Assembly (NCBI GenBank): GCA_002803225.1
Contig: NXFV01001537.1
Location: 62,001 to 126,000 of the forward strand
DNA: 64,000 bases
From: Gamarada debralockiae
Lineage: Eukaryota > Ascomycota > Leotiomycetes > Helotiales > Hyphodiscaceae
Direction of reading: 5' to 3'
This document shows positions 1 through 64,000 of the stretch, piece by piece. The notes beneath the pieces were generated by a model. It was not told the DNA's origin, did no database searches, and saw only the letters and a list, made by a program, of their open reading frames with translations. The first letter of the stretch is position 1. Every line of letters starts with the position of its first letter. The translations under genes were made by a program, and so were the position numbers.

Positions 1-5
1 CTTAA

Positions 6-1337
<1,332 letters not shown>

Positions 1338-1707
1338 TTTGAAGGGTATGGAAAGGAAAAGGGGTGGATTTAGCATGGTGTTTGGAGTATTGGTACGAGT
1401 CGGCTTAGATGATAGTCGCCGAGGAAATGGCTTCTTTGAGCTCTGAATATACCTTATGTTGAAGAAATGATGCATAGTTTGATTCTTTGTGAAGTCGCGT
1501 CTATCATACTGCAGCGATTGGCAGATGAGATCCCTACCAGTAACCAAGTTAGTGGGATATATAAATGTGTGAGCCCGTATTGCCTACCCGTGATTGCCTT
1601 AGGTCGTTCATACTTCTCGCTTGAAAACGGGAGCTAAAAAGTCTGTCCATCAAGCAAAAAAATCTCACTAAGCTGCAACTCGCTTAGCAAAAGGGGGAAG
1701 AATTAGC
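1338..1707. other. DIM1 3' flank, no gene seen
   Basis: The 3' flank of DIM1 up to the convergent tRNA. Short open frames antisense to DIM1 run into it but have no protein-like character. I see nothing else. Confidence 0.6.
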
Positions 1708-1711
1708 AAAA
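1708..1711 (-). terminator. Pol III terminator-like T run
   Basis: Read on the minus strand, TTTT begins 8 nt beyond the tRNA 3' end. It is short for a fungal RNA polymerase III terminator, so efficiency is uncertain. Confidence 0.4.
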
Positions 1712-1718
1712 GAGAATT

Positions 1719-1828
1719 TGAATGGTATGGGAATCGAACCCATGCCTCTTTCGAGACTGCAATACTCTAAGTAATACTTAGAAGAATATTTCTTGAGTGC
1801 AGCGCCATAACCGCTCGGCCAACCATCC
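1719..1828 (-). tRNA. tRNA-Leu(CAA) with canonical intron
   Basis: The minus strand folds into a complete leucine tRNA. The acceptor GGATGGT pairs with ACCATTC, the D-stem is GCC/GGC, the anticodon stem is CTGCA/TGCAG with loop CTCAAG and anticodon CAA, there is a long variable arm (CTC GAAA GAG) and the T-arm is ATGGG-TTCGATT-CCCAT. A 29-nt intron follows position 37, the normal place for fungal tRNA introns cut by the tRNA splicing endonuclease. The A and B boxes are intact, in contrast to the second leucine tRNA of this window at 33160. Confidence 0.95.
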
Positions 1829-2618
1829 ATTTGTGAGAGTTTTTCTCTTATTTTAATCTATCAAGGTGGTAACGGAAGTGACTCATTGTGGGAAGAGCCG
1901 AAGATGCCCGGTATAATTTTTCTTCCCGGTCGAATATCACGGGCTTTAATCTACTTAAGTATTCAATCTGTCGCATCGAGTATACAGTGTCAATGATACT
2001 TCATTACTATACCTACAGAACAGGAAGGCCTTGCGAGTTTTGGGCTTTGTCAACACCATCCTAGAGTTCCGGCCTGCCTCAACCGCTCAAACAAAGAGAA
2101 ATACCCACTAAGTACCCATACCTCAAAAAGAAACATTATATGACGAATTCAAAGTGCCCCCAACTATTGCAGTAGCATTTCAAACAACGTAGAGTGATAT
2201 ACTTTAACTTCCTTTCGTCTGTTCAATCGTCAATACAGCAATTGTAGACGACGTGGCTACCCCAATCGTGACAGAAGCAGTGCAGGATTGAAGACCACAA
2301 CAGCCGTCGCAGCAGCAGCAGGCTCTAAGGTTGTTAGCTACCCACGTAAACTCATCACTTCGGCCAGCAGTCACCACAAGACTGCGCGAGCACAATTGTT
2401 GAGCTGGTTTTACGCATTGAAATCTCGGTCAAGGATCACAGGCATTCTAGCTGGTGCGAACCTGGACTTGCACGCGGAGAGAGAATTTACTCGAGAAAGA
2501 AAGAGTACCAACAATAAGGTTGTGATGAAAATGCGTCTCGACATTCCGCGCTGATATCTACCTATGCAGCATTAACTACCGCCTGGGTACGCCTCCGCAA
2601 ACGCCCTTCATATTTCCA
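1829..2618. other. intergenic, no gene seen
   Basis: The space between the tRNA and the 3' end of GCP3. Only short overlapping frames on both strands, without recognisable domains or consistent splice structure. Confidence 0.6.
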
Positions 2619-5373
2619 TCAAGCCCTCGCTGAATTCCTCGCCTGCTCCTTCCCAGCAGACTTAGACTTCTTCCTAACCGGCTGATACACATCATTAAAA
2701 TTCATAACAACTCCCAAAAATCTCATATCAACATCTGGCTGGTATGCTAGGTCTCCTAACAACAAGCACACTCTTGACCGGAAATGACTTCCCAGAGCCT
2801 GCAGTCGGTCTTGCAAAACAGGAAATTCGTCTGGTATGGAATCCTCCACGATCCCAGCGGGCGTTGAATCTGGCAGGTGCCGGGGTCCACGACGAGTTGT
2901 TGCCGGTGTATTAACCAGTAATCCCTCGTCGTCCTCCCGTCTTGATTCTGTTCGGACATCGGCTCCTTGGCGCCTCGTGAACTCGGAGACTGACCAGCTA
3001 TACAACCCATCTACGGCATCGCGGTAGCTAAGCATAAGTCGGAGGATCTCGCCAAGCTGAACCATGAAAGTGTTCTCGTCGACTTCTCCATGATGCTTCT
3101 TCTTTGCACCCAGAAGACCTTTGTGCGTGATTGCGTTCAAGTATTTGGTGTGGGCTTTGATGAGGTCGTCCAGCGTGCAGCCTTCTTTATGAATAGCGGT
3201 CTGCAGCTCATCCCAAGAGCTTTCGATGACCTCGAAGAGAATGTAATATTGCAGTTGCCCAATGAAATGAATCATCTCAGCCAGAGCCCCTCTTGTGAGT
3301 TTCCAAGTCTGTGCAACGTTTGCATCTTCCCCTTGTAGCACTCCTCGAGCTCCAGTCATACACTTGCGCCAGGTTGACGACAGCGCAAACTCAACGCGCT
3401 TAATCCGCCACAAAAAGTTGAAGACCTTGAGATATTGGCGATTTCCCCATTCCGTTACCACGACATCGACAGGAGCATCGATTTTGTACTCCAAGGTGAA
3501 GCAGTCCCAGCCAATGTCTCCATGTGACAACTGAAGCATTCGAGCATCCAATCTGCGCAGGACCTCAGCCGAGTCATATTGAGCGTTGGAACCTCGAATA
3601 GCATGTTCCAATTGTGCAGTCAATGTATGACGATATTGTGCGCCTGCAGGCCGATCCAGGTTGGAAGACAGAGACTCCATAAGAAGTGCAATAAAGTCTC
3701 CCTGGCCGAGGAGAATGTAGTTCTTGAGAGCCTTCAGATGCTCAAACAGATGGAATTTCTCGGCCATCAAATGTATGAGACGTTCCATGGTCGTCTTGTA
3801 TGCTTCATCAATCCAGGTCTCGAGTGTAGCCGTGTCGCCATATCGTAGTTCTTTGGACGCGGCTTTAGAGTATTCTTCGACCCACTGGGAGTCGCCACAT
3901 CCATAGCGGATAAAGTTGAGAGATTTTCCAATAAGGAAGACCTTCTGAGCAAAGTCTTGGGTGATGATGCTGGGAACCATGTCCTCGTCAAGCTTGTACT
4001 TGTCCTCCCAAACACTGCTTGCACCTCCTCGACTCCTGGCATCAGGGGTATCATTGACTGCATTAGGGTCCTGTTCCGAAACGAAAAATTCGTGGTAAGG
4101 ATCAGATAATTCTCCATCGTAAATCCATTGTCGTAACATGTCGTAAAAGGGTCTCGTGACATGAATCAGCAAGCGCTCAGCAAAGGCCCCAACCATCGGA
4201 TCGCCGTGAGATGACGAGAATCCATGTATGAGTGAAATGAGTTGGCCACCTCTTTTGCTTTTTGACTCCTCACTGATCAAACTCATCAACCGCAGACCCA
4301 TCGTCGCTTCTCGAGTCCAGACTACACATCTCTTTAGAGTGACACCAGCCTTCCCAATGCCTCCTCTTGGTGCTTTCTCATCTAGAGACGATAAAGCTCG
4401 TCGAATTTGGCCCTCTAATGTAGCTACTAATCCGAGGTATGATCTGAGCTCACCTGCAATTGCAGCTCGGAGACTTTGGCCAAGGAGACCACCATCAGCT
4501 GACTGTACGAAAGAAGCCAGTCCTCTATACAGAAGTGAGGGCTCCGCGAGAGTGTGAAGAATCGATATGATTGGCACGGGTAACGTAGTTGGCAGTTTCA
4601 AAGTGGACTGCGAGGAAAAGGGTAGATTTGTCGAGGACAAGCCTTGTAATGTGAATGGCAAATCTCTGAGAAGAGCCGTTTCTGGCGGATCGATTTCGAC
4701 ATAGTTTTCCGCTAATATTGCCGTCTTCAGCGAAACGCCTTCTCGTTGAATTGCGGCATTCTTTGCGAATGCTTGTTCTTCTTCCTGTCTATCCCTTTGA
4801 CCAGCTTCACGTGTGGGTAATTTCTTCAGTCCCTCAGGTGCAAATGCGTCTTGAAACGCCTTCTCCTCCCTCCTGGAACCGTAGTCTGGCGATTTTGGTA
4901 TTCGATCATCCTCCAAGTTTCTCTTCTCGCGATTTTTGATGGGGCTTTTGAATGGGCTTGTGAGTGTCGGTGGTATTGATTGCTGCTGATCTCCCAGCTG
5001 GTACAGGAAATATAGAACGGCCCATTTTTGAGATATTACGGGGATTGAGAGGAGTCTGCTGTATAGATTTGTAAACCTAAGAGCTTTGTCGGGGCTTGGA
5101 TTCGTTTGTATCAATCGTTTCTTGATCAGATCAGAGGCTTGGTTTACATCTGCGACTACAGCTGGAGTTTTAGAGCTGCGCAAAGAAACGGATTAGTCTG
5201 TTGCCTTTGGAAGGATTGAAGGCGATATACCTCTCTAGAACTTCGCGCACAAAATCCACAGCATTTAGTTCTCTTTCGTCGGCGGCAGCAGCGTCTTCAC
5301 CCGGAATGTCCACCAGTAATCGTCGCACTAAGCTGTCAATACCATTACTGACACGTTGACTTCGAGAAGACAT
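2619..5373 (-). CDS. gamma-tubulin complex component 3 (Spc98/Alp6 family)
   Basis: Two exons on the minus strand, 5373..5231 and 5175..2619, give 899 aa; the 55-nt intron has GTATAT and GCAG ends in matching phase. GCP3 is a core subunit of the gamma-tubulin small complex that nucleates microtubules at the spindle pole body. The region LLRDLPFTLQGLSS starts the GRIP1 half (about residue 215 on). The GRIP2 half includes HLKALKNYILLGQGDF and WGNRQYLKVFNFLWRIKRVE, both hallmarks of the GCP family. Length agrees with fungal GCP3. The N-terminal ATG gives the short helical region usual before the first conserved block. GCP2 would be the closest alternative; the sequence pattern favours GCP3. Confidence 0.93.
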
Positions 5374-5886
5374 GACCGCATTGTTGCAAAAGTATGTTTT
5401 GTTTTCGATACCCCTTGAGGCGCAAAACCATTGTCCTTGTTTTCGAAGCCGTAAACGCGAAATATCGTTGACGCGACTCGCCGTCAAATCCGCTAAAACT
5501 AAGCACGTGACAAAATATGTGCAAGTTACTCATGAAATTCTGTGATTATTCATAAGAGCACAGAGATGGAAATTCTAATGGTATCTCCCTGTGATAATGT
5601 CGTCCCACCCATTGCTAATGTCATTCATCGTATGTCCTAAAGGAAACTCCCCACGTTTACCAACCTCTCGACGCACCCTATTCGGGGAAGGAAAAAGTGG
5701 CCGCTGTTGGTCGGTTCCTACCAAAACTACGTTCTACTTTCAAGCTCAAAGAACAACCACAAAACCTTAATAAAAATTTCCAAAAATTAGGCGAAAGGCA
5801 GTTTAACTTCCTTAGAGCTCTAAAATCAAGTTCCAGCAAATTTAATAAAGTTTTGTAGAAGTTTTGTTATTGCTAAAGTAAGGATC
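5374..5886. other. GCP3 promoter and spacer
   Basis: The upstream flank of GCP3. It holds a CACGTG palindrome (GCACGTGAC context) at 5504-5509, 131 bp before the start codon, and AT-rich sequence near 5760-5850. No gene seen. Confidence 0.5.
5504..5509. promoter_or_regulatory. CACGTG E-box-like palindrome upstream of GCP3
   Basis: GCACGTGAC context, 131 bp upstream of the GCP3 start. One of several such sites at similar spacing in the window. Confidence 0.4.
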
Positions 5887-7903
5887 TTAGTGTTGTGCGC
5901 GTACCAATTTCGGCCATTTTTTTCTTCGCCGAATAGGCACCCCAGAGCACCCGTCTGACGGAAAATCCATGATATTAGTAATGTCAATCGAAGAGTTGAA
6001 GGAGATGGAATTATCAATGAGATCTCCGCATTCGTTGATTTCGGGATCATTCCAATTCTTTGAAATATGATCAAGTTTTTCTCCGAATTCTTCCAGGTAC
6101 CATCCCTCTAAACCCTTCCAGATCCGTTCATTGTTCATAACAGCAGATTTGATGCCAGACTTGTTAGGAAGGTTCAGTTTGTTCTGTACGAGTATCAGCT
6201 CGGGGTGGCTCCGTTGGATATTCCGTGCAACTGAATGGATGACTCCCCAGCCAACGTTTACTCGAGCAATTTCTTAACCGCTTCAGTGATCCCTTCGTTG
6301 ATAGTCGATTGACGTGTCTCCATGGTGGTTGAACTACTGACTTTCCAGACTCTTGAATTTGCAGTCGGATCTTGTCATCCCACATTCGTTTGTCTGTGAT
6401 GTATTGCGCCTTGAGCTTTCATTCTCTTGGATAGCTTCGGCCTTCGCTCGGTAGCGCTTTGCGGAAAGTTGCAGACGAAGAGCATCCACGTGTGACTTCG
6501 ACTCAGTACCATCGTCAGAATATTTGTCGTTAAACCATATATCTGGCTTTTTGGCAACCTGGCCTGTTTGATCTGTGATCATCCAGCAAAGGTTTGACGT
6601 TGTGGTATTCTCATCGGGAATACCCTCAACTGATGGCATATCTCCACCTGAACAACAAGGAAGACGACATTACCAGATCTGGATATCATCGCCTGGTTTT
6701 AGCTCGTCCTAACAGTGGAGTGTCGTAAAGGAGATGCAGATTCCTACACTCTGCTCTTCACAACAGACAAGATACCAATCTTTCTCGCAGGAACTGGGGA
6801 GGCATGAAGACCTTGGGCACCCAGTTTTACCAACGCACTTACCGTTCAGCGAAATCCAGAAACTAGTAGATAGTTTCTTGATAACGAAGGAAAGCGGGTT
6901 CGTCGAAGTATCAAGCCTACAGAGAAGGTCTGCTACCGTACGAATCAGCCTAGAAATAGACCGAAGCAATACGAATACTATGGTCTTACCGTTGAAATGA
7001 TAAAGGCGGACCAAAATTGTAGGGCCGTCTACGTCAAGTTGCGCAACTATCATATCGACTTGAGAAAGCTGTATTGGTGTACCGAACTTCGCAACGGAGA
7101 AACCATAGCAGATACTCACCCCCTCGCCGCAAGAGTGCACTTTCTTACAACAGGTAAGCCCAAAGATAGGTTCATTCTTGTATTAACAAGCAAACTTGGT
7201 TTCGGGTTACCCTACAGAAAACCCATCAAGACCGAGTTCAAAGATTTGGTCAGCCTTATGTCCAGGAGGAGATTGGACTCTCCCATGTCAAAATTGCGGA
7301 GTGTGAGGTATTGCCGTTGAAATCGCTGGATTCGCTCGACCATTGTCTCTTGAATGTACTGATAAACTCTGCTCTTTCACCAGTTTTACACGGCAAGAGT
7401 TCACCAATCTTGTCATCGAGAATCGACTGCGCAGCGGAGTAAGGTTGTAGGAGCGGCTTCCCTTCGAAATACAGGTATTCGCACTTTTCGTTGGTTGCAG
7501 GGGACCTGCAATGCAAAGGCCTGTCCGAGGGCTTTACCAGCCCAGTTACCGTAGACTTCTTCGAATGAATGGTCGGTATCGTGGTAAGTCGTCCGGTCCC
7601 ATCAAGCCCTATCCGATCTCATCGAACAACCTAGCATGGGATACTCCGTAGTAATGGCCCTCGAATACCTGGCGATCAACGACCGACATCCATTCCTTGT
7701 GCTACAGTTCATTAATGTCATATGCGGTATTTTCAATGGAGAATCCAAGATCTGTCACTCACCTCCTTTTCCTCGGCTGCTCTTGCTGCTCAGATTTCCT
7801 CGGCATTCTGTTCAGCTTTGACTTGTCCGGCAGTCATTTGCACCACCGGTTTTGAAGGTTTTGACATTTGAGCCTTCGAGACTCCGGCTTCTTTTGCCGA
7901 CAT
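5887..7903 (-). pseudogene. decayed multi-exon gene, family not recognised
   Basis: Protein-like segments follow one another on the minus strand but change frame repeatedly. The ATG at 7903 opens 47 codons that end in a good GTGAGT donor at 7762; the next exon begins after CTGTAG at 7701 (HKEWMSVVDRQVFEGHYYG). An in-frame TGA at 7790-7792 stands where CGA is plausible in an Ala/Arg/Glu-rich stretch. A TAG at 7609-7611 is followed by a shifted frame reading HSFEEVYGNWAGKALGQAF. Other coherent pieces lie at about 7516-7280, 7140-6800, 6700-6390 (including QTGQVAKKPDIWFNDKYSDD) and 6370-5887 (ending KKWPKLVRAQH), with at least three further frame changes that have no splice signals. I do not recognise the family. 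The breaks argue for a pseudogene rather than for many unseen introns. Confidence 0.6.
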
Positions 7904-8723
7904 TGTATCGAGCTTATACGGTTCGCGGTAACAGATGCTGGAAAGGCGAGCGAGAAAACCGTGTAGTTCGTGGCGATGTGTCTGAAGAATTGATTCAGCA
8001 AGAGGTCAAAAGAGATCAAGAGTAAACAGTGTTGGTAAGCGTTGGAAGTGGTCGAGATTGGGTACAGTTGTAGGAAGTTTTGAGTGTGAGAGGGAAGAAA
8101 ATGTGAAGTGAAACCGGAGTTGTGAAAAAGATATCTCTGCAGATATCAATAACTCGAGAGACACTGGAGAGAATGCTCTTGAGAATAGAATAATATATCT
8201 AGTACTGAAGATGCAATTGCGAATGATTGAATGTTCCAGTGCTGCGGCATTTTCAAGTGTGGATGTCGGTAGTAGGAGACGCGTAGGTGAGCGAGAGGGC
8301 GGTGATGTCTACCGAGTTAGCGAACTCAAAGTCTAGAATACTATTAATCTTTGGTGCTTCGCTCTTGGAATTCCCTGGGACTTTGTCAGATACAAGAAGG
8401 GTAGAAGAGGATATGACCGCGATCTACTTCGACATCTTGTACCCCTGAACACTTATGTTGTTTAAATTGTTATGTTTTCCACGTCTTCAGATATGATGGT
8501 TTTTATTTATTTCAACAGTACAGGAAGGTTTAAAGGGATTATTTCGTTGGCTTGGATATCTAAAGCCAATAATTGACATGTTTGAAGTATTTAATACAAC
8601 TTAAACAGTTGCCAGATCAGGTTGCTTGGTTGCTTGGGGTTGACAAAATTGGCGAGGTTCGATTCAACTTCACACCTCATTCCTCAGAACATCAGAACCA
8701 CCAACTCCATCCTTCAGGATCCA
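7904..8723. other. spacer between two divergent decayed genes
   Basis: Upstream regions of the two flanking pseudogenes, moderately AT-rich (8440-8600 especially). No gene or repeat recognised. Confidence 0.5.
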
Positions 8724-11459
8724 ATGGATTCTCTTATGGATGTTCTAACCGTTTCTGATATTGATATGCCTCATGTCGTCCAGCAGCTTCCTGGTATCCA
8801 AGAGGCGTTCTCTGCGATGGATCCTCATTCTCACTCATCCTTGAGCTCTACCGCTTCTGCATCAGTGAATGCTCCAGGTTTGGATCCCAACTTGATAATC
8901 AATGATACTATTATCGAGCGGGGGCTTCCAAAGGTATTACCATCAGCTGAAACAGGAGTTACTGGACCGAGTGTATGGGGATCTACTTTCATTTGTCATA
9001 TTTTTGCTTATATATGCCATGCTACTTATATCAACATTTTTCCATTCCTAACAGTAATTTTCATATGTATAGAAACGCAAATGGACTGACCAAACGGCTT
9101 TCGACAAATATTTCCCAACTCTCATAGAGCTCGTGAAGCTAATCCAAGCATATATGAAGGCCGGCCGAAGCAAAGTCGAAAAGCTTAAGGCCTGGACACT
9201 TTCATGATTTCGATAACGATGAGTATCAACAATGCGCATTCTATACAGAAGTGGCTTTTCAGGTACTAGAAAAGTACACAGGGGTTCTACAGTTTTCAAT
9301 GAATCTTGGAAAGGTACGACTCTGCTTTTCCATTGGTTAAACCTGATGGTGGTGTTTGATAGAACCTTGGAAGTCCTAATCATTTTTATAGGAATGCCGG
9401 AGGAATGCAAAGGAGAAAAATTATTGCTCCTTTATGCACGATGAATGCCTTCGACTTATAAAGGCCACTCAACCTTGAAATCCTCATTGGTCAAAAATGT
9501 TTCTACATCGAGTTTGACAGAGTAATAAAGATCTCAAAACACCTGGGAAGATGCCGATCAGTTGGTTTTCGAGATAGTTTTTCTAGGGGGAAAGCTACTC
9601 CCAGGGGCACCACGGACCCTGGGTCCCATAGCATAGTTCATAAATGAATCCCCATGTTGGTATTACTGGAGAAATAACCAAACGAGCTCTCCTTATAGAC
9701 CTCTCGACGAAGTGGTTGGGCCTAGGCCAAGTCGAAACAGCGTATCTATTATATCAGAGTCCATAGCTCGCCGGACGCGCCAGAAATTTCCAACTCTAAC
9801 GCAAACTTCCCCGTAGACGTCTATTCACTTGAGCTGAACCCGTCCGAGATAGCATTTAAAGAGGACTTTCAGTTGGTCTTGAATGGTGAGACCCTAAAGG
9901 ATACGGAAAGAGTCAGACGCCAACCAAGGCTATTCAAATGCCCCAACGCACCCTGCAGAACACACTACTTCAAAACAGAAAAGAAGCTGACTGATCATCA
10001 ACCCGAGTGTCGTCATATCGAGAAATCCATTAAAGATACCATAGGAGCCAAGAGAACCGCTGACGAGGCATTTCTAGAAAGAGGAGGGGAGGAGGGTAGA
10101 GGGGTCCAACTAGAAAGGAAAACGAAGCCTGTCCAGGAAGCCACTCAGGTGTTGGAATAAAGACAGCAAGTCAAAATTCTCCACAAAAGAAAGGATGCTT
10201 GATCATTATAACAAGTGCCTTCGGACCGAAGGTGGACTGTTCATTGAAAATACCGAATCGGGAGCAGAAGATGTGATAGCGGAGGTGGAGGTAGAAGCAG
10301 AAGTGGAAGCAGAAGCGGTGAAGTGATCCAGCGCGGGAAGGGGGTAAAGCAGCCTTTCACATGCCTGATAAAGACCTGCAGGTCAATTTTCTCTACATAA
10401 CCAAAAATGGTTGATCATTGCTTTGACGAGGGCCTTGGAATACTCACTGGAAATACAATGGCAATCAGCAGAACGACAGACAATGACCTTGGACAAGCAG
10501 AGCTTCAAGAGAATAGAGAGGCGTACCAGGACGCCTTACTCGTTGTAGAAAGCCGAAGGAAATGCTGCAGCCCAGTTGGGGCAAGGCCTAGAAAGTCTTC
10601 TATTTCAATACAATTTTCTCCATCCGCCGGTTCCACACCCCTCGACGAACCGGTCAAGCATCTAGCAGACTGTACGTGGCGGTTTCAAGGGAGAATCCGT
10701 TGTCCCGTTAGTCGCTGTGATTGTAGATGCAGCACAAAGGAGGAGTTATCAGACCACCGCAAAGAAAAATACTCAGCTAGGCCATTCCCATGCCCGAATC
10801 GATCATGAAAGTCCCGCTTTGCCAAGGAATCGAAGATGCTCGAGCACCAGGTCAAGTGCAAGATATCCAATGGAAATTCCACGGCGCTTGAGGGGATTGT
10901 GGCCGAGGCAGCTGGATTAGAAGGCGAAGAATTGCAGGCTCAGTTCAGATACCCGAATGAATCGTGAAAGTCCACCTCCCAACTGAAGCGATCATGATTA
11001 GGCATATAGCCAGATGCAGGAAATCCAACAGAAATACCACACGGTCACGAGAAATGCCGATGAGGAATTTGAGGAACCTGCCCAGTCTGTGCGTGATATA
11101 GGCATCGAGCGATCACTACGACAGGTGATACTTCGCAGAGTACCATCGCTTCCTCTTCATCTACTAGGAGTTATTCTTCTACACTTACGTCAATCGCGTG
11201 GCTACGGATGAAGCAGGAGGAGATCAAAGTCATTCGCTGTGTTTGTGGCTCTGAGGAAGAGGATGGAACCCAGCATGAATTTCTGGTGACAAATGTGGGG
11301 TTTGGCAGCATACTATCTGCGTCGGAGTCAGTCCGGAGAATGCGCCTGACAGCTATCATTGTCAGAACTGTAGACCGAAAATCTAGTGGAATTTCCGTTA
11401 TCTTATGCAACAAGGTGGAGAGCAGCATATTTTGGGAGCTGCTGGGAGAGTATCAATGA
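8724..11459 (+). pseudogene. decayed C2H2-like/PHD zinc-finger protein gene
   Basis: Exons 8724..8972 and 9073..9207 splice cleanly to 127 codons (MDSLMDVLTVSDIDMPHVVQ onward), then the frame shifts and continues about 9194-9313 (EYQQCAFYTEVAFQVLEKY), followed by an exon from 9392 (ECRRNAKEKNYCSFMHDECL). Further on, six finger-like units appear near 9939, 10162, 10358, 10690, 10788 and 10940. Each has a CxxxxC-like pair and a (K/E)xx(M/L)xxHxxxC tail. The third carries a TAA (10398-10400), the fifth a TGA (10806-10808) and the sixth a TGA (10965-10967) plus a frame change. A PHD finger closes the locus: RCVCGSEEEDG near 11235, then after a frame change DKCGVWQHTICVG and YHCQNCRPK to about 11385. 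Known PHD fingers read histone tails; a chromatin or transcription role for the ancestor is inference. Confidence 0.6.
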
Positions 11460-11815
11460 TATGTAACTTGGACGCACTTGCATCATTCCATTGCTTTGCT
11501 GCAGCTTACTGCATGTTACGGAGTACTCAAAATAAGAATCATTCTTGCCGATTTATTGGCGCTCGCTAATTCTGAGGCTCCTGTTGGCAATAGATCCACA
11601 CCGCTGACGTCGCTGTGTCCACCTCAAAATCGACCCTGACTTCAACCCAAAATTGATAGTACAGAACGCGAATCTACGGCCATCCACAACAACCCAAATT
11701 GTGTCGCATCATCTCCATTATCAGTCGCTGGACTCGTCTGGCAGTGTATATCGCATGGGCCCTTGATTAATCCACAAGTCGCGCTGTACAGGCCGCACAA
11801 GGCGCGACTCTCAAG
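11460..11815. other. HFI1 upstream region
   Basis: Promoter and 5' flank of the HFI1 homologue. No gene seen. Confidence 0.5.
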
Positions 11816-13381
11816 ATGCCTGGAGACATCGATCCAACGGCTCTAAGCCGGCCTGCCATCTCGACAACCCCTATATTACCTCCAAAGACAATCAGTTCAT
11901 CGGCGCCGACTGTCGCAAAATCGTCCTCCAAGACTGGCCATGTTCCTCAAAGGATCGATCTCGAGCCTTTGTACACGGCCCTCAAGGTGGCTATTGGCGA
12001 CCACTGGGGAACATATAAAGAGTCTATCAGCCTCTTTGTTATGGGTTAGTATATATCCCAGACATGGTTTTGTAATATAGATACATTTCGGTCATTTGCG
12101 CATTTTCCACAATTGCTGATATTTCCCCTCTTAGGCCAGCTGAACCAAGAAGAGCTATCCGCAAGAATCGACGACTTTCTCATTACACCAGCGGGCGAAA
12201 TAGAGCATCTACATAACCAGCTTATAGCAGGAATATACGGCAATGTCACCAGAGAGATGCCTGATCAAGGCGTGGCCAGTTGGGTCAGCGCAAATGATAA
12301 GCCTACAACGGGGGCAGGGAGCAAGCCAGTTAGCGGGGATGCAGCAGAGCAAAGACTTAAGACGGAGGTTATGCAATTACCAAGTCGAGATAGAAGGCGG
12401 TTGAAGGATCTCAGCCAGAACGAGGTAAGGAGCCTGTGTTTCTGAACGGAACTCGTCAATTGAATCCGATATACTGACAAGAGCACCCTTATAGTTTGAT
12501 CCTTATGAGGCCTTTGCCAGCATGTTCGGCCAGCCCCGGCTTTCCAAAGCTTCGAAAGTCCCGGATTCTGGACCGCCTGGTGCTGGTGGCCTGCATAAGA
12601 CAAGTAAGTCACCATATCTCTTTCTGATGGGTTTATACTTATTTTGCTTCCAGACTGGGATCTCGAAATTCGGAAAAGATGGACCCAACCACTGGCATCA
12701 GACTCGGGCGAGTTTCCAGATACTTCAACTATCGAAACACGGATGCTTCCCATATGCTATGAGACGGGTCTTGTTTCCGGCAATGCGCCAGATGCAGCAT
12801 ATTTCATGTCTGTGGCTACAGAAACATTCATAAAAGAAGTTCTTTCTTCGATTTTTAGCAAAACACGAAGTAACGGTCCTGGAGCAGCCAGCAGTGCTGG
12901 AACTGGGGGCGGTTCGACTTGGATCCAAACACACAAATATCGAACTCAGCTAGAAAGAGAGGAAGAGGCTTTTCTACGTGGTGAGGTCCAGCGAGACAAG
13001 AGCGGGCTGCTACCTACGGAAGCCAAAGCTGCGAGCGAAAGAGGGCCTCTGGGAATGGCCGATGTCCGGACTGCTCTCGAGATAGGAGATTGTGGGCTTG
13101 GCCAGATGTCCGTTGTGGTACAGCAAATCATGTTTGGCTATCGGGAGGGCGAGTTAGAGGCCTGGGAAGACTACTCTTGGCCCGAAGGTTATGGCAGGAT
13201 TCTGGGAGAGCTTCCTGACGAAGATATAGAAATGGGAGGTATGAACGGAACTAACGGCATCAATGGGGTAAATGGGCACAATTACGACGAAATTGATGAG
13301 TGGGGCTGGGATGGGGGAGAATATGAGGACAAGTCTTCGTTGGACAACCTGCTGGACTCATGTCTAGCTATAGCTGGTTGA
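11816..13381 (+). CDS. HFI1: SAGA coactivator subunit Hfi1/Ada1
   Basis: Four exons, 11816..12044, 12135..12424, 12495..12603 and 12654..13381, join in phase to 451 aa. Hfi1/Ada1 is a structural subunit of the SAGA histone acetyltransferase complex in the nucleus; it carries a histone-fold that pairs with Taf12. The SAGA-Tad1 region begins at [19 protein letters not shown] (about residue 46) and continues through [14 protein letters not shown]. The middle region with [18 protein letters not shown] and [16 protein letters not shown] is typical of fungal family members, and an acidic tail with an NG-repeat follows. Three introns of 50-90 nt have good GT and AG ends. The gene runs head-to-tail with AIP1. 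Confidence 0.88.
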
Positions 13382-13979
13382 ACTCGTTTTGCGGATTTTG
13401 ATTTATGACAATGTCTTCCGGCTGGGCATTGCTGGCGTTGGCATGACTTTCCTTTCAAAGGAGCATTGCATGGCATGGCGTATATGGATTTGAGCTTATG
13501 TACAGTACAATATGGTGTATAAAGCTGGCCTAAAAGGGGTCATTGGACGGAAGAGGGCGTCTTGGTCAAGGAGGGTGGGATTCTGAGCGGACGATACCCT
13601 GGGTTGCTGGTAAGCTACTATTGCAATGTCAATGAGAAGCTTATTGCAAATTCACCTTGGATCGCTTCTTTCAATTTGAGTGGGTATTTCGTGAGAAAGT
13701 GGCTCCAACAGAACGGCAATCCTGTAATCCGGCATGTCAACGCACTCTGGTAAGAAGCCTGCTCGGTTATAGAATATGAAATATTTCCAATAAAGAGGTT
13801 TTGCTGCGGAAACAGTCATCGATAGAAATCGAGTGATTCTGCATCCTTTTCCTGGAGCCACTGATCCCCTGTCATTTGCCAAGCCTTCAGCCTCGTCAGC
13901 GCCGAAACAAGGCCACGACCTCCTTTCAACTTCCCCAGACAACGATCCAAGACCGCAAGCTCTCTCTTCACCACCAAAT
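13382..13979. other. HFI1-AIP1 spacer
   Basis: The 3' flank of HFI1 and promoter of AIP1. No gene or repeat recognised. Confidence 0.5.
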
Positions 13980-16284
13980 ATGTCGATCGCCCTCAACAAG
14001 ATTCTCGCGGCCTCGCCCAACACGGAGCGTGGCCGACCAACTCAACTCTCCTCCGACCCAAAGGGAGAGCGCATCGCGTATGCTGTGAGTGCCCCTCCAT
14101 AACGCATGAACTGAAATAAGACACCAATCGCTCAGAGATTCGAGCGGTTTTCTCCTCCCAGGAGTGCTTCGATGGTCTTTAGCTCAGTCGTTCAGATCTA
14201 TTGAGCAATCGATAGCTTAAAAGGATCTCCTCCTAACTAGAGTGTTTACAAGACAATTCGAAACCGCTCATTGCTTCTGAACAATTGGTGTCTTATATAT
14301 TCCAGTCGTTACGTTAATTCCCAAGATTCTACTAACGGTCCCTTCTCTAGTCAGGAAAATCCATCTTCCTCCGATCTATCGACAATCCCTCCCTAAGCAA
14401 ACAATACACGAGCCATACTTCCGGAACCACAGTCGCGCGGTTCTCTCCCTCCGGCTACTACGTTGCGTCCGGAGATGTGTCAGGTTCCGTGATGGTGTGG
14501 GATGCTGTAGAAGGAGTCAATACAAAAGGTATCTGGGTTTTGCCGTGTTTGCGAATCGCTGAGATACAGCGAGCGACCTGAATCTCAAGGGGAGTGCTCG
14601 GATTATCAGGCGGTTCAACCACTTCTTTGATCCCTCATAGTGGCTGAGTGAATCAGGGGGCAAGAGCCTTCTTACAATTTGTTAATTCTTCATGTTGTCT
14701 GAATATTTTGCAAGGTGTTGTTACTGACAGATCGAACTAGGTACTTACCACATCATCTCGGGGCGAATCAATGATATCGCATGGGATGGGGACTCTCAGC
14801 GAATCATAGCAGTTGGCGACGGCCGCGAACGCTTCGGACACTGCATCACAGCCGATAGCGGTAACTCTGTAGGAGAGATCAGTGGTCACTCCTCAGTCAT
14901 TAATTCGGTGTCGATTCGTCAGCAACGACCTTTGCGAGCTGCTACAGGAAGTGATGATAGTAGTGTGGTATTCTTGCACGGTGCGCCATTCAAATTTGAA
15001 ACGAAGCTTGGTGGATTACACAAAGGCTATGTGAATGGTGTTGCTTTCTCTCCCGACGGGAATCACCTAGTGTCTGTAGGCGCAGACCGTAGAATACAGC
15101 TTTATCATGGCAAGACCGGAGAACCGACTGTTGACCTTGGCGAGGGAGAGCACAAGGGCAGCATTTTTGCTGTTTCATGGGCACGAGACTCTAAGCGCTT
15201 TGTCACGGCCAGTGCGGACCAGACTGTCAAGATTTGGGATGCAGAAAACTTGAAGGCCGTTCAAACCTGGAGATTCGGAGGTGAGGGCAATGTCAGCGTT
15301 CCTGACCATCAGGTCGGAGTTACATGGCCCGCTGGACGGAGCGATGATATGATCGTCAGCTTGAACCTAGATGGGGATCTAAGTTATCTCGTCGAAGGAA
15401 CTCAGAAACCCACGAGGGTGGTTCAAGGACATAACAAAAGCATCACTGCGCTGGGTTCAAGCGACGATTCCAAGACCTTCTTCACTGGAAGCTTTGAAGG
15501 CAGAGTCTGCTCTTGGGACGTTGCGTCAGGCATTGGCTCTACCGTAGATGGCTCAACACACTCGAATCAGGTCACAGGATTTGTTTCTACGCCAAATAGA
15601 GTACACAGTGTCGCCTGGGATGATACCTTACGGCTCGCTGATGTTTCTTCGAATAGCTTCATTGGAGAGGCCGCAAAACTATCAGCTCAGCCACAGGGAT
15701 TAGCAACAGCAGAGGGTCGACTCTTCGCTGCTACAAACCAGGGTGTCGATATCTTTGCCAAGGATGCTCTTGTCGATAGCGTCCCAATCAAAGACTCAAC
15801 TCCCAGCGCTATTGCAGCCTCTGGATCTTTGGTTGCAGTTGGAGATGCCGAGCATGTTGTGCACATTTTCATGGTTGATTCGAGCAACAAGCTCTCTCCC
15901 AAAGAGAAGCTTACGAAGTCTCTTGCGTACATATCAGCCTTGGCTTTCTCGCCGGATGGATCCCTTCTTGCAGTCGGTAACTCGCAAGGCAAGATCGTTG
16001 TGTATGAAACCAGCTCTTGGGAAATCAAGACGGATCGATGGTCTGCTCATACTGCAAGAGTTACGAGCATTGCGTGGAATGCGGAAGGAACACATGCTGT
16101 CAGCGGAGCTTGGGACACGCATATCTTTGTTTGGAGTCTCAAGTCTCCAGGAAAGAGAGTGAAGGCTGCGAATGCTCACAAGGATGGTGTGTCTGGAGTC
16201 TGTTGGGTTGACGGCGGCAAGAAAATTATAAGCTCAGGTGGAGATGCATCGGTGAAGATATGGGATGTCTCGAACCTCGATTAG
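13980..16284 (+). CDS. AIP1: actin-interacting protein 1 (WD40)
   Basis: Three exons, 13980..14084, 14351..14528 and 14741..16284, join in phase to 608 aa, the usual size for Aip1/WDR1. The protein works with cofilin to disassemble actin filaments at cortical patches. WD40 repeats fill the sequence, for example VNGVAFSPDGNHLVSVGADR, AVSWARDSKRFVTASADQTV and the C-terminal VCWVDGGKKIISSGGDASVK with WDVSNLD. Family members form two seven-bladed propellers. The N-terminus (ATG at 13980, ALNKILAASPNTERGRPTQL) matches the conserved Aip1 start. The two introns are long for this window: 266 and 212 nt. Confidence 0.95.
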
Positions 16285-16737
16285 ATACTTGCTACGGTAA
16301 CGCCTTATGAACTCACTACGATTCACGAGGCCCTGGAAACACAAAAGCATTCCCATTAGCTAGCTGTTGTTGTAGACTTTGTCTAGCACGCCATTGCCTT
16401 GAGTTATAAGAGGCTGAGCCTGCTATTGAATCGACTCAAAGGATAGCACTTCTTTCTTTATGGCTTCGATTACTGCACGGGACAAGATTGTACGACCCGC
16501 GAGGTCACGAAATCAAATATTCCCAATAAATTCTTTGCTCCGTAGTACCAAATTGAGGCTCATCTAATAAACGGCATGTGAGCGATCTGCATCGAAGACC
16601 CCTGCAACGCCAGAGCGGAAGCGCGGCCGCCAAGTAAAAATCTGGGGTGAGCTTCTTTAGAAAGTCAAATTGAAGTCAACACTTCAACCTCCGCCATCCA
16701 TCCTCATCCAACCTCCAGAAACCATGAAACGGCCAAA
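16285..16737. other. AIP1-BRE4-like spacer
   Basis: The 3' flank of AIP1 and promoter of the next gene. No gene seen. Confidence 0.5.
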
Positions 16738-19700
16738 ATGAGCTCACCGTCTCCTTCAGATGGACCTGCTTTTCCATCTTTCCGCCGCTTCACTCGCCAA
16801 AAACTTGGCGTAAGTTCTCCCTGATGGAGCTCTCAGCCTTTGGCTAACTTGACATCTGGATACAGAAACTACGAAATGGCACCTTCATCCTTCCTGGAAC
16901 GGGTGAGAGGGTTCGCAGACAGATCACCCTACGAAATCCGGCGAACTTCGATGGACCTGCAAGAAATAATTCGATAAATGGAGTAGATCCGCTCTTGCCG
17001 TTGAGACGAGTACAAAGCTATCCGCAGGCTGCCACGTTCCGAACCGCGGTGGATAACAGTATCCAGTCTGCGAAAGAGTTTTGGGCATACTTGAAGACCC
17101 CTACAGCGAAAGGGATATTGAAATGCTCGCTGGCGGTAGCTCTAATCTTTCGACTCTATTGAGCGATTACTGACTTCGAGATTTTAATAGTATTTACTTG
17201 GCAGTATGGGCACGTTCCTCCCTCCGATTGCTAAATTTCTGGGACATCAGGATGGAAAGCATGTCGTTGCTACGATTACGGTCTATTTTCATCCAGCGCG
17301 GTCCGCTGGGTCTATGGAGGAGGCTGTGATATTGGGAATTATTGCATTTTGCTATGCCGTCTTTATATCGGTGTCTTCCATGGCCGTTTCGGTATTCTGT
17401 GAAACACAGCTGGGTTTGATTGAGTATGTGTTCCTCGTCGCAACTATTCCGGGATTTGGCCAACTTTCTAGGCAAAGGCCATCGTTGAGGTCAGCGGAAC
17501 GATTGCTAACTCTGAAATTTTTAGGCTAGGCTATGCCCTTGTATTGATTGTCTTCTGTGGGGGCGGACTTGGATTCGTTGGATGGTTCAAGCAGAAGTAC
17601 AACGCACCGTTGGTGAACGTGGGATGCAGTCTTGCCAGTCTGGCCATCATTACTGTCTTGACGAAGGAGAACGCAATCCAGCTTGGAGTCTTTTCGAACG
17701 ACAAGATTGTGCAAATGATGAAGATGATATTGCTAGGAATGCTTGCAACATCCGCTGTAAGCCTTCTGGTATGGCCAGTTTCAGCACGAACGGAGCTTCG
17801 AGAGACCATGATCAGGGCTACGGATTCGTTCGGAGATATGCTTACAATGATCACACGAGGGTTCCTCAGTGGCTCTGAGACCGATCTGCGATCTACGACT
17901 TTCAATAATGCCCTGAGCCGGTACAAGTCTGTCTTTACGGAACTGACAAAGAACCTCAAGGAGGCTAAGCTCGAGCATTATGTGCTCGGAACGGAGGACC
18001 AATACAAGATCGAAGCCAAACTGGTGAATTGTCTGCAAAGGCTTTCCCAATCCATAGGTGGTTTGCGAAGTGCTGCTACTACCCAGTTTACTTTACTCCG
18101 GGAAACCGCAATCGCTGGCAATACAACACGCATTCACTCTGAGCGAACGATTCCAGAAGTTCGAAATGGCTCAATATCCTCAACATTAAATGGCAGACCA
18201 GATCGCTTTGCTGTATTGACGGCTATTGAAGAAGCATCTGAAGAGGGCAGTGGCGCTGAAGACCAACAGACTGGGACAACCCGACGGCATATTGCGAGAC
18301 AGGGTACCGAAACTAGTATGGATAGCATAAGTGCCCAGACTCCCGCGGAGATCTTTTCGAGGTTCATCATGCACTTAGGACCTTCTATGAAATCATTGGC
18401 GTACACCCTGGGCAAGATATTGGACGAATTACCTTTCGGCCCTGCCCCGGACTATTCGATAACGATCAATGAGCATTTTATGGCAAGCTTGACTGATGCA
18501 TTGTACGTGCTGTAGATCGTCGAATCAAGCTGAACAAACCAAACTGATGTGTATCCAGAAAACTCTATAGCAATGCCCGAGCCGAGGCGTTAAAGGAACT
18601 CTATAAAAGCAAAGAGCTCGACAAGGACAGGCCAGCCAGTATTGAAGCCGACTTTGAAGAAGTTGCCGCCAGCTGCGGTTATTTCAGTTTCTCGCTCCAG
18701 GACTTCGCTAGCGAAATGCAGACCTATTTGACTATTCTGGAAGAGCTTAAAGAGGAGACGGAGAAGACCAAAAATCGGTCCTGGAAGTGGATCTTCCTTT
18801 GGCGGAAAGACCAGACAAAATGTGACGCAAGTCCCGACGATCCTGAACGAGAGAATCTAATTGGACAATACGGGCCGAATCAACCTGATGCTCCGTCCAA
18901 AGATATACCAGAATTGGTAATGGAAAGGCGGGGCTCCGCCTGGAATGGCACCAGTGAAGATTCCAGTTCCAAAGAAGGGTTCTATCGCAGGATGTTGAAC
19001 ATTGTCAGAGTTCTGGAACGAGATGATGGTGAGTTCCTTTCCTCCGAATCTTTCTCTTCATTTGAGCGATTGTTGACACATTCCTAGTCCGCTTTGCGTT
19101 TAAGGTTGGAATTGGAGCCGCTCTTTACGCCCTCTTCGCATTCATTCCTCTGACCAGACCATTCTACCAACATTGGAGAGGCGAATGGGGCTTGCTGTCA
19201 TACATGTTGGTTTGTAGTATGACCATCGGGGCCTCGAATACAACTGGATGGTCTCGATTCATCGGCACATTCATCGGAGCTGCCATCGCAGTTATCATTT
19301 GGGCAGTGTGTCAGGGAAATCCATTTGCCTTAGCTTTCTGCGGTTGGGTTGTCAGTGTTCCCTGCTTCTATATAATTCTCGCCAAACGCAAGGGACCTTT
19401 TGGACGCTTCATTATGCTTACGTATAATCTTTCATGCCTGTATGCGTATAGTTTGTCCATCAAAGATGGCGTTGATGATGACGATGAGGGAGGTGTTACT
19501 CCGATTATTACAGAGATTGTACTGCATAGAGTTGTTGCTGTTCTAGCTGGAGTGGTTTGGGGTATGATAATAACCAGGGTGATCTGGCCAATCTCTGCGA
19601 GACAGAAGTTCAAGGATGGACTGGCGTTGCTTTGGCTGAGGATGGGAATCATTTGGAAGAGAGATCCGCTGTCGACGCTCATTGAAGGCGAGTCGCCCAA

Positions 19701-20336
19701 CCCTTACATGAATTTGCGCGAGGAACTTGCACTTCAAAGATATTGTAAGCTCCCAAGTAGTTCCGTACTCCCATTTCAACCACTGACAAGTTTGCAGTAC
19801 TCCGCCTCGACAACCTCCGCGGAGCAGCATCAAGCGAATTCGAACTCCGCGGCCCCTTCCCCTCAGCCCAATACGGCCGCATCATGGAAGCAACAAACAA
19901 GATGCTCGACGCCTTCCACGCCATGAACGTAGTAATCCAGAAGAACCTCACAACTAGCGAAGGTGAAGCCGCACTCCTCAAATACACCGCTGATGAACGG
20001 GCCCAACTCTGTGCCAGAATCAGCCATTTATTCCAAGTCATGGCCAGTTCCATGAAACTGGAATACCCGCTCAACGATGCACTTCCTAGTACGACGAATG
20101 CACGTGATAGACTGCTTGCTAAGATCTTCCAGTATCGGAAGAATGCGGCTTGCGCCGCGAATGAAGAGGATGGGGAAGGCGAAGGAGGGAAGCCGGTGGC
20201 TAGGGATGAAGATTATGAGATATTGTACGCGTATACGCTTGTTACGGGACAGTTGGCGGAGGAGATTAAGACGGTGGAGAAGGAAGTTGAGGAACTATTT
20301 GGGGTTCTGGATGAGGAGTTGTTGGTGTTGCAGTGA
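16738..20336 (+). CDS. BRE4-like membrane protein (ArAE_2_N / FUSC_2 / DUF2421)
   Basis: Seven exons (16738..16809, 16866..17135, 17191..17423, 17525..18502, 18559..19028, 19088..19744, 19798..20336) join in phase to 1072 aa. It resembles fungal putative endomembrane transporters related to yeast Bre4 (brefeldin A sensitivity). The first membrane block starts at KCSLAYLLGSMGTFLPP (about residue 110) and includes GHQDGKHVVATITVYFHPAR, a strong family signature. A second membrane block begins at VRFAFKVGIGAALYALFAFI (about 675) and ends with VVWGMIITRVIWPISAR. The C-terminal cytoplasmic DUF2421 region is helical. Substrate is unknown; the aromatic-acid exporter relation is by domain name only. 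It converges on DPB2 with a 202-bp gap. Confidence 0.88.
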
Positions 20337-20538
20337 GTATTGTAACAATTTTAGATTCAGTATGATTAAGAGCGAGTGTTTTGGCGGCACAGCGAGGTAT
20401 ACAAAAAGGAACACGGTTCATAGATATGCGAACACGATTAATGACTCCATTATATGCAAGCTATTCAGACTTCCTATCCACAAGTCGTGTACCTAACCCA
20501 ACGCTCATTCCTCATGATCTCATAGCCATATGAGTAAC

Positions 20539-22959
20539 TCAGAACAACGCTTCCCTAACCTTCCCAACCTTATTCCGTATATCATACTCCACCCATTTCG
20601 CAACGCCTCTTCGCCCCGGCGCAACCACACTCCCCGGATTCATCACCTGACAACCCTCATAAGTCACGCAAAATGCAGGGGCTTCGGTATCAGCAAGTAC
20701 CATTGCTGTAGGCAAAGGATAGATTTGCAGCGCACTGGCGTAGTCCCAAAGTACTGGGCGTATCGCCATTCCAAACGGCGATAGGTATCCCTGATCCAGT
20801 ATCGTCTTGACCAACTTTCGGGCTGCGTGGAGATCACTCGACAGAGTATCATCCTCAGCGACGTGTGATTCCGCTGCTTGAACTTCCGGGTCGACTTCCA
20901 TGTCCGCAGGTTCTGCATCAGGCTCTACGGCAGGCGTAGTTGCCATATCCACAACCTCGTCTTCCTCGCTGGGCTTGGAAGACGAGAATTTGACGGCTGT
21001 TCGACGAAATCGTCCGGACATGTTGTCTCTGAAGAGGACAATCTCATGAGTTGGTCCAAAGAGGGTCATTCGTGAGGGATTGCTCGTCCATATCGCTTCT
21101 CCATCTGCTTTCTTGCCTCTCTCTTTCTCAACTTCTGCATTCGCCGTCGCGAACGCTCTCTTGATTCGCGAAGTAAACATCTCTGGGACTGCCTCTCTAG
21201 GTAAGGGCGTAGCTGCGCCTGCTGAGAATGAAGATGCCCAGCCGTCGTTATCGCCAGGCACGAAGATGAAGGTTGCGGATTGGAGGAGAGTCGGGTAGTC
21301 GGAAAGAATGGATGCCAGGCTGTCGAAATACTCTTTGTACTCGATGCTTCCACCGCTGCCTCCACGGGCCATAATTGCGTGCTGGACGAAATTGCCCATC
21401 AAGACGAAGGTCATGGGCGTGTCTTCTTCCGGCTCCGCGGCATACAGACCAAGAAGTTTCTTCAAGGCTTGGAGAGTTCGTGGTTGGTCAAGATTTACTT
21501 CCCCTATTACCACCATTCGACCTCTGCCTCCCATATCATCGTCTCCTGCCGGTTTCCTAATCAATCGTTGCTCGATCTTTCGCATTTTTGGCCCAACGGC
21601 ACGCTCACTACCCACACCCAAGAAATCAACCCATCCGAATCCACCGCCAGCTGCGATATCGCCTTCGCCATTCTTGCTACTGACGCCTAATGTGACTGCT
21701 CTCCGTTCACAGGGAGGTCCTCCGATGAAGAAGCCTATGAATTTGCCACCAATGGTTCCTCCAATACCTCCAGTGCCGCCAAGAACTCCACCTACGTTGC
21801 TGCCCTCCTCTTCGTAAGTTCCATCGACTAGAACAATCATTCCAGGGGCAAACCAGGCTCCATCCTCAGGAATTGGCTTTGCATGTGTGAGATCTAATGC
21901 AATGCTGCCAGTTAAATCGTTGATTGCTAAAGTCCCGGTTGGGGAGATCGTCAAGAGACCTAGAAGCATGTGATTGCTTCCATTTCGGCCGAGGAGATTT
22001 GCGATTGGAGTGAGTTTGTAGAATTGTTGGGCGGTGGCTAAGGAAGATGATGACCGTCCTAGGGAGGGAACTTTTGTGGTCTCAAATGTTGGTGCTTGAA
22101 AGGCTTCATTTCTGAGAAGGCGTTGATGAATGAGGTTGTATCGATTTCGGAAAACTTGGGTCTTGTGGGCTGGCGATGGAAGTAGTGATGGTTTGGATGC
22201 GTCTCTATATTAGAGGTTAGTTTTGGTAAATAGGAGTAAATTTTGCACCAACCTGTCAAAATGTTTCTTGCCAACATTGTACACAAGGCGAGGCTGCTCA
22301 AAAGCATCGATGACCTTCAGCCACTTCCTTGGATCTCTGAGCCCGTCATCTTCTTCCTCGTCTTCAACATCCAAAGTCGACATACCCAGACTCGACTGGC
22401 TATCCTCCCTCCCCAAAACATTCGGCCGTAGTCCCAGCCTCGTGTGTGAGACTTCCCCATTTTGTGAGGATCCTAAAACAAGACTGTTCTGCCGACTGAG
22501 CTCTCTGCTTGCAACAATTCTTCCTCCACTCATGCTCCCTTCCAAATTCTTGAGGATATCCTTCAGATCATTGCCGTCCCCGTCCACAATAACCCCACCA
22601 TTCCGACTCTTCCAGCTTTTAGCAACCTCCTCGAGCACTTTTTCTGCTAAGCCTTCTTCTCGCCATTCTGTACCACAATGCCTCCCTATAAATGTCGCTA
22701 GGACTTGTAACGCAGAGGAAGTAAGCGTTAAGCTGTGCTTCTTGGTGAAGGTTCGGAATGCTAGGGGTCGTAACGTTGCGGGAGGAAGGAGGACTGGGAG
22801 TATGCTAGCTTTTGCTGCAGCAGTTGTTACATTGAAAGGATGTACTGGAGTTCCGAATGCCGGGGACGAGGAAGGGATTGGATTCAATGGCGCTGGAGTG
22901 GGAGGGGGCCTGAATATAGGAGCGGCTCGAGGTTTTTCTACATGATTAGGTCGACTCAT
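20539..22959 (-). CDS. DPB2: DNA polymerase epsilon subunit B
   Basis: Two exons on the minus strand, 22959..22253 and 22204..20539, join in phase to 790 aa; the intron is 48 nt. Dpb2 is the essential second subunit of the leading-strand polymerase and links Pol2 to the CMG helicase. The N-terminal part has a Pro-rich start and KKHSLTLTSSALQVLATFIG. The C-terminal half shows the inactive phosphatase-like fold of B subunits: MVVIGEVNLDQPRTLQALKK, then FVLMGNFVQHA, then FIFVPGDNDGWASS, ending PVLWDYASALQIYPLPTAMV and NPGSVV. The start at 22959 (MSRPNHVEKP) is preferred to an upstream in-frame ATG because conservation begins there. It is divergent from the NASP gene over 305 bp. Confidence 0.94.
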
Positions 22960-23264
22960 GATGGCAATGCGGCCATATAACCAGTGTGCTGAGTTCGTTG
23001 AACAGCTGAAATTTGCTAGATACACGTCTTGGTGTTGAGGGAGACGCGTTCTAAGTCGCGTTGTCGCAACCCCACTTTTTCGCGTAGAGTGCATCCTAGC
23101 AGCCCATGGACGGAAGCTACATCGCCTGTCGCAAACACATTCTCTTCTTCAGCTTTTCAACCATTTAAGGGCCAATCTTTGGTCTCGTTTACAATTCAAT
23201 CCTACAACCCCCAACAACACCATCCTCCGAGCCAATCTCAATCTCTCAATCACAATCAACAATC
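22960..23264. promoter_or_regulatory. bidirectional promoter of DPB2 and NASP gene with MCB
   Basis: The 305 bp between two divergent S-phase genes. It contains an exact ACGCGT at 23044-23049, the MluI cell-cycle box bound by MBF in yeasts. A TTTCGCG at about 23078-23084 resembles an SCB/MBF variant. The function is inferred from known G1/S control of polymerase epsilon genes. Confidence 0.55.
23044..23049. promoter_or_regulatory. MluI cell-cycle box (ACGCGT)
   Basis: Exact palindromic MCB, 85 bp upstream of the DPB2 start and about 216 bp upstream of the NASP start. Confidence 0.5.
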
Positions 23265-24835
23265 ATGGCCGAACCAATCGAACCACCTACCGATACCGCT
23301 TTCGACGAAGATACCTCCCTCACAGCCCAAGAGATCTTCAATTCCGTCAAAGTCTCCCTCGCAGACCTTTGTGCCAAAGGCACCGCTCAATACGCGCGCA
23401 AGAACTACGATGAAGCCTCCGACTTGTTTGCGCGCGCATCAGAGCTTCAGGCTGAGATCAATGGCGAGATGTCTCCTGAGAACGCGGAGATACTCTTCCT
23501 CTACGGCCGATCTTTATTCAAAGTTGGTCAGAGCAAAAGTGATGTTCTAGGTGGACGAGCTGGGGGTGAGAAGAAGAAACCTAATGGTGCTGCGAAGGCC
23601 AAGAAGGCTGAGCCAGTTGAGGAGAAGAGTAAGCTTGACAAGGTGGCTGAGGAGGGTGTTGCGATCATTGCGGAGCAGAGCGGTGGTGGTTTGCAGGCAG
23701 GGGATGGTGATGGTGCAAAGAAGCCGTTGTTTCAGTTCACGGGTGATGAGAACTTTGAGGATTCGGACGATGATGCAGAGGTATGTTGAAATGGCACTTT
23801 GAGCTTACGGAGTTCTCACAATTCACCAGGGCGAAAAAGACGAAGGTGAAGCAGAGGAGGAGGAAGAAGACGACCTTGCTGCTGCATTCGAAGTTCTCGA
23901 CCTAGCGCGCGTCTTATACACGAAGAAACTGGAGGAGCCTGAGGAGGGAGAGGCCAAGGGAAAAGCTGTCGGTGATTCGTCGATGACCAAACACATCAAG
24001 GAGCGACTGGCAGATACCCACGATTTGTTGGCGGAAATTTCACTTGAGAACGAGAGGTAATTCCGCTCTCCCTGGATTGCTGAGGCTGTTCTGACTCTTC
24101 ATAGATTCCCTGGCGCAGTTACCGACTTCAGATCTGCCTTAGCACTCAAGCAAGAGCTCCACCCCGAGGAATCCGAGATCATTGCAGAGGCCCACTTCAA
24201 GCTATCACTCGCGTTAGAGTTTGCATCGATCACCAGAACACAAGAGAATGGTGCAGAGTCCAAGACGGATGAGGATGAAACGCACGTTGACCAAGGCATG
24301 AGAGACGAGGCTGTGAAGGAATTGGAAGCCGCAATCAAGAGCACCAAACTCAAGCTGCAAAACAAGGAGGTTGAGCTTGCATCTTCCTCTTCTCCAGATG
24401 ACAACGATGTCACGAGAGCACAGATCGCAGAGGTGAAGGAGATCGTAGCTGATATGGAAGGCCGAGTAAGTTCTATAATCCTCCCATTTGCTTGATAGAT
24501 TAGTACTGATAAACTTCTAGCTTGCCGAACTGAGCAAACCTCCAGTCGATGTCAAAGACGTGCTCTACGGACCAGCCAGCGGCAGCAACCCCATAGGGGG
24601 TATCCTCGGTGCGACACTGGGCGAGTCACCAGCCGACGCAGCTGCTCGGATTGAAGAGGCGAAGAAGAGAGCAACCGATCTTACCGGATTAGTTCGCCGC
24701 AAGGCAAAGCCTGATGCAAGCACACCAGAGCCAATCGCTAGTACTAATGGTACGAATGGGAAGCGTAAAGCGGAGGAGGAAGTTGAGGATGGCGATGCGA
24801 AGAAGGCTAAGGTTGAGGATACTGCGGATGAATAG
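23265..24835 (+). CDS. NASP/Sim3/Hif1-type histone chaperone (SHNi-TPR)
   Basis: Four exons, 23265..23780, 23830..24056, 24105..24465 and 24521..24835, join in phase to 472 aa. The family binds H3 (or CENP-A) and H4 with an interrupted TPR fold and delivers histones in the nucleus. TPR helices are visible at KGTAQYARKNYDEASDLFAR, at AAAFEVLDLARVLYTKKLEE after a long acidic insert (the interruption typical of NASP) and at FPGAVTDFRSALALKQE; a further repeat region follows. The tail KRKAEEEV with AKKAKVED looks like a nuclear localisation signal. Its promoter is shared with DPB2, so both may be expressed at G1/S. Confidence 0.92.
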
Positions 24836-25851
24836 GATGGTCAGTTCTTCCAGGGGGTCTCCTTTCCCCTATGTTCTGGGGAGGAATGGAAAATGGGTGG
24901 TTGGCGTTCATACAGGATACCAAGGGCATGTTGCTGCATATGCTGGGTTTGCACAATAATCACATGGGTATGCAAGGAAGGACTTGCTTTAAATTCACGA
25001 TTGCATTTCAGATGAACGATTCCAATGCAGAATGTGGTGGCACGTGATATATTGAGACGAGCTTCTCTATCTAGGTAGTCATCTGCGTACGTAACCCAGT
25101 GCAGATTTCTGCACGGCTACACCTGCTCCTACGTAGAGTCCGTGCTATGCCCCAGCGCGTTGCCAGTATCAAGTGTCTCCCAGCACCCCCCTGGTGGGCA
25201 TCTTTGCGCCATCCGTGTTACAGGTAACAACGCTATTGGTTTCAATATGGCAGCTACGTTCTCGCAGAACTCTACCTCAAAATCGAATGAGCCTTCAACG
25301 GGGTTGTAGAGATCAGCCATGCATCCAGTCCACACTTATGGGGCCTGGCGAGGTGGAGAGTCTGGACGGCTCGGATTGCTCAGCTGGGCCCAGCAATTGG
25401 TTGACATCGGAGCCCAAGGCATCAGAAGCAGCGGCGCGTGGGTCGGTGATTGTCTGGGACAGGAATTAGTTGTTGGCGGTAGTTGGCGTCGTGGATACAA
25501 CTGGAGCAGTAGCAAGATGGCTTTGTTGAGCTGCTGGAGGCTGGCCCGCGATGGTAATGACGGTGGAGTGGTCGAGGACGCGTTTCTGCACGCAGAGATG
25601 AGGCATCGAAGGTAAGAGCGATTTCGACGCGACGGATTTGGGAATCATTGACTGAGTTTGATATATCTCCAAGGCGCTGGATGTGCGACGAATAGAATCG
25701 TTGATCGATTTTGAGCCATCCTCCGATGTACTGGACCTGGTTGGAACGCAGTTGATGAATGAATTTGAGCCATCGCGGGTGGGCTCCATATCGCTTGGAT
25801 TTGTAGGGTTACTTAAGACCCGGTGTCGAATCTTGTCGCTTTTGCATGTTC
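24836..25851. other. NASP-GYP1 spacer, possible remnants only
   Basis: About 1 kb with no gene I can support. Overlapping frames on the minus strand (25855-25466 and 25335-25129) look slightly protein-like (for example NPVEGSFDFEVEFCENVAAI) but are short, interrupted and unrecognised. A CACGTG lies at about 25042. Confidence 0.4.
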
Positions 25852-28007
25852 TCAAACAGCGTTCGATGGCGTTGTGCTAGCCCCACCTCTCAGATGTGAT
25901 GATGATCCCTTGAACAATGACTGCCAAATGAATGCTTCACTAAGAAGTAGCTCGATATCCTTCTCGGTCCAGTCCCTCGTCGGAAGAGCTTGGAGAAACA
26001 TCATGACTTCTTGGAAGTCCATTTTGAGTAATTTGTCAGACCATTTAACCAGAAAGGCGACGCAGACATAGAGGTGGAACTCAGAGAAGCCCTGCTCCTC
26101 AGCCTTCGATTGTTAGAATAAATATGATTCTAGGACAGAATGTTACTCACCATATACGTGTCCCACATCCTGATGGTGTTTCTGACGCTGATTTCTCTCA
26201 TCAAAAGACAATTCATCCACCGGAAACTGAACTGTATAAATTCAACACCTTCTTGCTCCAGGTGCTTCGCTAGGGAAGCGTCTATCCTCGCTGTCAGATC
26301 GTGAAGTGCTGACACTTGACGCTGAATGCCAGGTTGAGCGAATATGTAATTATCCTGGATACCATCCAGCAATTTTGTTAGGCACCAAAATGAATCTGCT
26401 TCGACGGCATCGAGAACGGGCTTTGGCAACTGTCCAGGATCCATGCCACTTTCAACATCCGAATCCGTAATATAGCTCGCAAGAAATACCTGCCAGAAGG
26501 GCGTGACGAGGTCGTTGATACCTTGGACGTAGCCACTAGCAGGATGCCGTACAGCCCATACATATAAAATCCTTTCCAGGGACCTTTGAGTAGCTTCGTA
26601 GCCGTACAACTCTAAATGTGGATTAGTTCGGGGAACATCAATGCTGATTTGATGCCATATTGCTTCATCCAGTCCTCTCGTCTTGCCGGTTGGCGCAGAA
26701 CTGGTGCCACCCCTTTCAAACGCTTGCCGTACGCCATCAAGATACTCCTTTCTTTTCCGCTCCAAAGTCCCCACCCGTCTCTCACTGCTCGTTGGAAGAT
26801 ATCCAAGAAGCAGTTGCCAGGTCATCGCGCGGACTTCTTCTGGTACGCCTGACCACGCCGCAGCTCTCAAGTCTGTCAGAGAAATCGAGGTGGCTTGTAA
26901 TATCTTCTTGAACTTATTAATCCTGGTTATTCGGGCGGAATGGGCATCGATATCTTTAGGAGAAGCATCGGTTGGTACCGGTGGGTGATTGATAAGGTGT
27001 AGTGAGTTCGCCGGGTCTCTCAGAATCTCTTTGTACTGAGGCCTTAAGATCTTTCCTTCAGTCTTTTTGGCCACAGGATAACTTGGTGTTGGGCGCTCAA
27101 TGGCGATATCTGCACTATTCGAGTATCTTCGAGGCCCGAAGCCACCAAAGCTCCCTTGTAAACCGTGTCCAAATGGCGAGAGATTCCCCGCCGACTCTGT
27201 ACTACTTTGCGCGGGATCCTTTCTTGTTTTCCTCTTCATGCTCGATATGCTCGGCAACCCAAAATCGTCCCCATCATCATTTTCGTAGCCGTATTCATCT
27301 TCTTCCTCGCCTTCATCCTCTGCGTTCCAATCATCGTTTGTGCGAGACAAGAAGTCTGTATATGTTCTTCGAGGCGGAGAAGCTAGCCCAGAAGGAGCTC
27401 TGTTTAATGGCGGGGTGTCACTGCGACCTTTGTACAATGTAGAAGATGGAGGTGTCCTTGGGCGTGTCGAACTTGAACCTAAGGATCTTGCAATTGTATG
27501 TTAGCAGTGCAGGGAGTAATGTTGGGGTAATCCTTTGAGTACATACAAATTGTCGAACTTCAGCATATCCGCGTGGGAATAGGAAGCCCCCACAACCAGC
27601 CCAGGATCCCGAATCTGCTTTTGCGGGGGCGGATCGTGCCGGCCATCTGAAGTACGACTCCGCCAGAAAGGAGATGCTGATCTGAGGTCCCGTCAGCTCC
27701 TTGTCCTCTTGTAAACCCCTGCCCCGCAGCGCGTAGAGCGTCGCCGATGGATTTGGACACATACTCAGATCTTTCTACAAGCAGAAGTGCGTATTAGCAT
27801 TCTTCGGACTAGAGGTTGGGAAGGTAAAGGAAGCAGAACGTATAGCTGCTCTTCGAAGTAGATTTTGGCGGGGAAAGGAAACTGACCGACTTGAACCATC
27901 TCCTGCGTGGGAAGAACTACAATTAGCTTCCTATTCCTCGGAGTATCAGAATGTGAGGTGCTAACCTGCTGCACCGGCTTCTTGCTGCCATTTGAAGAAG
28001 AAAACAT
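25852..28007 (-). CDS. GYP1: Gyp1-type Rab GTPase-activating protein (TBC domain)
   Basis: Six exons on the minus strand (28007..27966, 27902..27887, 27774..27717, 27681..27547, 27486..26151, 26103..25852) join in phase to 612 aa. TBC proteins speed GTP hydrolysis on Ypt/Rab GTPases with two catalytic fingers. Both are present: ISIDVPRTNP gives the IxxDxxR arginine finger (about residue 360) and SGYVQGINDL the YxQ glutamine finger (about 396). The domain starts near AAWSGVPEEVRAMTWQLLLG and ends in FLQALPTRDWTEKDIELLLS of the last exon. The N-terminus carries EYVSKSIGDALRAAGQG, then a Ser/Pro-rich linker. The second exon is only 16 nt, and the intron 27716..27682 is only 35 nt; both are supported by phase and by clean coding on each side. 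Divergent from HRP1. Confidence 0.88.
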
Positions 28008-28382
28008 ATCTGCAGAACCTCAAGTCTGCGTCTCGAATGTTTATTCCAAGAAGCAAGCCCGGAGTCAGGCTGTCTCGTCACAACCTCAGGCCTTAAAGAT
28101 CGAGAGCACTAGCGTGATTTCCCCGTCCTACCGACCACGCGAACAGCCCAACTTCAATCCAAGTCTTCAATATTTCACTCTACTCCACTGATTCACTTCT
28201 GAGCGTTTCGATTCTTCTCTCGATCATTTCCCCCGTCGCCTTTCTTTCATCTACTTCTTCGAGCAAGGAGAGTTCTTACACTGCATCTTGAGGAGAACTG
28301 TCATTGCTTTTACGACAACGCAACAATTCCAAAATCACATCCGGAGAACTAATCATATCTACAGCATACACAGTCATTCACG
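28008..28382. other. bidirectional promoter of GYP1 and HRP1
   Basis: The 375 bp separating two divergent starts. Pyrimidine-rich near 28200-28260 on the plus strand, as is common before fungal starts. No specific site recognised. Confidence 0.45.
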
Positions 28383-31300
28383 ATGACCGAGCCAGAGAAC
28401 TTCGAGGAGGATCTCTTCGCCGATTTGTATGTACAATTTTCAGCTTCAGGACTCTAGCTCAGCTCCCCGGAGCCTCTATGACACGGAAATATGGCTGCCA
28501 GTCATTTCATTGCCTGCGTGATCACAGCGCCCTTTATCGATTATTTCAGCTTCCAGACACAGAGCTAACATTGACTTCAGGTATACCGAAGATGATTCCG
28601 CGCCCAAGCCCACAGCAGCCGCCGAAGTCAAATCCGAACCCACTGCTGCCGCAGAGGTGAAGGCTGAGGAAGCCGATCAAAACGGAGATGGAGACGAACA
28701 AATGTATGGTGGTGAACAGGATGATGATGACGAGATAGACTTCAACCTAGGCAATGGTGGCGGAGCTGAACATAGTTACGACGCTCCGCCCTCTGAGGAA
28801 GCACATGGACCCGGTATCAAGGAAGATGGGTAAGATTGCGAATATTTTTCTTTACTTTTTGAAAATCTTTCACAAGATCTAGCACATGATCACAATTACA
28901 TGAGCTTTACTTTCGCTCGTGGCACGATTCTGAGGACCTGCGAATCGGCGGCTTACAATTCGGATTGGGCTGAAGGATATGATAACTGGGAGGTTTTGGC
29001 TCGGGGAGATCTGCGCTGGGTTGGGAATGATGGGGGACTTGGATGGGCTAGTTGGAGGCGGAATCCGCAATGCGTTGCCTGCGTATGGACTGTGGTTGGC
29101 AAATTCAGCAGCAATAGAGGCCAGAAATACTTGGAAATCCGCAGCAACGGGCGGTTATTCTATGGGAATCCAAATGCCGCTTGATGGGACCAAGTTCAAA
29201 GCCAAGTTGAGGAGACGCAAGATTAGAGTTGAGGGTTGAACAGAGCGACGGAACGGCTGGTGGCTGTTATGATTCTGGTTCTTCGCCTCATGCATTCGCC
29301 AACAGCGGTCATAGTCAAGCCTACTACATAGCCTATTGTCGAGATAATCTTCATAGAGCAAGATAGGAGGCCACAGATAGGTTCTAGCAGAACGGGCAGC
29401 GCCTAGCGCTCGACGCCAGTACCTAGCATCACGATAGCAAAAGACACGATTGTTCTTGGATATCTTGAGGTGTCAAACTTCGTCGCATGACTCTCTGGGA
29501 AACATGTGGGCAAGTCATGGCATCGAGGATGTATGGCTTCGTGGGTACAGATCTATCATTTGCCGGGGTTGTGTTAAACCCAGATCGGACCCGAAACAAC
29601 TCTCCGTTCACCCTTCGCCCGCTCCCAGATCAATGCCAGTTGGAATGGAGATGCCTGAGAAACGTTCTCCAAAATCATAGGGGAGGAAATTTGCTGCAGC
29701 TGCCCCTTTAGCGAGACATCATGCCTCTCTTCACAATGCTCGACCATCTGGGGAATTTATGGAGGAACCGATGCACCACTTTCCAACCAGCTCAGCCATG
29801 GATACCGTTTCTCACCACAATTTCTGGTGTTTTCCTGATCATTTATGGCACAGCAGCTAACGATTTAAATATATAGAAAGATGTTCATTGGCGGATTGAA
29901 CTGGGAGACCACTGATCGTAAGTAACATTGAGCTCCTCCTCATTTGTTGAACTTTTCTAACCATAGTTCAAGAGTCACTCAAAGACTACTTCTCGCAATT
30001 TGGTGAGGTACTAGAATGTACTGTTATGAGAGATGGTGCATCTGGTCGTTCTCGAGGCTTTGGCTTCTTGACATTCAAAGATGCACGCACTGTGAACATT
30101 GTGATGGTGAAGGAACATTACCTCGATGGCAAAATTGTAAGACCCGGTCTTCAACTTATGTTAATTATTTGCGTCACTATCCTTCCAAGTTTCCTTCACT
30201 TCCTCTACCAAACAAATGCTCACCCATTTAAAGATCGATCCGAAACGTGCGATTCCTCGAGACGAACAAGAGAAGACAAGTAAGATCTTCGTCGGTGGTG
30301 TCTCTCAAGAAGCAACCGAACAGGACTTCAAAGAATACTTCATGCAATTCGGTCGAGTCGTTGATGCTACCCTGATGATGGACAAAGACACCGGCAGACC
30401 ACGAGGTTTCGGGTTCGTTACTTTCGACAATGAGACCGCGGTCGACGCTTGTCTTGCCCAACCACTCGAGATCCTCGGCAAGCCAATCGAAGTCAAGAAA
30501 GCTCAGCCCCGTGGCAATATGCGAGAGGAAGAAGAAACTCGTGGTGGTGGTCGAGGCGGCCGATTCCGAAAAGGAGCGGCAAGCGACGAGAGCCAGAACG
30601 CCAATCAACAACAGCAAGGCGGTAATCAGATGGCTCCTGGTGGTATGACTCCCCAATTGATGGCCCAGTACTGGCAACGAATGCAGCAATACTTCGCCAT
30701 GATGCAGCAGCAGATGGCCATGGGTGGTGGACGCGGTATGGGTGGCATGCCCGGCGGTATGAACCCGGCGATGATGGCGCAAATGGCTCAGATGCAGCAA
30801 ATGCAACAAATGCAGCAGCAGATGCAGAGTGGAGCCGGTCCTCGAAGCCAGAGTCCTCAGAGTCCAGGTGCTGCGATGGCTGCTATGCAAGGCATGAACC
30901 CCGCTATGATGCAACAAATGCAACAGATGCAGCAAATGCAGATGCAACAAGGCATGGGTGGTGGTAACGGCGGTGGTTATGCTGCTGGTGGAGGAAGCAA
31001 CCCTGGTGGACGAATTGGTACGCCGGGCTACAACGCATATGAGCAGCAGATGTTCGAGCAGCAGAAGTATGAGCAGCAACAGATGCGACGTGCTCAGCGT
31101 GAGCACTCTCAGTACGCTCAAGGTGGTGGATATGGTGGTATGGGTGGAGGACCGACTTCTTGGGAGGGAATGTATGACGATGTTCCGCAACCCAATGTCG
31201 GTGGAAATGGAAATGGTGGCGGACGTGGTGGATTCCAGGGTGGAAAGAGTGGTGGAAGTAACAGAGGATCAGCGCCGCCTCAGACTGGACCTCAGAGTGC

Positions 31301-31412
31301 TCCTCCAGCAAATGCTCCAACTGGACCGAAGAACGCTGGCAAGCCAGGCGCAAACTATCGTGGTGGCGGCAGAGGCGGCCAGCGAGGATTCCATCCATAT
31401 GCGAGAGGTTGA
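28383..31412 (+). CDS. HRP1: Hrp1/Nab4-like RNA-binding protein (two RRMs, Met/Gln-rich tail)
   Basis: Five exons (28383..28426, 28581..28829, 29877..29917, 29967..30136, 30234..31412) join in phase to 560 aa. Hrp1 binds the efficiency element in pre-mRNA 3' ends as cleavage factor IB and shuttles with mRNA. After an acidic N-terminus, RRM1 shows RNP2 MFIGGL and RNP1 RGFGFLTF, and RRM2 shows IFVGGV and RGFGFVTF; the two are joined by the short linker DPKRAIPRDEQEKTS typical of Hrp1/Musashi/DAZAP1 proteins. The remaining half is Met/Gln/Gly-rich with many MQQMQQ units, then RGG-like repeats (GGGRGGQRG), a prion-like composition. The intron before RRM1 (28830..29876) is 1,047 nt, far longer than any other here. 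Converges on the dioxygenase gene. Confidence 0.92.
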
Positions 31413-31632
31413 ATGGGTGGGTTGAATGATTGCTGCGTGGTGTCACCAAAAATAATGGATAATCTCTGCATGGGGTATCATTGCGGTTCGTTTTCACGAT
31501 GCATGGGCTGCCTGGGTTGGGCGGTCTACTGATGGAATCTCTCTCATTTCCAGAGGTAAAAGGGCCTCTGAATCGTAAAGCTTACATCAAAACGCACCAA
31601 TAAATCTTGATTTCTATGACTTGACTTCATTC

Positions 31633-32641
31633 TTATAACTTCGTGAATCCCTCCTTTGGTGGCTGCAACCAATTCCTCTCATCATACACCGCACCCTCTC
31701 CCTCAATAACGTGAAACGTATAAATGATCCGTCCCTTCTGGCTAACATTCTTCTCACTCTTATGCAGCAAATTCCCATGAATCAGCACCAAAGTACCAGC
31801 CTTAACCTCTCCAAGCTTGTACTCTCCCTCCTCCTGTGTCTCACCAACACCAAACTCCTCCGCAGCCGGAAACCGCCTCCCCTCATTCTCAATAAATTCC
31901 GTCCCACTCCCACCCTTCTTCCTAACAAATCTCTTCCCAACCTCGGCTCTCTTATGGCTTCCGGGCAAGAAACTCAAACATCCGTTCTCGGCCGTGGCAT
32001 CTTCCAGTGCGTACCAAAAACCCACTGCACTTGGAGGGTCGGTATAGAGGAATGTAGAGTCTTGGTGTGGAGGTACGGCGCCGCCAATCTCAGGCTGCTT
32101 GCAAATTACCATGCTTTGGAGGCATTGCGGGGAGCGGAAACCGAGGGAGCGGGCGATGGCAGATGGGGAGTGAGTTGAGGAGGGTGACAGGAGGGATGCG
32201 AACGGTGGGGAGAGAACGTGGAGATAGTGGCCTATTTTGTTGATTGCGCGGGCCTTGGGTTTGGTTAAATTTCCTTGGCCATCGAATGCATCTGTGGGAA
32301 GTCAGAATCATTTGAATTGGAATGAGAGACTGGGATTGGGAAGGGAACGCACCTTCCTCGAAAAAGAAACGTATCTTGTCTCCACTGGATAGGAAATAAT
32401 CGTCTCCAACGTGCTCCCCGTCTGTTCCTTCGCCAGTTGAGAATTTGGTCATGGGGTGATCGTCTAGAGAGAAGCTCTCGAGCATAGACTGGGTTTCTTG
32501 GAGGAGGGCGGAGACGGTTGTGGGGTCGAGGGCGTCAGGGATGAGGAGGTAGCCATCGTGTTCGAAGGTAGCTAGTTGTTCTTTTGAAAGTCCCTGTTGG
32601 ACTGTTGAAGGGGGATCTGGGGAGATTCGTGAAAGTGCCAT
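31633..32641 (-). CDS. phytanoyl-CoA dioxygenase (PhyH) family protein
   Basis: Two exons on the minus strand, 32641..32353 and 32291..31633, join in phase to 315 aa. The PhyH family comprises Fe(II)/2-oxoglutarate oxygenases. The facial triad is visible as HQD in GAVPPHQDSTFLYTD (about residue 175) and the distal His in LIHGNLLHKSEKN, followed by GRIIYTFHV, whose Arg would bind 2-oxoglutarate. The N-terminal FEHDGYLLIPDAL is the usual PhyH start. The closest animal relative in style is PHYHD1; the real substrate is unknown. No clear C-terminal peroxisome signal (it ends FTKL). Confidence 0.9.
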
Positions 32642-33159
32642 TGTAGAAAGATGAGAACTGGGTCGAAGTGGAGAGAAGGGAGAGATGTTGGAGTTGAGGC
32701 TTATCGATTGAACCCCACCATGATAAGCTGAGGCTAGCTATGTCGCCAGTCTTCAAGTAACAGAGACCACGGTTTATCCCAACTTTGAAATCAGTGATAG
32801 GAGCAAGAGAACAAGTCTTTTACTAATGTGGGCTCCAGTTTGAACTCACACAGCTTTCGATAATAGTGATTAGATTGGAACTTGGAACTATTGCCGTGGC
32901 CACTCAGCCATAAAGACCATTTTCTAACTAAGCATCTACTCCGTTTAAAGGACTGAAAAGATTGAGAATATCCGTCTGAATTATGTTTCCTCAACTATTT
33001 AAATCAACTGAACGATTATCATCTCGTTGTTCTGGTGTCCTCTGCGGCTAGTTACAAATGAGTGGCCCTCGGCCTCGCTTAAGTCCCCCGCGCACAAAAT
33101 TTGGCCTTCTTTTCTTAATGCCCGTATTTAGCAACATAAGAAATTTTTGATTTACAAAT
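32642..33159. other. spacer upstream of tRNA-Leu(UAA)
   Basis: The upstream flank of the PhyH gene and of the interrupted tRNA. AT-rich just before 33160 (33120-33155). No gene seen. Confidence 0.5.
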
Positions 33160-33183
33160 GCTCGTTTGGCCGAGTGGTCTAAG

Positions 33184-33231
33184 GTACGAAATCCAGCCCT
33201 TCCAGCAGTTCTTTGGACTAACTTTCCATAG
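33184..33231 (+). other. 48-nt spliceosomal-like intron in the tRNA D-stem
   Basis: Starts GTACGA, ends CCATAG, with CTAAC at positions 35-39. It lies between the first and second base of the 3' D-stem strand (TCTAAG / GCGATGG). Ends and branch-like motif match the pre-mRNA introns of this window rather than tRNA introns. Confidence 0.75.
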
Positions 33232-33289
33232 GCGATGGTTTTAAGTTGAATATCAACTTCCCACCATTATCGAAAGATGCGTGCGTTCG

Positions 33290-33337
33290 GCTAGTCTTCC
33301 TACTTCGCAGCGTAGAATTAAAGCTAACATTACATAG
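33290..33337 (+). other. 48-nt intron in the tRNA T-loop
   Basis: Starts GCTAGT, ends ACATAG, with CTAAC again at positions 35-39. It lies between tRNA positions 57 and 58. The donor would be of GC-AG type and weak at position 3. Removal restores loop TTCGAAC and a perfect T-stem. Confidence 0.7.
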
Positions 33338-33353
33338 AACCGCACAGCGAGCA

Positions 33354-33986
33354 AGTTCTCTTTTGTCCCTTTTCCTTTTTGTGCTTTACACAGTTGTGTC
33401 TTCCCTTCCTTTTTGTCAAGTTCAAGAATTGACAAACCGGGCTAGAATTTAAGCGAGCCCCTCAGCCCTCGCTACGACTTTCGAGAGTAGTCAAGAACTT
33501 AGCATAGCGTTCTCCTTTTAATTTTACCCATCTTCAAAGTACTTCCCTTTGGGTAGATTGATTAAACTCCCAGAAGTGAGCTCATTAACTCCAGGTGGAA
33601 AGCTGGCCCAATATCGATTCGTTCGCTGGAAGCCATCTACAAGATAGTATTCAATATTAAATCGATATGTGCGATTTGCCACTTTACGTGGTACCTGCTC
33701 CACGAGATTCATTCTCACAAAATTGGTATGGGCAAGCTTGAATGGTAACAAAGGAGCGGAAAGCTTCGTAGTCCATATTTATTAGTTGATTCTACGCATT
33801 AAGTACGTGGACCATATGGCTGGTCCTCCCGCCCACGTTCATACAGCCTCCCAAAGCGCCTTTTATATCATGCAGTGAAGACCGCTGCCAACGTAGAACC
33901 CAAAACAATGCTGTTGCTCCATACGTAACCAGACCAATAGAGATAAGATAACGAACTCCTTGGATACATGCACACCTCCCTCTCAA
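33354..33986. other. spacer between tRNA and four-TM gene
   Basis: Apart from the T-rich tRNA tail, no gene. A short minus-strand frame at 33751-33524 has no recognisable features. Confidence 0.5.
33376..33380 (+). terminator. possible Pol III terminator
   Basis: TTTTT, 23 nt beyond the tRNA-Leu(UAA) 3' end, with shorter TTTT runs at 33361 and 33370. A T-rich tail in the right place supports Pol III transcription; no 5-T run occurs inside the tRNA gene. Confidence 0.45.
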
Positions 33987-34670
33987 TCACCTCCCATGAC
34001 GCTCGCTCGGAATGAGTTCATAGCCATCCTCTGGAGGGAAGACATATGCCGAAAGAGCAATGAAACCAGCCGAAAGCACAGCAATACTCCAGGATGCCGT
34101 GCAAAGAATCCATCCCTTATCCAGTTTCCATCCCGCAAAGAATCGATCATCGTTGTCATAGAGGTATGCCTGACATCATTAGTAAAGCCCTTCTCAGTGT
34201 CCTAGCTTCACATACCACAACAGCCATGGCAGCGCACTGTATTATGCCCACCAACATCAACATAAAAGTCAAAACCTTCCACCCCGTCTCCCTCTTCTGC
34301 CTGCCACCCAGTATAACCACACAATACGCCAGAATCGTCACCAACTCCAGTACTGCCGCAAACGACATCATGAATCCCACCGACCTCCACATAGAGCAGA
34401 AATATCTGTCTGTGCCATGGCAATCCTCGTATTGTGGGAAGTGCTGGCATTTGTTGCTCACGGACGTACAGCTCCTGTGTAAGCCTATCGTCTTTTGGAA
34501 ATGGCCGGTCGATCCATCGACGTCCCAGGAGATCCAATTCGGGATGAATATTGAGGCGAGGGTCATAGCAGTCGCTGCAGATTGTTAGGAGAGATGAAGC
34601 GATTGAGGGAGGATGACTTGCCGGCCACGAAGGCTACGAGCGCCGCGCTGTAGACAATCGCTCTCGTCAT
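33987..34670 (-). CDS. fungal four-TM membrane protein with Cys-rich loop
   Basis: Three exons on the minus strand, 34670..34622, 34574..34216 and 34169..33987, join in phase to 196 aa. The first intron uses a GC donor (GCAAGT) with a CTAAC branch and CAG end; the second is GTATGT..CAG. Four hydrophobic segments are visible: the N-terminus (IVYSAALVAFVA), after WRSVGF (MMSFAAVLELVTILAYCVVI), after GWKV (TFMLMLVGIIQCAAMAVV) and WILCTASWSIAVLSAGFIAL. The loop after TM1 has four Cys (SCTSVSNKC, DCHG, YFCSMW), a claudin/SUR7-like topology. It ends YELIPSERHGR. Function unknown; I recognise it as a conserved fungal type without a name. Confidence 0.8.
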
Positions 34671-35867
34671 CTTGACTGCTTCTCCACTGCTTCAATCCCT
34701 ATGTATTTGCCAACCAGATTCAAGGATCGAAGGAGGCGAGTAGGGCATAAAATTGGGAAGCCTGAGGACAGTAGTATGTTGTTATTTGTGAGGAGGGTCG
34801 TCCGTGAGGGGTTGAATTTGCGGTCAAAGCTGGCTGCCTAGCTCAATTTTCAAACAAGCTTTGCAGATCTGATCTCGCAGCTTTCAGCATAAAAATCGCG
34901 CAAGCTGCGAGTAAATGCTGGCTTCTACCAAATCAATTATTCTTGCACGAGCTCAATGATAAGGAGGGCTTTGCCAAAAGCGGCCAAGGTTGCTTGCGCG
35001 GTGTTCGAGGATGGGATTTCGAAATGGAGAAGGTGTTCTCACTGTGTGGCTGGAATGACGTTTCTTGCTTGGGAAAGCTCACCTATCAGAAAGTGGTAGA
35101 GTACGGCGGACATGAAAGACATTTCGGTCATTTTGTTCAAAGCTACTTTCGAGCGTACCAATCACCCAAAAGAGTAACAAATGGTTCAGTGCTCTGCTGG
35201 GTCACTTTCAGTAGGACGATCTAGGACTCAATCGCTCAAATAGAAAGGGTCACTAGGATTCAATACATGCAAATAGAGATCATAGTCTTTAGGATTGAAT
35301 TACTAGAAAATAGAAAAGGATCCACGAAGTTGTAAAACTAGCGCCTTTGAGCTTTGTGTCTACATACGCTTGGTAATCCGCTATACTGGGCGTCCGGGGA
35401 TGCATATGCAACGTTTGCATGTTGAAATGTTCACGAGGCACATCTTTACCAGAGATAAGAGAATCCCCACACAGATTATGTCTTCCTATTGGTCTTGAGA
35501 GTTTCAGGTCTGTGGGATATTTTGGGCATCTTGATTGGTATTCGTGCAACGACCTTCGTCGTAAAGGGTATCTTCTTACAGTACATTTCTCTCTCTTGTG
35601 GTTCTCCGGTCATGAATGACCCTGATCAGACCACCATGACCAGAATATCCTTCTACCGAACTGGCAAGGGATATAAGATATCAATCGTTCAATCCGTTTC
35701 AGAGATCGAGTGCCTCCAAAGGACATCCAGGTACCGACACCTCTTTGCCTCGGAATGAGGGAAGAGCGCTGCAGAACAGCCACCCTTACCATTCGCTGAA
35801 AGATTAAAAGCTCATATCCCATCCCTTACGACACTTCACATCATCCATATTTGATGTGATCTGGCCC
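34671..35867. other. gene-free 1.2 kb
   Basis: Short frames on both strands only. An imperfect repeat of a GACTCAATCGCTCAAATAGA-like phrase lies near 35224-35320. No gene, tRNA or element recognised. Confidence 0.45.
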
Positions 35868-37205
35868 TTAATCGCTCTCACTCTCATCGCTATCCTCTTC
35901 CTCGTCGTCCTCATCACCGTCTTCATCTTCATCGTCAGAGTCTGAGGAGCTACTTGAAGAACTTGAAGACGTTTCGACTTGGGCATGCCGCATAATAGGT
36001 TCGGAATCGTCATCGGAACTGCTTTCTGAGTGGCTCGACTCATCTGAGGAACTCGTATCGTCGTCATCCGCGGCTGTAGTTCGCTGCTTGCGCTTCCTGA
36101 CAACCTTTTGGGAAGATCCGTTGTTCATCCTCAGGCGTTTCTGGCTGTCATCGTCGTCATAACTCATCTTCGGCCCAGGAATCCCAGTTGCTTCCCCCCT
36201 TCCTTCTCCCGGCGTGTCTAGTTCCGCCAATATCTGCTCCGCCCTCATGCGCTTTGCTATCCGATCAGCCATCGCAGCATCTGATAGGCCCAAAAGTACA
36301 CCCTCCTCATAGCCCATCGTCTTCGAAGCATCGGCTGCGGTCATCGTGGCCACATACTCCTTCACAGCCATATCGTACTCTCTCTGCTTCTTGTCGCGGT
36401 CCGCCATAGTTTCAGGAAAACCAGCAAGACCGTCTTCTTGATCTTTGACCTTGATTGCAAACGCTACGTCGCGTAGTCTCGTTCGTACACCACCTTGTAG
36501 GCCTCGGACGTATTCGTAAATCAAATGTGCGTGATCTGAAGGTATAACCTCGACGTTGAAGACGTGCTTAAGTAAATGATTTTGGTGGTTCTTGTTGAAC
36601 TTCCAGCTGTCCCGAGATTCGTGGTATTGCTTGAGATATACCAGAAACGGACGTGGAGGAGCTTTCGTTTTCGTAACCTTTGAAGGTTTTAGAGATTTCG
36701 GTTTCTTCTGCTTGGTCGTGTCCTTTGACTGGTCGGCGTTGCCTTTAGACTTCTTGACTCTTTCTACCCTTCTCTCTTTCTCGGTGAGTGTGGCGTCGAT
36801 TTGCTCTTCAATTTGGGAAGGTTTTGGTGTATCGAAGACCTGGCTCGACTTTGGCTGAAAAGAAGGGTCTTGTGACTTTTGCTCTGCAACCCAAGCACTG
36901 AACAATTGCTTTATGCTATCTCCGTCCTCAACCTTCGTCTCTGGGGTGAACGTGACTGACTTCTTTCTGGCGAGATTAGGAGTGATGGGTTCTTCGGTGG
37001 AAGTTGGGAGTAACGGATTCTTCGAGGTGTTCTTGGCTTTCTTCGACGAGGGATGCTCAATTGCGTCAACGCTCTTCCTTTTCAAAGTCTCAGTTACGGC
37101 AGGCGGTTCAGACGCTTGTTCTGGAGCTTGAGCAGATTTCAACTTTAAGCCCAATCTTTGCCAAGCAGGAATCCGCGCTGCTGGTACTGCAGTGGCAGAC
37201 GGCAT
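35868..37205 (-). CDS. WKF-domain nucleolar protein (C7orf50-like)
   Basis: A single exon of 445 aa. The WKF domain is at about residues 180-245 and includes PRPFLVYLKQYHESRDSWKF and HLLKHVFNVEVIP. WKF proteins are small basic nucleolar proteins implicated in rRNA processing; the exact role here is inferred. The N-terminus begins RIPAWQRLGLKLK and a Lys-rich segment (QKKPKSLKPSKVTKTK) precedes the domain. The C-terminus is a long Ser/Asp/Glu tract, typical of nucleolar proteins. A CACGTG palindrome lies 133 bp upstream. Divergent from SCL1. Confidence 0.8.
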   Translation of the reverse strand: MPSATAVPAARIPAWQRLGLKLKSAQAPEQASEPPAVTETLKRKSVDAIEHPSSKKAKNTSKNPLLPTSTEEPITPNLARKKSVTFTPETKVEDGDSIKQLFSAWVAEQKSQDPSFQPKSSQVFDTPKPSQIEEQIDATLTEKERRVERVKKSKGNADQSKDTTKQKKPKSLKPSKVTKTKAPPRPFLVYLKQYHESRDSWKFNKNHQNHLLKHVFNVEVIPSDHAHLIYEYVRGLQGGVRTRLRDVAFAIKVKDQEDGLAGFPETMADRDKKQREYDMAVKEYVATMTAADASKTMGYEEGVLLGLSDAAMADRIAKRMRAEQILAELDTPGEGRGEATGIPGPKMSYDDDDSQKRLRMNNGSSQKVVRKRKQRTTAADDDDTSSSDESSHSESSSDDDSEPIMRHAQVETSSSSSSSSSDSDDEDEDGDEDDEEEDSDESESD

Positions 37206-37546
37206 GGCGTACGCGGACTGACAATAAATGCGTCAATATCGTACTTGTGACAATCAAATTCGCGGGCGTAGGTTAACGTTGAGCCGAGAAACGATTTCTT
37301 CGTTATCGCCAAGAAATTGGAGGAGCGATAAGCCGAGCACGTGACCCGTTTCCGTTGCTTAGCGCGCTCTGTCTGTGGCCAGGCAAGAGGAAACGCGTTT
37401 ACCTTCGAAGCTCCATGAAGCTCTCTCCAACTAGACTCCCAACCGCAAACCCCTTTTTCGCTCTGCATACCTCGTCGGCTCTCTTCATTCCCAATATCTA
37501 GATCCGAATACCACGTTCATAAACTGTCCTATTTCAAGCTGTCAAG
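37206..37546. promoter_or_regulatory. bidirectional promoter of the WKF gene and SCL1
   Basis: 341 bp holding GCACGTGAC (core 37338-37343) and an ACGCGT at 37393-37398. No Rpn4-type PACE site is seen although SCL1 is a proteasome gene. Confidence 0.5.
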
Positions 37547-38631
37547 ATGTCTGGTATGTTCTTCTGTCGACAGCTTCAACAACCACCTTGAACCTCAGCT
37601 AATCAAGCTCAATGAACAGGCAGCGCAGGATACGACAGACACATTACGATCTTCTCTGATCAGGGAAGATTATACCAAGTCGGTACGCATATCCACTCGC
37701 TTCCCACGAAGTAAATACTGCGTCGCCATCGGCTCTCACGATTTCTTCGAAGTAGCTTTCAGAACAGATGTAAGGTTACACTGCTAATGGTTTATGCGAG
37801 GATAGAATATGCCTTCAAAGCTATCACAGCTGCGAATATCATGTCGGTTGGTGTCAGAGGAAAGGATTGTGCTGTCGTCTTGTCGCAGAAGAAGGTTCCG
37901 GTAAGATATGATTCCATACATACCCTTGACCTGCTATTTTGAGGCCGGAACTAATATATTGAATTACACAGGACAAGCTTATCGACCCGTCATCCGTCTC
38001 ACATATATTCCAATTGTCACCTTCGGTAGGCTGTGTGATGACTGGTTCCATCGCCGATGCTAGAGCCTCTGTACAAAGAGCTATTGGTGAAGCCGCCGAA
38101 TTCAGATATAAGTTTGGATACGAGATGCCTTGCGATGCCCTAGCCAAGAGAATTGCCAATATCAGCCAGGTCTATACCCAGAGAGTAAGCTTACATAATC
38201 GGTCTCTCAGAACTTTATCGGATTCCCATGCTAATACGCCGCAGGCTTACATGAGACCTTACGGTGTGGCTACAACTTTGATATCATTGGATTCCGAATA
38301 TGGCCCTCAATTATACAAGTGCGACCCAGCAGGCTATTATACCGGGTACAAGGGTACGGCTTCAGGTCCCAAGCAACAAGAGGCGTTCAATCATCTGGAG
38401 AAGAAGCTCAAGAACAAGGATTGCGCAGATGGCAGCTGGGAGGATGTCGTGGAGCTTGGAATCACTACGTTAAGCACGGTCCTCAGCGTCGATTTTAAGA
38501 AGGGCGAATTGGAGATCGGAATCGTGGGTGGCCCAAGAAAGGATGGGAAGGAGGGAACCGACCCGGGATTTAGAGCTCTGACAGAGGAGGAGATCGATGA
38601 GAGATTGCAGGCGATCGCGGAGAAGGACTGA
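37547..38631 (+). CDS. SCL1: 20S proteasome subunit alpha-1 (PSMA6/Scl1)
   Basis: Five exons (37547..37553, 37620..37682, 37806..37900, 37972..38184, 38245..38631) join in phase to 254 aa, the normal length. The first exon is 7 nt, carrying Met-Ser and one base of the third codon. The alpha-type signature [20 protein letters not shown] gates the 20S core; AVRGKDC-like [40 protein letters not shown] and [12 protein letters not shown] match alpha-1 rather than other alpha subunits. No catalytic Thr is expected in alpha subunits. Confidence 0.96.
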
Positions 38632-39827
38632 TTTCATTCGAAAAGGTCCTGATATCGAGATCAAAGAATTAGCATTCGGTTCTTTGCTCTCTTCAATCGC
38701 AATAACGGTGTATTAGAACAGAGAAGGTTTGGTCTGAAGCCACACCTTCTTAATCTTGTGTCATTAGTCTCAATTGCATTTCGAGAGCGAACAGTCAAAA
38801 TGGGAGTACAACACTATTGGTAATTCCTAGATCGAGCCAAATAGGATGGCACAGCCTTATCGTGGCTTGACCTGAAAATATACTGTACTGTATTAACCAG
38901 AGTCAGATCCCATGCAGGAGAACCCGCCTTACAGAGTATGACAAACCAATAGCTGGTTGAAAGAGGAAAGCAGAAAGCAAGTATTGGCGGGAACTAAACA
39001 GGCCAGAGGCGACCACAAAAGGCCATTGGGAAGGTCAGTGAGCCACAACAGGGGAAATGGCCCTAATGGGTGGGACACTGATAAAAGTATCGCCGCCAGA
39101 GGATACCAAAAAGATATTTTTTGTATGGCGCAGTCATGACGCTTTACCCAGATGAGAGCGACGCATCTTCAGCTCCCCAAAGCGATGCCTTTCTAACCGC
39201 TCCCATGACCCAGCCGCTCAATTGGTTCTCTTGGCCTATGCAGCCACATTGGCCCTGAAAATCGGTGACTTTTCGGCATGTTTTGGCGCATTTCAGCCCT
39301 CTTCAGTGGATTCCCCGTGGCGTACATAGCATTGCTGAAGCGAAACACACCTAACATGCCAGTCAAGGCCAAATATCCTTGTCAATTGAAGAGGCTCTCG
39401 ATATCATCCACGCCGTTCGTCATCCACCTCTTTGAAATACAACATTATTACAGCTCGGTAGGGGTGTAGCTTTCCGCTCGCAAGTTGCGTATCAAAATAG
39501 TTCCCTTCGTGTGGGGCTCACAGGCCTCTTTTCTCGTGACAGTGATTCCAATGGCATCTAATGGCCTTTTGATCCTCTCTTTGATGGCTGAGAGTTCATG
39601 CGGGTAGCCAGCCACATGAGTCCCATTATGGTTGTTAGTTGTCCAAGATGGACGACGAATATGGGTCAAAAGGCTTCATAAACCTCCGTGAAGGCGATAT
39701 TCTTTTGAGACATCTTCAACGGTTTCTTGCCTCTTGCTCTTTCATTCATTCGTTTCCTTTGAAACGGTTTCCCTTCCCCACGTCGTTCTTTCACACTTAG
39801 ATCATCGCCAATCACCCTCTTTTCGAA
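38632..39827. other. gene-free 1.2 kb
   Basis: Between SCL1 and the unknown 198-aa gene. Short frames only. Nothing recognised. Confidence 0.5.
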
Positions 39828-40577
39828 ATGGCAGACGGTTGTGAGTCCGATTATTATTTCTTGACTCGTATTTTCTCTCTCAAGTCTCTCCATCCATTGA
39901 TTTAGTGCTGACCAGCTCACAGTAAATGACCAGCGGACTGCTCGGGTAGCAGATCTGCTCTCTGATTTCCGTACCCTCCAGTACTACATCGCTGCGGCTC
40001 CTACGGATCCTCAAGATCAGGATGATTACTATACGGAAGGCTGGGCTGCTTTGAGACAATGCTCCATTGATGGCCAGCATATCTTGAATTGTGCAGCGGA
40101 GACTCGAGTACCAAGGGTGCGAGGTGGACCGGAAGAGCAGGCAAAGGCCGAGTTACAGCAGTATGTTTCTAGTTGCGATTGTGCCTTGAAGAGATTGCTA
40201 AAGATTGTCAGGGTCTTGCTCGATGCATACTCGCGTCGTCATGAGGGGCAGAAAATTTACCTGCGCCAAGCCGCTGCGCAGCGCTGGATTGGATGGCGGG
40301 ACCAAGTCCTTCAAGGACAAAGACCTCACGCAGGACATACCGAGCAATTGGACGCTTGTGATGCTCAATTACGGGCTGTAAGTCTTCCCGAGCAATACAA
40401 GCTCGTGGTGGGATGTTTTGGAGACCACTGAGCTCACATAGCCAACAGGAACTCGCGGCAATCACAGACGACTCGATTTACTCTGATATGAGATCTTCAG
40501 ACTACCAAATGGGGCGGTGGACTCTGGAAGATCCAAGCTTGCGGAGCATCCAAAGATGGGTCAGAGCCAGGCGCTGA
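39828..40577 (+). CDS. uncharacterised 198-aa protein
   Basis: Three exons, 39828..39840, 39923..40377 and 40449..40577, join in phase. Introns have GTGAGT..CACAG and GTAAGT..AACAG ends. The protein reads as mostly helical (RTARVADLLSDFRTLQYYIA, then EGWAALRQCSIDGQHILNCA, then CALKRLLKIVRVLLDAYSRR) and ends RSIQRWVRARR. No signal peptide or membrane segment. I do not recognise a domain. The clean splice phases and uninterrupted second exon support a real gene; an alternative splice pattern inside exon 2 (GTGCGA near 40116) cannot be excluded. Confidence 0.6.
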
Positions 40578-40962
40578 TTCTTCCAATGGAGAACGACGCA
40601 ATACACGGCTGACGGTGAAAAGCGAACATGGCATTTAACGGAGCAACGGCAAAGCATGCATGGTATGGGATTTCAGTACGGAGCATCGGGAAGGCGCTCC
40701 CTTCCATTCATTTGCTTTTGTCCTTGCTGGCGAGACTGAGCGGTTATTTTCTTTGTCGTTTCTTGCAGCATTGTCACAGCGTTGAAGCATTGCCAGGCGC
40801 ATTGTCTATTTAATTTATAAACTTATTCCTTAATTTTTCTTCTCGTATCATGTACTGGCAGTCTAGCTCTATGTATTTGAGGATGGATGATACCCATGGG
40901 ATTTGATACACAGATAGGTAGGTTATCGGCAAAATATATCTTCAAAGCAACCGTCAAGTCTC
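40578..40962. other. convergent spacer
   Basis: The 3' flanks of the 198-aa gene and TMEM234. Nothing recognised. Confidence 0.5.
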
Positions 40963-41552
40963 TCATGACTTGCTTTGGACACATAGCGCTATCCCACAGA
41001 GTGACAAAGTCATCCCAATCCAGGTATCTATAACGGTCAGCCATAAGGCTCTAACTCTCAGGATGAAAAGCTTACCTCTACTGATGACCTTCCTGTCAAC
41101 CCACCAATCCCCTAGGACCGTGAACAAAAACGCCAACGAGTTCGTAATGGGAACCGTCAAGCTCAACTCTAAAATCTTATCAGCCTCTTCTCCAGCAACC
41201 TAGGGTTTCTCCAACCAAATGGCTGACATCACCAAGAGCGTAACTCACCAGCCTTCCCAATCAACAAAAAGAACCAAATACTCCCGGTCAAATTAATGAC
41301 CAGCGGAATCGCATATTTCGGATTCCGAAGCAAATCCGCAACCCCAAAGAACGCCCCATAAACCTTGCTCTTGAGCCAACTCTTCTTCACAGCATCGCTT
41401 TCCAAGAGCTGATGGGGAGGCGGTTTGTGGGTGCGTGCTGCAGCGCGGATGAAGGGCGTCGTGAAACCCCATGCGATTCCAATCATCAAGAACCCTATGA
41501 CATAGCGGATGATAGACGGGGCGGGCTCAGGGGTAGCTGTGGGGTCGTCCAT
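40963..41552 (-). CDS. TMEM234 family small membrane protein
   Basis: Three exons on the minus strand, 41552..41249, 41168..41076 and 41027..40963, join in phase to 153 aa. The family has an EmrE-like four-helix layout. Segments are IIRYVIGFLMIGIAWGFTTP, YAIPLVINLTGSIWFFLL, TVPITNSLAFLFTVLGDWWV and TWIGMTLSLCGIALCV. The NPKYAIPLVINLTGSIWFF block and the ELSLTVPITNSLAF motif are diagnostic. The molecular role is not established for fungi. Confidence 0.88.
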
Positions 41553-42254
41553 TTCGTGGTGGCAAACTTTTGTTGTGGGAGGAGGGCTGAGAGGCTGAAG
41601 ATGTTCTGGAGCCAGGTGTTGGGATTATTTGGAACACGAGGCCTGCGAATCGGCCCGTGACGGCGGCGGTAAAATCACGTTTCAAGTGCCGCACGTGACT
41701 GTTGGATTTCAGGGGTTGGGAAGATCAGCACCGCCTTTTTTTTTTATTTATTGTTAGATAATTTTTGGTGGCAAAGCTGAGTGGTAGAACTTCCGCCCAA
41801 TATTAAGGAGTTCCTCACAGCTGGATCACGGGCCCCTGAATCTTCTCCAAGTCCTTCTCCTAGTTCAGGGTACTCCATCAAGAGAGCTCGCATCCTGCTC
41901 GACATTTGGCCCAACTGCCTTTCGAGAAATTCGAGAACAAGCAGATGAGAGCCACATAAAAGGCAATAGTTTTAGTTTCGAAGGTTTTGCAAGATGCAAG
42001 GGACTCGGTATAGCTTTCGTTATTCGTTAGGCATCCTTCATCAGACTCTGCAAGCATTTAACCTCCCTGCACTTCTGTGTGACAATTTCAGGTGCTTCAG
42101 GGAATCGGAATGTAAAGTCACTACATACCGTAATAGATGCATCAGTGATCTCTCATATTTGCTCCACGAAACATCCACCCTCTTCCGAATTGTTTCAATT
42201 ACATTTTGCTGTGAATGGACACGGGTGGGCAGCGGGCTAGGTCCCTATCATCAT
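41553..42254. other. TMEM234 upstream region
   Basis: Holds two exact GGTGGCAAA nonamers (41558-41566 and 41767-41775), the yeast Rpn4/PACE consensus, and GCACGTGAC (core 41692-41697), 140 bp before the TMEM234 start. A T tract lies at about 41736-41746. No gene seen. Confidence 0.45.
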
Positions 42255-43071
42255 CTAGTTAGTATTTTTTGAGCATATAGTACCAGTACCTCGAGTATGA
42301 GTCCTTGTCTTTGTGTGCAAATGTGTGCAAATGGTTCCTTGAAATCCAAAATTAGCTAGTGCAGAACGATCGAATTCTTTTCGAAGATGCTCCTTACACA
42401 GAATAAAACTCTCTCTTCCTTCCTTGAACCTCTCTACATGCTCCCACAAATCCGATTCTCCTCCGGGCGCCGTTCCAGACACTTCACAGGTGGGAAAAAG
42501 TACCGGTGTACCTGAGTAACCGCCCATTGTTCACCCAGGCCCCTGAGATGCGATTTCCTCCTCGGATCATCCAGTATCTGAGAAAACGCCATATTGTACC
42601 AGGCCTCGCCCTTGTGGTAGGGATCAGGGAGACAACACACAGATTCTTGTTATCATCCCGTCCGTATTTAGCGCATCTGTGTGATCAAAGTAGATGTTCT
42701 CGTCGCCACACATGAACTGTCTGAGGCTATAGAAAAACAGCCTCAGGTACTGTCTACAAAAGGATGGTAAGGGTACTGATCAGCGTACTTTGTACCCATC
42801 CATCCTTTAACAATTTGTGCAATGCTTTGGTGGCAAGCCTGACATCCGGGAGATAGTCGATATGGGACGTGTAGTCGCATTCGATAGGGCCGAGTGGTAT
42901 TCGTTGGGGATGTTTTTAATAGTAAAACAAGTACATACCTTTGCAGGTAGGATCAAAGCTCGCAGCTAACGCATGATCTAGATAACTGAATATCTGATCC
43001 AATTTCTCTGTGCAGAGTTTCGAAATCGAGGAAGACTTCGATGTTGTGGTGTTTTTAGATGTAGAGGCCAT
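42255..43071 (-). pseudogene. decayed gene, family not recognised
   Basis: An ATG at 43071 opens 44 good codons (ASTSKNTTTSKSSSISKLCT, then EKLDQIFSYLDHALAASFDP) and a perfect GTATGT donor at 42938. The downstream coding-like segment (IECDYTSHIDYLPDVRLATK, ALHKLLKDGWVQS) has no AG acceptor before it. Later segments MCGDENIYFDHTDALNTDGM, then DPYHKGEAWYNMAFSQILDD, then CEVSGTAPGGESDLWEHVER lie in three different frames without splice sites between all of them. This indicates a broken gene. The last frame ends at 42255. No domain recognised. Confidence 0.45.
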
Positions 43072-43577
43072 ATTTTGGAGTCTAAGTTCGAGGTCAGCTT
43101 AGATGACATTGTGGAGGAGTTCCGGGATTCTTAATGGACGAAGATATGTAGAGATGAAGAATAATAGAATGGGTAATTTGAAGATAGAGTAGATTTTCAG
43201 GAATACCGAAGTAATTGGCATATAAGATAATATCTTGTATGATTGCTTGGTCAACCTTCAATTAGAACCATATCTTAATTGGCTAGTATCTTATATAACC
43301 ACTATTATCTTATATGGCAATTACTACGGTAGAGTGGAACGTTTCCAGTTACGTCTAGCTCGCTTCCCCATTTCCGATCACGTGCTTCCGTGGTGTGCCC
43401 TCTCGCTTTCGGTCACTCAGCACACACAGTACACTGACCGCTGATCCAGTAAGACAGCTTCAGAGTTTCACGTTTCTATCAGAGCTAAGGGAGCGCAACG
43501 AGAAATTGATCTACAATCTCCCGATTTAGCCTCCCTCACGAAACTTGCAGCCTTTCTAAAGCTTGGCAACAGATGTC
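43072..43577. other. spacer between two decayed genes
   Basis: Contains an AT-rich stretch with repeated TATCTTATAT-like phrases at 43215-43320 (ATAAGATAATATCTT and similar), possibly an inverted repeat remnant. No gene. Confidence 0.4.
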
Positions 43578-45231
43578 TCAGGATCTCCCTTCCTCATTGA
43601 ACTTCCTCAGCTTTCTCCAATCCATAATCTGCACTTCCCTCGGATCCTCAAAAAGCGTCGGTAGCCTTTTGTTTCCGGGAAGCAGAAGTAGATAATGGCG
43701 GTCTGAGATAGAGTTAGCATAATGTAGCGACTCCGAGCCCAGGATAAGCTCTTACTCTTAGAACAAGCATACCCGAATAGAAGATATAGTAGTAATACCC
43801 AATACTGTCAAGAGCAATAGGATTGGCATATTGGTTGACAGTCAAGGCAGCCTGAGGCACCGCAATCTGTAGCCCGAGCCCTCGAGCTCGAATCTTGGAT
43901 GGAAGGATTCCGACGGCATAGCAGTACAACAAAGCGTTACAAGCTAGATTGGAAGCCGCGTCGTAAAGAAATAGGAAGACCACGGCACTGTAACCTGCGG
44001 GTTGGGAGCTGTTCTTGGAGTATACGGAGCTGGTGATCGTAAAAACATTTGCCGTAATCATGCCAATGAAGGAGACAAGCCACAGAGTTCGTCTTCCTCA
44101 ACGTTCAACCAAGAGATCGCGAACTAGAGTGCAGAGGAAGTTCCAGATTTGAAGCCCGCCATTTGTTCCCGCCTGACTGTTAGTGCTGGTTATGCCGATG
44201 CTGTCAAGGATGGGCGAGAAGTAATACGAAATAACTCCTTGGCCGTTCCAGAGTGTCAAGAGAGCTACGGTCACACATGCCAAATGGCTTTCGGTTGGCT
44301 GATGATTGGAGGAGATGGGACCAAGTCACGGCTTTACTGGCTTGTTCAATGATCACAGCGGAAGTGATTTCGTTCATCTCAAATTCCACTAGCTCATCCG
44401 TGGTCCTTCCAGTCGCATGATATTGGCAGAGTACCGCTTTGGCTTCGTTGACCCGTCCTTTTGTGTATAGCCATCGGGGAGATTCAGGACTAAAAGGTAA
44501 TGCTATGACCACAATGGCGGCAGGTAGGCCCTGGCACAAAGATGGAATTCTCCATGACCACGACGAGGTCCCCATGTGACCTGTGCCGAAAGTGGTCCAG
44601 GCAGCAATGATAGATCCTACGTATCACAGCACATTGAACTATCCCATTATTAGCTCTATGACACAATGGTCGTTAAGATTAGACGACGAAGCAATTGCTC
44701 CACGCATTCAAGAATGGGCCAACTTATTGATCAGACTCGGTCAAGCACAACACGTGAAGCTGATTCCAAGTCCTATAATCAAGCGACCTCCAATAAACAT
44801 GCCGGAGTTCTGAGCAGCTATCTGGATCACAGCTCCTATCAATGTAAGAGTTGAACCGAAGGAAATGGCTGCTCGTCTCCCAAAGCGATCCGCGATTGGA
44901 GCCGCAACAAAAGCACCGATGAGGCCTTCGATGAACACACACGTGGTAATCAAACCAAGTTTAGAGGAGCTTGGGTGTCCCTTGGCTAATCATAATTAGT
45001 CCTTTGTCAGCTCGGTCAAGGCTGCTTCGATCACTTACCTTCAACCTATGGATTCATTTATTGAAGACTTCCGACCACACTCTCATCAAAACCGACAGTC
45101 ATCTGAGAGATAAGGATACATGCTTGCAAAAATAGGAGCTTTCGCAATCCACTATCTCGCCACCATTGAGGATTGGTGTTGTTGGGAAGCCCAAGGGCTC
45201 CAAGAGGTTGGGTTGCTGTAATGGGAGTCAT
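43578..45231 (-). pseudogene. MFS sugar transporter pseudogene
   Basis: Pieces of a hexose/disaccharide transporter occur in order on the minus strand. These are the start (TPITATQPLGALGLPNNTNP, from 45231), VGFDESVVGS, IEGLIGAFVAAPIADRFGRR, the family signature PESPRWLYTKGR, NGQGVISYYFSPILDSIGI, IYYFCFPETKG and a cytoplasmic tail ending at 43578. The frame is broken by TAA (45058-45060) and TAG (45046-45048, where family members have Trp) and by several frameshifts in the loop near 44700, around 44100 and near 43650. The lesions make a working 12-TM transporter very unlikely. Confidence 0.8.
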
Positions 45232-45657
45232 TCTGTGGTTGAAAAGTCGATCGACGTGCTAGTGTACAAAAAGGATTGTCGTTGGGAGTAGTGTAATTAT
45301 ATTCGATTGAGACTCTGTCATCCCCTTATCTTTTGAGGCTCACTTGATTTTGTTACCCTCCTCTATCGCAGCGTGGAAGAATGTGAGTTCTGCCGAGACC
45401 AGATGTAGATCCAAGAGTGGAATGAAGTCTATCGGTCCTGATGATATGGTAGACTCTCCACTTCTCTTCTTCCAGAACTACAGCAATGTTTCTCAGCCGA
45501 ATCTCGTCCGTAGATGTATGCATAGTCCCTGCGAGCCCTTTTTTCTTTTTTTTTCTTTTGTGTGTGTGTTGCGCCCCATCTAGGCCAATTGAATATGCGT
45601 CTATAATTCTACGAATGCGAGCTAGAATCAGAGGATATGTACAACTCATCTACTTTA
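45232..45657. other. spacer with pyrimidine/GT tract
   Basis: Includes a T/C-rich run followed by GTGTGTGTGT at about 45538-45569. No gene seen. Confidence 0.5.
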
Positions 45658-47474
45658 TCAAGACATCCCTACCAGCCTCTTAAAGCTAAGCCAAAGCTCA
45701 AACGCCTCCAGCTTAGCCTCGACCCTAATAAACCCCAACCAAGCTCCTAACAAGCCCAGCATATTCCTCGGCCAGAACAAACTGCCACGCTTTTGAAGTT
45801 CCTCGACTTGCTCCTCAAACACCGTTCTCGAGCAGTATCTCGCCAAGATCAAGAATGTCCTTACAGGTCCTTGTCTCGTATGCAGATTCTCGTCCAAACT
45901 CCTTGTCAGATCGTTTGTCTTCAAAATGAGCAGGATGATTCTCGGAACTTGGCCTAACAATTGGACAAGTTGCTGTAGCATGCCTTCCCCGAGAGCATTG
46001 TTGATGTTCCTCTTTTCTTCTTCAGTTCTGGTCATTGCTACAGATTTTGTGAGAACCCGGTAATCTCGTCCTGTGATGGCGGATGCGAAGAGCGGGAACT
46101 GCTCATCATTTATGCCTGCTACCTCTTTGGCATATTTTCGCATGCGAGGCTCATCGGCATCAATGACTGCTAGCCATAACTTGGCATAAGAGCGACGGAG
46201 CTCTTGGGGAATATCTCGATATAGACCGTGGTCGTAGAGAATGACGTCGAAGTTGGCTCCCCGCCTCTTAGTGTTCTTCCGTATTGCGATGTTGCCTCCG
46301 TGAGGATCGCAATGTAAAGGAGCATTGGTTCCGAAGATCATCTCGTTGAATATCCGTGCTAGAGCGGCGGAAACTTCGTCTCGGTCGATTCCATTTGAGT
46401 CTAGATATTCAAGGTCGTCGGGTCGATGGCCGGAGACATTCTCCATGACCAGTATCCGCTTCTTCGCCCAGAGAACGTCTGGGATAACTAAGGGCAACTC
46501 TGGAATATGAGAGAAATACTCCTTAGCTCGAAGAGCATTCTGTCCTTCCATGACGAAATCTAACTCTTGAGGTAGGGAGTATTCCATCTCTGAAGAGAGC
46601 CATTCCAAATCGTATTCTGGAAAGAACCTCTTTAATGTGGAGAATGTGAAGCTCGTCAGAGCCAAGTCCAGATTCGCCCATTCAGCCAATGCCGGATGCT
46701 GGACCTTTACTGCCACTTTTTGTCCCGTCTCCTTGACCGTCGCTAGATGCACTTGAGCCAGGGAGGCCGCACCTATAGGCTCAGGTGCAAAGTCCGAGAA
46801 TATGTCAGATAGTTCTTCTCCTGTATCCTTCCTAAACATCTCCTCTATCAACTCGAATGACGAGACTGGACATTTGTCTTGCAGAGGTATGAAGGTGTGT
46901 GTCCATTCGACTGGAAGTAAGTAATTCATCGCGCTCTGTCCAGCAATTAGAAAGCACTCTTTGAATCCAGAATTATTCCACCCACCAAATGCTGCCCAAG
47001 CTTGATGAATATACCGCCATTCTTCTCCAGAACTTCCAATGTCCTGTCTGCGCATCTCTGGTGGCAGGCCTTCAAACTGCTATTCCGCTGTTCTTCGTCC
47101 TCGGTCTTCTCGTTTTGATTTAAAGTTACTCGATAACTGCAATTCAAGTCCATCAGCATCCAAATCTACCCTGCTGAGAGCCTGGGAATTCACTCGTTTA
47201 TACAAACAAACAGCGTGCCCACGACCCTCCCCGTCCTCTCAACAGCTTTATAGGAATGCTTCAAGTCATCCGTAAACGCCAGCGCCGTAACCCCCAACGC
47301 ACCAGTCGTAGCAGCTAGCAATATTCGCCTCCTCTTCTTCGGTGCCGGTACCCTATTGTTCCTCGTTGAATACTGGCGTAGCGGTCTTGTCGTCCATTGC
47401 GATTGTTGGAGACATCTCCGGCACGTCCAAGGATTCGCCTGCTTGAACGCAGACCCAAGACTAAATGCTTTCAT
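45658..47474 (-). CDS. MCP2: mitochondrial ABC1/ADCK (UbiB) atypical kinase, Mcp2/Cqd2-like
   Basis: Three exons on the minus strand, 47474..47194, 47136..46986 and 46935..45658, join in phase to 569 aa. The UbiB family comprises atypical kinase/ATPases of the mitochondrial inner membrane; Mcp2/Cqd2 (ADCK1-like) affects coenzyme Q distribution. The N-terminus is basic and hydroxylated (LRQYSTRNNR), fitting a presequence, followed by LLAATTGALGVTALAF as a membrane anchor. Family motifs are the KxGQ helix (GGIFIKLGQHLSAMNYLLP), the Ala-rich loop PIGAASLAQVHLA, the VAVKVQHP lysine, HCDPHGGNIAIR and the metal-binding DHG in VILYDHGLYRDIP, typical of the ADCK1 branch. Lies in a block of mitochondrial genes. 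Confidence 0.92.
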
Positions 47475-47719
47475 TCTTTTAGCGCTTAGGGCCCCAATAG
47501 ATTGGGAAATGGATTATAAAATCATCGTTCGAATTCGTGGATGTGGCGTGGTGCAAATTTGAAAATTCAGTTGAGAACAAAATAAATAAAAAGTTGACGA
47601 TTTCGATCTCGATGATGTCGCCGTCCTCGGTCGACAAAGATCCCTGCACACCACACGACCTTCCTCCGCAAAAACATCCACAACAGCTTTAGAGGACGAT
47701 GTAAAAGACAATTGCAATC

Positions 47720-48106
47720 ATGCCTCCAAAGTTCAATCTCAATGCTAAGGTACAATCTCCTACCCAGAACCCCCTTCAAAGTTCCCTAGCTAAGAAGTAT
47801 GTGCAGACGGTCACAGCGCCGCTGGCTGCTTTCACAATGGCGACCCTGCTCTTCGTCTACTCAAGAACAAGCATCCAAGCAGCAAAGCGCAACGCTCAGA
47901 AACATAGGGAGGCAGATGGAGGACAGATCAATTGGCATAATGAGAGTTTGAGGAGACATGGACAGATGGCGCCCCCGATTGAGCAGGAGCCGCTGAAGCA
48001 GTTGGTGGGACTCGCCAAGGAGAAGGTTGGTGTGGGTGAAGGGAAGGGCGAGACTGAGGAGGAAAGGAAGATAAGGGAACGAGCGGGGAAGGGGAGGGCG
48101 TCGTGA
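47720..48106 (+). CDS. small one-TM protein, possibly mitochondrial
   Basis: A single exon of 128 aa. A hydrophobic segment VTAPLAAFTMATLLFVYSRT (about residues 31-50) follows a basic N-terminus, and the rest is polar and charged with HKEADGG-like and ERKIRERAGKG stretches. I do not recognise the family. The lack of stops, a start in good context (ATCATGCC) and a position 245 bp from the divergent MCP2 gene support it. The topology is compatible with a tail facing the matrix or intermembrane space; that is inference. Confidence 0.6.
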   Translation: MPPKFNLNAKVQSPTQNPLQSSLAKKYVQTVTAPLAAFTMATLLFVYSRTSIQAAKRNAQKHREADGGQINWHNESLRRHGQMAPPIEQEPLKQLVGLAKEKVGVGEGKGETEEERKIRERAGKGRAS

Positions 48107-48606
48107 AAGTTTGGAGAAGAATGGAAAGCATTGTGATTGATATGGATAAAAGGAAATGTTTACATGTTGAGGGCATTGGAAGGAGTCTTGGCGTCTTTGG
48201 GAGTGTTTTGAGGCTATGGGTGATTTATGGTGGATTTTGCCAACTGTCATCACGAAAATCACGGAACGCACTGTATGAGTACTGCTGCACATTGGCAGAG
48301 AGGGGTTGGAGAAAACAAAAAACGCCAGGTCGGGCGATCTCCTATCTATGCTACACGCAAGGTATCATCCAAGTATCAACATCTGTACTTTGTACTTGTA
48401 CCACCAAAACCCAAGAGTCGAGGCACCCGAATGTCGCCCCAATGGTCGAGTCCAGTCCAAAACGCCAAACTAAAACGAAGGCCGTAGAATGCAGAAGTGG
48501 TCCCAATGTGCCCGTTTCTCCTGATACCTGAACTGAAAGAGAAGCGCCTGTAGAGAGTCTATACATATCATCCACAGCTTTTCTGAACCTAAATCCAACC
48601 CTTTAT
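48107..48606. other. convergent spacer
   Basis: The 3' flanks of the small membrane protein and the carrier. Short frames only. Confidence 0.5.
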
Positions 48607-49874
48607 TTACCATCCACTCGCTGTCTTCGCAATTCCTTCCGCCTTGGCGTGGTTCAAATGCTTCATTACAAATTCATACGTGAGCATGACGGTCGTCGCT
48701 GCGGGTACGGCTCTCATCATGTTGGTTCCCATACCAGCATAGAATGCTCGCCACCCTTCTTCTCGTAATATTGTCTTGAATGTTGTGACAATTCCTTTGT
48801 ATCGTGGGATTGCTGCCTTTGTCTTGGCAATGATCGACGCCGGTTCGTGGGTTTCGGAGCCCTCTAATCCACCTCGAAATGCTGCATATTCCGAAGAGGA
48901 CGAAGGCATAGATCTTTGCTGGGTCTGTAACCTTGTCCGTATTACTTCGTGCGGGTATGTAGCAGAGCTGGCCATGATTTTGCTGAGCACGCTTGCTGAG
49001 AGGACGCCCATCCAATGCGACCTGGTATCTCCTTCCGCAGTCATGCCCATTCCTTGGCCCGTGAATTTCGTCTTCAGATACTCATAAGCTGGAAATTGTA
49101 CAGCAACATGGGTTAAGCCAAGGAGTGCTGGCGTCAGCCCAGAATAAAAGGAAAGCACTCCTTCGGTTGTGTACATCTTTTTGGCGGCATCGAACGTTGA
49201 TCTATAATGCCAAGGCGGACGAACATCATTTGATGCACTTGACTTCCGGCTACCTTGTGACATGAGACGAGTCTTGATCACCCATATCGGATTGGTGGCC
49301 ATGGTCGAGGAAGCTCCTGCGACAATGGATGACCAAAAGTTGATGATGTTTTGGTTTTCTGAGAAAGTATGTTAGCTTGATCGGTCTACAAAAAGTAAAG
49401 GACGCCTTTAATCATACCATTGTACTTTGCAAAGAACTCCTTTGACTTCCCATATACCGTAAACCAGACTGCCCAAGTCGGAAGATATCCCAATATAATC
49501 GGCCCCAGCCCTCTGTACATTCCTCGAAGACCTTCTTCACGCCATATGACCCGTGCTGTACCTAACATGCCCTGATATACAACGGTCCCAGGTCCCCGGG
49601 AAGGGTTTGCTTGTTGCGCCCTGAATCCTCCTTGTGCCTGTAACTTTGTCTTTATCACATCCAACGGACAAGTGACAACCCCAGACGTGAAACCCCCGAT
49701 CGCCCCAGCCAAGGCATTGAGGCTCGCGTCAGACCTTTCTAAACAAAAGCTTTCAAAGGGCGTGAGAGGCACACTCTCCCTAGCAAATCCCGAGTGTGTT
49801 CTTGCGAATTGTTGAGTGGTGGTGGGTGTGGAGACATAGCTCTCAGATGTTGGCGTGTTGCGCTCATGCGACAT
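48607..49874 (-). CDS. YIA6: mitochondrial NAD+ carrier (Yia6/Ndt type)
   Basis: Two exons on the minus strand, 49874..49418 and 49358..48607, join in phase to 402 aa. A six-TM mitochondrial carrier with three Px[DE/W]xx[KR] repeats: PLDVIKTKLQAQ, PIWVIKTRLMSQ and PHEVIRTRLQTQ. The Trp in the second motif (FWSSIVAGASSTMATNPIWV) marks the NAD/FAD/pyrimidine-nucleotide branch, and the overall pattern favours the NAD carriers. An N-terminal extension of about 45 residues and an insert in repeat 3 (SSSSEYAAFRGGLEGSE) are usual in filamentous fungi. The substrate is inferred from the subfamily. Confidence 0.88.
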
Positions 49875-50617
49875 TGTAATGATTTGGCGCGAGTATGTGC
49901 TTAGCTACTTCGATCAGAGCAGATGGGCTATTGAGAGCCGCTCTGCAAGCAAGTAAGCCTTCCTGTTGTCGCCGTTTTTTCCAATCTCGTGTCCCGGTGT
50001 GCGGGGAGCGTCCCACGCAACACGCCAGGAATGGCTAGGTGTTTGTCGCAGCCATTGACGATTCCCTAGAGATTCCAAGCAGTCGATGGAGGAGGAGTGG
50101 GCGTGTATGAGAATGTCGTTGAGTTTGCAAGAGAAAGATTTGTTGGCGTTGGTTGCGGATTATCGGAAAGTTGATAGAAAAGCTCTTGGTTATCGCTTGA
50201 GTAAGACGCTACTCCAAAAGCTGGCAGGCAACTTCGAAAAAAAAGTAAAGAGATGGGGAGTTAATAATTTAAGCTTTCATCAGAAGTAGGGAATTGAAAA
50301 GGGTGGACTTTCACGGAACGATAGGTGACTTTGTGTGTGTGAAAGAGGTGAGCTTCTCGGCAGCCGTACGGAGAAAGTTCGCAGTGGGGGGACAAGTGCA
50401 TCGCCGCTCAAGACGAGAAAGCTATTTTACAAGGGTGCTCGGTCGGTCGTCATAAATGCACATGACTGGCTCTTGATAGTCTGAGCTGAGGATCCCGTGA
50501 AAGAGACACTGCTTAGTCATCCCTTTGGGATTTTGAACCACCGACCCGAAAGACGACCTCAAAGCAAAAGTCCCAACCAAGAGAGCTCCAGTTCGACTCG
50601 ACACCCACGACGATAAC
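49875..50617. other. divergent spacer of YIA6 and QCR7
   Basis: The promoter region for both genes. A 67-codon frame at 50086-50289 has no supporting features. Confidence 0.5.
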
Positions 50618-51215
50618 ATGTCTCAACCATCTCTTGCAAATTACATTGTGAAGCGACCGTGGCTGAAGAGATGGATGATGCCATTTGCCAATTGGTACTG
50701 CAATGCTGCTGGATACAGAAAGCTCGGCTTGAGGTAGGAACATCTTCAGAGAGCGGCGAAGGCATTGTTCAACGATTGCGACCATTTCTAGATCAATTCA
50801 GATTTATAAAGGAGCTATACTGATAATTGATTCATTACAGGGCCGATGACCTGATCCCCGAAGAGTCCGAGACTGTCCTCCTTGCACTCAAGCGTCTCCC
50901 TCAGAAGGAGGCATACGACCGCGTCTTCCGTCTTCGACGAGCTTTCCAGGTAAGTTTGAAGGACATAACTGGGCGTGTAGGATTGATAGGGACTGGAGAA
51001 TAACATTTTGCAGGCCTCAATTGCCCATCAACTTCTTCCTAAGGAGCAGCAAACAAAGCCCGAGGAGGTACGTATTAGCTTCAATCTGAACGATGGAGCA
51101 ACGATTAACTCTGTTATTTCAGGACTATCCTTATCTTTCACCCATCATCAAAGAAATCGAAGCCGAGGCAAAGGAACGTTCGGACATGGAGTCGTTAACC
51201 ATCAACAAGAAGTAA
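50618..51215 (+). CDS. QCR7: cytochrome bc1 complex subunit 7 (14 kDa)
   Basis: Four exons, 50618..50733, 50841..50949, 51014..51067 and 51123..51215, join in phase to 123 aa, the normal length. Qcr7 is a matrix-side subunit of complex III that contacts cytochrome b. Conserved blocks are NYIVKRPWLKRWMMPFANWY (with NAAGYRKLGLRADDLIPEES following), then VLLALKRLPQKEAYDRVFRL, then RAFQASIAHQLLPKEQQTKP and the C-terminal DYPYLSPIIKEIEAEAKER. It closes the mitochondria-related block. Confidence 0.96.
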
Positions 51216-52018
51216 GGTATGGGGAAACAAATATGTACAACGGGAGCGGCGAAGCACTAGAGAAATTGACGGATCGAGAGAGGGGGTCTGTACTGTATAA
51301 AGTTGATCACTCAATTCAAGGAATCACAGAAGTTCAATGTTCCATTTGGCAGAAGGAGCAAGAACCATCTCACAAACCCCGCCACTGGATACTGTACCTC
51401 AAACATGACATTAGCCGTCACTATTATATCAGGATGGCCGTATAAAGCCCATTCATCAATCCCATTTTCACTAGAGACGACCTTATTTAAAGGAAATAAA
51501 CTACGGCGTTGAGAAGGAGGCGGGTCACACTTCATAATAGACAGCCTGGACAAATAAAGTAATGTGCATAGGTATTGTAGAGCCTCTCCACTGTGCCCAA
51601 GCGCCAACAATGAAATGAGACCACATGGTTTATATTAACTTCCCAACCCGCCGTATCCATACAGAGCGCACATGTCCTCCACCTCAAAATGCCACTGGCA
51701 TCCCATTCATCAACCCTATCCATTCACAAAGAGACAAAACATCAATTCTATTACGGTGTGGCTGGTAGGCATCCATTGCCCACAGTCGTCTTATGATTGA
51801 GAGAATCACAAAAGACTTATCAGAAACCCTGGTTCAAACTCCTTTGGCAAAACAATTCAATCCAGAAGAAATTTCGACACAGAGAATCGAATGAAGGAGC
51901 CCACCCCGTCGTTTCTTTCATCGATATTGGTTCCGAGTCCGAAGCTTCTTTCTCACTGAACTCCGTATATGCGTGAAAACATGATCGAATGAACTTTGTG
52001 CGTACAATGGTGCCCGCT
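51216..52018. other. convergent spacer
   Basis: The 3' flanks of QCR7 and ANP1. Short frames, nothing recognised. Confidence 0.5.
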
Positions 52019-53503
52019 TTACGCGTTACCAGGCTTCTCGTCTGTGTCTATGTGCCATACCACATAGTTTGGTAGACCAACAACTTCGTAACCTGCTCTT
52101 TTTGCCATCTTGGCAAAGCCCTCGGTTTCTGCTTGATTCTCAAATGCGTAACATGGGAAATTGATTCCTGTAATCAGTCAGCACTTCCACAAACCCACTC
52201 GTCCAGAGTTCTACTAAATACCTGATCTGTGGACATCGGCCTTTACAACAATGTTCACTCCTCCAATACCGTCGAGCTGAATTTCCTCATCCTTGTTCAG
52301 GCGCCAGTCTCCCATTTTAGCCATGTACGTGCGGCCGGTTTCATATTCCTTGTAGCCTATCTAGATGTTAGATCGATTAGTTCAAGGTCTCCTTGCAGAT
52401 GCTGACCTTCTACAATAATAGCGTCCTTGGGAAGTGTAGATGCAAGTCGAAGTGCCTTGTCTGATTCGATCCAGGAGTTGTAGTCAACTGGGACTTGTCA
52501 GTACCTCTTAGACTGCCATTCCTGTCTCAACACTCACATCTGCCCTCAATATCCTTTCCATCCTTGTAGCGGTGGAACCATACATCTGCTAACGTTAGCG
52601 ATATGCTCGAGGTCTGGGGCTTTGTGACACATACTGGGAACAATAATATCCCTGTCGTGTGCCACGAAGTCCTCGAGGATTTTCTCGGGGCTGTCCACAA
52701 TATCCACGTCCCTCCAATACACCCACGAATGGTCGGGCTTCAAAGCTGCAGAAAGGAGGTAATTTCGAGCCCGCGCCATGTTCTTCCTCCTTGGAGCTTG
52801 CGCTGCGTATCCATGTCGGTCCTCGACGTTCTGAGCAGTAACAATGCCAAAGTCCTTCTCTACAATCAAAACGCTGTTGAATGGCAATGTATCCGTTCGT
52901 TTTTGTATTCTATCGAGCTCTGCAGAAAGAATCGCGAGGGTGTCATCGGATGAGTCGCCAACCAAGAATGCAAGGTCTATCAGGTGGTGCGGGTAAGTCA
53001 ATTCGGAGAGGAGGTCGAAGTGTTTTGGTAGGTAAGCCGCCGCATCTCGTAGGGGGGTCAGGATCAAGACTTTCTCTTCGTTCGAAACTGCCTTAGGGGT
53101 CGATTGTATGGGGTTGAGGTCGACCCTTTTGATTGTTGAAGAATTTATCTCCAACGGTTCGTGGTGATTGAATATGACTGGCGTTTGTAAATGCGCGTTC
53201 CAATCCACTGCCTCATTCTGTGTCATCTGCATTGGCGGTTTTGAAGGTCCCCAGCAGTAGAATCTGCGATACCGTGTTAACAAGCTGCGAATACGACAGC
53301 GGCTAGGTATCGCCGTCCAGGAGTTCTAACCTTTGCATTTCTGATGCCGATGTGCTGACTCCCCTCCATAGTAATATGACTATTCCTGCCAATGCCAGGC
53401 ACAGTAAGAATCGCGTTCGTGTCAAAAATACCCATATCGCTCTCGTTGGCGGTAGATTTGCCTTTGCAGACTTCCACGTAACGCCGCCTTTAGGGAGAAG
53501 CAT
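52019..53503 (-). CDS. ANP1: mannan polymerase complex subunit Anp1 (GT62)
   Basis: Six exons on the minus strand (53503..53331, 53263..52635, 52585..52538, 52487..52407, 52356..52222, 52167..52019) join in phase to 404 aa. The Anp1/Mnn9/Van1 family (GT62) builds the alpha-1,6-mannan backbone of N-glycans in the cis-Golgi. It is a type II protein: a basic start (LLPKGGVTWKSAKANLPPTR), then the anchor FLLCLALAGIVILLW. The catalytic domain shows VLILTPLRDAAAYLPKHFDL, then SWVYWRDVDIVDSPEKILED with the DVD metal motif, then GIGGVNIVVKADVHRSGINF and the C-terminal GLPNYVVWHIDTDEKPGNA. The domain pattern favours Anp1 over Mnn9 or Van1. Confidence 0.9.
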
Positions 53504-54393
53504 GACGACGAAACCCCCGTGGCCGCACCACCAGCTCGAGATATAGTATCAATTCGACCGATGGAGGGAGAAACGCGGTGGAGGTGTCGTCCAAAGGAGT
53601 GTAGGAGCTGGATCGCAAGCTCTGGCCGCTAGGTTTGAAAGGTTGAGAAGTTGAGATGCGCGAGGATTCTAGGGACTTTGCTGGGACGCATTTAGAAATT
53701 GGAGTGCCAACCAAGCCTAAGCCATTTAGCGAGGATGATTTGAACCACTTTCTCCACAACAAGCAGAACCACGCCTCCTCGAGATTTGTCAAATCGAGTC
53801 AATAAATTGTGCTCGAATTATATCGACGCTCAATATAATACCAGATAACTGCGTTAAGACTTGGAAGAACTAGCAAAGCCGTTGTTAACGGGGTGAGTTC
53901 CAGCTTCATTTCCATCACAGTTCCAGAAAAAAGGAGTCGATCACGTGACTTTGAACCAACTACTTCCATTGCTGCACTGATGGACCAAGTGGCTTCTAGA
54001 AGGAGTGCAGTACAGCCTTATAGTTGAGTGGTGCTAATGAAGCGTTGTTTGAATGATGTTGGGTGTCTGACCGTCTATAGATCTCAGAATACGACAATTT
54101 TGTCAACAATTATCTCGTTACGAATTAGGCTGCAGTGAGCTGTTTCAGGTCCGATTTTTTTCATAGATTGCAATATTTATAGGCTATAAACTTCGATTTG
54201 GTACTTACTCTATGGTGTGCAGAGTTGAATCACTTCATTGATCCGAGTGATTGCAGTTGAGATTCCCGGCGAAAGCCAAGACCGGTCAAAAGTACCTTAC
54301 CTCAATCGAAATTTCATTTGCCTATTTCTGTAGCAGTCTTTCAACGAGAATTATAATCTAACCTTCTACAGATATCGAAACACGGCAACTATT
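53504..54393. other. divergent spacer of ANP1 and DNA glycosylase gene
   Basis: 890 bp; holds TCACGTGA-type E-box (core 53942-53947) near the middle. No gene supported. Confidence 0.5.
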
Positions 54394-55717
54394 TTGTGCT
54401 CACGAATCAGGCTTCAGCAGCCTTCCATTCTCAAGCGGACCCCTGTTCTGTTGGCAGTCAATCACCTTTATAGTCCACGGCACTACGCAATGTCTTCAAG
54501 GAGATCGACTCGGTTGAGCGCCGCATCATCCATTATCAAGGAAGACCTTACAAATGGATCGACTCCATCAAAGGTTACTAATACAGGGAAGAAGAGGAAG
54601 AGCATTGCACAAGAAACCGCCGAACCTATTACCAACGGCAATGATGTGGGACCGTCGACCCCGAAGAGAAAGAAGGTCTCAAAGCAGATTCTCCCACCAG
54701 CGACACCTACTCCAGCTGCTGTAGGCTTGATGTCAGCGCCCTACTCTTCTGGAGAAATCGATGATGTGGCGCCACCACCACGTATCAACCGACTGGCGGT
54801 CCCCAATGGGACAAACGCTACTTTGGTCACGCCAGAGACTCATCGTGTAGTGACAACTAAACCTTTGGATGAAGTGTCGCCATCAAAGAGGGGATCGAAT
54901 GTCAAGACAACCGCAGGTATACTTGAGGACGCCCTGGCGCATCTTGTCAAGGTTGAACCCAAGTTGAAGCCAGTGATTGACAAACACCATTGCCACGTCT
55001 TCTCACCTGATGGCCTCGCCGAGGAGATCGATCCTTTCAACAGCTTAGTGAGCGGCATTATTTCCCAACAGGTAAGTGCAATCTTGATGACCATATGTGC
55101 ACAAACTCATACTCATTAATTGTAGGTCTCAGGAGCAGCAGCAAAATCTATCAAGGCGAAGTTTGTAGCCCTCTTCAACACCGATATCGAAGATGCAAGC
55201 CTCCATGCATTCCCAACCCCATCTCAAGTCTGCGGTAGCACGATTGAGGCCCTCCGCACAGCAGGCCTTTCTCAGCGCAAAGCTGAATACATTCTCGGCC
55301 TAGCTGAAAAGTTCCACAACCAGGAACTCACTACCTCCATGCTATTCAATGCCACTTACGAAGAGGTCCTCGAGGAGCTCATCAAGGTACGCGGACTCGG
55401 GAAATGGAGTATCGAGATGTTTGCATGCTTCGGTCTCAAGAGAATGGATGTCTTTTCTACTGGAGATCTTGGAGTGCAGAGAGGAATGGCTGCTTTCAAG
55501 GGCAGGGACGTGTCGAAGTTGAAGAATGGGAAGGGCAAGTGGAAGTATATGAGTGAGCAGGAGATGGAGGAGATTGCCGAGAAGTTCAAGCCTTACAGGT
55601 AAGTCGACCATTCGAATCGGTCTTGAGATTTTATGCTTACTTGCGCCATCCAGGAGCGTCTTCATGTGGTACATGTGGCGCGTTGAAGACGTCGACATTA
55701 GCACCTTCGATAACTGA
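54394..55717 (+). CDS. MAG1: DNA-3-methyladenine glycosylase (HhH-GPD, Mag1/AlkA-like)
   Basis: Three exons, 54394..55071, 55126..55598 and 55654..55717, join in phase to 404 aa. The enzyme removes alkylated purines and starts base excision repair. The HhH-GPD fold begins at FNSLVSGIISQQVSGAAAKS; the hairpin is VRGLGKWSIEMFACFGL, followed by MDVFSTGDLGVQRGM with the catalytic Asp. The tail is FMWYMWRVEDVD. An in-frame ATG at 54490 would give 372 aa; the 32-residue extension from 54394 is basic and hydroxylated and could be a mitochondrial presequence. The disordered N-terminus holds a bipartite Lys-rich signal (KKRKS, PKRKKVSK). Confidence 0.9.
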
Positions 55718-56180
55718 TGACAGAGGAATGGCTGAAAATTGCTTTCCATTTCTAAGATATATGAATATGCACTGCACAGTCTTTTCAAAGAGAAAACGCA
55801 CACTCTCTCAATATTTGCCCCTCATCTGATCGTGGAGCTCGTCTTCGAATAGAGCCTCATAGTAGCACAAGGTGGGCATTAGGTAAGAATGGGGCAATTT
55901 TAGCCCGTCAAGACTAGCCACCGCCCATCCTAGCGTTTCTGTACTTCTCGCGACACTTGTTCCTCACAATTTAATAAGGTTATCAGAGTACATATCCTGT
56001 TGTCCCCAGCTGGAGGGTGGCTTCGGTAAAATTATCTCTTCTAAGTTGTTATCCTGCAGTTCCTATTTTTGCTTCACCCGTTGATCATAGCTCAACGGGC
56101 AATTGGCATATATTTAAAGCCGTTGATTTTCCCGACCTCCTTGTCTAATCTTAACTCTATTTCCGTGATTTCTTTCAGTT
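55718..56180. other. gene-free flank
   Basis: The 3' flank of the glycosylase gene; nothing recognised. Confidence 0.5.
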
Positions 56181-56876
56181 TACAAATCGGCCGTGCTGTT
56201 ACCTTTTGCTGCCAGTGGTTTTTCTACGTTTCTGAATATGGCCGTGGTGTTGTCCCGCCGCGACATTTTGTGCTCGAGCAGTGACAGTTATCTGCTGTCC
56301 AACTAGGATGTCCTCCACGACTCAATATCATGGGCATTCAATGAATAGGAAGTGAATATAGGCGAGAATTGTACCAACACATCCTTGAATCCCCAACGTG
56401 TGCAGATCCGACATGGAACATGTACGAGGCATTCAGAACTTATTTCTACTGTGCTAGTGATCTGGTTGGCATGACTATTGGTACGAGCACAAATTTGGGT
56501 GCATACTGCTCACTGTCCAACGAGACGTTTGCGGAATTGGTGACGTTGCTTCCTACTGTTTGTATCTTTTCGTTTGCTGTCGCCACAGATTGTTGGTTGA
56601 TACCGTTCGTAGTTGAGTCAGGCCAATCCTAAAGCCACGCCATCTTCTGCGAGCTATCCTTCGTTATTGGCAACCTAGTGGGTGTACGACGGCCAGACAG
56701 TCCCTGGAAGCAGTAAGCCTAGACCTACTGAGAAATCTGCTACGACGACTTCTGGAGGAATGGCATTGACAACTTCCTCGACGGCAGCAGCTACAACTAG
56801 CAAGTCGGTAGTCAGTAAGGGGCAAGTTATCAACGAGTTGTTCGGATTTGCAAGTTTTTGGTGGCCCTTTGGATGA
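56181..56876 (+). other. possible remnant of a secreted or cell-surface protein
   Basis: Two plus-strand frames, 56369-56632 (Cys-containing, with CASDLVGMTIGTSTNLGAYC) and 56682-56876 (Thr/Ser-rich, TTSSTAAATTSKSVVSKGQV), lie in different frames. Other frames upstream of 56300 show Cys-pair phrases such as VICCP. The pattern recalls fungal Cys-rich surface proteins with a Ser/Thr tail, but no continuous reading exists and I name no family. It may be a decayed gene. Confidence 0.3.
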
Positions 56877-57193
56877 GCTTTCGGTAGTTTGGCTTGGAGA
56901 TTCGAAAAGTCAAGTTGTAGTTATTCCCAGGAAGTATTGCCGATACCAGCATGGTAGTTAAAGAGCTACAGTGCGTTTTATTGTCTAGATATCATTACTC
57001 CGGCCGGGAAAAGTACATCCTCGCAGGCCCTATCCTCTCACTGCTATCACTCCGTCTAACGTATTTCGTCCAATTCAACCTCTACAACCCCAATGTTCTC
57101 CTCAGTCTTACCGATTGTGCTAGTGCTCTGAGCCAAATGTTCTGTTCCAGTAAGTCCTGCGTAGTAGATCACTCTAGATCTCCTCCCTCTCAA

Positions 57194-57755
57194 TTATCCA
57201 ACACCTCGTCCAATTCCCCTCCTATCTTCTTCACTCCTCCCCCATCCCAACCCAAACGCACACCAACTCCAAAACCTCATCACCCAACTCGGCAAATTCA
57301 ACTTCTCATCATCCCTCGGCAAGAAAACCTTAACAGCAAGTCCATACTGCCTCAACTGCAAATACGGCACAACCACCAACTGAAACGCCACAGAATCAAA
57401 CGCAATCGCCGGGTAGCTCGTGTCAATTCTCCAAAACAGCGTCTTGCTCATACTTTTATTCTCATGGAGGGCGAGACCAACTCTTCCCCAGAGTGCATAA
57501 CATGTGCATTGGTTGAAAACGCCAATTTGGGTACAGATGATTCCTCCTATAGTGACGAAGGTGAGACGAGAGTCCTTCTATAAGTAAGAAGAGGAAACGC
57601 TTGCGGCGTGCGCGTGTGGCGAGGACTTCGTTGCGTAAGTCCAGGTGGGGGAATATGGGGAGGTTATTGAGACACGTGCACAGGATCCAGGTTAGGGTGA
57701 TGAGGAGCTCGCCGACGAGGCGGCCACCAGATACGAAATCAACATGCCGGCTCGC
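57194..57755 (-). pseudogene. remnant of a fungal multi-TM protein
   Basis: On the minus strand two protein-like segments in different frames follow each other: GELLITLTWILCTCLNNLPI with FPHLDLRNEVLATRARRKRF (about 57715-57590), then after a frame change GIICTQIGVFNQCTCYALWG, ALHENKSMSKTLFWRIDTSY and AIAFDSVAFQLVVVPYLQL (about 57545-57340). They look like membrane segments and loops of one C-terminal region. No start or upstream half is seen because the HET remnant begins on the other strand. Family not named. Confidence 0.45.
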
Positions 57756-58900
57756 CGATACGTTGGAAGACTCCGTTTTTGCCTGCGATGCGCCAATAGG
57801 AGATGCTTCTGAAGCAAGTCAAAGTCATCTGATCTCTCGGGCTTGGGTCATGCAAGAACGTGTGCTTTCCCGTCGTTTTCTTATATTTTACGAAAACGGA
57901 TTTTGTTTTGTGCCTGCAGCATTGGAGACGCAACCGCGAAGAACAGGAAGAATGGAGTTTAAGGGCCAACAGCGACGGCATGTATTCCCTCACGATCGTA
58001 TATTCAGCCCATCAGCAAATAGCTCAAATTGGGTGACAATGAACTCAAAGTACCGTAGTAGTAGTTTTGCGGATGCTTTGCGGGATGCTCGTAAGGCTTA
58101 CTCCTCTGATTTCAAGTCCTTATACTACTTTTCCAAGTCTTGGTACAAGATAATCGGAGAGTACTCGAAGTGCCATCTGACTAAACCCGACGACAAATTG
58201 ATTACGCTTTCTGCCTAGCTCAAAGGATTGATGAAGCATCTGGTTTCAATTACCTAGCAGGGCTTTGGCAACAGAGCTTTGAGGTAGACCTTCTGTGGCA
58301 CGTCAAGGGAACGCGACTCGTCGACCAGCGACATACCTTGCACCCATTTGGTCATAGGCTTCTGTGGAAGGGGCAATTCCTTGGTCTGGATTTCTCGAGT
58401 CTGACGAGCGTGGAGAGAGCCTGGCGGAAATTCTCTCCGCAGATGTTTCTTGTCATCTTGCAGGTGTGCAGAAAACTAGCCAGATTGACAATGAATCTCT
58501 CATATTCCGTGGTGTTTTGAAAAAGCCAACGAGATTCGAATGCACAACGGGGCAGCATTCCACAGGCTTCAGGATCTTGTATGACAATTGGCCTTACTGC
58601 AAGCTGTTCCCGGGCAACGAAATATCTCTAGAAGAAATGCTTGATATGTTCCTCCTTCCTCTCCGCCGGGGCACCAAGAATTGGAACCACGGAAATGCGT
58701 ACCCCTGGAAGGACCCATGGAAGCGGACTGTACTAGGACTTGCTATTGTAAGTCACCTGAAGAAGATTGCTATAAGCGTGTTGGCCTCTTTTGGTTCACT
58801 GGCAGCATGTGCTCCAATTTCAATGCCATTGTTTCGACGGGCGTCAAAACAAACTGTACTTATCAAATAGCTCAGAACGAACGAAGGCTGAAGAAGTGTC
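57756..58900 (+). pseudogene. 5'-truncated HET-domain gene remnant
   Basis: The plus strand carries the second half of a HET (heterokaryon incompatibility) protein. Visible motifs are ISRAWVMQERVLSRRFLIF, KSWYKIIGEYSKCHLTKPDD and NYLAGLWQQSF, all typical of the HET domain C-terminal part. The frame breaks at about 58210, a TAG (58355-58357) stands where the family has Trp in a WSWAS-like motif, and the frame breaks again near 58750. The N-terminal HET motifs and any start codon are missing. HET proteins of this kind control cell death on fusion of unlike fungi; this copy is not functional as read. Confidence 0.7.
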
Positions 58901-59425
58901 ATCATGACTTTAGATTAAGAGGCTTGACAAAGTTTGAAATACCAGCGAGGTTGCGGATTTGGTTCCTACAACTTGTCGGTCGGGGCTTTCTGGCCCCAGA
59001 CTGTCATAGTCGTACGCCCACAATGTTGCCAACGACGGAGGAAAGCTCGCAGAAGACGGTATGGCCTTAGGAATTGCCCGGCCCAACTGCGAAATGTCTT
59101 AATAGAGCCGGCGAGGATGTACTTTCCCCGCTGAAGAATTGATATATAGACAACGCACTGTAACACCTCAACTGCCGTCCTTCTTTAGGCAATACCTCCC
59201 GTCGGAATTAGGGGCTCTAGACTCGCACGTGACACGGTCCTAATGGACAAAACGGGACCGAATTTTCAGGGGGCTACAAAACCAGAGTCTTCTAACAGGT
59301 ATACCTTTTTACACCTGCACACCCTCAGATTCAACATCCATCCTGCAAAATTCTTTGAGATCTTCGAGATAAGAAAAATGGAGGCTCCGCACAAATGAGT
59401 CAAATCTCACGTCAAAATCTCGATA
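58901..59425. other. gene-free flank
   Basis: The tail of the HET remnant may extend to about 59070 in another frame. Holds CACGTG at about 59227. Nothing else recognised. Confidence 0.4.
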
Positions 59426-60085
59426 TCATCTTGGGTAATAAGTGCAAGGGACAGGGGAAACAAAATTGCAGCAATATCGATTCGAGGAGCGAGCGCCGAA
59501 TAGAGTACGCGCAGGGGTGCTATAAATAATCAGACCTTGATTATAGACAGCGTCATCGACGCACACGCCGGTCGCAGATGCGGACGTGGCTTCTGATGTT
59601 CTGGAAGGATGCCTTGGATGCTTTTCGAGAACGTGATTTTTGGGAACTTGAGGCTGATTCTTCAATTGAGGTTTGTTTTGGCCTGGAGCAGTTGCAGGCT
59701 TGCGACCGTCTGAGGTTGAGACTAGTATTGAGACGAGGAAGTTGATATTCTTGAGTGCCCGAGGTAATGCCTTGAGCGAATTGAGTTTTTGCCAGACTAG
59801 AGCTTTTGTATGGGAGTGAGGCTTGGAAGTATCAAATTCTTTGGTGGCTCTAGATGTCGAGACCCACGACAGCATGTGACGGGTCCCACGGTCAACGGTT
59901 ATCGATAGTTGAAGGAGGCAAAAGTCGAATACGGTACCGTATGGAAAAGGGCACCCGATGACCATGCTGCTACTCCAAGCTTTGAAGGCTCCACGATACG
60001 AATTGGTGCTGGTAGCCCATTTTCTTGGTGGTCGTCTCGTCATCGTCTCGAAGCATCTCGAACAAGAAATGTTGAAGGAGACCAA
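59426..60085 (-). CDS. open frame of 219 codons, doubtful
   Basis: The longest open frame in a gene-poor stretch. It has no recognisable domain, no signal peptide or membrane segment, and a frame continuing upstream is closed by a stop shortly before its first ATG. Codon and amino-acid use is unremarkable (VWQKLNSLKALPRALKNINF is its most protein-like part). It could be a lineage-specific gene, a remnant or chance. Confidence 0.2.
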   Translation of the reverse strand: MVSFNISCSRCFETMTRRPPRKWATSTNSYRGAFKAWSSSMVIGCPFPYGTVFDFCLLQLSITVDRGTRHMLSWVSTSRATKEFDTSKPHSHTKALVWQKLNSLKALPRALKNINFLVSILVSTSDGRKPATAPGQNKPQLKNQPQVPKNHVLEKHPRHPSRTSEATSASATGVCVDDAVYNQGLIIYSTPARTLFGARSSNRYCCNFVSPVPCTYYPR

Positions 60086-61516
60086 GGCCTTAAACGCACA
60101 CCCAATGAGGTGGCTTCAATTGCAGATGTGGATCTTCCTCGCGGTCGCACTTTCCTGCCTCCGGCCTAAGGTGGAACTTGGACCAGGAAGAGAGATTGCG
60201 CGTGCTTGCAGGTGGCGGCAAATCAGATTTGAGACATGAATTTCTTGGTGTGGCTTGAACGGAATTCCCATATTTTTCCTATGCGGAACGTTGCTGGAGC
60301 TATTGCCGGTCGTATCAAATCCCCCAATTCCAGATCCACCACGGTACCCCAAGCTTCATGATGCATACGAGGCTTCAGCATTTTCCGGAATATCTTCCTC
60401 TTTCTTATTTCTTGGGGATATCCGTGGACTCTCTTACTGTTTGCCTCTATCTTCAGGAGACAAGACGCAACTTCATCTCCTCCGCCAAGACAGGTTGTAG
60501 TTTGGCAAAATCGATGGTTTCTTTACCCGTTTGATAGCCCTGGTTTCATTATTGGTGCAGTGCTATCCTACCTACCCTGGTAGGAGGGATTGGCGCAGGA
60601 GCTTGCGATCCAAGATTCTCTCCCGCGAGCGACGGACCTTATCAAACCCACTCGATTCGTGGCCAACCAATCCTTGAAAGATGGCCGTATTTCTACGTAG
60701 TATTTGGACGACTTTTGGGACGAGAAGGAAAATACAAAGAAGACATTTGTATGTAGATGCAGAAGTTCCAACGTGTTGAACAGACAGATGGATAAGGATG
60801 CTCACGATCTTGGCCTCTCATCTTTCATCTCCGTGCCCCATATTTTGTTTGATGATCTGGTCGACGCTCTTCATCCAAGTCTCCAACTGCAAATCTCTAT
60901 CAAACCCCTGCTTGGTTGACCTTTTGCAATACCTTAGTGCCATATCGGGCCTAGCTTCTCCTGCTAGGTACGAAGGACCCACCACGGCCATCTCCCTTTT
61001 CTCCTGGCCCAGCCAAAAAGCTGTCGTGTTCCGCCTCCCTCACTCTTTTTAATAACACTTCAAATCAAGCCACTTTCTTTTCCGAACATCACATCTTCCG
61101 ACAAAAGTTTGAGCTTCTCGTGCTTCTCTTCCTTTCTTCTAATTCCACCACTGTCGTTAAGGTCCCTTTTCCAAAGCAAATTCAATCGTTCAGATAATTT
61201 ATTGGGACGATTCAAAAGGAAGTTGCGAAGCATATTGGTCGTTGCTTCATCAACAACCACGAGGGAAAAGGTACGTGTTTTATCTTTCTCCTCACCTCCT
61301 TCCGTTTCCTCCGTCCCTTAACGTACACCTGGATTGAACGAATACCACCACTTTACATATCCACACGCAACAGCACCCATACCCATATCGAAGAAGGCCA
61401 CGCGGCTCAATCCACTCACCTTATTATCAATCGTCAAGAACAACTCTTCGAAACATTCAATTCAATTGAACAATTGAAGCTGACCTCGGACAAGCTACAG
61501 CATAATTCAAATCACC
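60086..61516. other. ECM33 upstream region
   Basis: 1.4 kb without a supportable gene. The last 400 bp are pyrimidine-rich (CTTTTCTCC-like tracts at 60990-61320), common in promoters and long leaders of highly expressed fungal wall genes. A GTACGT at 61271 could be a leader-intron donor. Confidence 0.45.
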
Positions 61517-62930
61517 ATGTTGGCCCAAAAGCTTCTTCCCGCTTTCGCGGTCCTCAGTGTCGCAGCTGGTAAGTCAACAACACTCTCCTCTCATCACCTC
61601 ATCGATCCCTATCATCGATCGCAACCAATTGAACGGCGATTGGAAGCTCATGATGGCGCACACGATCTCGATGCAGTCAATTGATATGGACACTCGCTGA
61701 CAATCTATCCCTCTTTCAGCCCAGACATCTTCCGTCTGCTCCCAGTCCACTGCCACCATCAACTCCCAAGCCGATGCTACACAATACGCCTCCTGCTCTA
61801 CCATCACCGGAGATGTCCTCCTCGGCCCTAGTGCATCCGGTGTAATCAGCCTTGATGGCCCCGAACAGATTACTGGTAACTTGATCTGCCACAACGCAGG
61901 CCAGTTGACCAGCTTTAGTAGCTCTTCCATCAACTCGATCGGTAAAGCCTTCGACTTGTTCAACCTGACCCTCCTGTCCACCCTGTCGATGACCGAACTT
62001 CAGTCAGTCAAGAACATCTCATGGAACTCTTTGCCCGCTCTGTCTTCTCTTACCATGCCTGCTACCATCTCGGAGGCCACCGATGTTTTGATCACCAACA
62101 CCTTCCTGGGCACTCTTGATGGTATCAACTTGAACACAGTCTCAACCTTGGACATCAACAACAACAATCGATTGAAGGAATTCAGCACTCAGGTCGCGAA
62201 CATCACTTCCTCGCTCAACATTGATTCCAATGGACAGCTCCTGGAAGTCTCCTTGCCCAATCTCGTTTGGGCTGCCAACATGACCCTTCGAAATGTCTCG
62301 TCTATCAGCATTCCTTCCTTGGCCGTTGTCAACGGTTCCCTTGGTTTCTACGAAAACTACTTCACATCCATCAGTGCGCCAAATTTGACAACCGTTGGTA
62401 ACACTGGTACTCTCCAAGGAAGTTTGGCTTTTGTCGCCAACCCTAGTCTTGCCAATATCTCGATGATCCAACTCAAGTCAACCGGAGGTGCGTGTCAAAT
62501 TGCCAACAACTCCGATCTCGGTGGCATTTCCTTCCCAGCTTTGTCGTTCGTTGGTGGAGCCATCGACTTCTCTGGAAACTTCACAACGTAAGTTTGACCA
62601 ACTTCCGCCGCATTCATCCAAATCCAAATCTAACCTGAGCCTAGTCCCTCTCTCCCGGCTCTTACCAACGTCAAGGGTGGTTTCAACATGCAGAGCACAA
62701 CTTCTATTGACTGCAGTACCTTCAACTCTGAGAAAGGCAGCGTCATCCAGGGCACATACACTTGCAAGACAACTGCCGATGCCACCAGCGGTGTTAGCTC
62801 CAGCGGAACCTCGACCGGTAGCAGCTCCACTGCCACAAGCACCAAGAAGAGCGTAGCTGTTACATACGGTGTTAGCGAGCTTGTTGCAGGTCTTGGTGTC
62901 TTTGGAAGTTTGATGCAGATGTTGTTGTAA
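61517..62930 (+). CDS. ECM33: GPI-anchored cell wall protein Ecm33
   Basis: Three exons, 61517..61568, 61720..62587 and 62645..62930, join in phase to 401 aa. Ecm33/Sps2 family proteins are GPI-anchored at the membrane and wall and are needed for wall integrity. A signal peptide (LAQKLLPAFAVLSVAA) ends near the first intron. Receptor-L-like repeats follow (VLLGPSASGVISLDGPEQIT, LSTLSMTELQSVKNISWNSL, SISIPSLAVVNGSLGFYENY) with many N-glycosylation sequons. A Ser/Thr-rich stretch and a hydrophobic tail (LVAGLGVFGSLMQMLL) complete a GPI signal. CSTFNSEKGSVIQGTYTC is the conserved Cys pair before the tail. Confidence 0.95.
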
Positions 62931-64000
62931 AGCATTGGGACGCGGCGTTTTTTCTTTCGTTACATTAGACCTAATCTGCCACGTTCTCATTGTTTTCTCT
63001 TTTACCACAAACAACGAGCTGTCATTGAAGCCACTGAGCGTTTTGTTCACTAGGGGGGGCTGCGTGCCTTGCATAAAATCCATTTGCTGGAAGCTGGAAT
63101 AATGGTGCAGCTACGAGAGATGGGAAGCTGAGGGTGGAGGGTAGTCATTAAGGCAGTGAGAATTCCATACAAACTTGTACATTGACGTTATGGACATATG
63201 CTTATAAATTCCCTGGTTCTGTGACTATGTGGCCGTTCAATTCGTTTAATTACAATGAAAAATTGCGTCGGCTCATCTGTTCAAGTCGCACAGTATGAGG
63301 TGCACCTTTACTTGCTCTTCAACTTGAATTTCTGAGCTTCTTGTACCACATCTGTTTGTACGACATATATGATGACGCGTCTCAGGACAAGTGGTTCTTG
63401 TCGAGTTACTTGAACTTGTCGTTCATCAACATGTTCGTCTCTACTATGGGGTCGAACCCCGAGAAACGAATTACCCTGTTTTGAGCATGGTGAACGCTGT
63501 TTTCTCTCGTGCTTCCGATGCGGAAGAGATCATCCAGGTACTCGGCTCAGCATGTGGGCTTTGGTGGCCCCTTCGCACAAAGACTTTCGTCTTCCTTCAA
63601 CGGCATGACGATTTTGGTACGGCCCGTTACGCTGCGATCAGGCTTGGTGACACAGACTTGCTTCTGCGGACTGGCTACTCCTGCCAAGCATTTGCCGAAG
63701 GTAGGACGAGCAGGCACATCTGCTGCCTGGCTTAGAAGTGTGGATAGGGGAGCTGATATGGTGTTGGCGAAGAAGGTGGAAGGAAGACGCTGTTAGTGAG
63801 GAGGATGGAGATATGGAGGAGGAGATGAAGAGGGTGAAGGAGTAAGTTTAGGGAGAATGGAACATGGCCTGGCCTCATTTCTTCGGGTTTCCTTTGCTTG
63901 ATATGTGCGATGTTATGATGGAAGGTCGTCCGGCTGGAGACCACAACACCTTCCCTGGACGAGTATCCCGAGATTTATCTGTTTCTCCAATTTCTGGGAT
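62931..64000. other. ECM33 downstream region, possible remnant
   Basis: No gene I can support. Between 63370 and 63790 plus-strand frames contain protein-like phrases in more than one frame (DKWFLSSYLNLSFINMFVST; ATPAKHLPKVGRAGTSAAW) that may be a decayed gene; no family recognised. Confidence 0.3.

Follow-up and report, generated by a model that had tools for sequence, protein, structure and literature searches.

A helotialean nuclear tRNA-Leu(UAA) gene, one case among many in its genome, whose precursor is very probably matured by two splicing systems

How can a nuclear tRNA gene be interrupted in both its D-stem and its T-loop, and what would remove the inserts? This question is raised by positions 33160-33353 of a 64-kb stretch of Gamarada debralockiae DNA (the window, analysed at its full length). 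Two proteins encoded there match Hyphodiscus hymeniophilus: DNA polymerase epsilon subunit B at 87% identity (its best match with an organism name) and a TBC-domain protein at 93%; the other named top matches are mostly from Helotiales. The analyses described below make it highly probable, in our judgement, that the locus is a helotialean nuclear tRNA-Leu(UAA) gene requiring two splicing systems to mature its precursor, and that it is one case among many in the genome.

Gene anatomy and splice signals

A reading made from the letters of the window without database searches (the sequence-only reading) had proposed that an 82-nt tRNA-Leu(UAA) with all stems paired remains once 33184-33231, 33246-33261 and 33290-33337 are excised. 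ARAGORN confirms this on the spliced sequence: tRNA-Leu(taa) is called with a complete cloverleaf, every stem paired, a long variable arm and a UAA anticodon. The call is unchanged if just the two 48-nt inserts are excised, with the 16-nt anticodon-loop intron retained. By hand count, the inserts lie in the D-stem (approximately 23/24), at 37/38 and in the T-loop (57/58). Only intron 2 occupies the canonical position of eukaryotic tRNA introns (37/38), and the proposed combination of one canonical and two non-canonical introns is thus upheld. Left unconstrained, the 82-mer does not take up a cloverleaf in its minimum-energy fold (z = -1.51; an equal or better fold was obtained for 18 of 200 shuffled sequences). 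The features of the locus, all on the plus strand, are as follows.

33123-33148 (+): upstream AT-rich element CGTATTTAGCAACATAAGAAATTTTT, likely to serve as a Pol III (TBP/TFIIIB) start element
33160-33183 (+): exon 1, 5' acceptor strand and D-arm to position 23
33184-33231 (+): intron 1, 48 nt, spliceosomal type, in the D-stem (5' splice site GTACGA, 3' end ATAG)
33218-33222 (+): putative intron 1 branch site, CTAAC
33232-33245 (+): exon 2a, end of the D-stem, 5' anticodon arm and anticodon TAA
33246-33261 (+): intron 2, 16 nt, canonical tRNA intron at 37/38 of the tRNA splicing endonuclease type (ARAGORN)
33262-33289 (+): exon 2b, 3' anticodon strand, variable arm, 5' T-strand and TTCG
33290-33337 (+): intron 3, 48 nt, spliceosomal type (GC-AG), in the T-loop (5' splice site GCTAGT, 3' end ATAG)
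33324-33328 (+): putative intron 3 branch site, CTAAC
33338-33353 (+): exon 3, remainder of the T-loop, 3' T-strand, 3' acceptor strand and discriminator A
33361-33364 (+): T-run beginning 8 nt beyond the discriminator base, the first likely Pol III terminator (further T-runs extend to 33380)

In its genomic form the gene escapes detection, as had been predicted for standard tRNA finders and as holds for ARAGORN and Rfam. ARAGORN called no tRNA on the full 64-kb window, nor on genomic 33100-33420 with the intron search on, and the locus has no Rfam match at the gathering threshold. The sole Rfam tRNA match of the window, at 1719-1828 on the minus strand, is a second tRNA-Leu without a spliceosomal insert. 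By our reading its anticodon is CAA, against the ARAGORN label Met(cat), and its canonical intron is long, at 29 nt according to ARAGORN.

Insert 1 has the form GTACGA...ACTAAC...ATAG (3' part GGACTAACTTTCCATAG) and insert 3 the form GCTAGT...GCTAAC...ATAG (3' part AAGCTAACATTACATAG); the putative branch A lies 10 nt ahead of the 3' end in both. Four neighbouring registers of insert 1 and two of insert 3 give an identical spliced RNA (hand count), the GT/GC-AG register being included each time. The boundaries of the sequence-only reading had, by its own account, been derived from the fold, with splice sites unmentioned, and they equal the GT/GC-AG boundaries, so that two lines of evidence agree independently. 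That reading was right about the gene and the sites of its introns; it missed the spliceosomal splice sites and branch points, as well as the recurrence of such introns in other tRNA genes.

Both 48-nt inserts have the features of U2-type introns: GT or GC at the 5' end with AG at the 3' end, CTNAY shortly before the 3' end, and a length and signals like those of mRNA introns of the same genome, for which the yardstick is two introns only. One of these (22205-22252, minus strand) is 48 nt long and reads GTTGGT...AAACTAACCTCTAATATAG with CTAAC; it is supported by homologous proteins, and its removal cuts the gaps from 25 to 9. The other (26104-26150, minus strand), in the TBC gene, is 47 nt long, reads GTGAGT...TTCTAACAATCGAAG with CTAAC and is likewise supported by homologous proteins; its limits were set where the two protein matches end (26151 and 26103), and the re-splicing trial used a 59-nt candidate. 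The 30 candidate mRNA introns predicted ab initio in the window include clear false positives and were not taken as a yardstick. The 5' site of intron 3, GCTAGT, is of the weak, rare GC type and counts against a spliceosomal origin of this insert. Judged by their signals, the non-canonical inserts of tRNA-Leu(UAA) are spliceosomal-type introns, which are predicted to be spliced out.

Recurrence of the introns in other Pol III genes

We searched the draft assembly (54.3 Mb in 1112 contigs) for other interrupted tRNA genes using fixed patterns for Leu/Ser D-arms, one gapped pattern, a T-arm pattern and a Lys-type D-arm pattern. The Leu/Ser patterns gave 10 sites (8 in the reversed control) and then 8 sites (control 2), all 8 of which were inspected. 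Two of the 10 matches to the gapped pattern (control 19) are tRNA genes, Leu(UAA) and Leu(CAG), the other eight having been judged from the matched letters alone. Matches to the T-arm pattern were mostly due to chance (87 sites versus 104 in the reversed control); all 87 were covered, 30 of them as listed loci, 53 by retrieval of the surrounding sequence and 4 as sequences already known. The Lys-type pattern yielded 53 sites (control 98): one was already known, two (L128 and L129) were taken further and 50 were left. A search with RF00005 gave 17 matches among the best 63 of 1952 candidates, which is no census, and a DNA search with the joined 82-mer was uninformative, returning no match even at its own locus.

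Twelve further nuclear tRNA genes were modelled with such introns, most of them with two or three inserts each, giving a total of 13 genes and 25 non-canonical introns: Leu(UAA), Leu(CAG), two Leu(CAA), Leu(UAG), Ser(GCU), Asp(GUC), Gly(CCC), Gln(CUG), Arg(UCG), Glu(UUC), Lys(CUU) and Thr(CGU). As 14 genes without such inserts were also seen, 13 of 27 modelled genes are interrupted, a proportion that does not come from a random census. The introns are 44-63 nt in length and begin with GT (24) or GC (1); all end in AG as modelled (22 in YAG). CTAAY is found within the last 22 to 3 nt of 18/25 introns and CTNAY in 23/25, with two introns lacking CTNAY in this stretch. All 13 spliced models give a full-length tRNA in ARAGORN, with the anticodon as modelled in 10 and shifted in three, for which ARAGORN places the anticodon and intron differently and reports SeC instead of Leu(CAG), Lys instead of Leu(UAG) and Phe instead of Gln(CUG). 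Runs of T4-T5 occur inside some inserts of the Leu-CAG, Leu-UAG, Arg-UCG and Thr-CGU genes and might halt Pol III early. Internal exons between two spliceosomal-type introns are 8-11 nt long in the Lys, Gln and Ser tRNA genes (L128 on C187, L079 on C433 and L035 on C984), and that of the Thr(CGU) gene (L047 on C15) is 5 nt; all of these are very small for spliceosomal exons.

Several tRNA-like loci were left out of these counts: L094, L129, L059, L057, L049, L076, the three units of L017, two sets of repeats (L062/L067/L070 and L054/L061/L063/L087) and the tRNAs of contig C63, which are taken as mitochondrial. In L094 (C606:105145-105615), a tRNA-Thr(AGU), a GTAAGT...CTAAT insert lies close to the T-stem, and hand modelling did not fix its exact junction. 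L129 resembles Ile(UAU) and is called as no tRNA by ARAGORN. The units of L017 (C68:96979 onward) lie within approximately 1 kb, with ARAGORN introns of 77, 73 and 84 nt. The repeats form two dispersed families with tRNA-like T-arms and are perhaps SINE-like; by eye, the upstream part of L070 resembles that of an interrupted Leu(CAA) gene (L032).

GT-AG introns partly guided both the finding and the modelling of these genes, and the counts of 24/25 GT and of AG throughout are therefore not independent evidence. For this reason, we rate comparisons between paralogues and permutation tests more highly. Comparison of the Asp gene (L060) with an intact paralogue (L071), and of the two Leu(CAA) genes with each other, defines inserts of 55, 53, 50 and 47 nt. 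A GT-AG register is available in each and is the sole register for the 53-nt insert; for the 47-nt insert (Leu-CAAa), the flanks used include one L029 base at which the paralogue differs, and the paralogue's exact letters gave no register. The two Leu(CAA) genes have different introns, three bases apart, and the same spliced exon sequence GCGTGTGGCTCAAG.

When the real motifs (GT, CTAAY and AG, 42-70 nt) were used to splice 97 segments, a junction-spanning tRNA resulted in 7; of 23 letter-permuted motif sets applied to the same segments, 20 gave none and 3 gave one. The 7 positive segments represent 6 of the 13 modelled genes and L094, the accepted junctions not having been compared singly with the hand models. 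tRNA-Leu(UAA) is not among them because the motif set required GT and intron 3 begins with GC. This test supersedes a looser splice survey, conducted without a control, in which 17 of 98 segments gave spliced matches, many clearly spurious. CTAAY was present near the 3' end in 18 of the 24 introns in the shuffle set (the second Thr-CGU intron joined later), compared to a mean of 1.6 and a maximum of 7 in shuffled sequences. An origin by introner-like copying was rejected: comparing every intron with every other (25 from tRNA genes, two from U6 and two from mRNAs) produced only 10-12-nt matches.

The U6 introns belong to a U6 snRNA copy (L132, C1066:53003-53125, minus strand) with two GT-AG introns of 55 and 52 nt and branch sequences ACTAAC and ACTAAT; a second U6-like copy (L131, C507:132-234, minus strand) is uninterrupted. 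Spliceosomal introns in an RNA normally made by Pol III are thus not foreign to G. debralockiae. As modelled, spliceosomal-type introns are present in no fewer than 13 nuclear tRNA genes and in one U6 copy of this genome. Invasion of every Pol III gene is rejected by 14 contiguous 5S rRNA 120-mers, found among the best 47 of 2575 candidates scored in a search biased to intact genes. These uninterrupted matches are spread over 14 contigs (C155, C1082, C312 and others).

Transcription, need for the gene and rival explanations

The A-box core TGGCCGAGTGG of the tRNA-Leu(UAA) gene is intact, while the B box is split by intron 3, such that the contiguous A and B boxes of a Pol III type 2 promoter are not present. 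No ORF overlapping the gene reaches 70 aa. With respect to the upstream AT-rich element, ATAAG is found between -58 and -15 in 14/29 upstream regions of tRNA genes and candidates, versus 2.4% of random 43-nt stretches of the window. According to the accessible part of PMC3978253, an upstream TATA-like element can replace internal promoter factors at some tRNA genes; a stand-in role of this kind for the element found here would fit the split B box.

TTA codons are in use in three ORFs of the window (11/855, 5/477 and 8/466 codons). Under standard decoding, these are read by a UAA anticodon only. The sequence-only reading had named intact tRNA-Leu(UAA) copies elsewhere as grounds for considering this locus a pseudogene. 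Pattern searches of the draft assembly, which would overlook a diverged and itself interrupted copy, found neither a contiguous Leu(UAA) D-arm and anticodon nor a second copy of exon 2b with up to 3 mismatches; a Leu(taa) on contig C63 sits in the cluster taken as mitochondrial. Given TTA use and the lack of a detected intact nuclear copy in this draft assembly, the tRNA-Leu(UAA) gene may well be necessary.

The locus might instead be an interrupted pseudogene, a tRNA sequence broken by insertions and unused. Eukaryotic tRNA genes with D- or T-arm insertions and intact synonymous copies have been assumed to be unused (PMC4090602, as far as its accessible text goes), and the weak GC-AG site of intron 3, the split B box and the unconstrained fold of the 82-mer all point this way. 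Decay does not account for an 82-mer in which every stem pairs after excision, for GT/GC-AG ends and branch sites in both inserts, or for the same pattern in 12 other tRNA genes; moreover, UUA codons are used, yet the pattern searches of the draft assembly found no intact nuclear Leu(UAA). We consider a pseudogene very unlikely. The split B box and the T4-T5 runs within some sister introns could also mean that the introns are spliceosomal and the precursor is a longer Pol II RNA from which the tRNA is later cut. Against this stand an upstream element common to uninterrupted tRNA genes, the T-run that begins 8 nt beyond the discriminator base, the lack of an overlapping ORF and the presence of such introns in U6, normally a Pol III product, in the same genome; a Pol II precursor is quite unlikely.

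A further possibility is that the tRNA splicing endonuclease removes all three introns by recognition of bulge-helix-bulge motifs, as in archaea and Cyanidioschyzon merolae, where non-canonical sites and several introns per tRNA are known (PMC4090602 and PMC3978253, in the portions available). In a loose test allowing any register, four pairs were found in 7/24 introns, compared to a shuffle mean of 4.0. The strict motif, a central 4-bp helix with a 3-nt bulge at the splice site on either side, is found in 0/24 introns (shuffle mean 0.36), and neither GT...CTAAC...AG nor the length of an mRNA intron is predicted by an endonuclease-only model, which we regard as extremely improbable. Taken together, the sequence evidence makes it very likely that this tRNA-Leu(UAA) gene is genuine and in use, that two of its introns are spliceosomal and the third is a tRNA intron, and that the genome has many genes like it.

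Proposed maturation and comparison with known systems

Textbook tRNA splicing is carried out by a protein endonuclease and a ligase, with no spliceosome. The tRNAs of G. debralockiae probably need two splicing machines to mature. In the proposed pathway, Pol III would initiate under the direction of the upstream AT-rich element and terminate at the T-runs, and the spliceosome would excise the two 48-nt U2-type introns in the nucleus, as their signals suggest. Folding into a tRNA would be possible only after these introns are gone and would be followed by end trimming; the 16-nt intron at 37/38 would be removed last by the tRNA splicing endonuclease and ligase, in keeping with established tRNA biology. 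This order, with the spliceosome acting before the endonuclease, is proposed because the endonuclease measures the folded tRNA body.

More broadly, we think it likely that spliceosomal introns have spread through the nuclear tRNA set in this fungal lineage, making protein synthesis dependent on the spliceosome for the supply of essential tRNAs, including this Leu(UAA), with the spliceosome acting before the endonuclease and Pol III using the upstream element; reliance on this element is suggested because a number of B boxes are split. If this is true, essential Pol III genes can be invaded by spliceosomal introns that then persist there, even when a promoter box is interrupted or an internal exon is only 5-11 nt long. 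Spliceosome action on uncapped short Pol III transcripts, Pol III function without a continuous B box and the order of the two splicing systems would be opened to test, and standard finders would undercount the tRNA genes of such fungi.

Among the literature matches listed (titles and starts of abstracts, with most subscription papers and bioRxiv outside the search), there is no report of spliceosomal introns in tRNA genes, nor do the available parts of PMC4494063, PMC6461891, PMC12730881 and PMC11782384 contain one. Non-canonical tRNA introns are described in archaea, nucleomorphs and C. merolae and are rare in eukaryotes (PMC4090602 and PMC3978253, accessible sections). Those of C. merolae, of cryptophyte and chlorarachniophyte nucleomorphs and of archaea likewise lie in the D- and T-arms, several per gene, beside the 37/38 intron; in the same sections, bulge-helix-bulge motifs and the tRNA endonuclease are linked with the introns of C. 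merolae and archaea, and the Guillardia introns are 3-24 nt long with a mode of excision that is not established. The G. debralockiae introns differ from all of these in being 44-63 nt in length, with splice sites and a branch point and no strict bulge-helix-bulge. Compared to the canonical eukaryotic nuclear tRNA intron at 37/38, intron 2 is alike and introns 1 and 3 are different.

Ascomycete nuclear rRNA genes contain mRNA-type introns. Such introns are the subject of a 1993 title cited in PMC11782384 (consulted in part); they too are spliceosomal introns in a non-Pol II transcript, with rRNA rather than tRNA as host. The spliceosomal introns of fungal U6 snRNA and U3 snoRNA genes (PMC5832005, available text) are similarly short, with GT-AG ends and a branch site, in genes for small structured RNAs; in contrast, it is tRNA genes that host the G. 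debralockiae introns, up to three of them per gene and in addition to a canonical tRNA intron. Both the kind of intron and the kind of gene are thus known, and it is their combination on such a scale that appears to be new.
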